In this document: positions 1-64,000 of the stretch, piece by piece
Position numbering within the stretch: position 1 is the first letter of the stretch
Layout: each line of letters begins with the position of its first letter
Assembly (NCBI GenBank): GCA_902576905.1
Contig: CACGWW010000001.1
Coordinates: forward strand, 185,001 to 249,000
Length of the DNA: 64,000 bases
Direction: 5' to 3'
From: an uncultured Alphaproteobacteria bacterium
Lineage (GTDB): Bacteria; Pseudomonadota; Alphaproteobacteria; Rhodobacterales; Rhodobacteraceae
Program-made: the position numbers and the translations under genes
Notes under the pieces: model-generated
Told to the model about the DNA's origin: nothing
What the model saw: only the letters and a program-made list of their open reading frames with translations
Databases searched by the model: none

Positions 1-2324
1 ATGCTTATAATTTCTTCTATATCATTTATCTTTAGAGAGTTAAAAGTTACTATGTCATCAAGCCTATTTAAAAACTCAGGTTTAAACCAACTTTTAACAT
101 GCTTCATAACATTTTGCTCAATAATTTTTGGCTTGTTATCTACAAGTTTAATGAATTCCTCTGCGCCGAGATTAGAAGTCAATATAATTATTGAATTGGC
201 GAACGAAACATTTCGTCCGTGGGCATCTGTTAAATTACCCTCGTCTAGAACTTGTAGCAATAAATTGAGCACATCATTATGTGCCTTCTCTACCTCATCA
301 AATAGAACTACTTGATATGGTTTTCTCCTTATGGCTTCAGTTAGAGCGCCTCCTTCTTCAAAACCAACGTATCCAGGCGGTGAACCAATTAGCCTAGCAA
401 CAGAATGTTTTTCCATATATTCAGACATATCTATCCTAGTCATCGCCTCTCTATCTTGGAATAAAAATTCAGATAACGCTTTACTTAATTCCGTCTTTCC
501 AACACCGGATGGTCCTAAAAATAAAAAAGACGCAAGAGGTCTTTTTACGTCTGACAAACCTGCCTTTGCACGTCTAATTGCTTTCGACACGCTTTCAACC
601 GGTTCCCTTTGTCCAATAACTTTTTGTGAAAGCAACTCTTCCATATCCATTAATTTGGACTTCTCACTTCCTAAGAGCTTTTCAACGGGTATGCCAGACC
701 ACTTTGCTACGACATTTGCTATATGATCCTCTGACACTCTTTCAGGGTTAATTTGCTTCGCGTTCAGGGATCGTTTTTCGGCCTCCTCAATCTCCATTTC
801 TAATTTAGGAATTACAGAGTAAGTCAACTCTCCCGCGCGTTGAAGATCTCCATTTCTTTTCGATTCCTCCAGCTCTGACTTAAATTTTTCAAGCATTTCT
901 TTATTCGAGCTAAGATCCTTTACATTTACTATTTCCGTTTTCCACTGTTCATTTAATTTGTTTGATCTTTGTGAAAGGATCTTTATGTCATTAATCAATT
1001 CTGTAAGCCTAGCCCTCGACTCAAAATCGCTCTCTTTTTTAAGTGCCTCACGTTCAATTTCTTTCTGGAGAATCTCTCGCTCCAAATCCTCCAATTCTAT
1101 TGGCTTGCTACCCAATTCCATTTTAAGCTTGGCGGCAGCCTCGTCTACCAAGTCAATAGCTTTATCGGGCAAAAATCGATCAGTGATATAACGATCAGAC
1201 ATTTTAACTGCAGCTGTCAAGGCGCTGTCGCTTATTGAAACACCATGATGCACTTCATATTTGTCTTTTATGCCTCTTAATATCGATAAACACTCTTTTG
1301 TATTGGGTGGGGTTATCATAACCGGCTGAAACCTTCTGGCCAATGCCGCATCCTTTTCTATATATTTTCTATGCTCATCCAGCGTTGTTGCTCCTATGCA
1401 TCTTAAACTTCCTCTTGCTAATGCCGGTTTCAGAAGGTTTGAAGCGTCCATCGAGCCTTCTGACTTTCCTGCCCCCACTAGAAGGTGAACTTCATCGATA
1501 AAGAGTATAATTTCTCCTTTACTCCTCTCAATGGCTTGGAGGACACTCTTTAATCTCTCCTCAAATTCTCCTCTATATTTTGCACCAGCTACTAAAGACC
1601 CCATGTCAAGGGAAAGAAGTTTTTTGTTCAATAAGACTTCTGGAACATCTTCTCTAACTATTCGAAGTGCGAGCCCTTCAGCGATTGCAGTTTTCCCAAC
1701 TCCAGGAAAACCAATTAAAATTGGGTTATTTTTAGTTCTTCTACTCAAAACTTGAATAGTCCTACGGATCTCTTCATCTCTGCCAATAATAGGGTCAATA
1801 CTCCCCTCGGAGGCTCTGTTCGTTAGGTTTACAGTGTAATCATCTAGAATATTATCACCTTCTTGGTGACTCTGGCTTTCAATCTTAGACCCTTTTCTTT
1901 CTGTAGTTACTAACTCCTCTAGCTGATTAATATTTTTCATTTTGTTGACTAGTTTTTTGGAGATTTCACTTTTACCCAAAACAATTCCTAAAAATAGGGC
2001 CTCTAGACCAATAAACTTGTCACCAAACCTTTGTGCATAAACCTCTGCATTCTTTATTGACTCAGACAGGTTTGCATCTATGAAGAGGTTCTTATGTCCT
2101 TCAACTCGTGGGATGGAAATTAATATTTTGTCAGTCTCTTGTATGACCCAATAATAGTTTCCACCTACTAACTCAATTAGCTTTCTAAACCTCTCTTTAT
2201 TATTTAGTAAAATAGCTTTCATTACATGAGCTGTAGTAATCGTCTGATGGTCTAGCGCTCTAGCACTTTCCATAGCCTCGACCATTGTTTCTTTTGCTTT
2301 ATCAGTATATTGTTCTAATTCCAT
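1..2324 (-). CDS. clpB: ATP-dependent disaggregase ClpB, 3' end outside the window
   Basis: ClpB is a cytoplasmic AAA+ hexamer that pulls polypeptides out of aggregates together with DnaK. About 774 codons are visible of a family length near 860-870, so the last part of the second AAA domain is missing at the window edge. The start ATG at 2324 gives the usual N-terminal Clp repeat domain ([12 protein letters not shown]). The first Walker A motif lies near residue 205 and the second (GPSGVGKTE) near residue 605, with the long M-domain coiled coil between. The first Walker A reads IGFPGVGKT where ClpB normally has IGEPGVGKT. It is divergent from pyrF across an 82-nt gap. Confidence 0.95.
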
Positions 2325-2406
2325 ACTACTAAAATTCCCTTCTGTACCTCTTATAAATGTGGTCTTATTCTTGATATACAACCGTAAGATTGGTATTTTT
2401 CGAAGA

Positions 2407-3102
2407 ATGAACAACAAAGATAAAATAATTGTAGCTTTAGATTTCGAAAGTTGCGATGAGGCACTGGCACTTGTTGAAAGCTTAGATGGATACGCAAATT
2501 TTTTCAAAATTGGATTAGGTTTGATTGGTAGGGGCGGCCTAGAGCTTGCTTGTGAGTTGAAAAAACGAGGCCTTCATGTTTTTTTGGACTTAAAATTATT
2601 CGATATCTCAAATACTATAAAAAACGCAGTGAGTGGGCTAAGTGAGGCTAAATTTGATTTTTTAACGGTTCAAGGAGACCCACAAGTTATCAAAGCCGCA
2701 GTGGAAGGCCGAGGAACAAGTATTACCAAAATACTCGCGGTTACATTTCTAACAAGTCTAAACAGGAAAGATTTAGATCAAAACTTAATCATACCTGGAG
2801 AAATTCAGACTCTAGTTTGTAGTAGAGCTGAAAAAGCAATCTTAGCAGGAGCAGACGGTGTAATTGCTTCACCTCAGGAATTATCAACAATTAGGGAAAA
2901 TCCTCTATGTATGAAAAAGATTATTGTTACCCCAGGTATAAGACCAACCAACTCCGCCGTCAATGATCAGAAACGTGTCGCGACACCTTATGACGCCCTT
3001 AAAATGGGAGCTTCACATCTGGTTATTGGAAGACCTATCTACCAGGCAAAGGATCCCGTTGCTGCGTATGAAGAAATAAAAATACAGATTTTGAATAACT
3101 AA
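2407..3102 (+). CDS. pyrF: Orotidine 5'-phosphate decarboxylase
   Basis: This enzyme decarboxylates OMP to UMP, the last step of de novo pyrimidine synthesis. From the ATG at 2407 the product has 231 residues, the normal size. The catalytic D-x-K-x-x-x-x-D signature is seen as DLKLFDISNT at residues 61-70, following the barrel strand HVFLDLK, and the phosphate-binding end (TPGIRP, then LVIGRPI) is present near the C terminus. An upstream in-frame ATG at 2359 would add 16 residues without homology and runs into the clpB promoter region, so I chose the downstream start. It overlaps the convergent next gene by 4 nt. Confidence 0.95.
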   Translation: MNNKDKIIVALDFESCDEALALVESLDGYANFFKIGLGLIGRGGLELACELKKRGLHVFLDLKLFDISNTIKNAVSGLSEAKFDFLTVQGDPQVIKAAVEGRGTSITKILAVTFLTSLNRKDLDQNLIIPGEIQTLVCSRAEKAILAGADGVIASPQELSTIRENPLCMKKIIVTPGIRPTNSAVNDQKRVATPYDALKMGASHLVIGRPIYQAKDPVAAYEEIKIQILNN

Positions 3103-3926
3103 TCCGCAAAACGCTTAATAAACTCTTCAATTACATCTATGAGTCTTTTTTGGGTTTTTGCGAATTCACTGTTTTTTATTTGCTGTTTTTCATGACTGTA
3201 AAGTGATCGCAAAATCTCAATCTGCACAACGTGTATATTATTTGGGGGACTTGCATAATTTCTAGTGATAAATCCCCCGGAGAAAGGATTGTTTAGTCTG
3301 ACTTTAAATCCCGCCTCTATTAATAAAGTCTTCAACTCAACTACAATTTCATGTTCACAAGAGCGACCAAAACAATCGCCAAGGACAACCTCCACTGGAT
3401 CTTTTATACTAGCTATATTTACTGAGCTCATAGGCATTGAGTGACAATCTAAAAGTATAACTTTTTTAAATAAGGCCTCTGTTTGTTTTATCAGTGATTT
3501 TAGCTTGTCATGATATGGGAAGTAGAAACCTTGAAGTCTTTCATTGGCATCGTCAATTGAAAGTCTGTGATTGTAAATTGGCCTTTGGTCCGCAACGACA
3601 CGTGGTATCACTCCTAGTCCTGCTGATACCTTAAGTGTATCTTTATATGCTATAAGATCTTCTATTAATAATGGATCCAACTCTTCACAATCTCTATTTA
3701 GATCAATAAATGACCTTGGAAATTTTGCTGAAAGCAATAGTGACCCTAAGTCGACCACTGGAGAAAAAAGCTGGTCCACAAACAGATCCTCTGATGATCT
3801 TAAAGTACGTAATGGTAAATCAGTAAGTTGCATAAATTTATCGGTGTAAATATTGCCGCTATGAGGTGAGTTGAATAGTACGCAATTTGTTTGATTTAGA
3901 GGTAATGAGAGTTTATATGGCTGCAT
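3099..3926 (-). CDS. N-formylglutamate amidohydrolase family protein
   Basis: The 275-residue product belongs to the N-formylglutamate amidohydrolase (FGase/HutG-like) family, zinc-dependent hydrolases that release formate from N-formyl-L-glutamate or act on similar N-acyl amino acids. The signature HSG appears in NSPHSGNIY at about residues 19-27, followed by the conserved DLNRD (PRSFIDLNRDCEELD) and the DCHSMP motif in the middle. No other histidine-degradation genes are nearby, so the physiological substrate is open. Its 3' end overlaps the 3' end of pyrF by 4 nt in convergent orientation. Confidence 0.85.
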   Translation of the reverse strand: MQPYKLSLPLNQTNCVLFNSPHSGNIYTDKFMQLTDLPLRTLRSSEDLFVDQLFSPVVDLGSLLLSAKFPRSFIDLNRDCEELDPLLIEDLIAYKDTLKVSAGLGVIPRVVADQRPIYNHRLSIDDANERLQGFYFPYHDKLKSLIKQTEALFKKVILLDCHSMPMSSVNIASIKDPVEVVLGDCFGRSCEHEIVVELKTLLIEAGFKVRLNNPFSGGFITRNYASPPNNIHVVQIEILRSLYSHEKQQIKNSEFAKTQKRLIDVIEEFIKRFAD

Positions 3927-4004
3927 ATCATGAACAAAAAAGATCTGGTTTGATTAATTTAAACCTTGACCCTTCTTAGACTTTTTATATAGAAAAAACA
4001 ATAG

Positions 4005-4079
4005 GGGCGTATAGCTCAGCGGGAGAGCACTTCGTTGACATCGAAGGGGTCACTGGTTCAATCCCAGTTACGCCCACCA
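4005..4079 (+). tRNA. tRNA-Val(GAC)
   Basis: A full cloverleaf is visible. The acceptor stem is GGGCGTA paired with TACGCCC, followed by discriminator A and an encoded CCA. The anticodon stem CTTCG/CGAAG frames the loop TTGACAT, giving anticodon GAC. The T-arm contains GGTTCAATCCC. It sits 57 nt upstream of rpmJ on the same strand. Confidence 0.96.
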
Positions 4080-4136
4080 AAAAAAAATGTTGTTTTTTTG
4101 TGAATTATCTTTAGAAGATCAATTTCGGAGACAAAA

Positions 4137-4262
4137 ATGAAAATAAGAAACTCATTGAGATCATTGAAACAACGCCATAGAAATTGCCGTGTAGTAAAGC
4201 GACGAGGCAAGGTCTATGTGATAAACAAAGTGCAACGCAGGTTTAAGGCTCGACAAGGCTGA
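4137..4262 (+). CDS. rpmJ: 50S ribosomal protein L36
   Basis: A 41-codon gene, [20 protein letters not shown] and onward, ending KARQG. This matches the alphaproteobacterial L36 form: very basic, with the N-terminal K-x-R-x-S-L-x-S-L-K and the central [10 protein letters not shown], and a single cysteine rather than the C-x2-C...C-x4-H zinc ribbon. It is a protein of the large ribosomal subunit. The gene starts 11 nt after a GGAG Shine-Dalgarno sequence and lies between tRNA-Val and lldD. It is easily missed because of its length. Confidence 0.95.
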
Positions 4263-4279
4263 CTACAAGATTTCAATAG

Positions 4280-5428
4280 ATGAACCTGAATAATTGTAAC
4301 AACTTTAAAGACTTTAGAGAGCTTGCCAAAAGAAGGTTACCCAGACCTATATTCGATTATATAGATGGCGCCGCAGATGATGAGCTCACATATGCTAGAA
4401 ATACCGAGAGTTTCAACTCAGTGTCATTAATACCTAACGTATTAAGGTCTGTAAAAGATGTTGATATGTCCACAACGATATTTGGCAAGAAAATTTCTAT
4501 GCCAGTATATTGCTCTCCAACAGCTGTTCAGAGACTTTTTCATTACCAAGGAGAAAGGGCAGTTGCTAAAGCTGCAAATAAACTTAATACAATGTTTGGC
4601 GTATCCTCTTTAAGCACGGTAAGTGTTGATGAAATATCATCAATATCAGAGTGCCCAAAAATGTTTCAGTTTTATTTTCACAAGGACCGTGGTTTAAACA
4701 AATATATGCTAGAAAGAGCAAAAAAAGCCAAATTCGATGTATTGGCATTGACTGTTGATACAATTACGGGAGGGAATAGAGAAAGAGACTTGAAAACAGG
4801 ATTCACTATTCCTCCAAAACTTAACTTTAACAGCATGCTTAGCTTCGCATTAAAGCCTTCATGGTTATTCAATTTTCTCACCTCGCCAGCATTTGAACTG
4901 CCACACCTTCAGAACCATGTTGACGAAGGAACTAGTGCCGTAACATCTATTGGCTCTTATTTTTCAAACATGCTAGACCAGACGATGAGCTGGAAAGATG
5001 CCGAACAGCTGAGAGCAAATTGGGATGGGCCTTTTGCTCTTAAAGGAATCGTTAGTGTTGAGGATGCAAAAAAAGCCGTGGATATAGGATGCGATGGGGT
5101 TATAGTATCAAATCATGGTGGAAGACAATTAGATGGCGCTGTATCTCCATTCGATCAGTTGGCAAGAATTGTTGACGCTGTTGGCGACAAAACGGACGTT
5201 ATCTGTGAAGGAGGTATTCAAAGAGGGACACATGTACTCAAAGCTCTATCCTTAGGAGCGAAAGCTTGTGCAGGAGGTCGTCTATATTTATATGCGTTGG
5301 CAGCTGCTGGACAAAAGGGTGTGGAAAGAGCACTATCTAACCTTCGAACCGAGATAGAAAGAGACATGAAACTTATGGGAGTCACACGTATCGATCAACT
5401 TTCAAGAGGAAATTTAAACTTCAATTGA
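4280..5428 (+). CDS. lldD: FMN-dependent L-lactate dehydrogenase
   Basis: A 382-residue alpha-hydroxy-acid dehydrogenase of the LldD/glycolate oxidase family. It oxidises L-lactate (or a related 2-hydroxy acid) to the keto acid with FMN and feeds electrons to the respiratory chain at the membrane. Visible landmarks are the N-terminal PIFDYIDGAADDE, the central FQFYFHKDR, and the catalytic SNHGGRQLDG near residue 270 with the active-site His and Arg, then the phosphate-binding GGRLYLYALAAAG. The length is normal. It is followed after 3 nt by the DUF1285 gene, so the two are probably co-transcribed. Confidence 0.92.
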   Translation: MNLNNCNNFKDFRELAKRRLPRPIFDYIDGAADDELTYARNTESFNSVSLIPNVLRSVKDVDMSTTIFGKKISMPVYCSPTAVQRLFHYQGERAVAKAANKLNTMFGVSSLSTVSVDEISSISECPKMFQFYFHKDRGLNKYMLERAKKAKFDVLALTVDTITGGNRERDLKTGFTIPPKLNFNSMLSFALKPSWLFNFLTSPAFELPHLQNHVDEGTSAVTSIGSYFSNMLDQTMSWKDAEQLRANWDGPFALKGIVSVEDAKKAVDIGCDGVIVSNHGGRQLDGAVSPFDQLARIVDAVGDKTDVICEGGIQRGTHVLKALSLGAKACAGGRLYLYALAAAGQKGVERALSNLRTEIERDMKLMGVTRIDQLSRGNLNFN

Positions 5429-5431
5429 TAT

Positions 5432-5998
5432 ATGCAACCAAGTGAATTTGAAAAGAACGTAGCAAAACATATAAAGGGCAGCAAACCAGCACCAGTTCAC
5501 TTATGGAATCCACCTTTTTGTGGAAACCTCGAAATTCACGTTGATTCAAATGGACGTTGGTATTATCAAAAGTCAGAGATAAAACGAGAAAGACTAATTA
5601 AGCTTTTCGCAAATATTTTAAAAAGAGAAAAAGACAAATATTACTTGGTGACACCAGTTGAGAAAGTTGGAATTACAGTTGAAGATGTACCATTTATAGC
5701 TACTGATATTGATATAATTAATAAAGGAAAAATAGCGCTTTTTAAATTTACAACTAACATAGGAGACTTTACCTATTTAGAGGAAAATAATCAGTTCAAA
5801 ATCTTATTCAAAAAGTTCGATAATGAGCCTCAACCATACGTAAATGTGAGAACCAACCTATTTGCTAAAATTGACAGAAAAAGCTTTTACCGGCTAATTG
5901 ATTTTTGTACCGAGACAACCTATAGGGGCGAAAATTGGTTTGGGTTTCATTCCAATGATATATTTTTTCCTCTAATAAAGTCCCAACGACTGTATTAA
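5432..5998 (+). CDS. DUF1285 family protein
   Basis: A 188-residue protein matching the DUF1285 family, typical of proteobacteria and of unknown biochemical role. The family pattern is visible: PVHLWNPPFCGNLEIHVDSN near the N terminus, WYYQKSEIKRERLIKLF, then YYLVTPVEKVGITVEDVPF and C-terminal WFGFHSND. No signal peptide or membrane segment is present, so it should be cytoplasmic. It begins 3 nt after the lldD stop and overlaps the convergent rppH by 4 nt. Confidence 0.8.
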   Translation: MQPSEFEKNVAKHIKGSKPAPVHLWNPPFCGNLEIHVDSNGRWYYQKSEIKRERLIKLFANILKREKDKYYLVTPVEKVGITVEDVPFIATDIDIINKGKIALFKFTTNIGDFTYLEENNQFKILFKKFDNEPQPYVNVRTNLFAKIDRKSFYRLIDFCTETTYRGENWFGFHSNDIFFPLIKSQRLY

Positions 5999-6468
5999 TT
6001 TTTAAAATCCAGATCAAAATCTTTAAGAACAGAGTGATAAAGAGACTTTTTAAAAGGTACTATAGATTTAAGCATATCAGTTTTTTTTGACCATTTCCAA
6101 TCTGAAAACTCTTGGCATTTTGTATGTATGTTTATGTCTTTATCAGCTCCATTAAATCGGAATAAAAACCACTTTTGACTTTGACCTCTGAATTTTCCTC
6201 CCCAAAACTTACCTTGTATTTCCTTTGGTAAGTCATAGCGATACCAAATCTTAGATTGTTTAAGAAGAGACACTTTGCACTTTTCTATACCTGTCTCCTC
6301 AAACATTTCTCGATAGGCCGCTTCTAAAGGAATTTCATTGTCGTCAATACCTCCTTGCGGCATTTGCCATGCCTTAGTGCTATCTAGCCGGCGACCCGTG
6401 AAAATTTTTGATTGATCATTTATAATCACTAAACCAACGCCTAAACGGTATGGAAGAGTATTAATCAT
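5995..6468 (-). CDS. rppH: RNA pyrophosphohydrolase (Nudix)
   Basis: RppH removes pyrophosphate from the 5' end of mRNA and so opens the way for RNase E decay. The 157-residue product has the full Nudix box, G-x5-E-x7-R-E-x2-E-E-x-G, at residues 39-61 (GGIDDNE ... REMFEETGI), preceded by the RppH-typical AWQMPQGG. The W-x-YDLP element downstream also fits RppH/YgdP. It overlaps the ctpA stop by 4 nt, so translation is likely coupled to the periplasmic protease gene upstream, an arrangement common in alphaproteobacteria. Confidence 0.92.
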   Translation of the reverse strand: MINTLPYRLGVGLVIINDQSKIFTGRRLDSTKAWQMPQGGIDDNEIPLEAAYREMFEETGIEKCKVSLLKQSKIWYRYDLPKEIQGKFWGGKFRGQSQKWFLFRFNGADKDINIHTKCQEFSDWKWSKKTDMLKSIVPFKKSLYHSVLKDFDLDFKN

Positions 6469-7769
6469 TCTTTTGAGGAATAGACTGATAGGGCTTCTAT
6501 CAAATCAATCGCATGAGCTAATTGGTTATCCTTATTTCTTCTCTTAGTTGTTACTTGAAAACTCATCTCCTCTTTTCTCAGCATCTCTTTTTCAGCTTCT
6601 GTTAAGCTATCATTACTTAGAGCGCCCTCCAGGTCAGCTTCTGAAAACGTTTTCCTGTTTTCCTCTTCACTCTTCTCAACTCTTTTGAACTCTAAGAAAA
6701 CATCGGGCGTCACCCCGAGTGCCTGAATAGACCTACCTGATGGCGTATAATATCTCGCCGTAGTAAGTCTAATACCACCATTTTGGCCCATTGGAAGCAC
6801 TGACTGAACTGAACCCTTTCCAAAACTCTTAGTTCCCAAAACAATAGCTCTGTGATGATCTTGAAGGGCTCCTGCAACAATCTCTGATGCTGACGCTGAG
6901 CCTGCATTTATGAGAATAACAAGAGGTTTTCCTTCTGCAATGTCACCTTTGGAAGCTTTATAACGCTCTCCTTTACCCTCTCTATCTCTCGTTGACACAA
7001 TCTCTCCTTGGTCTAAGAAAAGATCTGTAACGGATATAGCTTCAGACAGCAAACCTCCTGGGTTATTTCTCAAATCTAGTACAAACCCTTTTGGTTCCGC
7101 TTCACCTAATTTTTCAACTGCCTTTTTCATGCCCTCATCAAGGTTTGGAATAGTTTGTTCATTGAAGGTAGTTACTCTCATAATTACAATGTCATTCTCT
7201 GTTGTTACCTTTGCCGCCGTTAGTTTGATTACGGCTCTTGTTACTAGAACTTCAATTGGATCTTCTAAACCTTCTCTAACGATGGTTAACTTAACAGATG
7301 AACCGACTGGACCACGCATTATATCAACGGCTTCAGATAAAGTTAGACCGAGCATAGGCTTGTCATCCACAAATGTGATAAAGTCACCAGCTAACACCCC
7401 TGCTTTAAAGGCTGGTGTATCGTCCATAGGTGATACCACTTTTACAAAACCATCTTGTTGAGTAACTTCAATTCCTAAACCTCCAAAGGATCCTTTGGTA
7501 TCAACTTGCATATCATCGTAACTTTTTGGTGCTAAAAAGCCTGAGTGAGGGTCCAGAGAAGACAACATTCCGTTTATTGCAGCCTCTATTAATTCCTTGC
7601 TTCTTACTTCTTCGACATATTTGGACTTTATTAGATCGAAAACTTGACCAAAAAGATCTAGTTGCTCATAGGTCTCCTTTTTATTTTCTTTGGAGAGGAC
7701 GGGATTAAGAGTGAAAAAGCTTAAAGAAAATAAAATAATTACTAGATACTTACTAATTGAATTTGACAT
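6465..7769 (-). CDS. ctpA: Carboxy-terminal processing protease (S41)
   Basis: A 434-residue periplasmic serine protease of the CtpA/Prc family. An N-terminal hydrophobic segment (about residues 8-25) acts as a signal peptide. A PDZ domain follows around residues 95-175. The S41 catalytic domain shows LRNNPGGLL and the Ser in NAGSASASEI, with the Lys of GTKSFGKGSVQ about 25 residues later, so the Ser/Lys dyad is present. In alphaproteobacteria an EnvC-like peptidase gene often lies between gpmI and ctpA; here that place is empty. Confidence 0.93.
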   Translation of the reverse strand: MSNSISKYLVIILFSLSFFTLNPVLSKENKKETYEQLDLFGQVFDLIKSKYVEEVRSKELIEAAINGMLSSLDPHSGFLAPKSYDDMQVDTKGSFGGLGIEVTQQDGFVKVVSPMDDTPAFKAGVLAGDFITFVDDKPMLGLTLSEAVDIMRGPVGSSVKLTIVREGLEDPIEVLVTRAVIKLTAAKVTTENDIVIMRVTTFNEQTIPNLDEGMKKAVEKLGEAEPKGFVLDLRNNPGGLLSEAISVTDLFLDQGEIVSTRDREGKGERYKASKGDIAEGKPLVILINAGSASASEIVAGALQDHHRAIVLGTKSFGKGSVQSVLPMGQNGGIRLTTARYYTPSGRSIQALGVTPDVFLEFKRVEKSEEENRKTFSEADLEGALSNDSLTEAEKEMLRKEEMSFQVTTKRRNKDNQLAHAIDLIEALSVYSSKE

Positions 7770-7811
7770 TATTAATCTTCTCTTTTCTATATCATTAAAT
7801 AAAATGAACTC

Positions 7812-7831
7812 ACAACAGTTCGCACTGTTGT
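7812..7831. other. Hairpin between gpmI and ctpA
   Basis: An 8-bp perfect stem ACAACAGT/ACTGTTGT closes on the loop TCGC. It lies in the 99-nt gap between gpmI and ctpA. On the minus strand it is followed by GAGTTCATTTT, so it is at best a weak terminator or processing site for the gpmI transcript. Confidence 0.45.
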
Positions 7832-7868
7832 TTTACTTGAGTTAATTAGATAAATCAAATAATCAATC

Positions 7869-9401
7869 CTACCACTGAAGAAGTGATTTGCCAGTCATTT
7901 GCTTAGGCTTGTCTTTGCCTAATAACTCCAAGATTGTTGGAGCTATGTCTATTAACGAGCCTGAACTTATACTTACTTTTTCCCTATCACTATATAGAAT
8001 GCAAGGAACAGGATTTAGTGTATGGTAGGTGTGGGGATTTTCTGTGTCTCCAATATACATTTGTTCGCAGTTTCCATGATCAGAAATTATCAATGCTTCC
8101 CCACCAAGCGAGTCCAAACAAGTACATATTTTACCCAACATTTCGTCTACAGTTTCAACTGCTACTCTTGCTGCTCTCAAACTCCCTGTATGTCCTACCA
8201 TGTCAGGGTTAGCAAAATTCACGATAAGCAAATCGAAAGAATTTCTTTCCAGTGCAGATATTAGATTGTTACACACTTTTTCTGCTGACATTTGTGGTTT
8301 TTGTTCATAGCCGTTAACTTGTGGACTTGGTACCAAAGATCTTTCTTCACCCTCGTATTCGTATTCGCTTCCACCATTTAAAAAATATGTGACATGTGGA
8401 TATTTTTCTGTCTCTGCTATTCGAAATTGCTTGAGACCTTTTCGACTTACCCACTCTCCAAGGCCATTTTTTACCTCTTGCTTTTCAAAAAGCACATTAA
8501 ATTTTTGCTTGAAATCATTATCATACTCAATCATACCAACCGCTTTATTAAACATTTTTCCATTAGGACGTGAAAAACTTATAAAATTCTTATCGGTCAG
8601 TGCGTGTAAGATTTGTCTTGCTCGGTCAGCTCGAAAATTACAGAAAATCAGACTATCCTCTATCCCTTTTATGCCCCTGTACTCACTAAATATTAACGGC
8701 TCTATAAATTCATCTGTCACTCCCTTGTCATGAGAATCCTTAATTGCTTTTAATGGATCCATATAATTCTTGCCTACACCATTTGCAATTGCCTCATAGG
8801 CTTTCTGAGTTCTATCCCAACGTTTATCTCTATCCATTGAATAATATCGCCCCATCAGTGTTGCAATGCTTACATTTGGGGGAAGTTCGGAGATCAAGTT
8901 TTTCAGGTCGTTAAGACTAGTTTTTGTTTCAACATCTCTACCATCAGAAAATAAATGCAAGTTGACCTTTGAACTTTTTTTTGAGGCGACCTTCATCAAA
9001 CTTTTAAGGTGCCTAGAGTGTCCATGCACACCTCCATCCGAGATCAGTCCAGCAATATGAGTTTCACCTCCACTTAACTTTGTATCCGATAGTATTTCTA
9101 ATAAATCATCATTGTTAATCAAAGCCCCACTAGAAATCGCATCATCTATCCTTGGCAACATACTTTGAATTATTCTTCCTGCACCTATATGCATGTGACC
9201 AACTTCAGAATTTCCCATTTGATTTTCGGGCAGACCAACTTCTTTACCAAATGTTGTTAAAGTACTATTAGGATAATCTTTGAGAAGTCGGTCTATATTT
9301 GGTGTGCTTGCCAAGAATACTGCATTCCCTCTTTTTTTTTCTCTTAATCCGAACCCATCAAGGATACACAAAACAATAGATTTCTTTTTAACCTTATACA
9401 T
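7869..9401 (-). CDS. gpmI: 2,3-bisphosphoglycerate-independent phosphoglycerate mutase
   Basis: GpmI interconverts 3- and 2-phosphoglycerate in glycolysis and gluconeogenesis and needs two Mn ions. The 510-residue product has the metal-binding LDGFG at residues 14-18, the catalytic Ser65 in NSEVGH, the VHGH motif in the phosphotransferase insert, SDGRD, FRADRARQI, and the C-terminal SDHGNCE and H-T-x-N-P-V-P metal ligands. It starts 8 nt after the rlmH stop, placing it in the rsfS-rlmH-gpmI transcription unit. Confidence 0.95.
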   Translation of the reverse strand: MYKVKKKSIVLCILDGFGLREKKRGNAVFLASTPNIDRLLKDYPNSTLTTFGKEVGLPENQMGNSEVGHMHIGAGRIIQSMLPRIDDAISSGALINNDDLLEILSDTKLSGGETHIAGLISDGGVHGHSRHLKSLMKVASKKSSKVNLHLFSDGRDVETKTSLNDLKNLISELPPNVSIATLMGRYYSMDRDKRWDRTQKAYEAIANGVGKNYMDPLKAIKDSHDKGVTDEFIEPLIFSEYRGIKGIEDSLIFCNFRADRARQILHALTDKNFISFSRPNGKMFNKAVGMIEYDNDFKQKFNVLFEKQEVKNGLGEWVSRKGLKQFRIAETEKYPHVTYFLNGGSEYEYEGEERSLVPSPQVNGYEQKPQMSAEKVCNNLISALERNSFDLLIVNFANPDMVGHTGSLRAARVAVETVDEMLGKICTCLDSLGGEALIISDHGNCEQMYIGDTENPHTYHTLNPVPCILYSDREKVSISSGSLIDIAPTILELLGKDKPKQMTGKSLLQW

Positions 9402-9408
9402 AGGAGCC

Positions 9409-9867
9409 TCAAGCCTTATGGTAAGGATGTCTATTTATGATACATTTTGCTCTGTAAAGCTGTTCAACCAGGATCAGTCTAGCAATTTTGTGAGGAAAGA
9501 CCATTTTGGAAACTGACAAAATCTTTTTAGCTTTTGAGGTCAGCAGTTTTGGAAATCCCTCTGATCCTCCAACAATAAAAGAAATCTGATTAATACCCTT
9601 CTCTGAAAATGTATTTAAGAGTTTTGCAAAACCCTCCGAGTCAAGATGTTCGCCACTTTTATCAAGTAACACCATCGTCTCCTTGCCATCCAACATTTGA
9701 GACACTTTTGTGTTAAATATTACTTCCAACTCGTTTGACTCTGATATCTCTAAAGAATTCAAGAAATCGTTATTAAATTGCTTATTAAACCGTGTCACAT
9801 AATCTGATATTAGTTCAAGTTCCGGTCCTTTTTTTATCTTACCATGTGCAACTATAATTATTTTCAT
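9409..9867 (-). CDS. rlmH: 23S rRNA pseudouridine(1915) N3-methyltransferase RlmH
   Basis: RlmH is a SPOUT-fold methyltransferase that methylates pseudouridine 1915 in helix 69 of 23S rRNA using SAM. The 152-residue length is typical. The knot motif FIVGGSEGF appears near residue 105 and the conserved LVEQLYRA ... NRHPYHK sits at the C terminus. It starts 10 nt after rsfS, the usual ribosome-linked pair. Confidence 0.95.
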   Translation of the reverse strand: MKIIIVAHGKIKKGPELELISDYVTRFNKQFNNDFLNSLEISESNELEVIFNTKVSQMLDGKETMVLLDKSGEHLDSEGFAKLLNTFSEKGINQISFIVGGSEGFPKLLTSKAKKILSVSKMVFPHKIARLILVEQLYRAKCIINRHPYHKA

Positions 9868-9877
9868 TTTTATAAAA

Positions 9878-10270
9878 CTAACTCGAGATATGCGTGAGAT
9901 GCCCTTTCCACATTTTTTCTATCTGGTAATACTCTCTTACCTCTGGTTTGAAGATATGAACAATCACTACTCCAAAATCTAGCAAAACCCAGTCTGCATT
10001 CTCCTTTCCCTCTACTTTGCAGTTAATGCGGAACAAACCTTTAACACCTTCTTGTACCCTCTCGGCTAAGGCAATAACTTGTCTATTAGAAGATCCAGAA
10101 GCAATTAATATTTTATCAAATTCAGTAAAGCTTTGATCTACCTTAATTTCAGTGATATCGACTGCTTTGTTTTCGTCCAAAGTTTTTTTTATATAGCTAA
10201 GTAGATCTTTGGAAGCATCCTTATCATGTATTTTGGGATTTAATCCTTTTTCTTTCTCTTTATTTTTCAG
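9878..10270 (-). CDS. rsfS: Ribosomal silencing factor RsfS
   Basis: RsfS binds L14 and blocks subunit joining when cells starve. The region from 10180 gives 100 residues including DWVLLDFGVVIVHIF and REYYQIEKMW, the core of the family. The family's first helix continues upstream: the in-frame codons before 10180 read LLSYIKKTLDENKAVDI, as expected. No ATG or GTG is available in that extension; the best candidate is a CTG at 10270 preceded by AGGAG six bases away, and the next upstream in-frame codon group contains a TAG. TTG at 10180 would cut into the first helix. I therefore give 10270 as the start, with the start uncertain. Confidence 0.85.
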   Translation of the reverse strand: MKNKEKEKGLNPKIHDKDASKDLLSYIKKTLDENKAVDITEIKVDQSFTEFDKILIASGSSNRQVIALAERVQEGVKGLFRINCKVEGKENADWVLLDFGVVIVHIFKPEVREYYQIEKMWKGHLTHISS

Positions 10271-10302
10271 CTTTTTCTCCTTTTGACTCTATGTCATCAA
10301 AA

Positions 10303-11244
10303 TTAAATTTCTAAATTAAGGACATTGTTCAATACAGTTTTAAAGAATTCATTCTCTTTTACTTCGTTAATGTAGTATGCATTAGGTATACGGTCAGTTA
10401 CATTCCACCAATCCACAACTGTCATGCCCCTTGTTAATTCTGAATTTACTTCAACCTCAACATTAACTAGCCTTCCATTATATATTTCCGGATTAAGTAA
10501 GTACACTATCACATTTGGATCATGTAAAGGACCACCTTGGCTCCCATATTTTTCTACATCATATCTTTCAAAAAAATCTAAAAGCTTAGCGGCTTGTATA
10601 GCACTATTCTTTCCCGACTTACGCAATTTCTCAAGAAAATTTCTTTGGACCAGTGTTTTATGTGTAACGTCTAACGGAAGCATTGTTATCTTTAGTCCAC
10701 TTTCCAAAACTATCTTTGCTGCCTCTGGGTCTACGTAAATATTGAATTCTGCTGCAGGAGTAATATTCCCACCCTCAAAAAAGCCCCCTCCCATTAATAC
10801 AATCTCCTCTATGGACTCCGTCAAAACAGAGTCTTTTTTGAGCGCCTTTGCTACATTTGTCAGCGGACCAAGAGCACAAATGGTAATTTTTTCATCTCTA
10901 TATTTTTCTGTGCACTCAATTATAAAGTCCACTGCATCTGTCCGCTCAAGTTCCTTTTTTTTTACCGATAGATCGGTTCCATCAAGTCCTGTTTTTCCAT
11001 GCACATGCTCAGCAGTTATTAATTTTCTTTTCAGTGGAGCTGGACTACCTCTAAACACCGGGACACTCGAAAACCCGCTTAGTTCGCATATTTTGAGTGC
11101 ATTTACAGAAGTCAAGTCTAAAGGAACATTCCCTGCCACACACGTAACGCCCAAGACATTTAAATCTTTTTTAGCACCAAAAGCAGTCATCATTGCTAAC
11201 GCATCATCTTGACCAGGATCGGTATCAATTATTATTTTTCTCAA
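10303..11244 (-). CDS. Inosine-uridine preferring nucleoside hydrolase family
   Basis: The 313-residue product splits the N-glycosidic bond of nucleosides to base plus ribose. The calcium-binding DTDPGQDD signature lies at residues 7-14, and VLMGGGFFEGGNITPAAEFN in the middle plus LHDPNVI toward the C terminus complete the active-site set. Whether it prefers pyrimidine or purine nucleosides cannot be read from the motifs. No signal peptide is present, so salvage would be cytoplasmic. It sits between ilvE and rsfS on the same strand with 31- and 32-nt gaps. Confidence 0.9.
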   Translation of the reverse strand: MRKIIIDTDPGQDDALAMMTAFGAKKDLNVLGVTCVAGNVPLDLTSVNALKICELSGFSSVPVFRGSPAPLKRKLITAEHVHGKTGLDGTDLSVKKKELERTDAVDFIIECTEKYRDEKITICALGPLTNVAKALKKDSVLTESIEEIVLMGGGFFEGGNITPAAEFNIYVDPEAAKIVLESGLKITMLPLDVTHKTLVQRNFLEKLRKSGKNSAIQAAKLLDFFERYDVEKYGSQGGPLHDPNVIVYLLNPEIYNGRLVNVEVEVNSELTRGMTVVDWWNVTDRIPNAYYINEVKENEFFKTVLNNVLNLEI

Positions 11245-11275
11245 ATCAATTGTTCCAAACTGCAGGAAATTTCCC

Positions 11276-12145
11276 CTAAGATCTTACTTCTTGTTCATAT
11301 TTATTAGCAACTTGCTTGGCTAATTCGCCGACCTCGAAGTTAAATCGATCTATTTGTCCAACCGGTGTTACCTCGGCTGCCGTACCAGTTAACCAGCACT
11401 GCTCAAAACCTTCCAACTCAGAGAGTTCGATATGTCTCTCAATAACTTCGACCCCAGCCTTTTCAAGAATTCCAATAACTGTTTGTCTAGTGATCCCATT
11501 TAAAAAGCAATCTGGCTTCGGAGTGTGTACTTTATTGTCTTTCACAAAAAATATATTTGCACCCGTTGCTTCTGCTACGTAACCTCTATAGTCCAACATC
11601 AACGAGTCAGAGCACCCCTTAGCCTCCGCTGCATGCTTGGACATTGTACAAATCATATACAGTCCAGACGCTTTTGCGAAGCAAGGTATAGTCTCTGGAC
11701 TTGGCCTTTTCCAATCTGAAATATCAAGCTTTGCGCCTTTCATTTTGGCGTCTCCATAATAAGCTCCCCATTCCCATGACGCAACTGCGACCCTAACAGG
11801 GTTTCTAGAAGACGCTACGCCCATATCGGGACCGGACCCCCGCCATGCCACAGCTCGTACATACGCATCTTTTTGTCGATTTGCGTTAAGGACTTGGCTT
11901 TTGGCTATTTCAAGTTCTTCAGCACTGTAAGGGACTTCCATATCAACATATTCTGCAGACTTTCTCAACCTAACCGAATGCTCGTAACTTTTATATATTT
12001 TGCCACCGTAAGCTCTTTCACCTTCAAATACAGATGAACCATAATGAAGGGCATGAGTTAGCAAGTGGAATTTCGCTTCTTCCCATTCCACTAGCTCCCC
12101 ATCAATCCAAATTTTTCCCTTTAAATTTTCATAAGAATCAACCAT
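11276..12145 (-). CDS. ilvE: Branched-chain amino acid aminotransferase
   Basis: This fold-type IV PLP enzyme transaminates the keto acids of Leu, Ile and Val with glutamate. The 289-residue product has Lys158 in CFAKASGLY as the PLP Schiff-base lysine, ATGANIFFV for the cofactor ring region, and GITRQTVI and GTAAEVTPV near the C terminus. It is divergent from the response regulator gene across 163 nt, which should hold both promoters. Confidence 0.94.
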   Translation of the reverse strand: MVDSYENLKGKIWIDGELVEWEEAKFHLLTHALHYGSSVFEGERAYGGKIYKSYEHSVRLRKSAEYVDMEVPYSAEELEIAKSQVLNANRQKDAYVRAVAWRGSGPDMGVASSRNPVRVAVASWEWGAYYGDAKMKGAKLDISDWKRPSPETIPCFAKASGLYMICTMSKHAAEAKGCSDSLMLDYRGYVAEATGANIFFVKDNKVHTPKPDCFLNGITRQTVIGILEKAGVEVIERHIELSELEGFEQCWLTGTAAEVTPVGQIDRFNFEVGELAKQVANKYEQEVRS

Positions 12146-12308
12146 TGAAAGTTACCTCACTATTTTACTTAACACTGCATACCGAAATTTTCTTAATTTT
12201 TCCAGAATTTGATTCTGGGACAATGTAAACTTTTCTGTGCATTGAGTGTATTATAGTGATATTGGTAAAAAGATAAAGACACTCCAAGTGAAACGAAGGA
12301 GGATTAAT

Positions 12309-13010
12309 ATGCCTCAAAATAAAGCACATTTATTGCTCGTTGATGATGATAAACGTATTTTATCCTTACTAAGTGCTTATTTGAGCAAAAATGAGTTTCT
12401 AATATCAAGTGCACGGAATTCTACAGAGGCAAGATGTCTTTTAGATTACTTTGAATTTGATTTATTGGTGATAGACATAATGATGCCAGGAGAGAGTGGC
12501 CTTGATTTGTTGGAGAGCATTAGGAAACAAAAAAGTGTCCCAGCTATTTTTCTATCGGCAAAAGGAGAGTCCAAAGACAAAATTTCTGGTCTAGAAATAG
12601 GTGCCGATGATTATCTGTCGAAACCCTTTGAGCCAAAAGAACTCTTGCTTAGATTGGAAAGATTATTGATAAGAAATGAGAGGGAAGGTTATAAGAAGTC
12701 TGGCAAGAGTATTGAGATTGGAAATAAAATCTTTGACTTGCAAAGACTTGAGCTCCACCACGAAAACCATTTAATAAAGCTAACGAACCTTGAAGCTAGC
12801 CTATTAAATTTATTTGCGCTTAATCCCGAAAAAATAATTAGTAGGAAAATGGTCATCGATAGCTTAGATCTAAGTCAGGGAAGACTAGATCTAAATGAAA
12901 GAAATGTTGATGTACAAATTACAAGACTACGCAAAAAAATAGAACCAAACCCAACAAACCCACGGCATCTAAAGACAATTAGAGGCAGAGGGTATCGCTT
13001 TCTTCCTTAA
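12309..13010 (+). CDS. OmpR/PhoB-type response regulator, orphan
   Basis: A 233-residue two-domain response regulator. The receiver domain has the acidic pocket VDDD, phospho-acceptor Asp56 in VIDIMMPG and Lys105 in LSKPFEP. The C-terminal winged helix ends in the family pattern RNVDVQITRLRKKIE and RGRGYRF. The start at 12309 is set by an AGGAGG six bases upstream. No histidine kinase is adjacent. The position next to ilvE recalls the PetR regulator of Rhodobacterales, which is an inference from order only. Confidence 0.92.
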   Translation: MPQNKAHLLLVDDDKRILSLLSAYLSKNEFLISSARNSTEARCLLDYFEFDLLVIDIMMPGESGLDLLESIRKQKSVPAIFLSAKGESKDKISGLEIGADDYLSKPFEPKELLLRLERLLIRNEREGYKKSGKSIEIGNKIFDLQRLELHHENHLIKLTNLEASLLNLFALNPEKIISRKMVIDSLDLSQGRLDLNERNVDVQITRLRKKIEPNPTNPRHLKTIRGRGYRFLP

Positions 13011-13017
13011 ATTAGTA

Positions 13018-13560
13018 TCATTTTTCTCTACTGGCTCCCCAAATATGCTCGGCAAGCACATACCCACGCATATTTTTTATTCGGATGAAACACCATAAAC
13101 CCTCACATTTGATTAACTTTCCAATCACTTCTCTTTTCAGAATTGCTTTACCTAAAGAGTCAAAACCTGCTTTGTTTCTTAAAAGAGTTTCTTCCTTGTT
13201 TACGATAATATATCTTGATCCAGAAAGTAGATCTTTATAGATCCAGCCTGTATAGCCTTCAAAATCAGTTACTTTTCTCCAGTGACCAAACTCACTCACA
13301 ATCATAACTGGCAAGTGTTTTCTTTGGTAAACCCAATCAATTTTATAATCTAAACTGGGTCCTCTTCTTAAATTTACTTTATTGCCTTTAAGAGATACAT
13401 ACCTAGGTAGTGGAAGCCCTGTTTTTTTGCTAATTGTAGACGCGCTACTTGCAGACATAACGTTGACTATGAGAAATAAATTAATTAACAGTATTATAAG
13501 AAATATTTTTGAAAACGTTTTGATATTAGATAAAATATCTCTATTAATTGTTATATACAT
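13018..13560 (-). CDS. Exported SH3-like domain protein
   Basis: From the ATG at 13560 the product has 180 residues: a hydrophobic signal segment (about residues 14-35), then two bacterial SH3-like units. The first is seen as KVNLRRGPSLDYKIDWVYQ with GWIYKDLL, the second as LLRNKAGFDSLGKAI with GYVLAEHIWG. Such proteins are periplasmic and associated with cell-wall binding. An open frame reaches 13758, but that part overlaps the divergent dehydrogenase gene and has no homology. The gap to that gene is 40 nt. Confidence 0.8.
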   Translation of the reverse strand: MYITINRDILSNIKTFSKIFLIILLINLFLIVNVMSASSASTISKKTGLPLPRYVSLKGNKVNLRRGPSLDYKIDWVYQRKHLPVMIVSEFGHWRKVTDFEGYTGWIYKDLLSGSRYIIVNKEETLLRNKAGFDSLGKAILKREVIGKLIKCEGLWCFIRIKNMRGYVLAEHIWGASREK

Positions 13561-13600
13561 AATAAAAAAAATACCAAAAAAGATCACATAATCAACATCA

Positions 13601-14581
13601 ATGAAAAAACCCAAAGTGATAATTACGAGGAGGTTGCAAGACCGGGTCGAGAAGAGAATGAAAGAGCTATTCAATGTTGATCTCTCTAGTGCAGAATATC
13701 CCATAAGTAAGCAAGAACTATTATCAGCTGTAAAAGATGCAGAAATTCTTGTGCCCACTATTGGTGATAAAATAGATGCTAGTATTTTGAGTGCAGCAAG
13801 TTCTAAACTAAAGCTGATTGCAAACTATGGAGCAGGCTATGATCATATTGATATAAAAACTGCTTTACAAAGAGGTATCATTGTTACCAACACCCCTAGT
13901 GTTTTAACCACTGACACAGCTGATATGACAATGGCGCTGATTTTGGCAATTCCTAGAAAATTAAGAGAAGGTCACGAAGAGATGCAGTCTGGCAACTGGA
14001 AAGGCTGGAGCCCATCCGCGATGATTGGGATGAGGATTACAGGAAAAAAACTGGGGATTCTAGGAATGGGTAGAATTGGCCAGGCAATTGCAAAGAGAGC
14101 AAGAGCTTTTGATCTGAATATAAACTACCATAACAGGAGACGCCTACACAAAAACATTGAAAAAAGCTTATCAGCAACATACTGGGAAAATTTAGAAGAA
14201 ATGCTTTCAGCTGTTGATATTTTAGTTGTTAGCGCATCACTAAATTCATCTTCTCTTTATTTGCTAAATGCGAAATGTCTTGGGAAAATGAAGCGTAGCG
14301 CATATTTAGTAAATATTTCTAGAGGAGAGATCATAGATCAGAAAGCTTTAGTAAGACAACTGAAAGATGGCCGATTGGGAGGAGCTGGACTAGATGTTTA
14401 TGATAGCGAAGAAGTAATAGGTTCTGACTTTAAAAGTTTGAAAAACGTTTTCCTTTTGCCTCATATGGGTTCTTCAACATTAGAAGGGAGAATAGAGATG
14501 GGAGAAAAAGTGATAATTAATATAAAAACATATTTGGATGGTCACCGCCCTCCTGATCAAATAGTTCCAAGTATGCTGTAA
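13601..14581 (+). CDS. D-isomer 2-hydroxyacid dehydrogenase (glyoxylate reductase type)
   Basis: A 326-residue NAD(P)-dependent dehydrogenase that likely reduces glyoxylate or hydroxypyruvate. The Rossmann motif LGILGMGRIGQAIA lies near residue 150. The catalytic Arg (NISRGEIID), Glu (GLDVYDSEE) and His (LLPHMGSST) are all present in order. The substrate-side N-terminal domain has ANYGAGYDHID. Its stop abuts the convergent moeB-like gene end. Confidence 0.9.
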   Translation: MKKPKVIITRRLQDRVEKRMKELFNVDLSSAEYPISKQELLSAVKDAEILVPTIGDKIDASILSAASSKLKLIANYGAGYDHIDIKTALQRGIIVTNTPSVLTTDTADMTMALILAIPRKLREGHEEMQSGNWKGWSPSAMIGMRITGKKLGILGMGRIGQAIAKRARAFDLNINYHNRRRLHKNIEKSLSATYWENLEEMLSAVDILVVSASLNSSSLYLLNAKCLGKMKRSAYLVNISRGEIIDQKALVRQLKDGRLGGAGLDVYDSEEVIGSDFKSLKNVFLLPHMGSSTLEGRIEMGEKVIINIKTYLDGHRPPDQIVPSML

Positions 14582-15343
14582 CTAAACAACGTTTTGACAC
14601 GCACTACAATTTTCATTTTTTTTTGTATATAAAATCTCTGTCGCCCCGTTTAAAGTATCACAAATTAGAATCTTGTTTGTTAGCAGTTGCCCTGTCTCGC
14701 ATATGAGCTTAATTGTCTCTGCTACCATGAGGGTTCCGACCAAAGAGGTAGTTACGCCCAGAACACCCTCTGAGCTACAATCAAAAAAAGAAGACCTTGT
14801 TTCGGAACTTGCAAAGACGCAATCAAAGCAAGCACTATTATTATAAACAAACAAACTCACAAGACCTTCCCAACCAGATACCCCTCCGAATATGAGGGGT
14901 TTACGTTCCTCAACGCAGTACTTATTAATGAGCTTTCTAGTCTCAACATTGTCAGTACCATCCAAAACAACATCGTATTCACCAATTATTTTTGTAGTAC
15001 CGTCTCCACTTAAAAAAAAATTATACTCAGTTATTTCAACATTCTTATTCAGTTTTTTAACAAAATTTGATGCAACACTAACTTTCTTTTTCCCAATATC
15101 TTCATATTTATAAATTGTCTGTCTCTGTAAATTAGATAGTGCGACAGTATCTTGATCAACTAGGCCAATTTTACCAATTCCTGCGGCTGCTAAATGTTGA
15201 AGAACAGTTGAGCCTATTCCCCCTAAACCAATAAGAAGTACTTTAGCTTGCCCCAATTTTTTCTGCCCTTGACCACCAATATTCTTTATTAAAATATGCC
15301 TCTTATAGCGTTCAAAATATTCATTATCTATTTGACTATCCAT
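14582..15343 (-). CDS. ThiF/MoeB/HesA family adenylyltransferase
   Basis: An E1-like enzyme that adenylates the C terminus of a ubiquitin-fold sulfur carrier (MoaD or ThiS). The 253-residue product has the ATP-binding IGLGGIGSTVLQHLAAAG near residue 37, SNLQRQ, DGTDNVETR, and the zinc-binding cysteine pairs, the second seen as C-x2-C in NENCSACQ at the end. No rhodanese domain follows. MoeB versus ThiF cannot be decided because no other molybdopterin or thiamine gene is near. It is the third gene after coaC/coaB on this strand. Confidence 0.88.
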   Translation of the reverse strand: MDSQIDNEYFERYKRHILIKNIGGQGQKKLGQAKVLLIGLGGIGSTVLQHLAAAGIGKIGLVDQDTVALSNLQRQTIYKYEDIGKKKVSVASNFVKKLNKNVEITEYNFFLSGDGTTKIIGEYDVVLDGTDNVETRKLINKYCVEERKPLIFGGVSGWEGLVSLFVYNNSACFDCVFASSETRSSFFDCSSEGVLGVTTSLVGTLMVAETIKLICETGQLLTNKILICDTLNGATEILYTKKNENCSACQNVV

Positions 15344-15425
15344 TTATAAATTCTCAACAATTTAACCGTATATGAAATTTTCCGAAAATGACAAAGTTTA
15401 TTTAACCCTTACCAAATGAAAAATT

Positions 15426-16076
15426 CTAACTTGAAAATTCGTCAACTATTTTTTTACAAATTAGCTTTGCGATCCCTTCTTTACTCTGTCTCGCAAATTT
15501 AATTTCTTCGTTTTTTTTTATTATAATCACTTCATTCTCCCCGCCACCCATATTATTACTTTCAGCAGTTACTTTATTAGCCACAATCCAATCACATCCT
15601 TTGTTTTTTAACTTCAATCTAGCATTAGTTAGCAAATCATTAGTCTCAGCTGCAAAGCCAATAACCAGATTGGGCCTATTTTCAGCGACGCATATGTTTT
15701 TTAAAATATCTGGATTCTCTACTAATTCCAAAATTTGTGGTTTACCTGTCGAGCTTTTTTTAATTTTTGTTTTTGCCTTCTCTTTTGGTCGCCAATCGCT
15801 AACTGCGGCTGCACATATTGCAATATCAAATGGTCCAGTTGCAATAACAGCGTCATTCATCTGCACAGCACTTTCCACTCTAATAACCTTACTTAAGCCA
15901 GCCAGCTCCAGATTTACCGGACCTATTACCAACGTAACGTCCGCATCAAGCTTCTGCAGACACTTTGCAATCTCAGCTCCCTGTTTGCCAGAGCTTCTAT
16001 TTCCGATGAACCTTATATCATCTAAGTATTCATGAGTAGGCCCAGCTGTAACTAGAATTTTTTTTGATTTCAGCAC
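15426..16076 (-). CDS. coaB: Phosphopantothenate-cysteine ligase (separate CoaB)
   Basis: CoaB joins 4'-phosphopantothenate and cysteine with CTP. The 216-residue protein starts with KKILVTAGPTHEYLDDIRF, then NRSSGKQG, KSSTGKPQILELVENPDIL, GFAAET and the C-terminal GGGENEV. It begins at a GTG inside the coaC stop region (GTGCTGA overlap), in a different frame from coaC. In nearly all alphaproteobacteria the two activities are one CoaBC protein, so the split is unusual. Both halves keep their motifs, so the split pair is probably functional and translationally coupled. Confidence 0.9.
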   Translation of the reverse strand: MLKSKKILVTAGPTHEYLDDIRFIGNRSSGKQGAEIAKCLQKLDADVTLVIGPVNLELAGLSKVIRVESAVQMNDAVIATGPFDIAICAAAVSDWRPKEKAKTKIKKSSTGKPQILELVENPDILKNICVAENRPNLVIGFAAETNDLLTNARLKLKNKGCDWIVANKVTAESNNMGGGENEVIIIKKNEEIKFARQSKEGIAKLICKKIVDEFSS

Positions 16077-16609
16077 TTATTACTGCTTTGAAACAAGGAT
16101 TGAAAAATTTGTTGAGGTTCCATCATTCGACCCATACCAAACTCGCCGCAGGCCATTTCACCCTCGGTAGGACCCAAAAATTCAAATCCATTTGATATCA
16201 AAGTATCAATATTTTTTTGAAATAATTTATTTTCCCACATTCTAACATTCATTGAGGGAGCAAAAACTATCTGCTTGGTGGTTGCCATCAATAGTGTTTG
16301 TGCAAGATCAGCTGCTAGTCCATTAGCGACGGACGAAATGATGTTTGCGGTTGCTGGAGCCACCAAAATTAAATCGGGCCATCTTGCTAATTCTATATGA
16401 CCCATTTTCATCTCTTGTTCACGATCTTCAAGGCTCGTTCTCAATGGGTTGCCAGATAGGTACTCTACAGACGCAGACGTGATAAACGTCATGGCACTTT
16501 CAGTAGCAATACATTTTACTTGCTTACCAGCTTTTTTAAAAAGCCGTATCAACTCTAACGACTTGTAGGCGGCTATCCCGCCTGATATTACCAATAATAT
16601 TTTGTCCAT
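16070..16609 (-). CDS. coaC: Phosphopantothenoylcysteine decarboxylase (separate CoaC)
   Basis: CoaC is the FMN-dependent decarboxylase that makes 4'-phosphopantetheine. The 179-residue product shows SGGIAAYK at residues 9-16, the active-site His in GHIELARWPD, VAPATANI, the PSMNVRMW motif that clamps the substrate, and the GEMACGEFGMGRM flap with its essential Cys. It stops with TGA within the linker to CoaB; the TGA lies before the run of eight A bases in the start of coaB. Confidence 0.93.
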   Translation of the reverse strand: MDKILLVISGGIAAYKSLELIRLFKKAGKQVKCIATESAMTFITSASVEYLSGNPLRTSLEDREQEMKMGHIELARWPDLILVAPATANIISSVANGLAADLAQTLLMATTKQIVFAPSMNVRMWENKLFQKNIDTLISNGFEFLGPTEGEMACGEFGMGRMMEPQQIFQSLFQSSNKC

Positions 16610-16674
16610 CTTCTCGCTTTTACAGTTTTTAGACTAAGTTAAGCGGAAAATTTCTAGTATTCAATCTTTTGTAT

Positions 16675-17550
16675 CTAAATAATTGAAGCCGATCTAATAC
16701 CTTTACGGGTCTCAAAGTGCTTTCTAAGCTTCTTTAAAGCCTCAGCTTCCAATTGTCGTACTCTTTCTTTGGATACCCCCAATTCGCCACCGATTGAGTC
16801 TAACGTCCTAGGTTTATCACGGAGTTTACGCTCTACGACAATCGTTTTTTCCCTCTCATTTAGTGTTTCTATCGCTTCCGCGATCCAGGATCTTACTGTT
16901 CCATCATCCCTGTTTTTTTCAACTCTATGAGCTCCATAAGAATTTTCATCTTCAATGGTCTCAATCCACTCTCTACCTTCTTCTCCCTGTTGGAGAGAGT
17001 TTAAAGAAAAGTCACCTCCTGATAGTCTCGTATCCATCATTTCTACGTCTCTGAGGGATACTCCCATCTTTTCTGCGACCATTTTGTTCAGAGAGCCATA
17101 GTCCACAGAAGCACCTGAGCCATCGAATTCACGTTCTATTTGAGATCTAACACGCTTTAAATTGAAGAACAGGGACTTTTGTGAAGCGGTTGAACCCGTC
17201 CTTACCAATGACCAATTTCTGAGTACGAAGTCTTGAATAGAAGCTTTAATCCACCAAGTAGCATAGGTAGAAAAGCGCACACCTCTCTCAGGATCGAATT
17301 TTTCAGCCGCTTTCATTAGCCCTATTCCGGCCTCTTGAATTAATTCGTTGGTATCTACACCGTATTTTACATATTTAGATGCCATAGAGACCGCCAACCT
17401 CATGTATGCATTTACTAGCCTATGCAACGATTTCTCGCATCCATGGCGATGCCAACTTCTTGCTAGTTCGAGCTCTACATCTGGTTCTAACATTTCGGCC
17501 TTCATTGCCTTGGATGTTAACGATTGATAAATAGATTTAGAATTAGTCAT
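16675..17550 (-). CDS. rpoH: RNA polymerase sigma-32 type factor
   Basis: A 291-residue sigma-70 family protein with regions 2 (YMRLAVSMASKYVKYGVDTNELIQEAGIG is the 2.1-2.2 segment, then FSTYATWWIKASIQDFVLRN), the RpoH box region near residue 130 (QKSLFFNLKR), and region 4 with the helix-turn-helix GVSKERVRQLEAEAL. It is of the kind called RpoHII in Rhodobacterales, which serves oxidative and heat stress promoters. It lies upstream of coaC on the same strand with a 65-nt gap. Confidence 0.92.
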   Translation of the reverse strand: MTNSKSIYQSLTSKAMKAEMLEPDVELELARSWHRHGCEKSLHRLVNAYMRLAVSMASKYVKYGVDTNELIQEAGIGLMKAAEKFDPERGVRFSTYATWWIKASIQDFVLRNWSLVRTGSTASQKSLFFNLKRVRSQIEREFDGSGASVDYGSLNKMVAEKMGVSLRDVEMMDTRLSGGDFSLNSLQQGEEGREWIETIEDENSYGAHRVEKNRDDGTVRSWIAEAIETLNEREKTIVVERKLRDKPRTLDSIGGELGVSKERVRQLEAEALKKLRKHFETRKGIRSASII

Positions 17551-17659
17551 GATTGATATCCTCTCGTATAGCTAAAATAGAGGTAACTTACATAATTTTG
17601 AATAGCACAAGATGCATATCATTCATGCGTTTTTAGCATATCGCCACTTTTCATGGTTT

Positions 17660-17791
17660 TTAATAACCTGCAATAGCACCTCCTACCATGTCGAGGTCAG
17701 CACCTAAACCGCTTATTGCGCCACCAACAGTACCGCAACTAGGGAGACAAAGAATGGTAAAAAACAAACCACACAATACTATTTTTTTCAT
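17660..17791 (-). CDS. Entericidin-like small lipoprotein
   Basis: A 43-codon gene. The product begins MKKIVLCGLFFTILCLPSCG: a signal peptide with the lipobox LPSC, followed by a Gly/Ala-rich tail (TVGGAISGLGADL...GGAIAGY). The size, lipobox and glycine zipper-like tail match EcnA/EcnB entericidin-type lipoproteins of the membrane. The ATG at 17791 has a GGAG Shine-Dalgarno upstream. It stands alone between rmuC and rpoH, the position such genes often take near stress sigma factors. Confidence 0.8.
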   Translation of the reverse strand: MKKIVLCGLFFTILCLPSCGTVGGAISGLGADLDMVGGAIAGY

Positions 17792-17811
17792 TTTTTACTC
17801 CTATTTTTTGT

Positions 17812-18978
17812 TCAAATAAATTTTATTTTTTTCGAGCCTTCGTCATCTAATATTTTTTCACCCTCAGGCAAATGTGCTTTTTCTCTAGTGTCAGATTGAG
17901 ATAACTCCTCAAACTCAAAACGCTCGATGTTAAATACCCGCTTAGATGCCTTTTTTGCTGAAATTTTTATTTCGTCAACATCTTTTGAAGCTAGCGTAAA
18001 GTGTTTATCTAAATTGATAATTCGTCCCTCCAATCGTAGCATATCTTTATACAGCAAGTCTAACTCCGCTCTAATGCGACTAGTGTGACGACGCAATCTT
18101 TCATCTTTTAAGATAGCCCTCATAGTATTTAATGTTGCCATCAAAGTGGTAGGTGAAACAATCCAAACACGTGACTCAAATCCTTCATTTACTAAATTCG
18201 AAAAATTTGCGTGAAGCTCAGCATAAATTGCCTCAGATGGTAAAAACAATATGGCTCCATCTGCAGTCTCTCCCTCAATAATATATTTTTCAGAAATGTC
18301 TTTTATATGAGTTTTTATTGAACCCTGAAATAATTGAATATTTCTGCTTTTATCAACTTCGTTTGTGTTCGATATCATAGCGTTATATGCCTCTAGAGGA
18401 AACTTGCTATCAATAACTATGTTGCCTTGAGGCTCTGGGAGATAAATAATGCAGTCAGCCCGTTTACCGTTAGACAAAGTAAATTGAAAATCATAAGCAT
18501 CTGATGGAAGAGCTTTTCTAACAATATCCTTCAGCTGGATTTCACCAAAAACACCTCTGGCCTGCTTATTGGACAAAATTTCCTGCAAACCCAACACCTC
18601 TCCTGACAATTTTTCTATATTTGTTTGCGCTTTATCTATAGTTTGCAGTCTCTGCTGCAACTCCCCTAATGTCTGTGCAGTTTTTATAGAACTTCCCGAC
18701 AGCGAAGAGGAAATTGATTTCTGTATCTCCTCTAACCTACTCTCAACATGCTTAATAATCGCTGCCTGCGAAGTGGTTTGTGTATCTGTGATTACCTTTA
18801 TACTGCCTACAATCTGCTGTTGATTCACCGATAAATCTCTTAAAGCCTCTTTAAGGGCCTCACTTTTATCTAGCTCATCCTTATCCGAATATCGAAACTG
18901 CCTAAATACTAAAAAACCAGCTAAAAAAAATAGAGCGCTCGATAACACAATATATAATAGTGGGTCAGTACTACTCAT
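17812..18978 (-). CDS. rmuC: RmuC family protein
   Basis: A 388-residue RmuC-domain protein, a nuclease-like factor that limits inverted-repeat-induced recombination in E. coli. It has an N-terminal membrane anchor (about residues 7-25), a coiled coil through residues 30-130, and the RmuC core with RADCIIYLPEPQGNIVIDSK, ILFLPSEAIYAE and SPTTLMATLNTM. The ATG shares a base with the mutL stop (TAATG), so the two DNA-repair genes are translationally coupled. Confidence 0.92.
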   Translation of the reverse strand: MSSTDPLLYIVLSSALFFLAGFLVFRQFRYSDKDELDKSEALKEALRDLSVNQQQIVGSIKVITDTQTTSQAAIIKHVESRLEEIQKSISSSLSGSSIKTAQTLGELQQRLQTIDKAQTNIEKLSGEVLGLQEILSNKQARGVFGEIQLKDIVRKALPSDAYDFQFTLSNGKRADCIIYLPEPQGNIVIDSKFPLEAYNAMISNTNEVDKSRNIQLFQGSIKTHIKDISEKYIIEGETADGAILFLPSEAIYAELHANFSNLVNEGFESRVWIVSPTTLMATLNTMRAILKDERLRRHTSRIRAELDLLYKDMLRLEGRIINLDKHFTLASKDVDEIKISAKKASKRVFNIERFEFEELSQSDTREKAHLPEGEKILDDEGSKKIKFI

Positions 18979-20813
18979 TACGTACGCCCGAATAGCTTAT
19001 TTATTTTCTCTAAGTCCAATTTTAAATAAGTAGGTCTGCCATGGTTACATTGATCACTATTCGGCGTATTTTCCATTTCTCTCAGTAGAGTATCCATTTC
19101 CTCGTATTTAAGTATTCTGCCTGACCTTACTGACCCATGACACGCCATACTAGAAAAAACTTTATCAATTTTGTTTTCTAAACTCTCAGGAGAATCAAAA
19201 TTTTCCAAATCATCCAAGAGATCAATAAGCAGTGTTTTTGGGCAAATATCTCCCAACACTGCAGGTATTCCTCTTATACATATCGATGCTGGCCCAAACC
19301 TCTCTATTTCTAAACCTAATTGCTTCATAATGCTCTTTTTTTCAATGATGGCATCCACTTCAACACTAGTAAATTCTACTATTTGAGGAACTAATAACTC
19401 TTGGATCGCTATCCCTTGATCATATTTCTGTGCCTTGAGTTTTTCGTACAGAATTCTTTCATGTGCTGCATGCTGATCAACTATAACTAACTCGTTATCA
19501 TTCTGAGCAACTATAAAATTCTTAAATAAATGTGCTTTAGGTGTACCTAGTCTATTATTGTCGGGGCTTTGCGCGTGTTTAATCTTTTGAGTACTATCAT
19601 CTTTTGGATTAACTCTGGTAGCTAAATTCAGTGTTTCTCCAAGATCAAGGCTTTCTCTCCTATCGCTAGAAAAATCAATTCTCTTATGATTTTGAAAACT
19701 CGAATCTTTTCTGAAATAAGAGTAGGCCTGTTTGCTTAAGTGGCTTCTTGCACTAAATCTCTCGACATTCAGACTATTGCGTACCGCAGTTTTAAGACAT
19801 GTTCTAATAAGATCGGGTTTTTTAAACTTGATTTCCATTTTTGAAGGGTGGACGTTTACATCTATTTCTTCACTCGGAACATTGAGAAAAAGTATCGCGG
19901 AGGGGAAACCGCTCTTTTCCAATAGATCCCCATACGCTAATCTTATAAAGCTAAGCAGGGACCGGTCTCTTACAAACCGCCCATTTACAAAAAAATAGCA
20001 CCCATTAGCTTTTCCAGAGATAAAAGTGGGAGATCCGATATAGCCTGTAACTTTTACAGTTTTACTTTCGTAGTCGACTTGCTGGGAGTTGTCCATAAAT
20101 GAATTTTTAAGCACCTCTTGTATTCTTTTGCTCAACCCATTAGAGCCTGTGTATTTTTCCAGCCGTAGAATTTCTCTTGGGTTTTCTTCACCTTTAATTT
20201 CAAAAAGCCTAAAGCTAATCTCTGGGTGTGATAATGCTAATTTCTTCACAACCTCTAGAATAGAAATTCCTTCTGCTCTGTCGGATTTCAAAAATTTTAA
20301 TCGAGCCGGAATAGATTTAAAAAGGTTTTTGATTTCTATAAGAGTACCTTCAAGATATTGCGAGGGCTTAATCTGTTTCAATTCTCCATATCTACTGGAC
20401 ATCTCAAAAGTCTCACTCGCTTCGATAAACTTTGATTTTATTGTTAACTCAGAGACTGACCCGATAGAGGCCAGCGCTTCTCCCCTGAACCCCAGACTAT
20501 TTATGGTTATCAGATCACCAATCGTACGTATTTTAGAGGTTGCATGCCTCGATACAGCTAATGACAAGTCCTCTTTATTAATTCCATAGCCATTATCTCT
20601 TACGCTTAAAAAAGATTTTCCACCATTTGAATAAACTATTTCTATTAAGTTTGCTCCAGCGTCTATTGAGTTTTCTACTAACTCTTTCAAAGCTGAACTA
20701 GGTCTTTCAATAACTTCACCAGCAGCGATTTGGTTGCTGGTATGGATATCGAGTTGCCGTATCCGACTAGGCTGTAAACTTTTAGAAGATAACCCAAGGT
20801 TCTCTAGGTTCAT
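18978..20813 (-). CDS. mutL: DNA mismatch repair protein MutL
   Basis: MutL links mismatch recognition by MutS to strand cleavage. The 611-residue product has the GHKL ATPase motifs in order: ELVENSIDAGA, DNGYGI and GFRGEAL, then the transducer domain with KANGCYFFVNGR. The C-terminal endonuclease motif DQHAAHERILYE is present, which fits alphaproteobacteria that use MutL itself as the nicking enzyme. Ahead lies an 80-nt gap to lspA. Confidence 0.95.
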   Translation of the reverse strand: MNLENLGLSSKSLQPSRIRQLDIHTSNQIAAGEVIERPSSALKELVENSIDAGANLIEIVYSNGGKSFLSVRDNGYGINKEDLSLAVSRHATSKIRTIGDLITINSLGFRGEALASIGSVSELTIKSKFIEASETFEMSSRYGELKQIKPSQYLEGTLIEIKNLFKSIPARLKFLKSDRAEGISILEVVKKLALSHPEISFRLFEIKGEENPREILRLEKYTGSNGLSKRIQEVLKNSFMDNSQQVDYESKTVKVTGYIGSPTFISGKANGCYFFVNGRFVRDRSLLSFIRLAYGDLLEKSGFPSAILFLNVPSEEIDVNVHPSKMEIKFKKPDLIRTCLKTAVRNSLNVERFSARSHLSKQAYSYFRKDSSFQNHKRIDFSSDRRESLDLGETLNLATRVNPKDDSTQKIKHAQSPDNNRLGTPKAHLFKNFIVAQNDNELVIVDQHAAHERILYEKLKAQKYDQGIAIQELLVPQIVEFTSVEVDAIIEKKSIMKQLGLEIERFGPASICIRGIPAVLGDICPKTLLIDLLDDLENFDSPESLENKIDKVFSSMACHGSVRSGRILKYEEMDTLLREMENTPNSDQCNHGRPTYLKLDLEKINKLFGRT

Positions 20814-20893
20814 ATGTTTTTATCCACAATATTTAGTATGTTATAAAAATAGCATACTATTATTAGTACATCAAAGAAGATTCGGCAACCAAT

Positions 20894-21361
20894 CTAGTTA
20901 TGTTTTTCGTCGTACTTGAAAATTAATAGCCCTATTAGCCCAATAAATATAAATACGTCGGCTAAATTAAAAGAATAAGGGTTCCTAATTCCGCAACAGG
21001 TAACATTTACGAAATCAGCAACTGCTCCATATAGAAGTCGATCTATCGCATTACCCAAGGCACCTCCAATAACTAAGGACGCTAGTATTTGAATTAGAAG
21101 ACTTGTCGAATTTCTTAACCAGATAAAAAACACTACAGAGATAGCAATCGAAATCCCGGTCAAAATGTACGCTTGAACAGGACTATCACCCTCAAAAAGA
21201 CCAAAATTTATACCCTTGTTCCAGGCTATGTAGAAATTAATAAACTGATTGTTAAGGTTTAGATAAAGTTTTTGTGCTAATTCCAAATAGAAAACCACAA
21301 ACCATTTAGACACTTGGTCTAAAGCCAGGAAGACAAATGAAAACAATAGAATTTTGTACAT
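20894..21361 (-). CDS. lspA: Lipoprotein signal peptidase
   Basis: LspA is the four-helix inner-membrane aspartyl protease that cleaves the signal peptide of prolipoproteins. The catalytic aspartates are in GNAIDRLLYGAVADF and FNLADVFIF, and N-x-G-I-x-F-G-L precedes them. From the ATG at 21361 the product has 155 residues with the family's usual spacing before DQVSKW; an upstream TTG at 21400 would add 13 residues and is less likely. Confidence 0.92.
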   Translation of the reverse strand: MYKILLFSFVFLALDQVSKWFVVFYLELAQKLYLNLNNQFINFYIAWNKGINFGLFEGDSPVQAYILTGISIAISVVFFIWLRNSTSLLIQILASLVIGGALGNAIDRLLYGAVADFVNVTCCGIRNPYSFNLADVFIFIGLIGLLIFKYDEKHN

Positions 21362-21472
21362 TCCTATATTGATAACGCGCTGCTGTAACAAAGGCCACAA
21401 ATAAAAATTAAATGTCAGAAAAGCAGCTTTTTATCCTTGAATAGAAACGAATAGCATTGTAACCCTTTATGT

Positions 21473-21562
21473 GGACAGGTGGCCGAGTGGTTTAAGGCGC
21501 TCCCCTGCTAAGGGAGTGAGGGGGAAACTCCTCCGTGGGTTCGAATCCCATCCTGTCCGCCA
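21473..21562 (+). tRNA. tRNA-Ser(GCT), attachment site of the island
   Basis: A class II tRNA with acceptor GGACAGG/CCTGTCC, discriminator G and an encoded CCA. The anticodon stem CTCCC/GGGAG frames the loop CTGCTAA, giving anticodon GCT, and a long variable arm (TGAGGGGGAAACTCCTCC) follows, as expected for serine. The last 14 bases are copied at 27498, and shorter or imperfect copies occur at 33968 and 43722, which marks the gene as the integration target. Confidence 0.97.
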
Positions 21563-21563
21563 T
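21549..21563 (+). repeat. Left attachment core (tRNA-Ser end)
   Basis: CATCCTGTCCGCCAT, identical to 27498-27512. It spans the acceptor 3' strand, discriminator and CCA of the tRNA plus one base. Confidence 0.85.
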
Positions 21564-21628
21564 TAAATAACCATAAACCATTGATAAATATACCTATTGT
21601 ATAGTATTATTGTCTTTTACCAACACGC

Positions 21629-21638
21629 TACCCACAAT
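21629..21638 (+). repeat. Arm-type site, left end
   Basis: TACCCACAAT, the same ten bases found twice next to the integrase promoter (27357 and 27369). A degenerate copy (TACCAACAC) lies 11 nt to its left. Such arm-type sites bind the N-terminal domain of tyrosine integrases. This site lies in the 205-nt space between the tRNA and the terminase-like gene. Confidence 0.5.
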
Positions 21639-21767
21639 AAGGTAAATAAATTAGCATGATTTTAAGCTTTTTCGAATTTACAGGTACCCCACCTACCCAG
21701 TACCCCCAAAGACTTGTATTCGTCAGCGCACTATATGTACTGAAAAATGCTCAAAGGATGACCTACA

Positions 21768-22175
21768 ATGTTAACAGCTAAACAAGAAAACTTCATTGAA
21801 CTCCTCGCTGAAGGGACCAGTCAGTCTTCAGCGTATAGAGGAGCTTATGATACCCAAAATATGTCCGATAAGACTGTCTGGGAGGAAGCCTCAAGGCTCA
21901 GGAGACACCCCAAGGTCAGTACAAGGATTTTAGAGCTAGAGAAGGAAAAGGCGGCTAGACGACGCTTACAAGCGGTCTCTCGAGAAGAGAGAGTGCTTAA
22001 TGAATTAGAGAGGATAGCCTTTGGTGATGGACATGTATCAGGGAAGTTAAAGGCAATGGAATTACTTGGTAAACATATTGGATTTTTCAACCCTAAAAAG
22101 GTACCTGAAGTCGAAAGAACTTCAAAAGATTTACTCACTGAAATTCAGGGAAGAATCGGGTCAATCCTAAAATAA
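21768..22175 (+). CDS. Terminase small subunit-like protein
   Basis: The 135-residue product matches the phage small-terminase (Terminase_2) pattern: LTAKQENFIELLAEG at the start, the helix-turn-helix AYDTQNMSDKTVWEEASRL with RRHPKVSTRI, and the late signature KLKAMELLGKHIGFF. Small terminase recognises the packaging site of phage DNA. It stands alone on the plus strand, with no large terminase subunit in the window, which is the situation in satellites that redirect a helper phage's packaging. Its 3' end overlaps the convergent autotransporter end by 9 nt. Confidence 0.8.
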   Translation: MLTAKQENFIELLAEGTSQSSAYRGAYDTQNMSDKTVWEEASRLRRHPKVSTRILELEKEKAARRRLQAVSREERVLNELERIAFGDGHVSGKLKAMELLGKHIGFFNPKKVPEVERTSKDLLTEIQGRIGSILK

Positions 22176-24764
22176 CTTCTTATATTCCAGAGTTGCTGAA
22201 TACTCTGAGCCTCTGTCTGAGGCTTTGCCCTTGGTTAAAAAAGCAATCTCAGAGCTGTAGGAGCTTTTATAAGTAAATCCCAAGCCTAATTCGGCATGAC
22301 CATTAAGCCTCCGGTCAGAATTTGTGGTAAAGCTTGTTGTCTTACCTGAGAAATTTTGCTCAATCTCTGGCTTGAGAATATTGTAAGATGTATGAAGACC
22401 TGCTGATACAAAGGGAATAAAAGAGTTGAGATTATCATTCTTATCTCCCCAGGACATAGTGTTACTGATACCAGCTCTTGCTATTAAGTTAGTCGCTCCT
22501 TTTACTGTCAAGTTCAGTGAGTTAGCGCCTGTTTCGGTAAAGCCATCCTGGTATCCAGCGGTAATCCCTGTATGAAGCGTCAGCGCACTAGAAGCGCCAA
22601 AAGCATCGCTAGACGGATAATCATAGTCAGCACTATAATCGATTGCATATGCATTATAATTCGCCTTTGCGGTTCTTGATATTGCTCCGAAGCTTATTGT
22701 TCGTTGTGAATCTACGAGATTGAATATGAGAGAGAGGTTTGACGTTAGCCTATTGCCATTATCCTGTTTCTCTGACTTATAATTGGAAATACCCATCGAG
22801 GTATAAGTGCTTTTACCTTCAGAATTTTTACTTGTGTTCGTGCCGCCTTGCAACGTAATAGCAACACCCTGTGTTCCAATACCTCCTCCAAAGTCGTAAC
22901 CGACGGTAGTTCCGTAATAACTATAGTCCGAACCGTTTATTCCCAAATTATCTAATTTTTTTTGTTCTCCCGTTGCACCATATCCTCTGACCCACCAACC
23001 GGATGCTCCGAGGCTGACCCATGACCTTTCATCATCAGAAATCTCTGTATCGCCTTCACCTCTAGAGGATACTAAGTTTTGTCGCACTATACTATTAACT
23101 GAAGCAATTTGCTGTTGGTTTGCATGAGCAATAGAATTACCCCCATTAAAATCCAAACTCTCAACAGCTGCATCGTAATTGGTGCCGGTTAAAGCATTAA
23201 GTGCCGTAAGAACGGTGCTTAAGTCACCAGACGCCCCAGTAGTCAAATCATTAACATAGCTTGTGATTGAATCCAGATTTTGATTTTCGGCCGCCACACA
23301 ATTAGACAGTGAAAATGTTATTGATGTTGCGCCATAGGTTGGGGTAGCTGTAGCTCCGGAACACTTAAGTATAGAAACTGTAGAGAATATTCCAGAAACA
23401 CTCGAACCCGTAATGATTGTGAAGCTCTGCCCATCTGTGTAAGTTCCTGCTGATGGACTAATACGTAATGTACCTCCTGCTGTAACAGCACCGGTTGCTA
23501 CAATTTTATCATTATTGCCAGCCGTATCAATTTCAATAACCAAAACAGAGCCGGAATTTAAGGTAACCGCTCCCGATACATTTAGAGTACCAATTGAGTT
23601 ACCTGGTTCTAAATTACCATCACTCACAATGGCTCCAACAGTTCCCGTTCCACCCAGAGTTGCCCCAGAGGAGATTTTTGCTGTTGAGCTGCTGGACGTA
23701 CCGTTAACATAAAGCTTTCCCTGCTTTACGGCAGTTGCTCCTGAGGAACTATTTGTTCCAGTGTAGGTCACTGTATTTGTTCCTACTTTGATCATATTGG
23801 CTGTAGGGTCTCCAATCGAAGTTGATATAGTTTCATTTGAATCATCATCTCCAACCACCAAAACAGCCATTGGAAACATCATCATGTCATTAACAGAAAA
23901 CGTACCCAATGAAGAACCGTCGCTTAGAGAAACTATTCTAAAGGTTGTACCACTTTCCTGAACGTACATTCTTTGATCGTTTGGCGCTATCTGAACACTA
24001 TAATTACTTATACCTGATACAACATTGCCGCTGCTTATTGCTGTAAGCACTCCTGTCGATTTATTAATTGAAACTAACTCATAGCCTCCGCCTGAGCCGC
24101 TTTTTAGGCCATAAAGAACACCGTTTAGATGATCATGTCTAATTGCTGCAACTTGAGATGCTAGTGATAAAACTTTTTCTTCGCCTCCCGCTAAATCCAT
24201 AACATAGATTTTATTGTTGCTTAAATCTAATCGATAATATTTTCTGTTTGGACTATCGACCGCACTTATTGCTGCAGAATTCCAGCTTGTTTGAGCGGTA
24301 GCAAAATTATCTAATAACAGGCTAGATTGCCCCGTCGCTGGATCGATGCTTAAAAGATCATTTTGTGAATTATCTCCTTTATACACTAATAGCTTGTTCG
24401 TAAAACTGTCGTATCCAACAATAGAATGAGAAGTCAATCCTAGGCTTGTTACTGCACCGTTACTTTTTGAGATTGATACGATATCGCTTCCACCACTGGT
24501 TGTTATTCTGGCAAAAACTTTACCTGTAATTGGGTCCGAATCTGATCCATAATCTTGCATTGGCCAGCCTGAGTAACTTGGTATCGTTATAGGATTCTGA
24601 ATATGACTGAATGAACCGTCAGTGGGATTTATTGTTCCAAAACTTCGAGTATCTGGGGTGCCACCTGAAACTACTTTCGTTCCGTATATAGTGTTGTCCT
24701 GACTTAAGACAGGGAAAAGTGGAGCGAGAAAGAACAAAAAAATAAAAATGATTCTTCTAAACAT
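22167..24764 (-). CDS. Autotransporter with beta-propeller-like passenger (cargo)
   Basis: An 865-residue type V secretion protein. Residues 1-21 form a signal peptide. Residues about 22-310 look like a repeat-rich propeller (repeated D-x-x-N/T-G-x-V turns such as DPITGKVFA, DPATGQSS, NKSTGVLTAI). Residues 315-500 hold the autotransporter-associated repeat region (GGTGTVGAIVSDG...EPGNSIG). Residues about 590-865 form the outer-membrane barrel, ending in the terminal aromatic KKLF. The mature passenger would be displayed on the cell surface. It is the only obvious cargo in this element; adhesion or blocking of phage adsorption are possible roles but not shown. Confidence 0.85.
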   Translation of the reverse strand: MFRRIIFIFLFFLAPLFPVLSQDNTIYGTKVVSGGTPDTRSFGTINPTDGSFSHIQNPITIPSYSGWPMQDYGSDSDPITGKVFARITTSGGSDIVSISKSNGAVTSLGLTSHSIVGYDSFTNKLLVYKGDNSQNDLLSIDPATGQSSLLLDNFATAQTSWNSAAISAVDSPNRKYYRLDLSNNKIYVMDLAGGEEKVLSLASQVAAIRHDHLNGVLYGLKSGSGGGYELVSINKSTGVLTAISSGNVVSGISNYSVQIAPNDQRMYVQESGTTFRIVSLSDGSSLGTFSVNDMMMFPMAVLVVGDDDSNETISTSIGDPTANMIKVGTNTVTYTGTNSSSGATAVKQGKLYVNGTSSSSTAKISSGATLGGTGTVGAIVSDGNLEPGNSIGTLNVSGAVTLNSGSVLVIEIDTAGNNDKIVATGAVTAGGTLRISPSAGTYTDGQSFTIITGSSVSGIFSTVSILKCSGATATPTYGATSITFSLSNCVAAENQNLDSITSYVNDLTTGASGDLSTVLTALNALTGTNYDAAVESLDFNGGNSIAHANQQQIASVNSIVRQNLVSSRGEGDTEISDDERSWVSLGASGWWVRGYGATGEQKKLDNLGINGSDYSYYGTTVGYDFGGGIGTQGVAITLQGGTNTSKNSEGKSTYTSMGISNYKSEKQDNGNRLTSNLSLIFNLVDSQRTISFGAISRTAKANYNAYAIDYSADYDYPSSDAFGASSALTLHTGITAGYQDGFTETGANSLNLTVKGATNLIARAGISNTMSWGDKNDNLNSFIPFVSAGLHTSYNILKPEIEQNFSGKTTSFTTNSDRRLNGHAELGLGFTYKSSYSSEIAFLTKGKASDRGSEYSATLEYKKLF

Positions 24765-24965
24765 CCTACTACCCTAAATAATTTTTTCATAAAAGTTTAG
24801 CATTTTTGGTAATTTAAAAAAGGCTTAAAGCTAATTAATAAATAATGGTTTAACCTTTCTCTTTATGACAACCCAAATACCTTATACCTATGGTAGATAT
24901 ATATAGTGTACCCCATGTGATACCTATGATTAGCCAATTTTACTAAAACAGTCTCTCTCGTGGTA
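24765..24965. promoter_or_regulatory. AT-rich gap with ATACCTATG repeats
   Basis: ATACCTATG occurs at 24884 and 24920, 36 nt apart, and ATACCTAT again at 21590 at the other end of the element. The first is part of the palindrome TACCTATGGTA. The gap lies between the replication-type gene and the autotransporter gene, so the repeats could be operator or origin sites; this is inference. Confidence 0.35.
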
Positions 24966-25418
24966 CTAACAACTGATGTAATTATCCAAATTAAGCACAT
25001 GGGTATCTGTATTGGTACCATAAGTTTTCAATTTGGTACTGGGATTCAATTTAAAGTTTTTCCACTTCCCTGACGCAACGTGCTTTCCTATTGGGAGATG
25101 GGTCAGAGCCCACTCCCTAGCTAACTTCTTACGACAATTAAAACTTGAAGGAACAATGCATTCTATTAAACCGACATCTTCTAATTGCTTAAAAGCTCTT
25201 TGAGCTGTCATTTTACTCATGTTGCACTCAATTGCTGCTTCTCGACATCCAAAGGGTATATGGCCATTGTTACTTCCATTATGTCGTCGTAATATTCTTA
25301 TATAAACATATACCGCATCAGCGGATAAGGACCTGAAGGCATCAGAATCCAGTATTGCAAACGGTAGCATTGCAAATCGGCCAGAGGCTCTACCTTTTTG
25401 CTTTAGATATTTTTCCAT
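24966..25418 (-). CDS. Replication-initiator-like winged-helix protein
   Basis: A 150-residue protein whose middle part (SADAVYVYIRILRRHNGSNNGHIPFGCREAA ... MTAQRAFKQLEDVGLIE) is a winged helix of the kind found in plasmid and phage-satellite replication proteins and in helix-turn-helix regulators. The N-terminal GRFAMLPFAILDSDAF resembles the entry strand of such initiators. No primase motif is seen. The gene begins one base after the alpA stop, so it is the last gene of the integrase operon. Replication or regulation are both possible; the assignment is by fold pattern and context. Confidence 0.6.
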   Translation of the reverse strand: MEKYLKQKGRASGRFAMLPFAILDSDAFRSLSADAVYVYIRILRRHNGSNNGHIPFGCREAAIECNMSKMTAQRAFKQLEDVGLIECIVPSSFNCRKKLAREWALTHLPIGKHVASGKWKNFKLNPSTKLKTYGTNTDTHVLNLDNYISC

Positions 25419-25655
25419 TCATTTATCACCCTCGCTATGGATATTTACTTGGCTCGTTTGATTTGCACGCTCTTGCATCCAATTATCTATGGTTTTTTCA
25501 AGCCAACCATTTGCTCTTCCATTTGGAACCAACTTAAATGGTTCTGGGAAACGCCCTTCTTTAATGAGTGCATGAATTGTAGAACGAGCGTATCCGACTT
25601 TTGATGTAAGCTCCTTCATTCTTATTAACCTTAATGATGATCCTTGCTCTGTCAT
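25419..25655 (-). CDS. alpA: AlpA-family regulator/excisionase
   Basis: A 78-residue MerR-like helix-turn-helix protein: LIRMKELTSKVGYARSTIHA then LIKEGRFPEPFKLVPNGRA and WLEKTIDNWMQER, the standard AlpA layout. AlpA proteins activate or assist integrase in P4-type elements. It sits between the 131-codon gene and the replication-type gene in the same orientation, immediately adjoining the latter. Confidence 0.88.
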   Translation of the reverse strand: MTEQGSSLRLIRMKELTSKVGYARSTIHALIKEGRFPEPFKLVPNGRANGWLEKTIDNWMQERANQTSQVNIHSEGDK

Positions 25656-25735
25656 GTCTTAAAAACTCCTTTTTCGTTCAATAAGGGCATAATAGACAAA
25701 GGAGAAACTTTTACCTAAGGACTTAAATCCAGATT

Positions 25736-26131
25736 TTATTCCGGTTGCATACCAAACAACTCAGTCCCTATTTTTTTATAATCGTTATAATTGCGGATTA
25801 AACTCGATTCAGCTGGCAAATCGGGCAACAACTTCTTTACCTGACTCACCGCTTTGGTTATGGAATACCCTAATCCGTCTTGATCCTCTGGGAGAACCGC
25901 AGATGCAATCCATGTCATAGCATATGCTTTTTGTATCTTCGTTTTGCGTGAATACTCTCCTTTTCGTTCCCCTCTTTTAGCTTTCACGCGTAAAGCAATG
26001 TTTGCATCTTTACCAGAAGCTATTTCTTTTAGTGCAGACTTTAAGAACTCTATGTCTTCATTAGAATTTGGTAAGTTTTCTAAAAGATTAACTAGTTTTC
26101 TAAGTCTGGCTTGTCCCTTACGTACACTCAT
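25736..26131 (-). CDS. Hypothetical protein coupled to the integrase
   Basis: A 131-residue basic, helix-rich protein with no motif I recognise. The start at 26131 is chosen because its ATG overlaps the integrase stop as ATGA and has a GAGGAG Shine-Dalgarno 13-18 nt upstream; a longer frame to 26179 would run inside the integrase gene. The tight coupling suggests a role in recombination or its control, but nothing in the sequence proves it. Confidence 0.65.
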   Translation of the reverse strand: MSVRKGQARLRKLVNLLENLPNSNEDIEFLKSALKEIASGKDANIALRVKAKRGERKGEYSRKTKIQKAYAMTWIASAVLPEDQDGLGYSITKAVSQVKKLLPDLPAESSLIRNYNDYKKIGTELFGMQPE

Positions 26132-27345
26132 ATTTCTTGAACTCCTCTTGTAATATTTAAATTGATGTATTGTTCCCATAAAACCATCAGCTCTCTTCGA
26201 CGCTCAAGCTGATCACCACGCCTATAGGCAGCTTCGGTTTTATTTTTAATTTTATGAGATAAAGCCAGGTCAACTGTTTCAATAGGAAATTGAGCTTCCT
26301 CTGTTGCCCAGTCTGTAAAGGTACTACGAAAGCCATGAGGGGTAACATTCGTTATATGCATCTTTTTAACCAATGCTCGAAATGCATTATTACTTAAACC
26401 TGTATTATGCTTAAGTCCTGGGAATACATATTCAATAGGATTCCTATTGGATTTAATACTGTTAAGAATTTCTATGGCTCTTGAGCTGAGGGGTACTCGA
26501 TGCTCTATTGAACCCTTCATACGATCAGCAGAGATAGTCCAAACTTGTTCCTTAATATCTATTTCACCCCACTTTGCACCAGTGACCTCGCTAGTACGAG
26601 AAGCGGTAAGGATTGCGAATTCAAATGCCAATGGAGAAAACCCAGCCCTATTCCTTAATTTTTCTATGAAAGCAGCAATCTGTTTGTAGGGTAAAGCAGG
26701 ATGGTGACGAACTCTTTTTACTTTGGATGTTTTAGGGAGAATCTTGTCTAGATGCCCTCTAAGTCGAGCAGGGTTCTCACCAGTTACATAGCTTCTAGCC
26801 TTAGCGTAATCCCAAATTGTCTCTATGCGTTGACGAACCCGACTTGCTGTTTCTGCTTTTGATACCCATATTGGCTCTAAGACTTTTAAAATCAAATCGG
26901 TGGATATCGCTAATATTGGTAAATCACCCAATAATGGGAATGCATATGTGTTAAGTGTATTGTTCCATTGCTGTGCGTGTTTTGCATTTTTCCATTCGTG
27001 TGACTTTGAGGCGATACATGCCTTTGATATTTCATTAAATGTCAGATTGCGTGCTTGAGCAAGTTGGAGTCTACTATTATTAGCTATACGTTCTTCAATA
27101 GGGTCTTTGCCCTCGAGCACCAGTTTTTTACTGTCCTGTGCCCATTGTCGCGCCTGTGCGAGGTCAACAAACTTATGAGAACCTAAACCCATCTCCCTCT
27201 GTTTTTTTGTAACCGGGCTTTTATATCTAAACAGCCACGATTTAGTACCTTGGTTTGATACTTGAAGATACAAGCTATCTCCACATCTGTGGTAACCTTT
27301 TGTTGTTACCGATTGAACACTTTTTGCTGAACTTAGGAATGGCAT
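26128..27345 (-). CDS. P4-type tyrosine integrase 1
   Basis: A 405-residue site-specific tyrosine recombinase. The N-terminal DUF4102-type arm-binding domain (GDSLYLQVS, SWLFRYKSP, MGLGSH) is followed by the catalytic residues Arg250 (TASRTSE), His337 and Arg340 (PHGFRSTFTDWA), His364 (LSHKI) and the nucleophile Tyr374 (AAYRRGD). The set is complete. The gene's 5' end lies 150 nt from the right attachment core at 27498, with two arm-type sites between. It heads the four-gene operon that ends at 24966. Confidence 0.93.
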   Translation of the reverse strand: MPFLSSAKSVQSVTTKGYHRCGDSLYLQVSNQGTKSWLFRYKSPVTKKQREMGLGSHKFVDLAQARQWAQDSKKLVLEGKDPIEERIANNSRLQLAQARNLTFNEISKACIASKSHEWKNAKHAQQWNNTLNTYAFPLLGDLPILAISTDLILKVLEPIWVSKAETASRVRQRIETIWDYAKARSYVTGENPARLRGHLDKILPKTSKVKRVRHHPALPYKQIAAFIEKLRNRAGFSPLAFEFAILTASRTSEVTGAKWGEIDIKEQVWTISADRMKGSIEHRVPLSSRAIEILNSIKSNRNPIEYVFPGLKHNTGLSNNAFRALVKKMHITNVTPHGFRSTFTDWATEEAQFPIETVDLALSHKIKNKTEAAYRRGDQLERRRELMVLWEQYINLNITRGVQEI

Positions 27346-27356
27346 TATTTATTTCT

Positions 27357-27378
27357 TACCCACAATTCTACCCACAAT
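27357..27378 (-). repeat. Paired arm-type sites beside integrase 1
   Basis: TACCCACAAT occurs at 27357-27366 and 27369-27378, two direct copies 12 nt apart, directly upstream of the integrase gene. On the minus strand they read ATTGTGGGTA. The same word is found at the element's left end, and its relatives TTTGTGGGTA head the downstream repeats A and B. Confidence 0.6.
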
Positions 27379-27497
27379 AGAGTATCAGATTTTAGTGTAA
27401 ATCTCTAGACTTTACTGGACACAGAATACCAAAATATCCAATAAAATATGGATAAAATAGTATTTCTTTAGACTGCATTAGATTTAGGTTTGGAAGA

Positions 27498-27512
27498 CAT
27501 CCTGTCCGCCAT
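27498..27512 (+). repeat. Right attachment core of element 1 / left core of element 2
   Basis: CATCCTGTCCGCCAT, an exact copy of the tRNA-Ser end. It lies between the two oppositely oriented integrase genes and so is shared by both elements. Confidence 0.85.
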
Positions 27513-27622
27513 AGCTCATTCCAATTTGTGTCACCATGTTCCATTTCCCCTTCTGGGGTTGGGTTTGGCTTGCAAAGTCTCTGAAACGCCCTTTCACTGA
27601 AAGTCGAGGTTATCCGCAACAA

Positions 27623-27642
27623 TTTGTAGGTAATTTTGTAGG
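27623..27642 (+). repeat. Paired arm-type sites beside integrase 2
   Basis: TTTGTAGG at 27623 and 27635, two direct copies 12 nt apart just before the integrase 2 start. Repeat D begins with the same TTTGTAGG. The period equals that of the integrase 1 pair. Confidence 0.55.
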
Positions 27643-27654
27643 AAAGGACATCCC

Positions 27655-28836
27655 ATGCCGCTCACGCACAACACCCTCATGACGCTCCCCCTGAATAAAA
27701 TGATAGCGGACACCAATGGTCTGTATTCCAAGCGCACAGGACCCCAAAAAGGTACCTGGACCTTTCGCTATATGCGCCATGGGCGTGCACGCACCATGAG
27801 CCTTGGCCCCTACCCTGTGCTCTCCTTGGCAGACGCGCGCAAGAAACTCCTCCAAAATCGTCTGCTCTTATCTGAGGGCTATGATCCCTTAGGGGAACGC
27901 CAGAAAGACCAATGCAAAATGGGGTATGCAAAAGGCATTCGTTTTTCAGATGTGGCAAAAGAATGTATTGAGACGCGAAAGTCCAGTTGGACGAATACGA
28001 AACACGCTTTTGATTGGTATTCCTCTCTCCAGCGCATGGCATTCCCTATATTGGATAAAAAACCTTTAGCTGCCATTGATGAAGATGACATTACCGCACT
28101 TCTGACGCCTCTCTGGCAGACCAAACGCGAAACCGCCAAAAAACTCCAGGGGCGTATTAAAATCGTCTTTGCCTTTGCCAAGTTTAAAAAACTCTATCAC
28201 CGCCCCAACCCTGCCCTCTGGCAAGACCATCTCTCCATTTATTTTGGTGGGTTACGCAACACACATAGAATCAACCATCTGCGCTCTCTTAATTATCATC
28301 TGGTGCCCGCTTTTTTTAAAGAGCTCCAAAAGGTGGAGAGTATGGTAGGAAAGCTCTTGCAATTCTCCATTCTAACCACTGTCAGACCCACAGAGGCGCG
28401 TTTGGCACAACTCCATGAATTTGATCTCGATAAGGGTATCTGGAATGTGCCCTGGCAACGCATGAAAGCGCGTCACCCCCATACCGTTCCTTTATCCCCG
28501 CAAGTCATTGACCTTATTAATGCTGTAGCCCGCACACATAATTACCCCTATGTGTTTCATGGGCGTGATGTCGATAAAGCGCTCTCTAATAATGCAGCAC
28601 TGGTGTTTTTAAAACGCGAATTCCCTCATATTAATTCAACTGTGCATGGGTTCCGCTCCAGTTTTCGTGTGTGGGCCGCTGAAGAGCACCCAGGCTCCTA
28701 TGAGCTAGCAGAGAAGTGTTTGGCCCATCAAACTAATAGGCGTGTAGAAGGCGCGTATCAACGCTCTCCTTTGACAGAGGCCAGACGTCCTTTAATGACG
28801 CAATGGGCGGATTATGTTAGCCCGTTAACACCATAA
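27655..28836 (+). CDS. P4-type tyrosine integrase 2
   Basis: A 393-residue tyrosine recombinase related to integrase 1. The arm-binding domain has GTWTFRYMRHGRARTMSLGP. Catalytic residues are Arg244 (TTVRPTEAR), His331 and Arg334 (VHGFRSSFRVWA), His358 (LAHQT) and Tyr368 (GAYQRS), so it appears active. The codon choice is much richer in G and C than integrase 1 and the core genes, which points to separate acquisition. It starts 143 nt after the shared attachment core and points away from it, the mirror image of integrase 1. Confidence 0.92.
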   Translation: MPLTHNTLMTLPLNKMIADTNGLYSKRTGPQKGTWTFRYMRHGRARTMSLGPYPVLSLADARKKLLQNRLLLSEGYDPLGERQKDQCKMGYAKGIRFSDVAKECIETRKSSWTNTKHAFDWYSSLQRMAFPILDKKPLAAIDEDDITALLTPLWQTKRETAKKLQGRIKIVFAFAKFKKLYHRPNPALWQDHLSIYFGGLRNTHRINHLRSLNYHLVPAFFKELQKVESMVGKLLQFSILTTVRPTEARLAQLHEFDLDKGIWNVPWQRMKARHPHTVPLSPQVIDLINAVARTHNYPYVFHGRDVDKALSNNAALVFLKREFPHINSTVHGFRSSFRVWAAEEHPGSYELAEKCLAHQTNRRVEGAYQRSPLTEARRPLMTQWADYVSPLTP

Positions 28837-28969
28837 AAATAAGAGAAAATCATTGTTTTAATAGGTATAATAGAGTATACTTTTAAACGAACCAACGGGT
28901 TAATATCTTGCTGGGCATCTGCCTTGCGCATAGCACTCACAACAGTGGGTCTAACGTAACGGATGCACC

Positions 28970-29200
28970 ATGGAACACTCAGATAACATATGTAAAAAAG
29001 AAGCCGCACGGCTGTTAAAAATCAGTACCTCTAGTTTCTATCGATTGATACAAAAAGGAGAACTCAAACCACCCTTTCCTATTGGCGGACGCTCGTTTTA
29101 TAAGCGCTCAGAAATACTCGCCTATAACGAAGCGCAACAACAAAAACGAGGGTTCCAAAAACAGCGATCTGGCCTTAGTAATGTCAAGAAAACTCAATAA
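28970..29200 (+). CDS. Excisionase-like helix-turn-helix protein
   Basis: A 76-residue protein with a MerR/AlpA-type DNA-binding unit: NICKKEAARLLKISTSSFYR, LIQKGELKPPFPIGGRSFYK and SEILAYNEAQ. This matches small excisionases and AlpA regulators. It follows integrase 2 after 133 nt and overlaps the next gene's start by 20 nt. Confidence 0.8.
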   Translation: MEHSDNICKKEAARLLKISTSSFYRLIQKGELKPPFPIGGRSFYKRSEILAYNEAQQQKRGFQKQRSGLSNVKKTQ

Positions 29201-29708
29201 ACGTCAATTATTGGCCACGCATCTCTTGGCGACTGGGCACTCCGCTAAGGAAACGGCAAATCAGATAGGCATTCGGCAAGAGACAATATCACGATGGAAA
29301 AAATGCGATGTTTTTATCAACCAACTGAATACGCTCCATGTTGAAATCCTTGAAACAATACTAATGAAACAAGCAGGGATGATCCAGGTAGCACACGATA
29401 CCCTGTTCGCAGCTCTTAATGACAACACTCTTGCCCTTTCCATTCGTGCATCGCTCTCATTACGTCTATTGGGGCTCTTTAATGGAATGCATCCTATTGA
29501 TAACAGGCTAAGAGAGTCACATACCTTATTGAAGCAGCAAAATGGAGGTAGCAACGGACGCCCTGATTTATTTTATATAATTATTCAATATCTAACCCAC
29601 CTCGATAGAGTTGATTCTAATTTATCGTATGCAAATTATCGCAAAGAAATTAAAGGCCTCCTGAGTGATCTATATAAAAACCTGCAAGAGGCCCTTAAAG
29701 AGCCTTAA
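29181..29708 (+). CDS. Small-terminase-like helix-turn-helix protein
   Basis: From the ATG at 29181 the product has 175 residues. The first 55 (KRQLLATHLLATGHSAKETA, NQIGIRQETISRWKKCDVFI) form a helix-turn-helix of the phBC6A51/small-terminase type, and the rest is helical with LSIRASLSLRLLGLF, comparable to the KLKALELLG helix of small terminases. A general DNA-binding regulator is the alternative. Its stop TAA is followed in the same frame by 70 further open codons. Confidence 0.6.
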   Translation: MSRKLNKRQLLATHLLATGHSAKETANQIGIRQETISRWKKCDVFINQLNTLHVEILETILMKQAGMIQVAHDTLFAALNDNTLALSIRASLSLRLLGLFNGMHPIDNRLRESHTLLKQQNGGSNGRPDLFYIIIQYLTHLDRVDSNLSYANYRKEIKGLLSDLYKNLQEALKEP

Positions 29709-29921
29709 AATGCCTACCTAATTACTAGACCTAAAATAAAACGCAGACCCTATGACCTATCATTAGATAGAGTTAAGAGCGACTTTAAAAACCTGGTTAG
29801 TGCTAGCAACCCCTTGGCAACATACTTTGCTTACTTTACCTATAAACCCAACATTGAAAAAATTGTCCAAAACTTTGCCACTACGGGTAAAGTGGATGGA
29901 AGTTTTGAGAAACAGATGTAA
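29709..29921 (+). pseudogene. In-frame open stretch after the terminase-like stop
   Basis: Directly after the TAA at 29706-29708 the same frame stays open for 70 codons and ends at TAA 29919-29921. It reads sensibly (RPYDLSLDRVKSDFKNLVSA, then NPLATYFAYFTYKPNIEKI). No ATG, GTG or usual start lies at its beginning. It could be the tail of the upstream protein cut by a nonsense mutation, or the remnant of another gene. Confidence 0.4.
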
Positions 29922-30012
29922 CAAATAAACCTAGTCTCTTGTCTCAAAAATCTACAAATCGTCTATTCTTTATCTGAGTTTTAGAGGTTTTGATTTGTTT
30001 TTGTTTTTGCAA

Positions 30013-30048
30013 TTGTATGAATATTTGTGGGTAGAGAGATTATCTGGT
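30013..30048 (+). repeat. Repeat A: arm-type pair and TTATCTGGT
   Basis: TTGTATG (30013) and TTGTGGG (30025) are 12 nt apart, followed by TAGAGAGATTATCTGGT, the same as the first 25 bases of the 85-nt repeat B. The rest of the repeat is absent; coding sequence of the GST gene takes over, and the GST stop codon lies inside the repeat. Confidence 0.65.
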
Positions 30049-30705
30049 CAAATACCCTGAGGACAGCTGAGCACTTTCCTGAAACCCTGGCCTCTGTTCT
30101 AATTTACAAAACCAGATGAATGCATATTTGTACGTTTTAATGTCGATACCAACTCTATCTGCAGTCCTTAAAGTATGAAACCCAGTTATATCTGCCACGG
30201 TCAATTTATTACAAACCAAAAAATCTAATGACTGTAAGTGGGCATCCAGACGTGTTAAGAGAGTTTTTGCTGACTCAATTGCCCAGTTTGTAACAGCAGG
30301 ATTTTGTTGAAAATCAGTTCTTGTGCCTGGTATCACAGCACCTTTAAACATCTCGAATTTGTTTCTAGCGCCGTGAAATAGTGGTAGGTAACCGTCGTTT
30401 TCAAGCCTACGATTCCACATTTCAATCAATGCTTTTTCCTTCGTATTTTCTCCAAACAACTTTATTTCTGAATTACTTATTTGCTCCAAGTAGTGGCAAA
30501 TTGCTAGGGTCTCAGAAATAACTGTTCCGTCATCTAGTTCTAGAAATGGAATGCAGTTAAAGGGGTTCATGGTTTTAAAGGGTTCTTTAAAGTGCTCACC
30601 TTCCATTATGTTTAATTGTACAGTCTCGACTTGTATATTTGTTTCCCTCAAAAATTTTTCAACTCTTTTAGAAGAAGGCGCAGCGTCAAATTGATATAAC
30701 TTCAT
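30040..30705 (-). CDS. Glutathione S-transferase family protein
   Basis: A 221-residue GST: thioredoxin-like N-terminal domain (residues 1-80) with the Ser of PSSKRVEKFL as likely catalytic residue, the cis-Pro loop NCIPFLELDDG and the SETLAICHYLEQ glutathione-binding turn, then the all-helical C-terminal domain with LTVADITGFHTL as the N-capping box. The last codons (GYLTR and stop) are built from repeat A, so the natural C terminus may have been replaced. It is the first cargo after the integrase modules. Confidence 0.88.
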   Translation of the reverse strand: MKLYQFDAAPSSKRVEKFLRETNIQVETVQLNIMEGEHFKEPFKTMNPFNCIPFLELDDGTVISETLAICHYLEQISNSEIKLFGENTKEKALIEMWNRRLENDGYLPLFHGARNKFEMFKGAVIPGTRTDFQQNPAVTNWAIESAKTLLTRLDAHLQSLDFLVCNKLTVADITGFHTLRTADRVGIDIKTYKYAFIWFCKLEQRPGFQESAQLSSGYLTR

Positions 30706-30811
30706 TTTTTCTTTTCCCTAAATAAGCTTCACAATTCTACTTTCTAATTACTTGGTAGCCAATACATAATTAAGACATGCTTTGTAAGAATTTTTTTGCC
30801 CATTAACCTCA

Positions 30812-30835
30812 TTTAAGGCTAAATTTGTGGGTTAG
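30812..30835 (+). repeat. Repeat G: arm-type pair
   Basis: TTTAAGG at 30812 and TTTGTGGG at 30824 are 12 nt apart and followed by TTAGA. This resembles the head of repeats A and B without the remaining part. Confidence 0.4.
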
Positions 30836-31256
30836 AATATAATTCTTCAACTCGAATTTGAGAACTTTGCCTGTGCCACCTCTTGGAAGCTCGGCGACTT
30901 CAATCATATACACTGGCCACTTAAATTTAGCTAATTTGCCCTCAAGAAAACCCCATATTCTTTCAACATTAAGCACACTACCTTCTTTAATCTTTATAAA
31001 AGCACAACCTACTTCTCCCCATTTCTCATCAGAAACCCCAATAATTGCAACCTCTATAGACTCATTCATCTTATTAAATTCGTCCTCAACCTCAGCTGGA
31101 TAAACGTTCTCGCCACCCGATATATACATATCCTTAATCCGATCTTTGATATAAATAAATTGTTGGTCGTCAATTTTACCAATGTCTCCAGTTTTGAACC
31201 ACTCGCCATCAAATGAGGTCTCATTTGCGTTCTTGTTATTCCAATATCCTGGTGTG

Positions 31257-31276
31257 ACTGTGGCAGAGAGGCACTC
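31257..31276 (+). repeat. Repeat E, left flank of GAF cassette
   Basis: ACTGTGGCAGAGAGGCACTC, identical over 20 bases with repeat F at 32722. It resembles the core-proximal part of repeats B-D (TGTGGTAGAGGGCCTGTCC). A lone TTTGTGGGGG arm-like word lies at 31347. Confidence 0.7.
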
Positions 31277-31495
31277 CACTAGACAAAACTGATAAAAACT
31301 TTGATCAAAATGCATACTTTTAAAAACTCTATGCTTAATTTTACGATTTGTGGGGGATTGATTTTGTCGAGTTGACATCGTCTGATGTAAGCAAATTTAG
31401 CATTCTGGGCGATTAAGTACAAAATCTGTACTAATACACCTTTAATTTGAAAATTTTATCTGTTACAAATACATGGTTTTTACAGGAGAAATAAT

Positions 31496-32317
31496 ATGAA
31501 TTTTATCGCAGCACCAATGCCAGCTAATGAAAGTAGAAGGCAAGAAGCAGTTGAGCGGTTGAAAATAAAGGGCACAGATCAACACGACGTTATGATTGTG
31601 TATAGTGAAATGGCACAAGAATTAACTGGGTTTGCAGCAGTTGCAGCAACTCTATTTGATGCTGATAGCCAATATTCACTCGCATCCTGCAATTTCCCTG
31701 GGAAAAGTGGCGATATATTGATGGATAGAGCACAAAGTATATGCTCTTACACTCTACTCAGTAGCGAACCTACTTTAATTCCTGACACAGTGTCTGATGA
31801 AAGAACAGCTAATCATCCCGCAGTTACGTCAGGGATGTGTGGATCATATGCAGGCTTTCCAATCATAAATAAAGATAATTATGCTCTTGGTAGTTTTTGC
31901 TTAGTCCATCCAGAAAAGAAGAAGTTGACTGAAGAGCAAATTGTGTTAATCCAAAAACTAGTAGCCCGCCTTGCTCATCAATTAGATACGCAGAGTGAGC
32001 AGAGAGAAATAACTTCAAATAAAATGCAAGATGCAATTAATGAATTTTCTAAAGTTGCCCCAAATGCATCTTTAAGCGATTTTAAGTATTTTATAAGTTT
32101 ATGCAGCGACAAAGAGGTATCTTCACCGTTATTAGTAAACTTAATAAATTTAGGGTTATGCATTGTTGAAGACTCTAAGACTTCATTGACGCAAAAAGGA
32201 AGGGAGACCCAACAAAAAATGGGTTTGCAAACTCAAATTCTTCAAAAAATGAAAGTTGAAGGAGACGCAGCTAATAATATGGTTAACGATATGTTATCAC
32301 AGTTGGGAGAAATATAA
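31496..32317 (+). CDS. GAF-domain sensor protein
   Basis: A 273-residue cytoplasmic protein. Residues about 18-165 form a GAF domain (FAAVAATLFDADSQYSLASC, then CSYTLLSSEPTLIPDT and GSYAGFPIINKDNYALGSFC), a fold that binds small ligands or chromophores. The C-terminal 100 residues include a winged-helix-like stretch (LVNLINLGLCIVEDSKTSLT). No kinase, cyclase or GGDEF output domain is attached. A clear AGGAG precedes the ATG. Its TAA overlaps the next ATG (TAATG), so the two genes form a coupled pair enclosed by 20-bp repeats. Confidence 0.75.
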   Translation: MNFIAAPMPANESRRQEAVERLKIKGTDQHDVMIVYSEMAQELTGFAAVAATLFDADSQYSLASCNFPGKSGDILMDRAQSICSYTLLSSEPTLIPDTVSDERTANHPAVTSGMCGSYAGFPIINKDNYALGSFCLVHPEKKKLTEEQIVLIQKLVARLAHQLDTQSEQREITSNKMQDAINEFSKVAPNASLSDFKYFISLCSDKEVSSPLLVNLINLGLCIVEDSKTSLTQKGRETQQKMGLQTQILQKMKVEGDAANNMVNDMLSQLGEI

Positions 32318-32658
32318 TGTATGCCAAAGTCTACCAGTATAAATTCCCTGGCATAAGTGAAGCTAAAGTCGCCGCCGCATATTGCTCAGACAAATTAGGT
32401 CAAAAAATCGATGAACATAATTTTCACGGTCTGGGTATATTAATAAGTCAGGAAGGAGACTTAACTATTTTAATAAAGTTTGATGACGTAGCAAAATTGA
32501 AAGCATTTGATAAGGCTGCAGATCAATTTGTTCACGATCTTAAAACTTCATTTGTCTTTAAAGAAAATAAATATGCAGGGATATATGTTTATAACTTTGA
32601 AAAAGAAGCCACAATAAATGAGATTAAACTAACTGGCCCCGCAAAAGTATCAAATTAA
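32317..32658 (+). CDS. Hypothetical protein paired with the GAF sensor
   Basis: A 113-residue acidic-to-neutral protein that I do not recognise. The pattern of strands and helices (YAKVYQYKFPG, GLGILISQEGDLTILIKFDD, KYAGIYVYNFEK) would fit a small alpha-beta sandwich of the dimeric barrel type, but this is a guess. Translation is coupled to the GAF gene, so it is probably the partner or output of that sensor. Confidence 0.55.
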   Translation: MYAKVYQYKFPGISEAKVAAAYCSDKLGQKIDEHNFHGLGILISQEGDLTILIKFDDVAKLKAFDKAADQFVHDLKTSFVFKENKYAGIYVYNFEKEATINEIKLTGPAKVSN

Positions 32659-32959
32659 TTTAAAGTGTTTTAAGTGAGAGCATAAAAATTATTGCCTATT
32701 GCTTATTAAGCCTTAAAGCGAACTGTGGCAGAGAGGCACTCTCCAACACAAAAAAGAGAGATTTTTCAACCCCTCTTTCTTTAAGATATTCCCAAACTTT
32801 ACTTTTTTAACTTTCAGTAGACTGAGTTTTACTCATGCCAAAACGATATGGTATTGAGGGCTCGTATTTGGTTAGAGAGCTTGGGCTTTTAGAACGCTAT
32901 CTCTGTCGCTCGACCGCTAAGGTGTAAAAGGTGTCTACTTCCCACAATTCACCAAATGT
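32659..32959. other. Gap with repeat F
   Basis: These 301 nt hold repeat F and otherwise only short frames. A 30-codon plus-strand frame at 32836 (MPKRYGIEGS...) has no visible support. The sequence left of F resembles the middle of repeat B loosely. Confidence 0.5.
32722..32741 (+). repeat. Repeat F, right flank of GAF cassette
   Basis: ACTGTGGCAGAGAGGCACTC, an exact direct copy of repeat E, 1465 nt downstream. Bases around it (TTAAAGCGA before, TCTCC after) align with repeat B (TTACAGAGG before, TGTCC after). Confidence 0.7.
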
Positions 32960-33730
32960 CTATGGTTCAACTTTATTCTCAGCAAAATATTCTATCACTT
33001 TTCTAAAATCTTTAGGATGCATTGAAAAACATCTTCCCCCAAACTTTTGTATTTTATATTTCCCTTCTTCAAGAGGCCCTTCCGTGGGATCCTGAACCTC
33101 ACCAGTTAACGCTGAGTCCCAATAAAGCTCATAAATCTTATTAAATGTAACTTCCTTGACTTTCTGCTCTCCCTTTTCTTTTCCAAGAGACTCTGCTCCT
33201 AATGCAAAAACCCAAGGGTCATCATGCCTTGATGAACAACTGATATGATGACTACCTTTTAGATAGTTTGATCCTCCAGTAAAATATGAATCTTGTGGCT
33301 GACCATACCTCCAAAACTTAGGAAAACCTGTCTCCACTGACTTCAAAAGGATTTCCTTCACCTGCTCGGTCATCTTCCATTTTCTTGCAATATAGGTTCG
33401 CCCATCTTGGGTGATACGTGTCCCTAAAAACTTGCCCTGCTTAGTTTCGACTTCTTCAAATAACGCATCAGCCTCTTCTATCTTCCAAGTTCTTAAAACA
33501 GTTAGATCATCACTAATATGTTCAGGTACGGTTACAGACTCCTCTACACTTGGAGCAAGAGTTTCTTCATGCTTCTTCTTTTCTCTATACTCCTTTAGGT
33601 AAGACTGGATCTTTAAAAGTAACTCAGGGTCCATATTTAGAAGTTCGTCATCTGATATATCAATACCCATAAGATTCTCCAAAACACTTAGATTTTTCTC
33701 AGATTGTACAATATCGTTATTTATTTGCAT
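32960..33730 (-). CDS. Hypothetical protein of unknown family
   Basis: A 256-residue soluble protein without signal peptide. The N-terminal 75 residues are acidic and helical; the remainder looks globular, with FLGTRITQDGRTYIARKWKM, FPKFWRYGQP, and SHHISCSSRHDDPWVFALGA, which holds a His/Cys/Asp-rich patch that could bind a metal. I do not recognise the family. It fills the cassette between repeats F and B, alone, and reads toward F. Confidence 0.6.
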   Translation of the reverse strand: MQINNDIVQSEKNLSVLENLMGIDISDDELLNMDPELLLKIQSYLKEYREKKKHEETLAPSVEESVTVPEHISDDLTVLRTWKIEEADALFEEVETKQGKFLGTRITQDGRTYIARKWKMTEQVKEILLKSVETGFPKFWRYGQPQDSYFTGGSNYLKGSHHISCSSRHDDPWVFALGAESLGKEKGEQKVKEVTFNKIYELYWDSALTGEVQDPTEGPLEEGKYKIQKFGGRCFSMHPKDFRKVIEYFAENKVEP

Positions 33731-34261
33731 AATTATTTACCTTTCTTAATATTATCTAAAATTAATCTTAGTACGAATCCACAAAAATATTAATATAAAG
33801 TATAATCTTTATATAATCAAATTATTATCTAGTAATTATCTAATAAAATATAAATACTATCATTAGCTTTAAGAGCTATCTCTTTGTATGCCAATTTGTG
33901 GGTAGAGAGATTATCTGGTAAAAATTAGTCAAAATAACAAAGGCTTACAGAGGAGTGTGGTAGAGGGCCTGTCCGCCATATACCATTCCACTTACTTTAA
34001 ATTTAATCAATTGCTTAGGTTTATTTGAACTAATCTATCCCCCCAAATAGGTATGAATTCACACCAAAAAAGAAATAATATTTACCTTAGATAAAGGGGT
34101 TGGTCAAACCTCTCGACCTTCTTGGAGCAATTGATTTTGGTCACATAATTTTTAAAAATGCATAAGTAATATTTTTTAATTGAATTCCTTACATTTGCTT
34201 GAAAAGTTATTTAAACTATTGCGATCTTGTAGTTTAAAAAAATCTTACGTAGAAGGTAAAC
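33731..34261. other. AT-rich gap with repeat B
   Basis: These 531 nt hold the promoter side of the 256-codon gene, a very AT-rich stretch (33740-33860), repeat B, and the upstream region of the M24 peptidase gene. I see no gene in it. Confidence 0.6.
33883..33979 (+). repeat. Repeat B: arm pair, 85-nt unit and tRNA-end copy
   Basis: TTTGTATG (33883) and TTTGTGGG (33895) are 12 nt apart. From 33895 an 85-nt unit runs to 33979 and ends CCTGTCCGCCAT, identical to the last bases of tRNA-Ser. By hand count the unit matches C at 66 and D at 68 of 85 positions with no gaps. The bases after it (ATAtacCATTCCA) also resemble those after the core at 27498. Confidence 0.8.
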
Positions 34262-35350
34262 ATGGATAAAATCAAAAGATTACGTGATAAAATGGAGGAA
34301 CAAGAGGTCGATTTAATAGTTTTAGCGCCCGGTGCAAATCTCAATTGGCTCATTGGAGTGAACCCGCATGCGGATGAGCGCCCACTTTTATTTTTTCTAA
34401 CCCTCTCCGATTCTGCTTTTTTAATGCCTGAACTTGAGGCAAAAAGTGCACGACAACATACTGATATTGAATTTTATAATTGGTCAGATGCATCTGGCCC
34501 ATTAACGGCAGTTGATAGCGTGCTTTCGGATATGAAAAGCCATTCTTTTAGAACCTTTGTTATTGATGATACTATGCGTGCCGATCATGCAGCAATTATC
34601 CAAGATAAACTGAAAAATCTAAAGAGGTTATTTACATCATCAACTATTGGGGTTTTAAGAATGCAAAAGGATACTGGTGAGCAGAAGATTTTGCGGATAA
34701 ATGCGCATCAAGCCGATCTAGCTATGCAGAGGGCCTGGGAAATAATAAAGCCAGGACTTTCCGAAGAAGATATAGCCTTAGCTATACAAAATAGTTTCTC
34801 CGATCAAGGAGCATCACCACAGTTTTCTATCGTTGCGTCAGGTGAAAATAGTGCGTTCCCTCATCATCAAACAGGATCTAGAAAATTAAAAGAGGGAGAT
34901 GCAATCGTTATTGATCTGGGTGGAAGATTTGAAAGGTATACATCTGATATAACTCGAATGTCGACCATAGGGAATCCTCACAAAGATTATGCTTTGGTCC
35001 ATCAAATTGTTGAAGACGCAATTTGTGCAGCTTTGAAAGCGGCCATTCCTGGGGAAATTGCCAAAAATATAGACAAAGCAGCTCGAGAGGCTATTGAAAA
35101 AGAAGGTTTTGGAAAATATTTTGTTCATAGAACTGGCCATGGACTAGGTACTGAAATCCATGAGGCACCCTTTATAACATCATCTTCGGAAACTATTTTA
35201 GAGCCAGGAATGGTTTTCTCCATTGAACCAGGCATTTATATGCCAGGCAAATTTGGAGTGAGGCTTGAAGAAATTGTTATATTACACGATGATGGACCAG
35301 AGATACTTTCAAAAATTCCCCGTGAATTAAAAGTCATCAATCATTCATAA
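34262..35350 (+). CDS. M24 family Xaa-Pro peptidase
   Basis: A 362-residue creatinase-fold aminopeptidase or dipeptidase that removes or splits residues next to proline. The five metal ligands of the pita-bread domain are visible: Asp in VIDLGGRFE, Asp in SDITRM, His in HRTGHGLGTEIHE, Glu in SIEPGIY and Glu in VRLEEIV. No signal peptide, so it works in the cytoplasm. It opens the peptide-use cassette and lies convergent to the M20 gene, with only 10 nt between. Confidence 0.88.
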   Translation: MDKIKRLRDKMEEQEVDLIVLAPGANLNWLIGVNPHADERPLLFFLTLSDSAFLMPELEAKSARQHTDIEFYNWSDASGPLTAVDSVLSDMKSHSFRTFVIDDTMRADHAAIIQDKLKNLKRLFTSSTIGVLRMQKDTGEQKILRINAHQADLAMQRAWEIIKPGLSEEDIALAIQNSFSDQGASPQFSIVASGENSAFPHHQTGSRKLKEGDAIVIDLGGRFERYTSDITRMSTIGNPHKDYALVHQIVEDAICAALKAAIPGEIAKNIDKAAREAIEKEGFGKYFVHRTGHGLGTEIHEAPFITSSSETILEPGMVFSIEPGIYMPGKFGVRLEEIVILHDDGPEILSKIPRELKVINHS

Positions 35351-35360
35351 ATTAAATTTA

Positions 35361-36740
35361 TTAGTCATTGTCACCCAAATACCAGTATAGATTTGTCATC
35401 AATAGAAGAGCATCTCTAAGTAATTTGATTGGTAAATGTTCATTAGGAGCATGTTGCGAACACTCCTTATATGAGTGTGGTATCCAAATTGTTGGAACGT
35501 TTAGAACGTCAGTAAAGCAATTATTCGGAAGGGAGCCAGCTAGGTTTGGGATCACATGAATTTTATCTCCGTGAAATTCCTCTAAAATGCCCTCAACTTT
35601 TTCCAACCAAATATTATTCAAATTAGTTCTTGTTGCTTCGAAATTTATGGCGTTATCCGTGATAATTTTTATATCTTCAAAACCATGTCGATCAAGATGG
35701 TCTCGTAGAGAGGAAATGATCTTGTCTGCATCAGTTCCGACAACAAATCTCAGCTGACATAATGCGTTTGCCGAAGGTTGAATTGCATTTACGGGTATAT
35801 TAATATCGCCTGAACCCAGAGCAAGAATAGAAAATGAGTTCCATCCAAATAGTTTTTCATTTGCAGACAGTTTAGGTTCCCCCCAATTTTCATCAATTTC
35901 TAAGGTTTCAGAAATAGTGGAAGGTAACAATTTCAAACGATCACGCACTTCTGCTGTAAGAGAAGTTGGTTTCCAATTCTCTATTAAAATTTTTCCATTT
36001 TTATCCGCAATAACACTCAACGCATGTGATAACCTGACGCCAGGATCTCTTAAAACGCCCCCCCAATTTCCTGAATGATGGGCACCCTCGCGGTATTTAA
36101 CTTCAAGTTCAAAGTTTATTGCTCCTCTTGAACCCAGAAACAAGGTCGGCACATCAATGGCGACCCTAGGACCATCTGAAGCAATTAAGACATCAGATTT
36201 CAGATAGTCTTTGTGCTGCTCGCAAAGTTCAAATAGCCCTGGCGAACCAATTTCTTCACCCATTTCAAAAATAACTTTTAGATTAAACCCAAGTTTTTTG
36301 CGCGTTTTTAAAATAGAACGCAGCGCTAGTAAATTTATCAGGTGTTGACCTTTGTTATCGGCGACGCCTCTGCCATAAATTTTTTCGCCAATGATTTTTA
36401 ATTCATTCGGGCATATTCCATCATTCCACTGCCCTTGTTGTAACGGGACTGTATCCCCATGTCCGTATAGAAGTATTGTTTTTAATTTAGGTGACTCTAT
36501 TCTCGTTCCAATTAAAAACGGTGGGCAATTTTTAATAGGGTTATCAATAATTTTTGTTTGGATACCCAACTCCACCAAAATTCCTAAGAGTCCTTTAGAG
36601 TAGTAATTCGTCAAGTCATCGTTAGACATAGAATTTTTACTATCTGTGACGAGGCTTACTAAGCTAGATAGCTTTGTAATAAATTCACCATCAGAGAATA
36701 AATTTTCAGATTTTTCTAGGGCTCGATCGAGTAAAGTCAT
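35361..36740 (-). CDS. M20 family metallopeptidase
   Basis: A 459-residue zinc exopeptidase of the ArgE/DapE/CPG2 group. Metal ligands are seen in LYGHGDTVP, GRGVADNKGQ and EMGEEIGSPG, and the dimerisation domain carries the REGAHHSGNWGG loop. The C-terminal HAPNEHLP contains the last metal-binding His. The exact substrate is unknown; with an oligopeptide importer adjacent, imported dipeptides are likely. It is divergent from the binding-protein gene across 122 nt. Confidence 0.88.
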   Translation of the reverse strand: MTLLDRALEKSENLFSDGEFITKLSSLVSLVTDSKNSMSNDDLTNYYSKGLLGILVELGIQTKIIDNPIKNCPPFLIGTRIESPKLKTILLYGHGDTVPLQQGQWNDGICPNELKIIGEKIYGRGVADNKGQHLINLLALRSILKTRKKLGFNLKVIFEMGEEIGSPGLFELCEQHKDYLKSDVLIASDGPRVAIDVPTLFLGSRGAINFELEVKYREGAHHSGNWGGVLRDPGVRLSHALSVIADKNGKILIENWKPTSLTAEVRDRLKLLPSTISETLEIDENWGEPKLSANEKLFGWNSFSILALGSGDINIPVNAIQPSANALCQLRFVVGTDADKIISSLRDHLDRHGFEDIKIITDNAINFEATRTNLNNIWLEKVEGILEEFHGDKIHVIPNLAGSLPNNCFTDVLNVPTIWIPHSYKECSQHAPNEHLPIKLLRDALLLMTNLYWYLGDND

Positions 36741-36862
36741 TAAAAAGCTTTGTTAAATACAGACATATTAAAGTTAACTTTGCGACAGTTAAAAAAAAAA
36801 CTATAGACACTAAAACCTAACAAGCCTAGCCTTTTTATTATTATGATTTTTAGGAGGTAAAT

Positions 36863-38425
36863 ATGAACTTTTTTAATTTAGCAAAGCTGTTTTCAGTTGC
36901 CCTTATCGCGGCAACGGCTGCAAATGCTGAAAACGTCCTTCGTTGGACAAGCCAAGGAGACGCATTGACTATGGACCCTCATTCCCAAAATGAGAGTCCG
37001 ACAATTGCATTCAATGGACAAATATACGAGGCACTAGTTGCTCGTGATATTGAAATGAACCTTGTTCCAGAATTAGCAGAAAGCTGGACAGCTTCACCAG
37101 ATGGGTGGACCTTCAAACTACGTCAAGGAGTGAAATTTCATGATGGTGCTAACTTTACAGCAGAAGACGTTGTTTTTTCATTCAATAGAGCGCTTGAAGA
37201 GTCTTCTGATTATAAAGAGCAAGTAAAAACTGTTGCTAAAATTGAAGTGATTGATGACTTTACAGTGAAACTCGTTACTGATGGAGCAAATCCAATTCTT
37301 CCCAACACACTAACAAATGTATACATTATGGATAGTGGTTGGGCAAAAGCTAATGGAGTTGAAAAACCACAGGATTTTGCGGCAGAAGAAGAAACGTTTT
37401 CTGTACGAAATTCTAATGGAACTGGACCATTTATGCTTACAAGTAGAGCACCAGAAGAGCTTTCCGTGCTTACCCGTAATTCAAATTGGTGGGGAAACTC
37501 TATGTTTCCTGGAAATGTTGATCGCATAGAGTACAGACCGATTAAAAATGCTGCAACCCGCGTTGCTGCATTATTATCTGGTGAAGTAGATTTCGTATTG
37601 GATGCTCCTTTACAGGATTTAAAGCGAATTGAAGCTACAGATGGTCTAACGACAAAAACTGTTGCGCAAGTTCGTTCTATTTTCTTTGGTATGGACCAAG
37701 GCGTCGATGAATTACGAAGTTCAAACATCAAAGGAAAAAATCCGTTTAGAGATATAAGAGTTAGAGAAGCATTCAATCTTGCAATAGATAAAGATGCCAT
37801 TCAGAGAGTTGTTATGGACGGATTATCATTTCCTACCGGTATTATTACACCGCCAGGTGTGTTAGGAAATACCCCTGAACTCGATAAGCAGTACGGTTTC
37901 GATTTAGGCAAAGCTAAAAGCTTAATGGAACAAGCAGGTTATGCAGATGGGTTTGAAATTCAGCTCGATTGTCCAAATAACCGCTATAATAACGATGAAA
38001 AAATCTGTCAAGCCGCTGTTGCGATGTTAGCGAAAATTGGAGTTAAAGTGAACCTAGACGCTATACCAAAAGCACAGCACTTCCCAAAGATTCAAAAAAG
38101 AACCTCCGACTTTTACATGTTAGGATGGGGTGTGTCCACGTTAGATAGCCACTACGTTTTCTCCTACCTGTTTGACGGAGAGGGATCATGGAACGGTATT
38201 GGTTACAATAATGCTAGAGTAAATGAAATTACCAAGCTGATTGAGACAGAAACTGATATTCCAAAGCGTACGGCTCTAATAGATGAAGCTTGGCAAATAA
38301 TTAAAAAAGAGATGCCATATCTGCCTATTCACCACCAGGTACTTGGCTGGAGCATGAAAGATAATGTTGATGTGCCAATTGCTGCGGACGACCATTTAAG
38401 ACCACGCTATGTAGTCTTCAAATAA
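36863..38425 (+). CDS. Peptide ABC transporter substrate-binding protein
   Basis: A 520-residue family 5 extracellular solute-binding protein (DppA/OppA type). Signal peptide with cleavage after ANA at residue 21. Family landmarks: LTMDPH, YEALVARD, PELAESWTASPDGWTFKLRQGVKFHDG and the C-terminal PYLPIHHQ. An AGGAGG lies 8 nt before the ATG. Probable substrates are dipeptides or oligopeptides, given the two flanking peptidases. A terminator-like hairpin separates it from the permease genes, the usual way to make binding protein in excess. Confidence 0.9.
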   Translation: MNFFNLAKLFSVALIAATAANAENVLRWTSQGDALTMDPHSQNESPTIAFNGQIYEALVARDIEMNLVPELAESWTASPDGWTFKLRQGVKFHDGANFTAEDVVFSFNRALEESSDYKEQVKTVAKIEVIDDFTVKLVTDGANPILPNTLTNVYIMDSGWAKANGVEKPQDFAAEEETFSVRNSNGTGPFMLTSRAPEELSVLTRNSNWWGNSMFPGNVDRIEYRPIKNAATRVAALLSGEVDFVLDAPLQDLKRIEATDGLTTKTVAQVRSIFFGMDQGVDELRSSNIKGKNPFRDIRVREAFNLAIDKDAIQRVVMDGLSFPTGIITPPGVLGNTPELDKQYGFDLGKAKSLMEQAGYADGFEIQLDCPNNRYNNDEKICQAAVAMLAKIGVKVNLDAIPKAQHFPKIQKRTSDFYMLGWGVSTLDSHYVFSYLFDGEGSWNGIGYNNARVNEITKLIETETDIPKRTALIDEAWQIIKKEMPYLPIHHQVLGWSMKDNVDVPIAADDHLRPRYVVFK

Positions 38426-38439
38426 AATTATCAATATTA

Positions 38440-38467
38440 GGGGTGCCCTTTTTATGGCACCCCTTTT
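38440..38467 (+). terminator. Hairpin after the binding-protein gene
   Basis: Stem GGGGTGCC/GGCACCCC with an 8-nt loop followed by TTTTA. It lies 15 nt after the stop and would end most transcripts while letting some read into the permease genes. Confidence 0.8.
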
Positions 38468-38480
38468 ATAAAAAGGTCTC

Positions 38481-39452
38481 ATGTTTTATTTTATTCTTAA
38501 TCGGTTAGCCCAGGCTCTTTTGGTAATGGCAGTTGTTTCAGCCATCAGCTTTTCGTTGTTTAATTTTGTTGGCGATCCCGTTAATAATATGGTTGGGCAA
38601 GACGCAACCAGAGAACAAAGAATTGAAATTAGGCAACAACTTGGATTAGATGATCCAATTCTGGTACAATATCAGAGGTTTATGCTTAATGTTGTAAAAG
38701 GGGATTTTGGACTTTCATACCGAATTAAACAGCCAGTAAGTCAATTAATATTAGAGAGGCTGCCAGCAACACTAGAGTTGGTTTTTGCTTCAGCCGTCAT
38801 CGCTGTGTTCATAGGGATCGTTCTTGGTGTATATACAGGTATCCGACGTTATTCTTGGGTAAGTAAGATAATAATGAGCGTTAGTCTAATAGGTGTAAGC
38901 TTACCGACCTTCATCATCGGTATAGGTCTGATTTATCTTTTCGCGGTGTATCTACGATGGTTGCCTTCTTCTGGTAGAGCGGGAGTAATTGAACTAGGTG
39001 GGTGGAAAACATCCTTACTCACTGTCGATGGATGGAGGTCAATAATTTTACCGGCAGTCACATTGTCGCTTTTCCAGCTCACAATGATTTTGAGGCTTGT
39101 TAGAGCAGAAATGCTGGAAGTGATGAGATCAGATTATATAAAGTTTGCGAGAGCTCGGGGGTTAGCGAACAGAGCTATTCATTTCGGGCATGCTCTGCGT
39201 AACACACTTGTTCCTGTAATAACAATAATTGGCTTAAATATCGGGGGACTTATAGCCTATTCCGTTATCACGGAAACGGTTTTTCAGTGGCCAGGAACTG
39301 GTTTGATGTTTATCCAAGCAGTAGATTTTGTGGACGTGCCTATAATGGCAGCCTATTTAATTTTCGTTGCTTTGCTTTTTGTTGTGATAAATCTTATAGT
39401 CGACATTCTTTACTTTATTGTTGACCCCCGGATAAGACGCGGAGGATCATAA
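38481..39452 (+). CDS. Peptide ABC transporter permease (DppB type)
   Basis: A 323-residue inner-membrane protein with about six membrane helices. Family signs are the N-terminal DPVNNMVGQDATREQ and the EAA loop DYIKFARARGLANRAIHFGHALRNTLVPV, which contacts the ATPase. It is followed after 1 nt by the second permease gene. Confidence 0.92.
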   Translation: MFYFILNRLAQALLVMAVVSAISFSLFNFVGDPVNNMVGQDATREQRIEIRQQLGLDDPILVQYQRFMLNVVKGDFGLSYRIKQPVSQLILERLPATLELVFASAVIAVFIGIVLGVYTGIRRYSWVSKIIMSVSLIGVSLPTFIIGIGLIYLFAVYLRWLPSSGRAGVIELGGWKTSLLTVDGWRSIILPAVTLSLFQLTMILRLVRAEMLEVMRSDYIKFARARGLANRAIHFGHALRNTLVPVITIIGLNIGGLIAYSVITETVFQWPGTGLMFIQAVDFVDVPIMAAYLIFVALLFVVINLIVDILYFIVDPRIRRGGS

Positions 39453-39453
39453 A

Positions 39454-40386
39454 TTGGAAAAATTAGACCAATTAAAATCTCGTTGGAAGCGATTTCTAGA
39501 CAATGATATTGTCTATTCTTTTTTTACTACGCCAGGAGCTATAATAGCAGCATGCATCACTTTTATAGCGATTACCGCTGCTTTTGCAGCACCTTTAATT
39601 GCACCATATAATCCGTTTGATCCTGCACAGATTTCTTTATGGGATGGGAAACTTCCTCCAGCCTGGGCAGATGGAGGATCGTCTGCATACCTTCTTGGAA
39701 CGGACAATCAAGGACGTGACATGCTTTCGACCATTCTTTACGGTGGACGCATTTCAATTCTTGTTGGCATAGCAGCTGTTTTTTTAGGAATGTTGCTAGG
39801 AGTAACCTTAGGGGTGATTTCAGGATATTTTGGAGGCTTTACAGACACAATTATTATGCGAATAGCGGATGTGCAACTTACTATCCCGGGGATTTTAGTT
39901 GCAATACTCATTAATGGGATTGGTAGAGCAGCCCTGCCTCTAGAATTACGCGAGGAGTTTGCAATCTATGTTGTGATTGTCGCTATTGGGCTTACAGATT
40001 GGCCTCAGTTTGCAAGAGTTGCACGAGGCGCTACACTTGTGGAGGCTGAAAAAGAATATGTTCAGGCAGCTAAGCTCATTGGATTGCCAAAATTTACAAT
40101 AATTCTGCGACATATTTTACCAAATACACTTCGCCCTGTCCTCGTTATCGCCACTATCGGTCTCGCACTTGCGATTATTGCGGAGGCAACTTTAAGTTTT
40201 CTTGGCCAAGGTATACCACCAACCACACCATCGCTAGGTACCCTTATAAGGGTAGGAAATGAATTCCTTTTCTCTGGACTTTGGTGGATTACTCTTTTTC
40301 CAGCTATTGCTCTAATAATATTGGTTTTTTCTGTTAATTTATTAGGGGACTGGATGCGAGATGCACTCAATCCAAAATTACGATGA
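39454..40386 (+). CDS. Peptide ABC transporter permease (DppC type)
   Basis: A 310-residue inner-membrane protein that pairs with the DppB-type permease. It starts with TTG one base after the previous stop. Landmarks: LGTDNQGRDMLSTILYGGRISI and the EAA loop VQAAKLIGLPKFTIILRHILPNTL, then LSFLGQGIPP. It overlaps the ATPase gene by 4 nt. Confidence 0.92.
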   Translation: MEKLDQLKSRWKRFLDNDIVYSFFTTPGAIIAACITFIAITAAFAAPLIAPYNPFDPAQISLWDGKLPPAWADGGSSAYLLGTDNQGRDMLSTILYGGRISILVGIAAVFLGMLLGVTLGVISGYFGGFTDTIIMRIADVQLTIPGILVAILINGIGRAALPLELREEFAIYVVIVAIGLTDWPQFARVARGATLVEAEKEYVQAAKLIGLPKFTIILRHILPNTLRPVLVIATIGLALAIIAEATLSFLGQGIPPTTPSLGTLIRVGNEFLFSGLWWITLFPAIALIILVFSVNLLGDWMRDALNPKLR

Positions 40387-42086
40387 CCAATCTTCTTGAA
40401 ATCAATAATCTCAGTGTAGATTTCCCTTCACGCAGAGGGCAAGTCTCAGCTGTAAATAAGGTCTCACTTGCGGTCGCTAAGGGTGAGGTCCTAGGTTTGG
40501 TAGGAGAAAGCGGTGCTGGCAAGTCAACTGTAGGCAATTCTGTTATAAATCTTTTAGAACCCCCCGGTATTATTTCAGGAGGTGAAATTATTTTTGATGG
40601 AACACGAATAGATCAATTATCTAACGAGGAAATGAGAAAGTTAAGAGGAACAAAAATAGGTACTATTTTTCAAGATCCTCAGACTTCATTAAACCCACTC
40701 ATGACTATTGGCAAACAGTTATCAGAAACACTTATTGAAACTTTGAAAATTTCTGGAGCATCCGCTCGAGAGAAATCAATTGAGCTACTTGACTCAGTTG
40801 GCATCCCAGATCCTGAACCACGTTTAAACGCCTACCCTCATCAATTTTCCGGCGGAATGCGGCAACGAGTTGTTATTGCTCTTGCGTTGGCAGGTGACCC
40901 TGACTTAATAATTGCAGATGAACCTACTACTGCGTTAGATGTATCGATCCAAAAACAAATTTTGGATCTAATGAAATCGCTGTGTAAGCAGCGCAACTTA
41001 GGGGTTATAATTGTAACTCACGATATAGGAGTTATAGCAGAGATCGCTGATCGGGTCGCGGTAATGTATAACGGACAACTTGTTGAGCAGGGAGAAGTAA
41101 CTCAGGTTCTTCAAAAGCCAAAACATGACTATACAAAAAGTTTAATATCTGCAGTACCTAGTGGAGATCAAAAGCTTCATCGGTTTACTGTTGTTGACTA
41201 CATTGATGGATCAACAGAAAAAGTTACTCTCGAAAATGTAAGCGATCACTGGCTTTCAAGAAATAAACCCTCCAATACCCATGATATAGCTGTTTCCGTA
41301 AAAAATTTATCAATTGAATTTTCTATTCGGAAGGCTTTATTTCGCAAAAATCGTATTTCATTAAAAGCTGTGGATGATGTATCGATTGAGATAAAGACAG
41401 GTGAAAGTTTTGGATTAGTAGGAGAGAGCGGGTCAGGAAAAAGCACTCTCGCCCGTCTAATTGCAGGATTATATACACCAAAATCAGGTGATATTGATAT
41501 ATTCGGCCATAACGTTTTGCAGAAAACCAAAAAAACTAAAACCTCTCTAATAAGGAGAAAAATGCAAATGATTTTTCAAGATCCATATTCTTCTCTAAAT
41601 TCTAGGATGACCGTTGAAGATATAGTATCTGAACCAATTCGTTTTCATCGATCAACTAGAAATCAAAGTGAAACAGCCGTAGTTGTACGAGATTTGATCT
41701 CTTTTGTTGGCATGCCAAGCACCTCTCTTAGAAAATACCCACATGAGTTTTCTGGTGGTCAGAGACAAAGGATTTCAATCGCTAGAGCACTTGCATCAAG
41801 ACCAGAAATCCTTATTTGTGATGAGCCAACCTCAGCATTAGACGTCTCAGTGCAAGCTAACATATTAAATTTATTAAAAGATTTACAAGAGGAATTAACT
41901 CTTACAATGCTATTTATTTCGCACGATTTACCTGTAATCAGACAAATGTGTGATCGAGTTGCCGTGATGCAAAATGGTCGAATATGTGAAATAGCAGAAA
42001 CAGATACGCTATTTGACCACCCGAATCATGAATATAGCAAACATCTTTTGGGCTTAATGCCCAGAATGGATTTATTTCGACTTTAA
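40383..42086 (+). CDS. Fused double ATPase of the peptide ABC transporter (DppD-DppF)
   Basis: A 567-residue protein with two complete ABC ATPase domains in one chain. Domain 1 has Walker A GESGAGKST near residue 40, signature FSGGMRQR and Walker B LIIADEP; domain 2 has GESGSGKST near residue 350, FSGGQRQR and LICDEPTSALD. Each domain ends with the oligopeptide ATPase C-terminal extension (LISAVPSG; LLGLMPRM). It energises uptake through the two permeases. Fused forms are known in alphaproteobacteria. Confidence 0.93.
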   Translation: MTNLLEINNLSVDFPSRRGQVSAVNKVSLAVAKGEVLGLVGESGAGKSTVGNSVINLLEPPGIISGGEIIFDGTRIDQLSNEEMRKLRGTKIGTIFQDPQTSLNPLMTIGKQLSETLIETLKISGASAREKSIELLDSVGIPDPEPRLNAYPHQFSGGMRQRVVIALALAGDPDLIIADEPTTALDVSIQKQILDLMKSLCKQRNLGVIIVTHDIGVIAEIADRVAVMYNGQLVEQGEVTQVLQKPKHDYTKSLISAVPSGDQKLHRFTVVDYIDGSTEKVTLENVSDHWLSRNKPSNTHDIAVSVKNLSIEFSIRKALFRKNRISLKAVDDVSIEIKTGESFGLVGESGSGKSTLARLIAGLYTPKSGDIDIFGHNVLQKTKKTKTSLIRRKMQMIFQDPYSSLNSRMTVEDIVSEPIRFHRSTRNQSETAVVVRDLISFVGMPSTSLRKYPHEFSGGQRQRISIARALASRPEILICDEPTSALDVSVQANILNLLKDLQEELTLTMLFISHDLPVIRQMCDRVAVMQNGRICEIAETDTLFDHPNHEYSKHLLGLMPRMDLFRL

Positions 42087-42133
42087 ACGAAAATTTTTAG
42101 AGGATTTTTGAGCTTAATAAGAGGTAAAAAGGA

Positions 42134-42218
42134 TATGTGGGTAAAGAGATTATCTGGTAAAATATGTTCAAGATAACAATGGTTTACAGAAGAGTATGGC
42201 AGAGGGTCAATCCATAAC
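42134..42218 (+). repeat. Repeat C: 85-nt unit with degenerate core
   Basis: Begins TATGTGGGTAAAGAGATTAT and continues like B and D, matching B at 66 of 85 positions by hand count. Its end has drifted (TCAATCCATAAC) so the tRNA-end copy is no longer intact, and the second arm site 12 nt upstream is not recognisable. Confidence 0.75.
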
Positions 42219-42305
42219 CGTTAAGCTATCTGTAAAGACTTTAATCCGTTATAAAATAAATAATGTTTTCAATGTGCTGATTTGATACAGCAGAAATCAT
42301 TTCTA

Positions 42306-42911
42306 TCAGTTTTTTTGGCATACAAGGGCTATAAATGTCCCAACTAAAGAAGCACCCAAGTGTCCCTGCCACAGTATAGATACGGGCAGTATTGCAGAGA
42401 ACGCATAAAAATATAAAATATGCGCAAAGATAAAAATTAATAAAACATACATCATCTGATTAACTGAACGCTTCCTCCTTAATCTTTTTATCAATTCTTC
42501 ACTCAGAACAAACGCTAATAAACCAAAAGATGCACAGTTAGCTCCTATCAACGGCACTGGACTAGTGGGTTCGAGGAAATAGTAAAAAGTTGCCCCACCA
42601 AGAATGGATAGAAAAAATATCAAAAATGTTAGGTTGTCTTTTCCTAACTTTCTCAGAATTTTTCCTAGCAAAAACAGAGCTATAACATTTATTAATAAGT
42701 GGATTGCGTTCGAATGAATAAATCCATAAGAAATAAACATGAGATATTTTTGGAAAAAAAATACCTCTTTGTATGGACGTGTCAAATCCAATGGAGCGAA
42801 TGAGAAATAAAAGACAGCGCTTTGCCTATAGCTAGGTCCCAAGACAAGTAACAATATTTCAATAGCGGTGATCACTAATATAAAGAGCGATGTGCGTTGT
42901 GATAGGGTCAT
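42306..42911 (-). CDS. Rhomboid-family membrane protein, catalytic Ser missing
   Basis: A 201-residue protein with six membrane helices. The rhomboid fold is shown by GFIHSNAIHLLIN (residues 63-75, with the two histidines and Asn of helix 2) and by WQGHLGASLVG, where His184 matches the catalytic histidine of helix 6. The G-x-S-G motif, however, reads GANCASFG at 123-130: Asn125 stands in place of the nucleophilic Ser. It is therefore probably a proteolytically inactive rhomboid. It lies in the C-D cassette, divergent from the fasciclin gene. Confidence 0.8.
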   Translation of the reverse strand: MTLSQRTSLFILVITAIEILLLVLGPSYRQSAVFYFSFAPLDLTRPYKEVFFFQKYLMFISYGFIHSNAIHLLINVIALFLLGKILRKLGKDNLTFLIFFLSILGGATFYYFLEPTSPVPLIGANCASFGLLAFVLSEELIKRLRRKRSVNQMMYVLLIFIFAHILYFYAFSAILPVSILWQGHLGASLVGTFIALVCQKN

Positions 42912-43089
42912 AGAGTAGTAATTCTAAAATAATTTGGACAGATTAGGTCGAGAAGATAAAATAATTTTTTTCAAGTTACAATTTGACGCAAATTTTCCGC
43001 ATTATTTAGATATCTAATCTGCATTTTTTTCAATTGAAACCTTTAAGACTAACAATATTTCTTGGCTTCGATAATTGAAAGGAAATTGA

Positions 43090-43578
43090 ATGAAAAAATT
43101 TAGTATAGTCTTATTTTTTGTAGCGTCATTATTTACTGGCCTTACCAGCATTGGACACGCAGGAGGGCATTTGCCTGATTTAGTTGAAACAGCTGTAAAA
43201 GGTGGAAAGTTCAAAACTTTGGTAACTGCAGTAGAGGCTGCTGGTCTTGTAGAGACATTGAAAGGCAAAGGTCCATTTACAGTGTTTGCACCAACAGATG
43301 AGGCATTTGCAAAGATAGACTCAGCAACACTGAATGATCTATTAAAACCAGAAAATAAGGAAAAGCTTATTGCAATTTTAACTTATCATGTTGTAGCAGG
43401 TAAGGTTATGTCGTCTGATATAAAAGGCGATATGGAGGCGCCAACAGTAAACGGCAAGTCTCTCTCGATAAAGTTAATGAGCGGAAAAGTAATGATAAAT
43501 GATGCCGCTGTAGTAGTACCAGATGTCAATGCAGACAATGGAGTGATACACATCATTGATACAGTTTTGCTTCCATAG
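43090..43578 (+). CDS. Secreted fasciclin (FAS1) domain protein
   Basis: A 162-residue exported protein: signal peptide to about residue 24 (GHA), then one FAS1 domain with the H1 motif [17 protein letters not shown] and the H2 part [16 protein letters not shown] at the end, plus the central YH ([10 protein letters not shown]). FAS1 domains mediate weak adhesion outside the cell. A strong terminator follows. Adjacent to the rhomboid gene but on the opposite strand. Confidence 0.92.
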
Positions 43579-43586
43579 TCATTTAT

Positions 43587-43620
43587 GGCTTGATCAACTT
43601 AGGTTGATCAAGCCAATTTT
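43587..43620 (+). terminator. Terminator of the fasciclin gene
   Basis: A 12-bp perfect stem GGCTTGATCAAC/GTTGATCAAGCC with loop TTAG, followed by AATTTT, 8 nt after the stop codon. Confidence 0.85.
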
Positions 43621-43636
43621 CACAAAACAATTTGAA

Positions 43637-43733
43637 TTTGTCTAAAGATTTGTAGGTGGCTAGATTATCTGGTAAAATATAGACGTGATAACATAGGCTT
43701 ATAGAGGAACGTGACAGAGGGCCTATCCGCCAT
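43637..43733 (+). repeat. Repeat D: arm pair, 85-nt unit and tRNA-end copy
   Basis: TTTGTCT (43637) and TTTGTAGG (43649) are 12 nt apart. The 85-nt unit ends CCTATCCGCCAT, one base different from the tRNA-Ser end. It matches B at 68 of 85 positions by hand count. It is the last copy I can see and marks the probable right end of the island. Confidence 0.8.
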
Positions 43734-43802
43734 GATACAAGAATCTACAAAAGCCGCTCTTTCTATGAGTGGAAGAAAAAACAAACGTTTTATTTAAGTG
43801 AT

Positions 43803-44219
43803 TTGGCTAGAGAGTATAAATATAAGGTAGAAAAATCGTTTATTGATTTTAATGGCCATCTAGCAGAATTTGGTTATTACTATTATGGTGTCAATGGGTT
43901 AAGAAAACTTTGTGAAGATAAAGGCTGCACTCCAAAGCTTTACGAAGAACTGGAGATTGGTCCCATTACCTTTCAAACAACAGTATCTTTTAAAAGGGAG
44001 GTTCGAGAGAACTCAATGATTATTGTAAATCCGAGAATTACTTCAATGTCAGAAGATTGCAAAAAGTGGTCTAGTCAATCTGATATTATGAATGAAAGGC
44101 GGGAACTTTGCGCTTCAATCGTCAGTAATGGAGCATTCATGGACCACGTGAGCAGAAAGGTGGCCCCGCCTCCAAAAGAATTACAAGAAAAATGGAAATT
44201 ATTATTAGAAATCGACTAA
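43803..44219 (+). CDS. Hotdog-fold acyl-CoA thioesterase-like protein
   Basis: A 138-residue 4HBT-type hotdog protein, of the group that includes betainyl-CoA and related thioesterases. The strand-helix entry FIDFNGHLAEFGYYYYG carries the family's D-x-N-G-H motif at about residues 15-19. The chosen start is a TTG. The same frame remains open back into repeat D at 43731 without an ATG, so the gene begins immediately at the repeat boundary, and its own promoter or original start may have been lost when the neighbouring segment arrived. Confidence 0.65.
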   Translation: MAREYKYKVEKSFIDFNGHLAEFGYYYYGVNGLRKLCEDKGCTPKLYEELEIGPITFQTTVSFKREVRENSMIIVNPRITSMSEDCKKWSSQSDIMNERRELCASIVSNGAFMDHVSRKVAPPPKELQEKWKLLLEID

Positions 44220-44452
44220 AAAATCTCCGACCTTTTATGTAAACCAAAAATAACAAAGTATACAAAATATTTTAATACAGAGAGCCTTCTTCCCAGACAT
44301 AGTTGCGTAAAATATAAAACACTTGCGGGTGAAAAATTATTCTTGAATAATCTACACCAATAATTAATTAGTATGGGCATTGGGAAGATAAACAGGAATC
44401 TTCGCCCCTGTTTGTTTAGATAGTGCGTTTATAATCGGAAAGGAAAAACCAG

Positions 44453-45622
44453 ATGAATATTTTGTCTGACATTGGAGAAAGTTCTAATTACCTTGAGGAG
44501 ATTTATAAAGATCTTCATTCTCATCCAGAGCTTGGTTTCGAAGAAGAGAGAACATCAAAAATTGTGCAAAAGAAATTGAAGGAATACGGAGTCGACGAAA
44601 TACATACGGAGATCGGGAAAACCGGTGTAGTTGGCATAATTAGAGGTAATGATGGTGGAGGAAATAGGAGAATAGGCTTAAGAGCTGATATGGACGCTCT
44701 TCCAATTCAAGAAGATACGGGGCTTTCCTTTGCATCGAAAATTGATGGAAAAATGCACGCATGCGGTCATGATGCACATACAACCATGCTTCTAGGCGCG
44801 GCAAAGTATTTGGCAAAAACCAGAAATTTTAGTGGGACAGCAATTTTAATATTCCAACCAGCAGAGGAAGGTCAGGGCGGTGCAACAAAAATGCTCAATG
44901 ATGGATTATTCAAAAAATTTCCATGTGATGAGATATATGGCATACATAACGATCCTAATGGAAAAAACGGAGAGATAGGTATTTGTAAGGGTAAAGCTAT
45001 GGCAGGCGCGGCTATTTTTGAAATTAATATTAACGGGATAGGTAGTCACGCTGCGATGCCTCATCAATCAAAAGATCCGATCATCATCGCGCATGAGCTT
45101 ATTACCCAACTTCAAAGCATTATAAGTCGAAATGTTCCTCCTTTAGAAACAATAGTTTTATCAGTAACAAAAATTCACGCAGGATCTGCCTTCAACGTCA
45201 TACCAAATAACTGTGCTATTGCTGGAACTATTAGATATTTCTCAGATGAGGTATATGCAATGGTTGAAGCGCGTTTTAAAAATATATGTAAGGGTTTAGA
45301 ATTAAGTAATGGAGTAGAAATCCAGCTGAACATCAAAAAGCTTTTTGATGTTTTAGTTAACGATGATGAAATATCCGATCATTATATGGATGCTGCTGAA
45401 AAAATTGTTGGACAAAAAAACATTGAGAGAAATCGGCTACCAGCTACTGGCTCAGAAGATTTTGCCGATATGTTACGGTATGTTAAGGGTGCATATTGCT
45501 TCATTAGCCATTCTGGGAAAGCTCCTCTTCATAGTCCTCACTTTACTCTCGATACTAGCATACTTCCAATTGGGGCGTCAGTATTAGCCAAAGTAGTTGA
45601 AGACAGATTGGTAAAAAGCTAA
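44453..45622 (+). CDS. M20D amidohydrolase (hippurate/IAA-amino-acid type)
   Basis: A 389-residue metal-dependent amidohydrolase. The M20D signature is complete: ELGFEEERTSKIV, GLRADMDALPIQE, HACGHDAHTTMLLGAA with the metal-bridging Cys, QPAEEGQGGATKM and C-terminal GSEDFADML with PLHSPHF. Such enzymes free amino acids from N-acyl conjugates such as hippurate. No signal peptide, so cytoplasmic. It stands alone with its own Shine-Dalgarno (GGAAAGG). Confidence 0.9.
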   Translation: MNILSDIGESSNYLEEIYKDLHSHPELGFEEERTSKIVQKKLKEYGVDEIHTEIGKTGVVGIIRGNDGGGNRRIGLRADMDALPIQEDTGLSFASKIDGKMHACGHDAHTTMLLGAAKYLAKTRNFSGTAILIFQPAEEGQGGATKMLNDGLFKKFPCDEIYGIHNDPNGKNGEIGICKGKAMAGAAIFEININGIGSHAAMPHQSKDPIIIAHELITQLQSIISRNVPPLETIVLSVTKIHAGSAFNVIPNNCAIAGTIRYFSDEVYAMVEARFKNICKGLELSNGVEIQLNIKKLFDVLVNDDEISDHYMDAAEKIVGQKNIERNRLPATGSEDFADMLRYVKGAYCFISHSGKAPLHSPHFTLDTSILPIGASVLAKVVEDRLVKS

Positions 45623-45756
45623 ATACGGAAACCTAGCTTAGTGAGCAGTATAGGTTGAGGAGACTAGGTAGAAAGATCTTGAAGATATTGATCTATAAGA
45701 AAATCATTTCATTATAAGGCATCAGAAATTTATAATAATTTGATAGGCTAACTAAA

Positions 45757-47073
45757 ATGGTACAACTTCTAAAATTAAAACTTGAAAATGCATCATTGGA
45801 TAAAATTGCAGAGTTAGCATTAAAGGCAATTGGGCCAAATGCTTCGGCAAAAAAAAACATAGATGTTAAAGATGTTTCTGGAAATAGCGGCGCTAAAACG
45901 TATGTCTGTTCCCTCCACGAGGTTCCAAAGTGCATAGTCAAAGTTAGTAGTTCTAAAAGCATTATGAGTTCACAACCAATAACGCAAAAGAGAGTGTCGC
46001 TAGCTACCGAAGTTCTTCGACATCAAAAACTTGCTCCTCCAATTATATTAAAAGGAACTGACTTCCATATTGAGCGCTCAGCTGGAATTTCTGTAATGCA
46101 GGATTTCTTTCATTTTAATGAAGAGTTAGCGCCACCTGATAAAATAGCTGAAGTTTTAGCAAAATTGCACTCAGCACCAACTAACTGGTATGATCAATTG
46201 AGAGCTGAATTTGTAGATGGAGACAAATTTTTGTCTTCGGCTTTACATTCGGTTCCACCTCACGCCCCATTTTGGTGTTTGCCATGGTCCGGGATTGATA
46301 CGAAAATGCCGGTACTTGGAGTAGGCAACCCAGATCCGAGCATTGCAAAAAGAATTTTTGAACTCGGTGTAAAAACTGGAGTTTATGAAAAAGTGATACA
46401 GTGTGATGCCTTTTCCCCTGTTTCGGAAGCCGCAAGACGGCAGGTCGTCGTTCATAATGATTTTAAGCCAGATAACATATTATATAATCCTGACTCCAAA
46501 GAGCTTACGGTAATAGACTATGATCTGGTTCAAGTCGGAGCGGCAGTAATGGATTTTGGATTGCCATACATGATGTGGCTAGGGTCGAGGTTTACAGATT
46601 TTAAATATAGACGAGATTTTATAAAATCATATCTTCATCATTCTAGCCTTCCAACAGACGAAAAGAGTGTTAGAGATATGATGCTTGATTGTGAAATAAA
46701 TACTATCGTGGCATTTCCTGGACTATTAGCAAATATTTATGATGCTGAAATTCCTCTCCTTCGTGGGGTTGATCACCCTACAGCTAAATCAGGATATATA
46801 GCCCAGTCTTCTAAAGCTTCTCCTACAGGATTGGAACTTATAGACCTTCTGGCTGAAGCTGTTTTAAAAGTAAAATCAAACGCAGATTTAATCACCTCTA
46901 GTCTTGAGCAAGGGCTAGTGGTAACGATTTTCAAGAATAATGGCTTGGGATCAAATTTGCTTTATTCTTGGCTTAAAGAAATGCAAGAAAACAATATGCT
47001 TCGGCTTTTTGGCATCGCGGAGACTGATGGGGCTGAACTATTTATCTCAGATCACGCAAGAAAGAAAAAATAG
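45757..47073 (+). CDS. APH/choline-kinase-like phosphotransferase
   Basis: A 438-residue protein with a kinase-like fold. The catalytic loop is HNDFKPDN (His-x-Asp-x4-Asn) near residue 232, and the metal-binding Asp follows in VIDYDLVQVG. The N-lobe has a possible Lys in KCIVKVSS. A further 120 residues after the kinase lobe end in a winged-helix-like tail (LEQGLVVTIFKNNGL ... GIAETDGAELF), which is unusual for a plain aminoglycoside or choline kinase. The substrate is unknown. Confidence 0.7.
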   Translation: MVQLLKLKLENASLDKIAELALKAIGPNASAKKNIDVKDVSGNSGAKTYVCSLHEVPKCIVKVSSSKSIMSSQPITQKRVSLATEVLRHQKLAPPIILKGTDFHIERSAGISVMQDFFHFNEELAPPDKIAEVLAKLHSAPTNWYDQLRAEFVDGDKFLSSALHSVPPHAPFWCLPWSGIDTKMPVLGVGNPDPSIAKRIFELGVKTGVYEKVIQCDAFSPVSEAARRQVVVHNDFKPDNILYNPDSKELTVIDYDLVQVGAAVMDFGLPYMMWLGSRFTDFKYRRDFIKSYLHHSSLPTDEKSVRDMMLDCEINTIVAFPGLLANIYDAEIPLLRGVDHPTAKSGYIAQSSKASPTGLELIDLLAEAVLKVKSNADLITSSLEQGLVVTIFKNNGLGSNLLYSWLKEMQENNMLRLFGIAETDGAELFISDHARKKK

Positions 47074-47125
47074 ACTAGTATATTTTTGATTGTAAATTAA
47101 AAAATGATATCATATTTCGACTAAA

Positions 47126-47974
47126 TTATTTATTCGCTGATACGTAATTGAGGCACGCCTTATACGTAATTTCGTTGCCATTTTGTCGTTGTTCACATAG
47201 TTGAATTATTTCATTTTTTATCATTGAGATTTTTGCGCTTGATAAATTTTCCTCTGATAAAATTCTTGCTCTTGGACCAATCCCCATGAGAAGTTCAGCA
47301 TCTTGCTCAGCGCTATCTTTAGTTGAGATAGATGTATAAACCTTATGTATATTGATATTTTTAAATCCAGCTGATTCTAAGACGTCGTTAATATACTCAG
47401 GGTCGCTGAATGCAAAGGGTCCTGGGTCTTTTGTTACCTCTGGAAGGACTTTTTGAGTATATTTAGTGATAATATCCATACCTTCAATTATAAACTCATT
47501 CTCCATCATATCTGTCCAACACACAAAATTTAGAGAACCACTTGTCTTCAAAGAACCATAAATATTTTTGAAGGCTTCTAAGGGACTTTCGAAAAACATT
47601 ACACCAAATCGAGATATAACTTTATCAAAGTAATTTTCATTAAAAGAAAAATTCTGAGCATCACAATGCACAAATGTCATTGTATCGATATCTGAAAATT
47701 TACTTTTTGCATGATTAAGCAAGGTGTTCGAAATATCCGCTCCAACAACATGTCCAGCATCGGCCAATAATTTTGATACTCGAAAAGTTGTATCACCACC
47801 TCCGCACCCGATATCTAAAACCTTATCCGATCCCTTTATTTTCACTCTCGAAAAAAGTTCGTCAGTTAGTATTGATAATCGCTCATTTAGTGCATCCTCA
47901 TTTTTGACCCACTTAGGCCCGGATTTTTCGTTCCAGTATTCGGATTGTTCCACGTTGATAATTTTTTGTTTCAT
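47126..47974 (-). CDS. SAM-dependent class I methyltransferase
   Basis: A 282-residue methyltransferase of the UbiE/class I type. SAM-binding motif I is VLDIGCGGGDTT near residue 54, followed by the acidic loop VVGADISN and motif IV VISRFGVMFFESP. The N-terminal WNEKSGPKWV is typical of a large bacterial group with unknown small-molecule acceptors. Its ATG overlaps the stop of the cyclase-fusion gene by 4 nt, so both proteins should be made together. Confidence 0.82.
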   Translation of the reverse strand: MKQKIINVEQSEYWNEKSGPKWVKNEDALNERLSILTDELFSRVKIKGSDKVLDIGCGGGDTTFRVSKLLADAGHVVGADISNTLLNHAKSKFSDIDTMTFVHCDAQNFSFNENYFDKVISRFGVMFFESPLEAFKNIYGSLKTSGSLNFVCWTDMMENEFIIEGMDIITKYTQKVLPEVTKDPGPFAFSDPEYINDVLESAGFKNINIHKVYTSISTKDSAEQDAELLMGIGPRARILSEENLSSAKISMIKNEIIQLCEQRQNGNEITYKACLNYVSANK

Positions 47975-49770
47975 ATCGTGACCGTCTTTAAAGGTTTCTG
48001 TATCCAGATATAGCTATCTGCTTCCTGTGTGGGAATAACCCTAAGTGGCTCACAATCTTTTTCTACTTCTTTAGGTTGTAATCCAACCCATTTTCTGACT
48101 TCACCTGATCTAAAACAAAACTCACTATTATGGTATGGGCATAAGATAGTGCCTTCATCTGTTATCTGACCTATGTCCAATGGTAAATTCATATGGGGAC
48201 ATATATTCTCAATAGCAAAGATGCCTTCCTGATTTATAAGAAGAAATTCTTTTCCATCATATTCAAACTTTTTCTTTTCTCCGACATCGAGCTCGCTAAT
48301 TGGCAAAGTCCTTATCCAAGTATTGCCATCAATCTCTTTTATTTTAATATCAGAGTGATCTATTAGCTTATCTTTATTTAGACCGCTAACCTCATGCAGG
48401 GTGATTAAGTTACTAGATCCCCTTAATTTTAATCTCACAAAATTTCTTACATCAACAGCATCTTTAATTCTTTCATAAGCAACATCGGAAATAAGAAAAC
48501 GTGTTCCCGCCTCTTTATTTATAGCTTCAATTCTACTGGCGATGTTTACAGTGTCTCCAATTATGGTAAATTTTTTGTCTTCGCCAAAACCAACAGAACC
48601 TAGAATGGCTTCACCATAATGAACACCTATTCGTATATCAAAATCTCTACCGTAAGCTTGAGACAGATAATCCTTAAACTCGTCCATAGCTTGTAGCATT
48701 TCTAACGCTGTATTTGCTGCTCTAAGTGTCTGTTGTCTTGAGTCTTTGAGACCAAAGATAGCCAGAATAGCATCTCCAATATAATTATTTATCTCCCCAC
48801 CATTTTTAATGATGATTTCGCGCATTATAGAGATGTATCTATTTAAAATGAATATCACATCATAAGCAGCAAGCGCCTCAGAAAAAGGGGTAAAACCCTT
48901 AATATCGACAAACATCACCGTCAGATTTCTTATAGTACCGACGGACTCTAGTTTCGTATCGGACAATTTATTTGAATTACTCAAATCCCTCTTGTCAAGC
49001 AGAAGTCTTCTGTACGAAACAGGTCCACTTATTGTGGTTTGGCAGGCAAGTCTTATATTTTCCGGAAAGGAAAGCTTATCCGATAGCTTTCTCTCAGCAT
49101 CTGACCTGGGAGAACAATTTTCTAATCCTTCTGTAATTTCAACTCTGCAAGTCGAGCATTTTCCAGTACCTCCGCAAGCACTTAAGTGAGATATATTGTT
49201 TCTTATTGATGCTGTGAGTATTGTTTCATTTACACCTACCTCTATTTTTTTCTTGTCAGGTTGTACTATTGCTGAAAAGAGATCTTCATCATTATAACTT
49301 TTTTCTTGTTTATTATGACTTCCATCACAGAAAGGTCTGTTTTTTGTCATTTTACATGTGCAGAAATATTTCGTTTCTGATTTTTCTGCTACATATTTTA
49401 AGGGTGTGAATTCACTGCCCGCATGACTGCCATCACAAAAAGGCTGGTTTTTACTCTTTCCACAACTACACCAAAAGTAGCTTTTATCTTTCTCGACGTC
49501 ATGAGGTATAGGTTTAAATTCCACGATTTTTGCATCCTCGAGGATTGTATCTAATTTATTGTGGCTGCCATCACAGAAAGGTTTTTTTTGTGTTTTTTTA
49601 CATGTGCAGAAATATTTCGTCTCTGTTTTTTCCGCTACATAATTTAAGGGTGCGAATTCACTGCCCGCATGACTGCCATCACAAAAAGGCTGGTTTTTAC
49701 TTCTTCCACAGCTACACCAGAAGTAGCTTTTATCTTTCTCGACGTCATGAGGTATAGGTTTAAATTTCAT
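47971..49770 (-). CDS. Multi-iron-sulfur nucleotide cyclase (CDGSH x4 - ferredoxin - cyclase - Rieske)
   Basis: A 599-residue soluble fusion. Four CDGSH (mitoNEET-type) motifs have three Cys and one His each: C19/C21/C30/H34, C55/C57/C66/H70, C101/C103/C112/H116, C137/C139/C148/H152. A plant-type [2Fe-2S] ferredoxin domain follows with C199/C205/C208 and C243. The class III cyclase domain (about 280-460) has both metal aspartates, D289 in FVDIKGFTPF and D333 in YIGDAILAIFG, Lys399/400 before FTIIGD, and the transition-state pair N409 and R413, so it should be active, more likely on ATP than GTP. A Rieske domain at the end has C524/H526 and C544/H547. Six [2Fe-2S] sites in one chain suggest that redox state controls cyclic nucleotide output. 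This order of domains is new to me. Confidence 0.9.
   Translation of the reverse strand: MKFKPIPHDVEKDKSYFWCSCGRSKNQPFCDGSHAGSEFAPLNYVAEKTETKYFCTCKKTQKKPFCDGSHNKLDTILEDAKIVEFKPIPHDVEKDKSYFWCSCGKSKNQPFCDGSHAGSEFTPLKYVAEKSETKYFCTCKMTKNRPFCDGSHNKQEKSYNDEDLFSAIVQPDKKKIEVGVNETILTASIRNNISHLSACGGTGKCSTCRVEITEGLENCSPRSDAERKLSDKLSFPENIRLACQTTISGPVSYRRLLLDKRDLSNSNKLSDTKLESVGTIRNLTVMFVDIKGFTPFSEALAAYDVIFILNRYISIMREIIIKNGGEINNYIGDAILAIFGLKDSRQQTLRAANTALEMLQAMDEFKDYLSQAYGRDFDIRIGVHYGEAILGSVGFGEDKKFTIIGDTVNIASRIEAINKEAGTRFLISDVAYERIKDAVDVRNFVRLKLRGSSNLITLHEVSGLNKDKLIDHSDIKIKEIDGNTWIRTLPISELDVGEKKKFEYDGKEFLLINQEGIFAIENICPHMNLPLDIGQITDEGTILCPYHNSEFCFRSGEVRKWVGLQPKEVEKDCEPLRVIPTQEADSYIWIQKPLKTVTI
49309..49770 (-). 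repeat. Tandem duplication inside the CDGSH region
   Basis: Bases 49555-49770 and 49309-49524 are near-identical copies 246 nt (82 codons) apart, each coding for a pair of CDGSH motifs. The most conserved parts, such as 49640-49760 against 49394-49514, differ at few positions, so the duplication is recent or is being homogenised. Confidence 0.9.
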
Positions 49771-49794
49771 AATTTATCAATCCTTAGATCCTGC

Positions 49795-50196
49795 CTAATC
49801 TCTTTTTACCTTTTTGACAACAATTCTGTATCGCGAATCAAATGCTTTTTTTTCAGAATTAACTATTAAATACTTAACCTGACCGGAATTAATTGAAAAT
49901 CTTATATTCGTTCCCAGAAATTTACGATATTCCACATCGTCCCTGATAGTTAGCGTGTATCGACCTTGGATTAACCTTTTCTTGATAATCTGATTTTCTC
50001 CTAGCATCCCCAAGACTTTACCATTCAAAATAACTGTAAAACGGCCAAACATGCCCGGTATTCCAGTGGAACGGCCAAGTACAAGTGTACCGTGATCAGA
50101 GGCTTTGGAAGCAACATTTAATACCTGGGGAGAGGCTCCAACATCGCACGAGACCAAAAGAAAAATCAGCGTGAATATTTGAAACAGCCTTACCAT
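49795..50196 (-). CDS. Putative lipoprotein of unknown function
   Basis: From the ATG at 50196 the product has 133 residues. It opens with a short signal peptide and lipobox (IFLLVSCD), so a lipid-anchored periplasmic protein is likely. The rest is a beta-rich domain (GRFTVILNGKVLGML, GRYTLTIRDDVEYR, YLIVNSEKK) like the DUF2846-type lipoproteins, which I cannot assign with certainty. A TTG at 50220 is an alternative start that makes a poorer signal peptide. It lies 24 nt upstream of the cyclase-fusion gene in the same direction and may share its transcript. Confidence 0.65.
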   Translation of the reverse strand: MVRLFQIFTLIFLLVSCDVGASPQVLNVASKASDHGTLVLGRSTGIPGMFGRFTVILNGKVLGMLGENQIIKKRLIQGRYTLTIRDDVEYRKFLGTNIRFSINSGQVKYLIVNSEKKAFDSRYRIVVKKVKRD

Positions 50197-50358
50197 TTCT
50201 CTAATATAGTTTTTTGCCAAGAAAAGAAAAAGTTCACTAATTGTATAACAGTTAATAAAGCCTATTTAGGCGAATTTTCATCAGGAATTTTGTAAAAAAA
50301 TAATTTTCAATTTTTCACTCGCACCGCTATCTAGATCAGCACTGACGAGGATGAGATA

Positions 50359-50571
50359 TTATTTCTTGGATAATCCGCTGGGATCATATTGGTCAGAAAT
50401 CTCTTCCGGTAAATGTTTGCTACCTGTTGGATCATCGAAAAAATTGAAGAAAGCTAAAATGATTACCAGAACAATAAAAATATAGGCAACCCACTTCATG
50501 AAACTTAAAAACATTCCATAAGCCTCCTGCGCCTGTTTTAAAGCGGCTTCTTTAACGTCTTTGTCGTCCAT
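50359..50571 (-). CDS. Small single-helix membrane protein
   Basis: A 70-residue protein with a charged amphipathic start (residues 1-20) and one membrane helix (about residues 22-43, WVAYIFIVLVIILAFF), then an acidic tail. The layout AYGMFLSFMKWVAYIFIVLV resembles the small subunit IV of alphaproteobacterial aa3-type cytochrome oxidases, but no oxidase genes are near and the match is weak. Confidence 0.5.
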   Translation of the reverse strand: MDDKDVKEAALKQAQEAYGMFLSFMKWVAYIFIVLVIILAFFNFFDDPTGSKHLPEEISDQYDPSGLSKK

Positions 50572-50893
50572 GATATCCCCTAAGATCGCTTTTTTATGAG
50601 TAGTGAGTAGCCCACCCTATAAAAAAAAGTTATTTTTTTGTCTTAATCTGACTTCTTTTTTTATTAATTCTCACGCACCTTGGATTTTTTTGGTTTCTTA
50701 ATCCACAGTCTAGAGCAAGCGTGATTGTGAGCAGAGTTGTTACAAATAAAATCATGAATCTCAGATAGGGTTCTATTTTGCTTTGACAAGGATAAAATTT
50801 TTGTGAAAAAGATGGTGGACTGTGCCGTTAGAAATATTTCTTCTAATAAAGAAAATTAAAGGCGCTAATTACAACTATTCCTTCGTTGCACTA
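50572..50893. other. Intergenic gap, nothing recognised
   Basis: These 322 nt between two minus-strand small genes are T- and A-rich with no frame, tRNA, or clear hairpin that I can support. They probably hold the promoter of the 70-residue membrane protein. Confidence 0.5.
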
Positions 50894-51094
50894 TTAATTC
50901 GTCATTTTAGCTTTTTTGTAGTAATACCTTAAACAGAGTTCATTGTCGCTTGATCGATAGGAAACAATATTTATTAATTCCCACCCAGCATTTCCCAGAT
51001 GGGCCAAATCGTCATGCTCCAATTTATTTGGAAATCCATCCTCTATTTGACTTTCATCAAACTTAAAGTCCTTCACATAATATTCCCACTGCAT
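50894..51094 (-). CDS. DUF4177-like small protein
   Basis: A 66-residue protein with the DUF4177 pattern: an N-terminal MQWEYYVKDFKFD, then LAHLGNAGWELINIVSY and a C-terminal LRYYYKK strand. The function of this family is unknown. It is a single-gene unit on the minus strand. Confidence 0.65.
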   Translation of the reverse strand: MQWEYYVKDFKFDESQIEDGFPNKLEHDDLAHLGNAGWELINIVSYRSSDNELCLRYYYKKAKMTN

Positions 51095-51175
51095 AAGTTT
51101 TTTTCCTTTAAAACATTTGACTGATGTTTGTTTAAGTTACGGTTTAATTCGGTTATTTAAATGATCCTTAACTCA

Positions 51176-51598
51176 TTACGAATGTAGCTTCGCACCCTTT
51201 GTAACTTTGTCGACTGTTTTTTTCTCTTCCCTAAGAGCTAGGCCCACTAACGGAAGATCCTCACTAGAATAATTTTTAACCGTACCCCGATTAGCCTCAT
51301 CATGCCCTGTCGAAAACATGTCCTCTATATAAATGGAACAGCTTAGAGATCTTCCCAATATTCTATTATGGATTTTTTTTAAAACTAATAAATCAGCTTC
51401 CAAAACAACCACTGGTTGTATATTTAATGCAAGATATTCATATTTTGATTTATCAATATATTTTTCACCAATCAAAGAGCTCGTCTGACCGACGATACCG
51501 CTCGTCAAAAATGACGTAACATTAAGTTTTTGCCAAGTCTTTAAAGATGAAAGAAGTACTATGGCTATTTTAGTATCAAACACTTTTGATTGCTCCAC
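51176..51598 (-). CDS. DUF2000-like protein
   Basis: A 140-residue soluble protein resembling the DUF2000 family, which has a peptidyl-tRNA-hydrolase-like fold: the start reads KIAIVLLSSLKTWQKLNVTSF with LTSGIVG, and the middle has a long strand ALNIQPVVVLEAD, then a late DLPLVGLALREEKKTVDKV segment. Catalytic residues are not defined for this family. It is separated by 81 nt from the DUF4177-like gene downstream. Confidence 0.55.
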   Translation of the reverse strand: MEQSKVFDTKIAIVLLSSLKTWQKLNVTSFLTSGIVGQTSSLIGEKYIDKSKYEYLALNIQPVVVLEADLLVLKKIHNRILGRSLSCSIYIEDMFSTGHDEANRGTVKNYSSEDLPLVGLALREEKKTVDKVTKGAKLHS

Positions 51599-51788
51599 TC
51601 TTAAATTGTTCGAGCCCTATAGGCTCATAAATAATATCTAATAACCAGATAATAGTAATCAAAGTATATTTTATTTTAAAGTTAATAGAATAAATTTTTA
51701 CGCATTCTAAGGCTCAATCTTTTGCTTCTACCGTAGCATTTTTGAACTACTCGTGTTAGGCTATTAGAAGTAAATTTCGGAGGAAAAA

Positions 51789-52208
51789 ATGATAGATGCA
51801 TTCAATGGACCAATATTCTTAATTCTTTTTATTATTAACTTTTTAGGGGGAGCATATTACGCATACCAGGCGCTTTTTACATCAGAAAAGTTTTGCGACC
51901 AATATGGTATACACCACTCCGCAATATTACCGCTCAGGCTGGCAGGCTCTTTGATAGCAGCATACGTTCTTATTTCACTTTATATACTATTCCGGGAGAA
52001 TGGCCCTCAGGGAACATGGCCCATATTTGTATTTGGTTTTTTACAAAGTTTGATTTTTACATACTTCGGTTATGTGACCGTAAAGTTTTCTGAAGCTGCT
52101 AAAATGGATGGCGTTAAATATACGGCTGAAGGATATATAGCTCCGGCTGGTTTCACAATATTGAACGCAGTTCTAATCTATGGATTGAGTGACAAAATAT
52201 ATTTTTAG
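51789..52208 (+). CDS. Four-helix membrane protein, unknown
   Basis: A 139-residue protein with about four membrane helices (residues 8-28, 44-66, 76-98, 112-134). I see no catalytic motif. The ATG follows CGGAGGAAAAA, a good Shine-Dalgarno. It precedes the sugar-transport cluster by 184 nt but its role in it is not supported. Confidence 0.6.
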   Translation: MIDAFNGPIFLILFIINFLGGAYYAYQALFTSEKFCDQYGIHHSAILPLRLAGSLIAAYVLISLYILFRENGPQGTWPIFVFGFLQSLIFTYFGYVTVKFSEAAKMDGVKYTAEGYIAPAGFTILNAVLIYGLSDKIYF

Positions 52209-52261
52209 AGATTATCTTAGGTTATTGATGAGAAATCTAGTTTGACTTATAGGATTTGCTT

Positions 52262-52278
52262 ACTCGCTCGGACCGAGT
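52262..52278. promoter_or_regulatory. GC-rich palindrome upstream of the sugar ABC cluster
   Basis: ACTCGCTCGGACCGAGT contains the outer inverted repeat ACTCG/CGAGT and the inner CTCGG/CCGAG. It is conspicuous in an AT-rich gap and lies 115 nt before the first permease gene, so it could be a repressor site. No regulator gene is adjacent. Confidence 0.35.
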
Positions 52279-52392
52279 CCGGTAACACAGGAAGTGGCCC
52301 AATTCAAGTTTAATATTAAAACTTATAGGCTTTACAAGGGTTATCTTCGTGTTACGCTGAATTAGTTGTATAGTTGATATTGGAAAACGCAT

Positions 52393-53379
52393 TTGTTTAA
52401 GTTACGTAACCAAGAATTGATCATTTTGATAATTACCGTCGTTATCTTTGCTGGCTTTTCAGTTTTTCTAGATAATTTTTTTTCTACTGGAAATCTTTTA
52501 ACATTGATGAGAAGTGTTTCGATTTTAGGGATACTAAGCATAGCAATGGCCGTAGTAGTAATTTCCAAGGGAATAGACCTTTCATTAATTGCAACGCTTG
52601 CGGTAGGCACAGCATTAGCTTCCGTCTTGAGTTCAGGGGACGTTTTACCCGCGATCGATCTACCATTTATATACGCCGTAATACTTGGTTTTATTTTTAC
52701 AGCGACTTTGTGTGCGATAACTGGTATTTTAGTTGCTTATTGGGATATGGCTTCAGTATTTGTAACATTGGCAATGGCTGGTGTAATTTATGGTCTTGGA
52801 AGAACACTCTTTATACAAGATGAACGGAACTACTTACCAGAAGACGCTGCTTGGCTGGAATTTTTGGGGAGAGGTCAATTATTCGGAGTACCTATGCCCA
52901 TTATTTGTTTTTTAATATTGGCAATCATAATGCACCTTCTGCTTACCAAAACTACTTTTGGTAAATTCGTTTATTCAATTGGTGACAGTGGACTTGCAGC
53001 TAGAACAGCTGGAGTTCCCGTTAGACCAATACTTGTAATGATTTTTATCTTAGCAGGCACAGTGGCGTATTTTGCTGGATTGCTTACTGCCGGAGCGATT
53101 AGTGCAATTAGCACACGAATAGTGGCAAGCTCATTGATTTACGATGTGCTCTTGGTTGTTGTAGTTGGCGGCATCGGACTTTCGGGTGGAAAGGGTGGAA
53201 TGCATAATGTTATCTTAGGAACTCTTTTAATTGGAACACTACTCAACGGAATGGTAATTTTGGATATATCTTTTATTGTTCAAAATTTGATTAAAGGAAT
53301 AATTCTACTGCTAGCTATTATGACCGATACACTATTAAATCCAAGAGACGAACAAACGACGCAACAAGGTGATATTTGA
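52393..53379 (+). CDS. Sugar ABC transporter permease (RbsC-like)
   Basis: A 328-residue inner-membrane permease of the carbohydrate uptake transporter 2 family, with eight to ten helices. Conserved parts are VVISKGIDLSLIATLAVG in the substrate path and the late AARTAGVPVRPILVMIF, VVVGGIGLSGGKGG. It starts at TTG with no strong Shine-Dalgarno. It is the first gene of the transport cluster and pairs with the second, fused permease. Confidence 0.88.
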   Translation: MFKLRNQELIILIITVVIFAGFSVFLDNFFSTGNLLTLMRSVSILGILSIAMAVVVISKGIDLSLIATLAVGTALASVLSSGDVLPAIDLPFIYAVILGFIFTATLCAITGILVAYWDMASVFVTLAMAGVIYGLGRTLFIQDERNYLPEDAAWLEFLGRGQLFGVPMPIICFLILAIIMHLLLTKTTFGKFVYSIGDSGLAARTAGVPVRPILVMIFILAGTVAYFAGLLTAGAISAISTRIVASSLIYDVLLVVVVGGIGLSGGKGGMHNVILGTLLIGTLLNGMVILDISFIVQNLIKGIILLLAIMTDTLLNPRDEQTTQQGDI

Positions 53380-53413
53380 GAATAGACTATAGTTTTAAAC
53401 AAAGGAGGAAAAT

Positions 53414-54439
53414 ATGAAATTTAAAGCTTTAAAATTGATCATTGCAGTGGTAGCTCTATTGCTACCTCTAAATGCTTACGCAGAAAAGATGGGAATTGCA
53501 GACCCCGCAAGAGATAAATATTATTCTGCTCTAGAAGGAAAAAAAGTAGCTTTCGTACCCTTAGCTATGGGTTTTGACTTAACTGAAGGCTGGTATGCAG
53601 GCATGAAAAAAGCTCTGGAGCCTTTGGGCATCGAGATGATTTTGAGAGACCCTAATTGGAGCGCTGATGCCGGATCAAAAGCTATTTCATCACTAATTTC
53701 AGAAAAACCAGATGCGATTGTAGTGCACAATCCAGATGTTCAAACTTATGCAAAACTCCTTAGAAAAGCTGAGAAAGCAGGAATACATGTCGTTCAGGTT
53801 AATATGAAATCAGCTTTCCCTACCGATGCATTTGTTGGTGCCGACTGGGTTGAAATTGGGGAATTGGTAACGCAAAAGGTAATTGATCAATGTGGTGCTG
53901 GTACTTCACAAAAAATCGCTATTGTACAAGGAGTGTTAACAGCCGCCGCAAGCGCTTACCAACTTAGAGGCGTTTCAAATATACTCGAAAAAAACCCAAA
54001 TATTAAAGTTGTATCAAACCAAGCAGCTGACTGGGACTCCACAAAAGCACGCGCAATTACAGAGACAACGCTTCAACAACATCCAGACCTATGTGGAATT
54101 GTAGGCTTTTGGGATGGGATGGATATTGGTACAGGTGCAGCTGTAAAGGAAGCCGGAATGGATGAAAAAGTATTTCTTGCTACTTCCGGTGGCGGAGGAA
54201 AGAATGGTTGCGATAATTTGAAAAACGATATTTTTGATGTTTTTGTAAGCTATGATGTTCCGGGGCAAGCTAGAGATTTATCGAATGTTGTGAAGAGTTT
54301 GCTTCAATCAGGAAATAAGGCTGGAAAAGCTGGAAAGGTATCTTTATTCACCCAACTCCAGACACTGACCAAGGATAATATGGCTTCTTACATGGGGTCG
54401 GGCGCATGCTGGACAGTCGAGAGTTTAGCTTCCAATTAA
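53414..54439 (+). CDS. Sugar-binding periplasmic protein (RbsB-like)
   Basis: A 341-residue protein with signal peptide (cleavage near residue 23, NAYA) and the type I periplasmic binding fold: KVAFVPLAMGFDLTEGWYAG, PDAIVVHNPDVQTYAKLLRKA, and VNMKSAFPTDAFVGADW. It binds a sugar or sugar-like solute. AGGAGG precedes the ATG. A hairpin after the stop points to higher expression than the following permease. Confidence 0.88.
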   Translation: MKFKALKLIIAVVALLLPLNAYAEKMGIADPARDKYYSALEGKKVAFVPLAMGFDLTEGWYAGMKKALEPLGIEMILRDPNWSADAGSKAISSLISEKPDAIVVHNPDVQTYAKLLRKAEKAGIHVVQVNMKSAFPTDAFVGADWVEIGELVTQKVIDQCGAGTSQKIAIVQGVLTAAASAYQLRGVSNILEKNPNIKVVSNQAADWDSTKARAITETTLQQHPDLCGIVGFWDGMDIGTGAAVKEAGMDEKVFLATSGGGGKNGCDNLKNDIFDVFVSYDVPGQARDLSNVVKSLLQSGNKAGKAGKVSLFTQLQTLTKDNMASYMGSGACWTVESLASN

Positions 54440-54451
54440 TACTTAAATATT

Positions 54452-54480
54452 TTCTCGAGCCAAAATTTTTGGCTCGAGAA
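54452..54480 (+). terminator. Hairpin after the sugar-binding protein gene
   Basis: A 14-bp palindromic arm TTCTCGAGCCAAAA/TTTTGGCTCGAGAA with a minimal loop, then CTTTACTCTTTTTAAA. It lies between the binding-protein and second permease genes and should act as a partial terminator or 3' stabiliser. Confidence 0.8.
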
Positions 54481-54505
54481 CTTTACTCTTTTTAAATAGG
54501 TAATC

Positions 54506-56629
54506 ATGAGTACATTACGACAAAGGTTTTTGACTGCGAGATATAATATTTTCCCTGATCATGTATTTGGAGAAATACTCGCCAAACGTTGGGCAGATAA
54601 TGCTATACCATTTTTGACACTTCTTTTTGTTGGGGTTGGCCTTCTCTTTATTTTACCAGGGTTCTACACTGGTTATAATCTCACGGAATATGGCAGACAA
54701 TATGCTGAACTAGGTTTAATTGTACTTGGGATGACTATTGTGATGATGGGCGGCGGCTTAGACCTCTCAGTTGGATCAATATTTGCTATCGCTAACTTGG
54801 TAGCTCTTTACTGTGTGCATGTTTTAAGTTTAGATCCCATTCTCACTTTACTAATTACGATGGGTGTGGGTGCCGCTTGTGGTGCATTTAATGGGTTTTT
54901 CATTGGCATAATTGGAATGCGCGCATTCCTAACAACACTTGTCACGCTTATAATATACAGATCTATCGTTGATCTTCTTCTACTTGAATATGCCTTGGAT
55001 ATTTCTTCGGTTTTTCCAGACTCTGAGTTGTGGGAATATATAGGGGATGGAGATACATATGGCATACCTTTTGTTTTGGTTGCTACGGCGATTGTTTTTA
55101 TAGTAGGTCACTTGCTAATAAGCCGAATGAAGCCTGGTTGGCATTTAACAGCTGTCGGTGGTTCGCGACGATCCGCCTATAATGCCGGCATTAAAGTAAA
55201 GCAGACAATATTTTTTTCCTACGTTACGTGCGGTATTTTATGTTCTGCTGCTGGCTTTATGTATGCCGCAAGAATGGCAAGCACTGGAGCAGAAACCGGC
55301 AAGGGATTAGAACTTACAATACTTACAGCAGCTGTTTTAGGTGGCGTAAGTTTGGGGGGCGGACGAGGCTCTGTTCCTAAGGCAATCTTCGGATCACTAA
55401 TTGTATTATTGCTACTGAATGGGTTGCTACAATTTGGGATTCAAGGAGGCGCCATTCAGCTGATATTCGGGATCATTTTATTACTCACAATATTGATAGA
55501 TGTTCGATGGGTTAAGAACCGGTTTAGACTATTAAATAAAGTTTATGTTTCTCCCACTTACTTTAAATTGCCTGCCCCAGCTTCCATTGAAGCGAAAAGT
55601 GACTCAGCATATGCAGTAAATGACAAATTGAAAGACGTGAGTGTTATAGGACTTGGTAAGGTTGAGGGACCCGAGGATGTTATACTGGACGATGATGATA
55701 ACCTATATGCTGGAAGTAGACATGGCGACATAGTCCGATTCTATGGAAAAAACCATGAGAAAATGGAGGTTTTTGCACATGTCGGTGGCCACCCTTTAGG
55801 GCTAGCATGGGACAAAGATTACAATCTTGTAGCATGTATCCCTGATATGGGTGTCATTTCAATTTCGCAAGACAGAAAAGTATCCAAGATTACCGATGAA
55901 ACTAATCGAAGTCTTACATCGGTAATTGATGATAGGAGGCTTAGTCTGGCAGATGACTTAGATATAGCCCCAGATGGAAGAATATTTTTCTCAGAAGCAA
56001 CAATTAGGTATCGTCTAAAAGATTGGCCGATGGACTGTGTGGAGAGCAGAGGAAACGGTCGTATTATTTGTTATGACCCAAAAACAAATAAGACAAAAAC
56101 CATCATTCGCAACCTAAAGTTTGCTAACGGTGTCTGCGTCACCAAAGACTGTCAATCAATTTTGTTTGCCGAAACCTTTGGAATGAAAGTAAGCAGATAT
56201 TGGTTTGAAGGGCCTAAAAAAGGAACTACCGAGGTTATTATGGATAATATTCCAGGCTATCCAGATAATATTAATCGAGCCTCAGATGGTAATTATTGGC
56301 TTGCCCTAGTTGGGATGAGAGGGCCCGCATTAGATTTAGCGCTTACCCTTCCTGACTTTAGGAAGAGAATGTCAAGGCGTATTAATACATCCAACTGGTT
56401 GTTTCCTAATATAAATACCGGGTGCGTTATAAAGATTACAGAGAACGGAGAAGTATTAGAATCTCTTTGGGATCTAAAAGCAAGAAATCATCCAATGGTA
56501 ACGTCCATGAAAGAGCATAAAGGCCATCTTTATTTAGGTGGAATACAAAATAATAGAATTGGCAAATACAAAATACCTGACGCTAATAAAAACTGGAGTG
56601 GGTTTCAAGATTATTGGGGTGGCAAATAA
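54506..56629 (+). CDS. Sugar ABC permease fused to a strictosidine-synthase-like propeller
   Basis: A 707-residue single chain. Residues 1-340 are an RbsC-like permease (GGGLDLSVGSIFAIANLVAL, AVGGSRRSAYNAGI, AVLGGVSLGGGRGSVP). Residues about 375-705 are a six-bladed propeller of the strictosidine synthase/SMP-30 lactonase type: GPEDVILDDDDNLYAGSRHG, FANGVCVTKD, FAETFGMKVSRYWFEGPKKG and IPGYPDNINRASDGNYWLAL. The propeller may hydrolyse a sugar lactone at the transporter or act as a binding module. The frame is uninterrupted, so it is a true fusion and not an assembly join of two frames. Confidence 0.87.
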   Translation: MSTLRQRFLTARYNIFPDHVFGEILAKRWADNAIPFLTLLFVGVGLLFILPGFYTGYNLTEYGRQYAELGLIVLGMTIVMMGGGLDLSVGSIFAIANLVALYCVHVLSLDPILTLLITMGVGAACGAFNGFFIGIIGMRAFLTTLVTLIIYRSIVDLLLLEYALDISSVFPDSELWEYIGDGDTYGIPFVLVATAIVFIVGHLLISRMKPGWHLTAVGGSRRSAYNAGIKVKQTIFFSYVTCGILCSAAGFMYAARMASTGAETGKGLELTILTAAVLGGVSLGGGRGSVPKAIFGSLIVLLLLNGLLQFGIQGGAIQLIFGIILLLTILIDVRWVKNRFRLLNKVYVSPTYFKLPAPASIEAKSDSAYAVNDKLKDVSVIGLGKVEGPEDVILDDDDNLYAGSRHGDIVRFYGKNHEKMEVFAHVGGHPLGLAWDKDYNLVACIPDMGVISISQDRKVSKITDETNRSLTSVIDDRRLSLADDLDIAPDGRIFFSEATIRYRLKDWPMDCVESRGNGRIICYDPKTNKTKTIIRNLKFANGVCVTKDCQSILFAETFGMKVSRYWFEGPKKGTTEVIMDNIPGYPDNINRASDGNYWLALVGMRGPALDLALTLPDFRKRMSRRINTSNWLFPNINTGCVIKITENGEVLESLWDLKARNHPMVTSMKEHKGHLYLGGIQNNRIGKYKIPDANKNWSGFQDYWGGK

Positions 56630-56630
56630 A

Positions 56631-57716
56631 GTGTTAAATTTTGTAAAAGATCGTATAGATTATTTTTTTGGCAGGGGGAAGCACAGCATATTCGTGCCCG
56701 TTATGGACGGAGCTCTGAAACCAAACGAGTTTTTAGATAACGTTAAGGTAATACATAAAGAAGAGGATATTGATAACCTAGTAATAAATCGATCGACAAT
56801 TTTATTTACTGGAAAATCATCTCTTTTTTCAATGACGTCAATGAAAAAGCCAAAAAAGATTAAATCGTTTTCTAGCTATATTACAGCGATGGCTCTTAAC
56901 TCAGCTGGTTCTAAGATTGCTGTGGCTCTTGCAGATGAAAAAGTTGTTATTTTAAACTCTAAAACACTTAAAGAGGTATTCACATTCAAAGAGAAGTGTG
57001 TAACTTCTATGTGCTTCCAACAGGATACTCTCGTTTACACCACAGGATCACAAAATTTTTCAGCAACCCAGTGGCAACATGACCTACTATCTAACGGGTC
57101 CAGTGGAACAGTTTCAGCAAATCAATTAGATGGGTCCGATTCAAAGGTAATTTTGACTGAACTTGCTTGGCCGACAGGTCTAACATTTACTGAAGACTCA
57201 ACTTTTTGCATTTCAGAATCGTGGAAGCACCGTATTACGTTTCATAAACTTAATAATGACTTATCTGTAGCAACAAAACTTGACAAAGAAATAAACAAGC
57301 TTCCTGCTTATCCCGGTAAGAGCTTCTTCAATACCAAAAATCAAGAGCTTCTAGTTTGCTTTTTTGCTCCTAGAAATCAGTTGGTTGAATTCATCTTAAC
57401 TGAGGAAGAATACAAGAGTCGAATGATGGCAGAAATTGATCCAAGTCTTTGGGTCTCTCCCACCTACAGAAGTGGAAAGCATATTAGGGAACCTCTTCAG
57501 CAGTCGGGAATAAAAACAATGGGTTATCTCAAGCCTTGGGCTCCAGCATTTTCATATGGCCTGATAGTAAGATTTGACGAAGATCTAATACCACTTGCAA
57601 GTTATCACAGTCGTACCAACGGAAATTTTCATGGTACTACCAGCGTCGTTGTCGATAAGCAGCAGAACATATTGGTGACATCAAGAGGGGATGGAAAATT
57701 AGGAGGATGGAAATAA
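56631..57716 (+). CDS. Second strictosidine-synthase/SMP-30-like propeller protein
   Basis: From the GTG at 56631, one base after the fusion gene's stop, the product has 361 residues. It shows propeller blades in the same layout as the fused domain, with WPTGLTFTEDSTFCISESWKHRI and LPAYPGKSF in the positions of the NGV and GYPDN motifs, and the shared family stretch MAEIDPSLWVSPTYRSG. The NGV/PGYPDN residues are altered, so catalytic ability is doubtful. It has no signal peptide. Confidence 0.75.
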   Translation: MLNFVKDRIDYFFGRGKHSIFVPVMDGALKPNEFLDNVKVIHKEEDIDNLVINRSTILFTGKSSLFSMTSMKKPKKIKSFSSYITAMALNSAGSKIAVALADEKVVILNSKTLKEVFTFKEKCVTSMCFQQDTLVYTTGSQNFSATQWQHDLLSNGSSGTVSANQLDGSDSKVILTELAWPTGLTFTEDSTFCISESWKHRITFHKLNNDLSVATKLDKEINKLPAYPGKSFFNTKNQELLVCFFAPRNQLVEFILTEEEYKSRMMAEIDPSLWVSPTYRSGKHIREPLQQSGIKTMGYLKPWAPAFSYGLIVRFDEDLIPLASYHSRTNGNFHGTTSVVVDKQQNILVTSRGDGKLGGWK

Positions 57717-59219
57717 GTGACCGACATTTTTCAAATCATTGATGGAACAAAAGAGTTTCATGGGGTAAAGGCAATAAAAAATGTCAACTTCACTCTTCTT
57801 AAAGGTGAGATACATTCTCTTCTTGGAGAGAATGGGGCTGGAAAATCGACCATGACAAAGGTAGCGGCCGGAGTTTACCAGCTATCTTCTGGATCATTCA
57901 TCTATGAAGGAAAAGAAACAACATTTCTAACTCCCTCGGAGGCCTTAAAAAATGGTGTTGTAATGGTGTTTCAAGAAAATAGCTTAGTACCAAACATGAC
58001 TGTTTCTCAGAATATTTATTTAGGCGCAGAAAACTTTTTTAACAGCTTGGCAAAATTAAACATCAAAGCAAGTAGATTTCTGCAGTCGCTAAATTTCAAC
58101 GTTGACCCAAACCTATTAGTATCACAATTGGGTGCGGCGCAGAAACAGATGGTCGAAATCGCAAGAGCGGTTCACCATAATGCGAAAGTAATTATTTTTG
58201 ATGAGCCAACGGCCACCTTGACGCCAGAAGAGAAACACCATTTTTTTGGTTTAATGCAGAGGCTAAAAAAAGAGGGAGTGTCTATAGTTTTTATTTCACA
58301 TGCGTTAGAGGAAGCTTTGGAACATTCCGACAGAATAACAGTTTTACGTGACGGTGAACTTATAGAGACAGACAAAGCAAGAAAATTTAACAGAGAAAGA
58401 ATTGTTAAGGCAATGATAGGTAGAGATTTAACAGACTCGGCCTATGCCTCAAAAAAAACTACAACTAAAAAGCCACGTAAAAGAGGAAAGAAAACACTTG
58501 AGGTTGAAAATTTATCTATGGGATCGATGGTTAAAAACTCGACTTTTTCAGCCTACTCAGGTCAAATTACTGGTGTCTTTGGCTTAGTTGGTTCAGGGCG
58601 AACCGAAATGATGAAGGTAGTATCTGGAGTATATAAAAGAAACATCTTTCATGGCGGGAATATACTTCTAGATGGTAAATATGTTAGATATCTTGTTCCC
58701 AGAACAGCAGTTAATGATGGTATCATATATGTAACTGAAGACAGAAAAAGTGAAGGTTTTTTTGAAAACTTTGGTATAAGTCAAAACATACAATTAGGCA
58801 AAATGGTGGCGGAAGATAAGCTTTGGAATACTGTAAGCTTGTCTGAAGCTAAGAGTCTGGCAGACTACTGGATAGAGCGACTAAACATTAAAACAAAAGA
58901 TATCAATTCACCTGTAGTTGAATTGTCAGGGGGCAACCAACAAAAAGTAGTGATTGCAAAAGGATTAGTTCAAAAACCTAAGGTTGTAATTTTTGATGAA
59001 CCAACTCGCGGGGTTGATGTAGGGGCCATCAAGGAGATACATGACTTTATAAAGTCTTTAGCTGATGAAGGTATTACCGTTATAGTTGTTTCATCTTATT
59101 TGCCTGAGGTTATGTCGATTTCAGATAGAATTTTAGTTGCTAGACTTGGCCAAATTGTTGAAGAATTTGAAATAGAAGATGCGTCTGAAGAAAAAATTAT
59201 TTATGCAGCGGTACATTAA
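57717..59219 (+). CDS. Sugar ABC transporter double ATPase (RbsA/MglA-like)
   Basis: A 500-residue protein with two ABC domains. The first has Walker A GENGAGKST near residue 41 and Walker B VIIFDEPTATLT, with a signature replaced by QLGAAQKQMVEIARA; the second has the usual altered Walker A GLVGSGRTEMM and the intact signature LSGGNQQKVVIAKGL. This is the normal layout of carbohydrate ATPases of this class. It starts with GTG directly after the propeller gene stop, with AGGAGG upstream, and powers the two permeases. Confidence 0.93.
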   Translation: MTDIFQIIDGTKEFHGVKAIKNVNFTLLKGEIHSLLGENGAGKSTMTKVAAGVYQLSSGSFIYEGKETTFLTPSEALKNGVVMVFQENSLVPNMTVSQNIYLGAENFFNSLAKLNIKASRFLQSLNFNVDPNLLVSQLGAAQKQMVEIARAVHHNAKVIIFDEPTATLTPEEKHHFFGLMQRLKKEGVSIVFISHALEEALEHSDRITVLRDGELIETDKARKFNRERIVKAMIGRDLTDSAYASKKTTTKKPRKRGKKTLEVENLSMGSMVKNSTFSAYSGQITGVFGLVGSGRTEMMKVVSGVYKRNIFHGGNILLDGKYVRYLVPRTAVNDGIIYVTEDRKSEGFFENFGISQNIQLGKMVAEDKLWNTVSLSEAKSLADYWIERLNIKTKDINSPVVELSGGNQQKVVIAKGLVQKPKVVIFDEPTRGVDVGAIKEIHDFIKSLADEGITVIVVSSYLPEVMSISDRILVARLGQIVEEFEIEDASEEKIIYAAVH

Positions 59220-59248
59220 AATTTTGAAATAGCTTTGGGTTTTTATAG

Positions 59249-60478
59249 ATGACTTTAACTGAAAAAAAGAAATCTCAAAATAAGCATCTACCTCTAGAGG
59301 GTGTGGTTGTACTCGATATAACCCGAGTAGTCGCTGGCCCCTACAGTGCGATGATTCTTGCAGATTTAGGAGCTACAGTTATAAAAATTGAAAATCCTGG
59401 AGACCCTGATTACACAAGAAACTTCCCACCTTTTACAAAGTCGGATAAGGAAAGTGCCTTCTTTGCCCAGTATAATAGAAATAAATTAGGCATGACCCTC
59501 GATCTAAAAACTGCAGAAGGTAAAAAAATCTTAAAGCAATTGGTAAAAAAAGCAGATATTTTGATTGAGAATTTTCGACCCGGAGCAATGAATGGCCTCG
59601 GTTTGGGATACAAAGATCTTAAAAAAGAAAACCCCGCACTGGTATACACTTCAATAAGTGGTTTTGGTCAGACGGGACCAAAGTCGTCAAGACCAAGTTT
59701 TGATAATACTGGACAGGCTGAAAGTGGTCTTTGGTCTATGAATGGTTATCCTGACAGGCCGCCGGTAAGGGTGGGCACCATCATTGGCGATTTGGCTGCC
59801 TGTTTTTTTGGGACAATAGGGACTGTTGTGGCGCTTAGAGAGGCAGAAAAAACAGGAAGAGGACAATTAGTTGATGTAGCTCAAGTTGACTCCACTCTAT
59901 GTTTAACCGAAAGCGCGCTTCTTCGTTATTCTGTCGATGGAGTAGAGGCCACCCCTACAGGAAATGATCACGCTTTTGTCCGACCATATGAACAATTTTC
60001 CTGTAAGGATGGGTTCGTATTTTTTGGGGGATATAATGATAAACAGTGGCGAGAAACGCTCAAAGTTTTTAATTGTGATGATTTGGCGTCAGATCCTGAA
60101 ATTGATACAATGCACAAGCGTTTCAATAAGGAAGTGTATGACAGACGCATAAAGCCTCTCATTAATGGATGGTTTTCCAGATACACTAAGGCCGAGCTTG
60201 AAACTATGCTTGCCGATAAAGTTCCGTTAAGCCCAATCAAGGGAATTGGTGAAGTTGTTTCTGATCCTCAATTAATAGACCGCAAAATGATTCTTGATAT
60301 GCCTGTACTAAACGAGGTTGTTAAAGTCTTTGGCAATCCAATAAAGCTTTCGAATATGGCCGAAACCGAAATTAGAAGAGCACCAAAGCTTGGAGAAGAT
60401 AATATAGCTATTTTAAAAGAAATGCTTGGATTGAATAATGAACAAATAGAGGCACTTAGGGACTCCGGAGCGATTTGA
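59249..60478 (+). CDS. Class III CoA-transferase (CaiB/BaiF family)
   Basis: A 409-residue enzyme that moves CoA between carboxylic acids. The N-terminal VVLDITRVVAGPYSAMILAD and IKIENPGDPDYTR form the CoA-binding fold; the catalytic Asp lies in GTIIGDLAAC near residue 190. Interlocked-ring family members usually activate a carboxylic acid substrate for beta-oxidation or decarboxylation. It follows the ATPase by 29 nt, so it likely processes a product of the imported compound. Confidence 0.9.
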   Translation: MTLTEKKKSQNKHLPLEGVVVLDITRVVAGPYSAMILADLGATVIKIENPGDPDYTRNFPPFTKSDKESAFFAQYNRNKLGMTLDLKTAEGKKILKQLVKKADILIENFRPGAMNGLGLGYKDLKKENPALVYTSISGFGQTGPKSSRPSFDNTGQAESGLWSMNGYPDRPPVRVGTIIGDLAACFFGTIGTVVALREAEKTGRGQLVDVAQVDSTLCLTESALLRYSVDGVEATPTGNDHAFVRPYEQFSCKDGFVFFGGYNDKQWRETLKVFNCDDLASDPEIDTMHKRFNKEVYDRRIKPLINGWFSRYTKAELETMLADKVPLSPIKGIGEVVSDPQLIDRKMILDMPVLNEVVKVFGNPIKLSNMAETEIRRAPKLGEDNIAILKEMLGLNNEQIEALRDSGAI

Positions 60479-60597
60479 CAACAGCTTAGCTGGTTAATGT
60501 TTTGAGAATTATTAATCTTCCTATCTGATTAAAAATTTAGTTTTCGTTCTCAAAAAAAAGATTAAAATTGGATACATTAGCACTTGGAGATTAAGAC

Positions 60598-61707
60598 ATG
60601 AAAGATGGAATTACTGATTTAGAAAAAAAAATTCCCTCCAATGAGGAACATGAGAATTTTCAAACTTTTGAAAAAATTGTTAACCGAGAAACAACAAAAG
60701 CTGATGCGCCGCTTGCTATAGAAATTAAGAATAATATTCCAATTTATTCTGGGCAGTTAGTCAGAGACTGTGCAAATTTATTTGAGAGAAAACAGGAATT
60801 ACTAACTGAGTGGTCTAGCGTATTCGAAAGCGGTCCGGGAATAATTGCGATTTCAAATGCTATTGAAAATACTTCTGTGGTCGACATAGCAACGACTAAT
60901 TTTGAAGAAATAATAAACTCTGAAAAATTAAATGGGAATGTAGGCGATCACTTTGCTAAACCAGGAGCGAACGATAGAATATGGAATTCACTCCAAAAGC
61001 ACTGTATGAAGGACCCACAAAACTTTATAGATTACTATTGCTCAGAAGCCATCGCGTTAGCTTCAGAAGCTTGGCTCGGCCCCAATTACCAAGTAACGGC
61101 ACAAGTCAATAGAGTGAATCCTGGTGGAAAAGCTCAAAATGCTCATAGAGACTATCACTTAGGATTTATGTCAGGTGAACAATCTGCCAGTTGGCCTCTA
61201 CATGTACATGCAATGTCACCTTACCTTACACTTCAAGGCGCAATTGCGCACTGCGACATGAGTATTGAAAGTGGGCCTACGCTCTTACTACCGTACTCCC
61301 AATTATATAGAAGGGGCTATATTGACTTTTCTAATGAGAAGTATCAAAAATTCTTCGATAAAAATGCTGTTCAGATTGAAATGACAAAGGGAGATGCTGT
61401 GTTCTTTAATCCTGCTGTTATGCATGGAGCAGGAAATAATAAAACTAAATCAGTAAAAAGAATGGCCAATCTACTCCAAATATCATCAGCATTTGGAAGA
61501 GCAATGGAAACCATTGATAGGAAAACTATGGCTAAGACACTATACCCTCGGTTATTAGAATTAGTTATGAAAAAAAAGATGCCTTTCAGGCTAATCGAAA
61601 ATGTTGTGGGGGGCAAGTTCGGAGGGCTATTCATTTCCAACGAATTTAGATCTGGATCCTCCCATAGACGGAATGGCGCCAAAAACCCAAGCTATGATTA
61701 TCATTGA
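60598..61707 (+). CDS. Phytanoyl-CoA dioxygenase (PhyH) family protein
   Basis: A 369-residue Fe(II)/2-oxoglutarate dioxygenase. The iron triad is His183-x-Asp185 in NAHRDYHLGF and His276 in VMHGAG, with Arg288 nearby for 2-oxoglutarate. The 50-residue N-terminal lead is longer than usual for the family. Such enzymes hydroxylate or open aliphatic substrates. Its place in a sugar-type cluster next to a CoA-transferase suggests oxidation of a side chain of the imported compound. Confidence 0.85.
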   Translation: MKDGITDLEKKIPSNEEHENFQTFEKIVNRETTKADAPLAIEIKNNIPIYSGQLVRDCANLFERKQELLTEWSSVFESGPGIIAISNAIENTSVVDIATTNFEEIINSEKLNGNVGDHFAKPGANDRIWNSLQKHCMKDPQNFIDYYCSEAIALASEAWLGPNYQVTAQVNRVNPGGKAQNAHRDYHLGFMSGEQSASWPLHVHAMSPYLTLQGAIAHCDMSIESGPTLLLPYSQLYRRGYIDFSNEKYQKFFDKNAVQIEMTKGDAVFFNPAVMHGAGNNKTKSVKRMANLLQISSAFGRAMETIDRKTMAKTLYPRLLELVMKKKMPFRLIENVVGGKFGGLFISNEFRSGSSHRRNGAKNPSYDYH

Positions 61708-61798
61708 GTCATTAAAAGCTGAAAAAGAACCAACTTTTGTCTTTGAAGAATTGGATTTACTTGATATTCGACAATCTTCGTAAAGAGATTTTGATAAT

Positions 61799-62794
61799 AT
61801 GAAGCGAATAAAATTTGCAATTTTAGGAATGGGCAGAATTGGTAAAGTTCACGCTGATACAATTCAAGCAAACTCCAACGCTGAGCTTGCTGCTATACAC
61901 GATCCAATAAATAATGAAATTAATAGACTTCAAAAAAGGTATTCGTGTCAACAAATGTCACTTGATGACATTACTAATAATGATCAAATTAAGGGTATTC
62001 TTATCTGCACTCCCACTGATACACATGTCGATCTTATAAAAAGATTTCTTTATACTAAAAAAGCTGTGTTCTGCGAAAAACCTCTTGATCTAAATTTAAG
62101 AAAAGTTAAGAAACTCGTTCAATTAGTTAGCGAATCCAAATCTCAAGTAATGCTCGGGTTTAATAGAAGATTTGACCCTCATTTCGCAAAATTGAAAGCA
62201 CATTTAACCAAAAAAGAGATTGGGGTTATTGAGCAAATCACCATAACATCAAGAGACCCAAATCCGCCAACAATTGAATATATTAAACAATCTGGTGGTA
62301 TATTTAAAGATATGGCTATCCATGATCTCGATATGGCTGTCTTCTTAGCTGATGAGAAAATACATTCTATCACCGCTTTAGGATCCAATTTTGTAAGCAA
62401 AAAAATTGAGCAAGCCGGTGATTACGATACTGCCACTATTTTAATGAGAACCATTTCTGGAAAGCAGATTTCAATAATTAACTCACGAAGGGCGACATAT
62501 GGTTATGATCAAAGAGTCGAGGTTCATGGGTCGAAAGGAAGTTTAAAAGTTAACAATCCCACTCTCTCGGAGATAGAACTAGCAAAGGAAGCTGGAACAA
62601 CTAAAGATAGGTTGCACCACTTTTTTATGACAAGGTACATAGACGCTTACAAAAATCAAATCGACTACTTTGTTGACTGTATAAAAAAACGGTCAATGCC
62701 TAAACCTGACAGTTATGATGGTTATTACGCACTGTACTTAGCCGAAAATGCTCTTAAATCTGCTAAAACAGGTAGAACAGTTTATTTGAGCTGA
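61799..62794 (+). CDS. Gfo/Idh/MocA family oxidoreductase (inositol dehydrogenase-like)
   Basis: A 331-residue NAD(P)-dependent dehydrogenase. The nucleotide motif ILGMGRIGKVHADTI is at residues 8-22, and CEKPLDLN holds the catalytic Lys of the EKP motif near residue 97. The C-terminal part has the expected DMAIHDLDMAVFLA with its catalytic Asp and His. The nearest known members oxidise myo-inositol or related cyclitols and sugars. It closes the operon and is convergent to the next gene, 6 nt away. Confidence 0.88.
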   Translation: MKRIKFAILGMGRIGKVHADTIQANSNAELAAIHDPINNEINRLQKRYSCQQMSLDDITNNDQIKGILICTPTDTHVDLIKRFLYTKKAVFCEKPLDLNLRKVKKLVQLVSESKSQVMLGFNRRFDPHFAKLKAHLTKKEIGVIEQITITSRDPNPPTIEYIKQSGGIFKDMAIHDLDMAVFLADEKIHSITALGSNFVSKKIEQAGDYDTATILMRTISGKQISIINSRRATYGYDQRVEVHGSKGSLKVNNPTLSEIELAKEAGTTKDRLHHFFMTRYIDAYKNQIDYFVDCIKKRSMPKPDSYDGYYALYLAENALKSAKTGRTVYLS

Positions 62795-62800
62795 TGTTAA

Positions 62801-63925
62801 CTAAATCTTAATCCACTTTCCACTAAGTGCTGATCTATCTACAGCGTCCATTACTTTTTCTATTTCATATCCTGATTCAAAATTGGGCCAAGTCTCAGTA
62901 TCGTGCTCTATTGCGAACAGGAGCATCTGTAGTTCACACATCTTGACATCCATAAATCCTAAACTGTGACCTCCATTAGGCAGAAAGGATTTATAAAAAG
63001 GATGATCAGGACCCGTTAAAATTGTTCTAAAGCCATCGGTGCTTTTCTTTTTTTGTCGTGTAAATAGTTTGATCTCGTTTAGTCTTTCCTGATCAAATAT
63101 TATGGTGCCCTCGGTTCCATGTACCTCCCATGTAAGTCCACATTTTTTACCCCAAGTAACGCGACTGGCTCCGATATGCCCATGTACCCCATTTTGGAAA
63201 TGAATAAGAGCAGAGATCATGTCATCGTTATCAACGGTCTTAGTTTGTTTTCTATTAGTTGGATCCTTTCTTTTTAGGTGTACAATATTTATATCCCCTA
63301 CTACTTTAGATATTGTCGATCCAACTAAAAAGTGCGCCACGCTTATAACGTGACTCAATATATCTCCATTTGCACCAGTACCAGACGCTTTTCTCGACAT
63401 ACGCCACGACCATGGTCTTTTTTTATCGGCCTCATTATCAACATCATAACGACAGAAAAAACCGGCAACGTCGCCAATGACACCAGTTTCTATTAACTCT
63501 CGTGCATGTAATACTGCTGGATTTTTTGTATAGTTGTAACCAATAATTGTTTTGCCTTTGCTCTTCTTAGATGCTGCAAACATTTTCTTGCTATCGGGGA
63601 GATTACTAGACATAGGTTTTTCACACCACACACTTTTTCCCAACTTTAAAGCTGCAATCGCAATCTCGGCATGCGTGTCGTTCGGTGTGCAAACAGAAAC
63701 TAGTTTTACTTCTGGATCGTTAACGACGTCTTGCCAGCTACTTGTATACCGTGAAAAGCCAAGGTCTGTTGCTCTTTGGCTGGCTCTCTTGGGGCTCAAG
63801 TCACAAACTATCTCTAGTCTTGGCCTCAATCCTGTTCCAAAAACTGAAGCAGATCCACTGTAGGCAACTGAATGGGCTTTCCCCATAAAGCCCGTACCGA
63901 TAACTCCTACACCAATACCTTTCAT
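62801..63925 (-). CDS. Gfo/Idh/MocA family oxidoreductase
   Basis: A 374-residue paralogue on the opposite strand. It has VIGTGFMGKAHSVAY at residues 7-21, CTPNDTHAEIA, and the EKP motif in WCEKPMSSN near residue 98, plus DILSHVISVAHFLVG with the catalytic Asp/His pair. It is longer than the plus-strand copy and clearly divergent from it, so it is not a recent duplicate. It probably acts on a different sugar intermediate and starts a minus-strand unit that continues beyond the window. Confidence 0.87.
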   Translation of the reverse strand: MKGIGVGVIGTGFMGKAHSVAYSGSASVFGTGLRPRLEIVCDLSPKRASQRATDLGFSRYTSSWQDVVNDPEVKLVSVCTPNDTHAEIAIAALKLGKSVWCEKPMSSNLPDSKKMFAASKKSKGKTIIGYNYTKNPAVLHARELIETGVIGDVAGFFCRYDVDNEADKKRPWSWRMSRKASGTGANGDILSHVISVAHFLVGSTISKVVGDINIVHLKRKDPTNRKQTKTVDNDDMISALIHFQNGVHGHIGASRVTWGKKCGLTWEVHGTEGTIIFDQERLNEIKLFTRQKKKSTDGFRTILTGPDHPFYKSFLPNGGHSLGFMDVKMCELQMLLFAIEHDTETWPNFESGYEIEKVMDAVDRSALSGKWIKI

Positions 63926-63960
63926 ATGACTCTCCTAAGCAAATGACTAATAATTATTTT

Positions 63961-64000
63961 TTAGTGCGCTCCAAAAACATTTGTTTCCAATCTTGTGTCA
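63961..64000 (-). CDS. Possible C-terminal end of the next minus-strand gene
   Basis: Reading the minus strand, 12 open codons from the window edge end at TAA (63961-63963), 35 nt before the dehydrogenase start. That is the expected spacing of an upstream operon gene, but too little is visible to name it. Confidence 0.3.
   Translation of the reverse strand, partial: DTRLETNVFGAH

Follow-up and report, generated by a model that had tools for sequence, protein, structure and literature searches.

Fusions of a ferredoxin-type (Fer2) domain to a class III nucleotide cyclase have been described before: Fer2-linked class IIIb cyclases carry a cytochrome-b-like anchor of six transmembrane segments (6TM), with cluster 1 proteins such as Rhodopseudomonas palustris Q132R4 as an example (PMC4821796, in part), and the first-pass annotation of the DNA studied here was right to treat such fusions as known. 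A class III cyclase can also be switched by a metal-binding C-terminal domain, as in the YHS-domain adenylyl cyclase of Mycobacterium phlei (PMC4626032, in part). CDGSH domains belong to a separate literature, in which type 6 CISD proteins are defined by a pair of CDGSH motifs with about 20 residues between them (PMC3174974, in part). The partners of CDGSH domains named in the consulted part of one survey are Cyt-b5, thioredoxin, Fer4_19, Glu_synthase, ferritin-like, Rieske and Rieske_2, with no cyclase among them (PMC5859297); the word 'cyclase' is absent from the main text of this survey and of a second one (PMC3174974), and no cyclase is found in the consulted part of PMC1949818.

Here we analysed 64,000 nucleotides (the window) of a draft genome of an uncultured alphaproteobacterium, which is in 46 contigs and 77% complete. 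An open reading frame at 47971-49770, with an ATG start and no internal stop, encodes a 599-residue protein in which two CDGSH pairs, a Fer2 domain, a class III cyclase and a Rieske domain follow one another; it lies on the reverse strand, as do all features of the window given below. The zf-CDGSH, Fer2, Guanylate_cyc and Rieske matches each exceed their Pfam cut-offs. No membrane segment is predicted, and a hydropathy scan of the protein for hydrophobic segments found none. Pfam and motif checks thus bear out the chain that the annotation had proposed from the sequence alone (four CDGSH motifs, Fer2, class III cyclase and Rieske), and the motif positions account for the ligands of all six predicted cluster sites. 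An AlphaFold model built from a 17-row alignment had a mean pLDDT of 42.2, too low for judging the distances between clusters.

The CDGSH match (121.4 bits over four stretches; cut-off 29.5) resolves into two modules. Module 1, the extra copy, spans residues 3-75 (49546-49764; motifs at 19-34 and 55-70), and module 2, which adjoins Fer2, spans residues 85-157 (49300-49518; motifs at 101-116 and 137-152). Within each pair the motifs are separated by 20 residues, which is the type 6 CISD spacing, and residues 84-153 match a solved type 6 protein, MmCISD (3tbn). The Fer2 domain (residues 169-247; 49030-49266; 41.3 bits, cut-off 21) has the four cysteine ligands of a [2Fe-2S] ferredoxin, C199, C205, C208 and C243. 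Its earlier label of 'plant-type' is loose: plant-type ferredoxins have C-x4-C-x2-C, the spacing here is C-x5-C-x2-C, and the solved relatives include adrenodoxin and putidaredoxin along with other ferredoxins, NqrF and a PnsB3 subunit. A linker (residues 248-279; 48934-49029) joins Fer2 to the cyclase and is a candidate signal transducer; L256, D262 and G278 are invariant, and R254 and R255 nearly so, in a 10-row alignment (A2). At the C-terminal end, the Rieske domain (residues 485-561; 48088-48318; 54.4 bits, cut-off 20.3) carries ligands C524 and H526 in a C-x-H motif (C524-P-H526) and C544 and H547 in a C-x2-H motif (C544-P-Y-H547). Among solved structures it is closest to ferredoxin subunits of oxygenases (8jng, 3gce and 2e4p).

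The cyclase domain (residues 280-453; 48412-48933) scores 90.2 bits against a cut-off of 21.9. We take D289 and D333 to bind metal, N409 and R413 to stabilise the transition state, and the position of N329 to contact the purine; these roles of class III positions are given in part in PMC4215837 and PMC4886424 (both consulted in part). Neither the metal and transition-state residues nor the Fer2 cysteines vary across 71 aligned rows, apart from one CDGSH-bearing row with an ambiguous base at C205. These rows comprise 17 CDGSH-bearing proteins (the window protein counted twice), 8 sorted as Rieske-only (among them an ortholog, G019, that is cut by a contig end), 14 short and 32 anchored; short and anchored rows were sorted by length, and the anchor was checked afterwards for 31 of the 32. 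Each of these 31 long Fer2-cyclases contains 3-8 hydrophobic segments; among the 33 remaining rows in the scan (CDGSH-bearing, Rieske-only and short), one short row has a single segment and the rest have none. At the second purine position, Thr marks class IIIb, and T402 is shared by all 17 CDGSH-bearing and all 32 anchored rows. Sinorhizobium meliloti CyaC, which has the same Fer2-cyclase make-up in our analysis and whose row lay outside the hydrophobic-segment scan, is reportedly redox-regulated through a diheme anchor. The genus of the window genome also encodes anchored Fer2-cyclases (L078 and a paralog in L049).

Orthologs were found in 13 of 22 genomes of the window genus (two of them cut by contig ends), and the architecture recurs in two other genera, one in the same family and one in a different family of Alphaproteobacteria. 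The draws at family, class, phylum and order level scored at most three or four candidates per genome under strict E-values, overlapped, and gave the loci of some matches but not of others; the full layout may therefore be commoner than counted. Nonsynonymous divergence is well below synonymous divergence: between the window gene and L040, dN/dS is 0.032/0.18 for the CDGSH pair, 0.026/0.37 for Fer2, 0.0046/0.35 for the cyclase and 0.013/0.28 for Rieske, and between L089 and L124 it is 0.072/0.70 over all domains. The near-identical pair of the window gene and L051 (Fer2 dN 0.009, dS 0) is too close for its counts to inform. Because orthologs occur in more than one genus and family and dN is well below dS, the architecture is genuine and conserved. 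The cyclase fusion is an accessory function, since nine of the 22 genus genomes lack an ortholog, including both that are at least 90% complete (G001 and G007). Spread on plasmids was considered and rejected: none of the 497 matching plasmid records covers 80% of the query. Viral contigs gave 41 pattern matches, with no relative among them.

Of 65 rows, 14 were left out of the tree, each of them a near-copy from the same genus or cut by a contig end. The CDGSH-bearing rows in it make up a single clade (support 99/97) nested among soluble Fer2-cyclases with a Rieske domain, and every Rieske-bearing row, plus L090, falls in a single clade (95/95); the tree checks flag long branches (e.g. L082) and possibly false joins. 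Judged by these sequences, Fer2 directly before the cyclase is the only feature common to the wider family, and Rieske and CDGSH appear as additions in nested groups. The number of CDGSH motifs varies further. Four motifs are real in the window protein but are not fixed as the annotation's count might suggest: eight of the 13 genus orthologs have four, four have two, and the contig-cut G019 ortholog ends before the CDGSH part and cannot be counted. TMED198 has one pair only, as do both genomes of the other alphaproteobacterial family. With an internal repeat of 91.0% DNA identity, the fourfold arrangement is a tandem duplication of a pair that varies among close orthologs, and it is probably the derived state, because four genus orthologs and both other-family genomes have one pair. 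The exact number of pairs in any given draft could still reflect mis-assembly.

The gene neighbourhood is conserved only locally. Downstream, a SAM methyltransferase gene (47126-47974) shares 4 bases with the 3' end of the cyclase gene and recurs in seven of nine main-lineage loci whose downstream gene is covered; upstream, a small ORF (49795-50220) with a weak DUF2846 match below cut-off recurs in all eight main-lineage loci whose upstream side is covered. Neither is a neighbour in other lineages, and the methyltransferase adjacency is probably incidental. A conserved operon partner was sought in 18 loci (14 of the CDGSH form, 4 without CDGSH) and rejected, as distant orthologs have no neighbour in common.

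We consider it fairly probable that the protein is a soluble, cytoplasmic class III cyclase controlled by iron-sulfur clusters, in which Fer2 gates the cyclase and the CDGSH and Rieske domains are added inputs of redox state or cluster supply. The conserved core would be Fer2, the short linker and the cyclase. If the anchored Fer2-cyclases are a guide, whether the Fer2 cluster is present, and in which redox state, would determine how the cyclase dimer is arranged and hence how active it is. For the anchored relatives, the electron source of Fer2 would be a membrane cytochrome b. Because the anchor is absent here and the core is flanked by CDGSH pairs (N-terminal) and Rieske (C-terminal), inputs are probably cytosolic: Rieske or CDGSH may be acted on by electron carriers or by reductants, or the CDGSH sites may lose or be supplied with clusters. 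The output would be a cyclic nucleotide. Its readers may be cNMP-binding proteins, of which the draft genome has four by cNMP_binding matches. A sensor of redox or Fe-S state with a cyclase output would fit the published Fer2-linked class IIIb enzymes. More tentatively, the protein might be a soluble integrator that reads three chemically distinct [2Fe-2S] sites (CDGSH, Fer2 and Rieske) together into a cyclic nucleotide, possibly not cAMP, with the CDGSH number tuned by tandem duplication.

Cluster loss, rather than electron flow, offers a different route to the same output. Here the CDGSH domains, and perhaps Rieske, would switch between apo and holo forms and so report Fe-S supply, iron or oxidants to the cyclase. 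Human NEET proteins can hand their CDGSH cluster to apo-acceptors when oxidised and keep it when reduced (PMC8463382, in part). Variation in CDGSH-pair number among close orthologs would likewise suit a titrating or supply role better than an obligatory relay step. Fer2 and Rieske domains, however, are typical electron carriers, the oxygenase ferredoxin subunits nearest to this Rieske domain point the same way, and a scan of 16 neighbour proteins, part of the listed ORFs, turned up neither an iron-regulated gene nor one for Fe-S assembly. We find this explanation rather doubtful.

Under either sensing model, the substrate could be altered. N329 aligns with the purine-contacting Lys of CyaB (3r5g), so that the adenine-contacting Lys of ATP-specific class III cyclases is replaced; the cyclase described earlier as 'apparently intact' is so in its metal and transition-state residues but not here. 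All 17 CDGSH-bearing rows have Asn at this position, and all 32 anchored rows have Lys. ATP as substrate, and cAMP as product, of the predicted cyclase are consequently not certain, and the CDGSH clade may make another cyclic nucleotide, such as cGMP, under Fe-S control. In genus g505, both loci with the gene have guaB (IMP dehydrogenase) on one side of it and guaA (GMP synthase) on the other, all three on the same strand, which would suit such a change. The linkage is seen in that genus only, however: neither guaA nor guaB was matched in 13 further loci, among them L040, L049 and L051 of the window genus. Moreover, guanylyl cyclases usually carry Glu at this position (PMC4215837, in part), and among soluble Fer2-cyclases generally it is loose (K, N, L or D). 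A changed product is unlikely on balance.

Changes at purine-contacting residues have often diminished cyclase activity (PMC4215837, in part), which counts against our favoured reading. The lost Lys would also suit a degenerate cyclase, retained as a structural part of an Fe-S electron-transfer scaffold. This is highly improbable, because the cyclase dN is low: it is the lowest of the four domains in comparisons of the window gene with L040, L049, L081 and L089, and second lowest (0.042, against 0.034 for Fer2) between L089 and L124; the invariance of the metal Asp and Asn/Arg pairs in all 71 rows also speaks against it. An assembly or gene-prediction artefact, which the fragmented draft and the internal repeat might invite, has a negligible chance and, as to the fusion, is ruled out by separately recorded genomes of the genus, of another genus and of another family with the same fusion under dN well below dS.

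If our favoured reading of an Fe-S-controlled soluble cyclase is true, one protein would serve uncultured alphaproteobacteria, presumably marine judging by their isolate names, as a compact switch from redox or iron-sulfur state to a second messenger; as an integrator, it would convert the cell-wide status of both. The fusion also joins CDGSH domains to an enzyme that can be assayed, so that a simple cyclase assay could test what they sense, and the CDGSH-free sister form is present in a named Rhizobium etli strain.

Compared with known systems, the M. phlei cyclase resembles the window protein in joining a class III cyclase to a C-terminal metal-binding sensor domain, but its YHS domain responds to copper, its cyclase is class IIIc and it has no Fe-S cluster (PMC4626032, in part). 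The window CDGSH pairs share their tandem spacing with MmCISD, their best solved match, but are fused to a cyclase, unlike the small, stand-alone type 6 CISD proteins; likewise, the oxygenase Rieske ferredoxins that match the Rieske region are, by entry name, separate subunits. Seven soluble Fer2-cyclase-Rieske proteins (L150 on an R. etli 8C-3 plasmid, L082-L084, L125, L148 and L149) have the same domain order but no CDGSH, and their purine position is N in two, K in three and L in two. In the open-access literature we found no description of these proteins, nor, as the annotation had supposed, of any CDGSH-Fer2-cyclase-Rieske system (subscription papers and domain-architecture databases lay outside the search). 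The 6TM-ferredoxin-class IIIb cyclases also have Fer2 directly before the cyclase and agree with the window protein in their metal-binding, Thr and transition-state residues, but are anchored and carry the purine Lys; what is known is the anchored Fer2-cyclase, and what is new is an unanchored, soluble form with Asn in place of that Lys, CDGSH pairs added on the N-terminal side of Fer2 and a Rieske domain on the C-terminal side of the cyclase.

We found that the ATG-initiated open reading frame at 47971-49770 (-) encodes a 599-residue protein in which Pfam recognizes, over its curated cut-offs, four CDGSH stretches, a Fer2 ferredoxin (residues 169-247), a class III cyclase (Guanylate_cyc, residues 280-453) and a Rieske domain (residues 485-561), bearing out the single-chain composition read in the first-pass annotation. 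By motif inspection, the ligands it had noted are complete at each of the six predicted [2Fe-2S] sites. NCBIfam gave 16 component-family matches, each under its cut-off, and a hydropathy scan detected no membrane segment. Among solved relatives, the CDGSH pair matches 3tbn, the type 6 MmCISD of Magnetospirillum with its tandem motif, and the Fer2 domain matches PnsB3, Isc/adrenodoxin-type ferredoxins and NqrF. The Rieske domain matches ferredoxin subunits of oxygenases, and the best matches to the cyclase domain include CyaB (3r5g) and the adenylate cyclases 2w01 and 1wc1.

The layout is not confined to this genome. A match of more than 1000 bits was present in 13 of the 22 genomes of the genus, with the complete layout visible in 11 of these 13; contig ends cut the remaining two orthologs, that of G019 ahead of the CDGSH part and that of G011 within the Rieske part. 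Completeness is 58-91% across the genus genomes, all of them drafts, and as the two that reach at least 90% (G001 and G007) both lack the gene, it is accessory in the genus. Named relatives comprised 13 loci (uncultured Alphaproteobacteria or TMED198; best-segment identity 78-99%) and one distant cyclase. A family-level draw of 295 genomes added the layout in one further genus (G325), where one Fer2 cysteine codon is ambiguous and Fer2 scores 20.4 bits, slightly under the cut-off. A class-level draw of 385 genomes added one genome of another family (G569); a second genome of that genus (G696) also has the layout, making two of three genus genomes and two of ten family genomes. The window genome was the sole match in the order-level draw (390 genomes, E 1e-65), and the phylum-level draw (398 genomes, E 1e-60) matched 15 genomes with no additional full layout as judged by matched range. 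All of these occurrence counts are lower bounds, since the draws overlap and at most three or four candidates were scored per genome. 

Sequence comparison indicates that the fusion is real and conserved, with dN well under dS: 0.0226 against 0.32 between the window protein and its ortholog L040 over residues 84-592, 0.0046 against 0.35 for their cyclase domains, and 0.072 against 0.70 between the G569 and G696 proteins. Synonymous sites are close to saturation in more distant pairs, and the window protein and L051 are so nearly identical that their dN/dS counts are uninformative.

The number of CDGSH motifs varies. Four are found in eight of the 13 genus orthologs and two in four, with one ortholog cut; TMED198, G325, G569 and G696 have two. 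These counts come from draft assemblies, which could conceal or collapse repeats. The four motifs derive from tandem duplication of a pair (49300-49764 in the window); compared with each other, the pair copies inside each of eight proteins share 89.5-97.6% DNA identity. At least two duplication events seem likely, because the repeated unit of a second ortholog (L044:8019-9860) includes part of the beginning of Fer2, and its two copies group within its own sub-lineage. In the main lineage, first copies are not cleanly resolved from second copies, and the copies may be evolving together, since all four from L039 and L045 form one group, albeit with weak support (83).

We placed the window protein among its relatives in a midpoint-rooted tree of 51 Fer2-cyclase cores. 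The 13 CDGSH-bearing rows form a single clade (support 99/97), joined by L082, a Fer2-cyclase-Rieske protein (99/94); the remaining Rieske-bearing rows branch next, together with L090, which has Fer2 and cyclase only (95/95). Outside this grouping are short soluble Fer2-cyclases (about 310 residues), and across the root from it are long Fer2-cyclases, with three to eight hydrophobic segments in 31 of 31 scanned. The simplest reading is that a soluble Fer2-cyclase gained first a Rieske domain and then the CDGSH pair, an order that is provisional because the tree flags long branches; on the same reading, L090 would have lost the Rieske domain or never gained it. Soluble Fer2-cyclases of about 310 residues (L126-L137, L151) occur in a family outside the class (f188) and in Hymenobacter (Bacteroidota).

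The first-pass annotation had called the cyclase apparently intact. This holds for the metal-binding (D289, D333) and transition-state (N409, R413) residues, which are invariant across 71 aligned rows, but not for the purine-contacting Lys of CyaB, which is replaced by Asn. This position is Asn in all 17 CDGSH-bearing rows (the window protein being counted twice) and Lys in all 32 anchored rows. The eight rows sorted as Rieske-only have three Asn, three Lys and two Leu, or two, three and two of seven once the contig-cut G019 ortholog, an Asn row, is set aside; the 14 short rows have eight Asp, five Lys and one Asn. The second purine position, 402, is Thr throughout the CDGSH-bearing and anchored rows, Thr in seven and Ser in one of the Rieske-only rows, and evenly Thr and Ala (seven each) in the short rows. 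According to PMC4215837, guanylyl cyclases have Glu at the Lys position, and activity is often diminished when such purine-position residues are changed. Judged from its residues, the window cyclase is likely active, while specificity for ATP is not assured.

A small conserved ORF lies directly upstream in eight of eight main-lineage loci and a methyltransferase gene downstream in seven of nine, overlapping the cyclase gene by 4 bases in the window; L050 and L039 have an enoyl-CoA hydratase-like gene downstream instead (the L050 copy was scanned, and the L039 copy is in the same cluster). The L044/L047/L049 sub-lineage has other neighbours, including a second Fer2-cyclase gene about 1 kb upstream (L044:5286-6965, L047:5286-6965, L049:5265-6965), its domains and membrane anchor being seen in the L049 copy. 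In g505, a genus of another alphaproteobacterial family, the gene is flanked on the same strand by guaB and guaA in both loci carrying it (L119:7740-12283; L138:1423-4901, with guaA truncated at the contig end), about 35 bases or less from each neighbour. Because no neighbour was common to all lineages among the loci compared, the gene appears to act on its own. The window genome (1.69 Mb, 77% complete) has 15 class III cyclase-domain matches and four cNMP-binding matches, the latter in frames of 132-157 residues.

The first-pass annotation knew of no described system with this layout, and our text searches of an open-access library likewise found no description in the titles and abstract openings listed, nor any paper in that library that brings together CDGSH, adenylate cyclase, ferredoxin and Rieske. 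CDGSH partner domains named in PMC5859297 include Rieske, and the word cyclase is absent from its main text. We rate the window protein a variant of known Fer2-linked class III cyclases, not a separate kind of system, although the number of Fe-S modules on it is unusual. A named homolog suitable for tests is the Fer2-cyclase-Rieske protein of Rhizobium etli 8C-3 plasmid pRsp8C3c (L150:2983-4359; 37.1% identity over residues 171-590); an R. gallicum plasmid record has a similar match. By annotation and domains, S. meliloti CyaC is also a Fer2-cyclase, and it is reportedly redox-regulated. In PMC4821796, 30 class IIIb cyclases are described whose ferredoxin lies between the cyclase and a 6TM anchor that resembles cytochrome b and is predicted to hold two haems; by analogy with this layout, redox control via Fer2 is the best prior for the whole Fer2-cyclase family. 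In contrast to the anchored enzymes, the window protein has no membrane input, and CDGSH and Rieske units flank its core, suggesting that its input would be cytosolic: electrons may arrive via the Rieske or CDGSH units or, alternatively, clusters may be lost from or supplied to the CDGSH sites.
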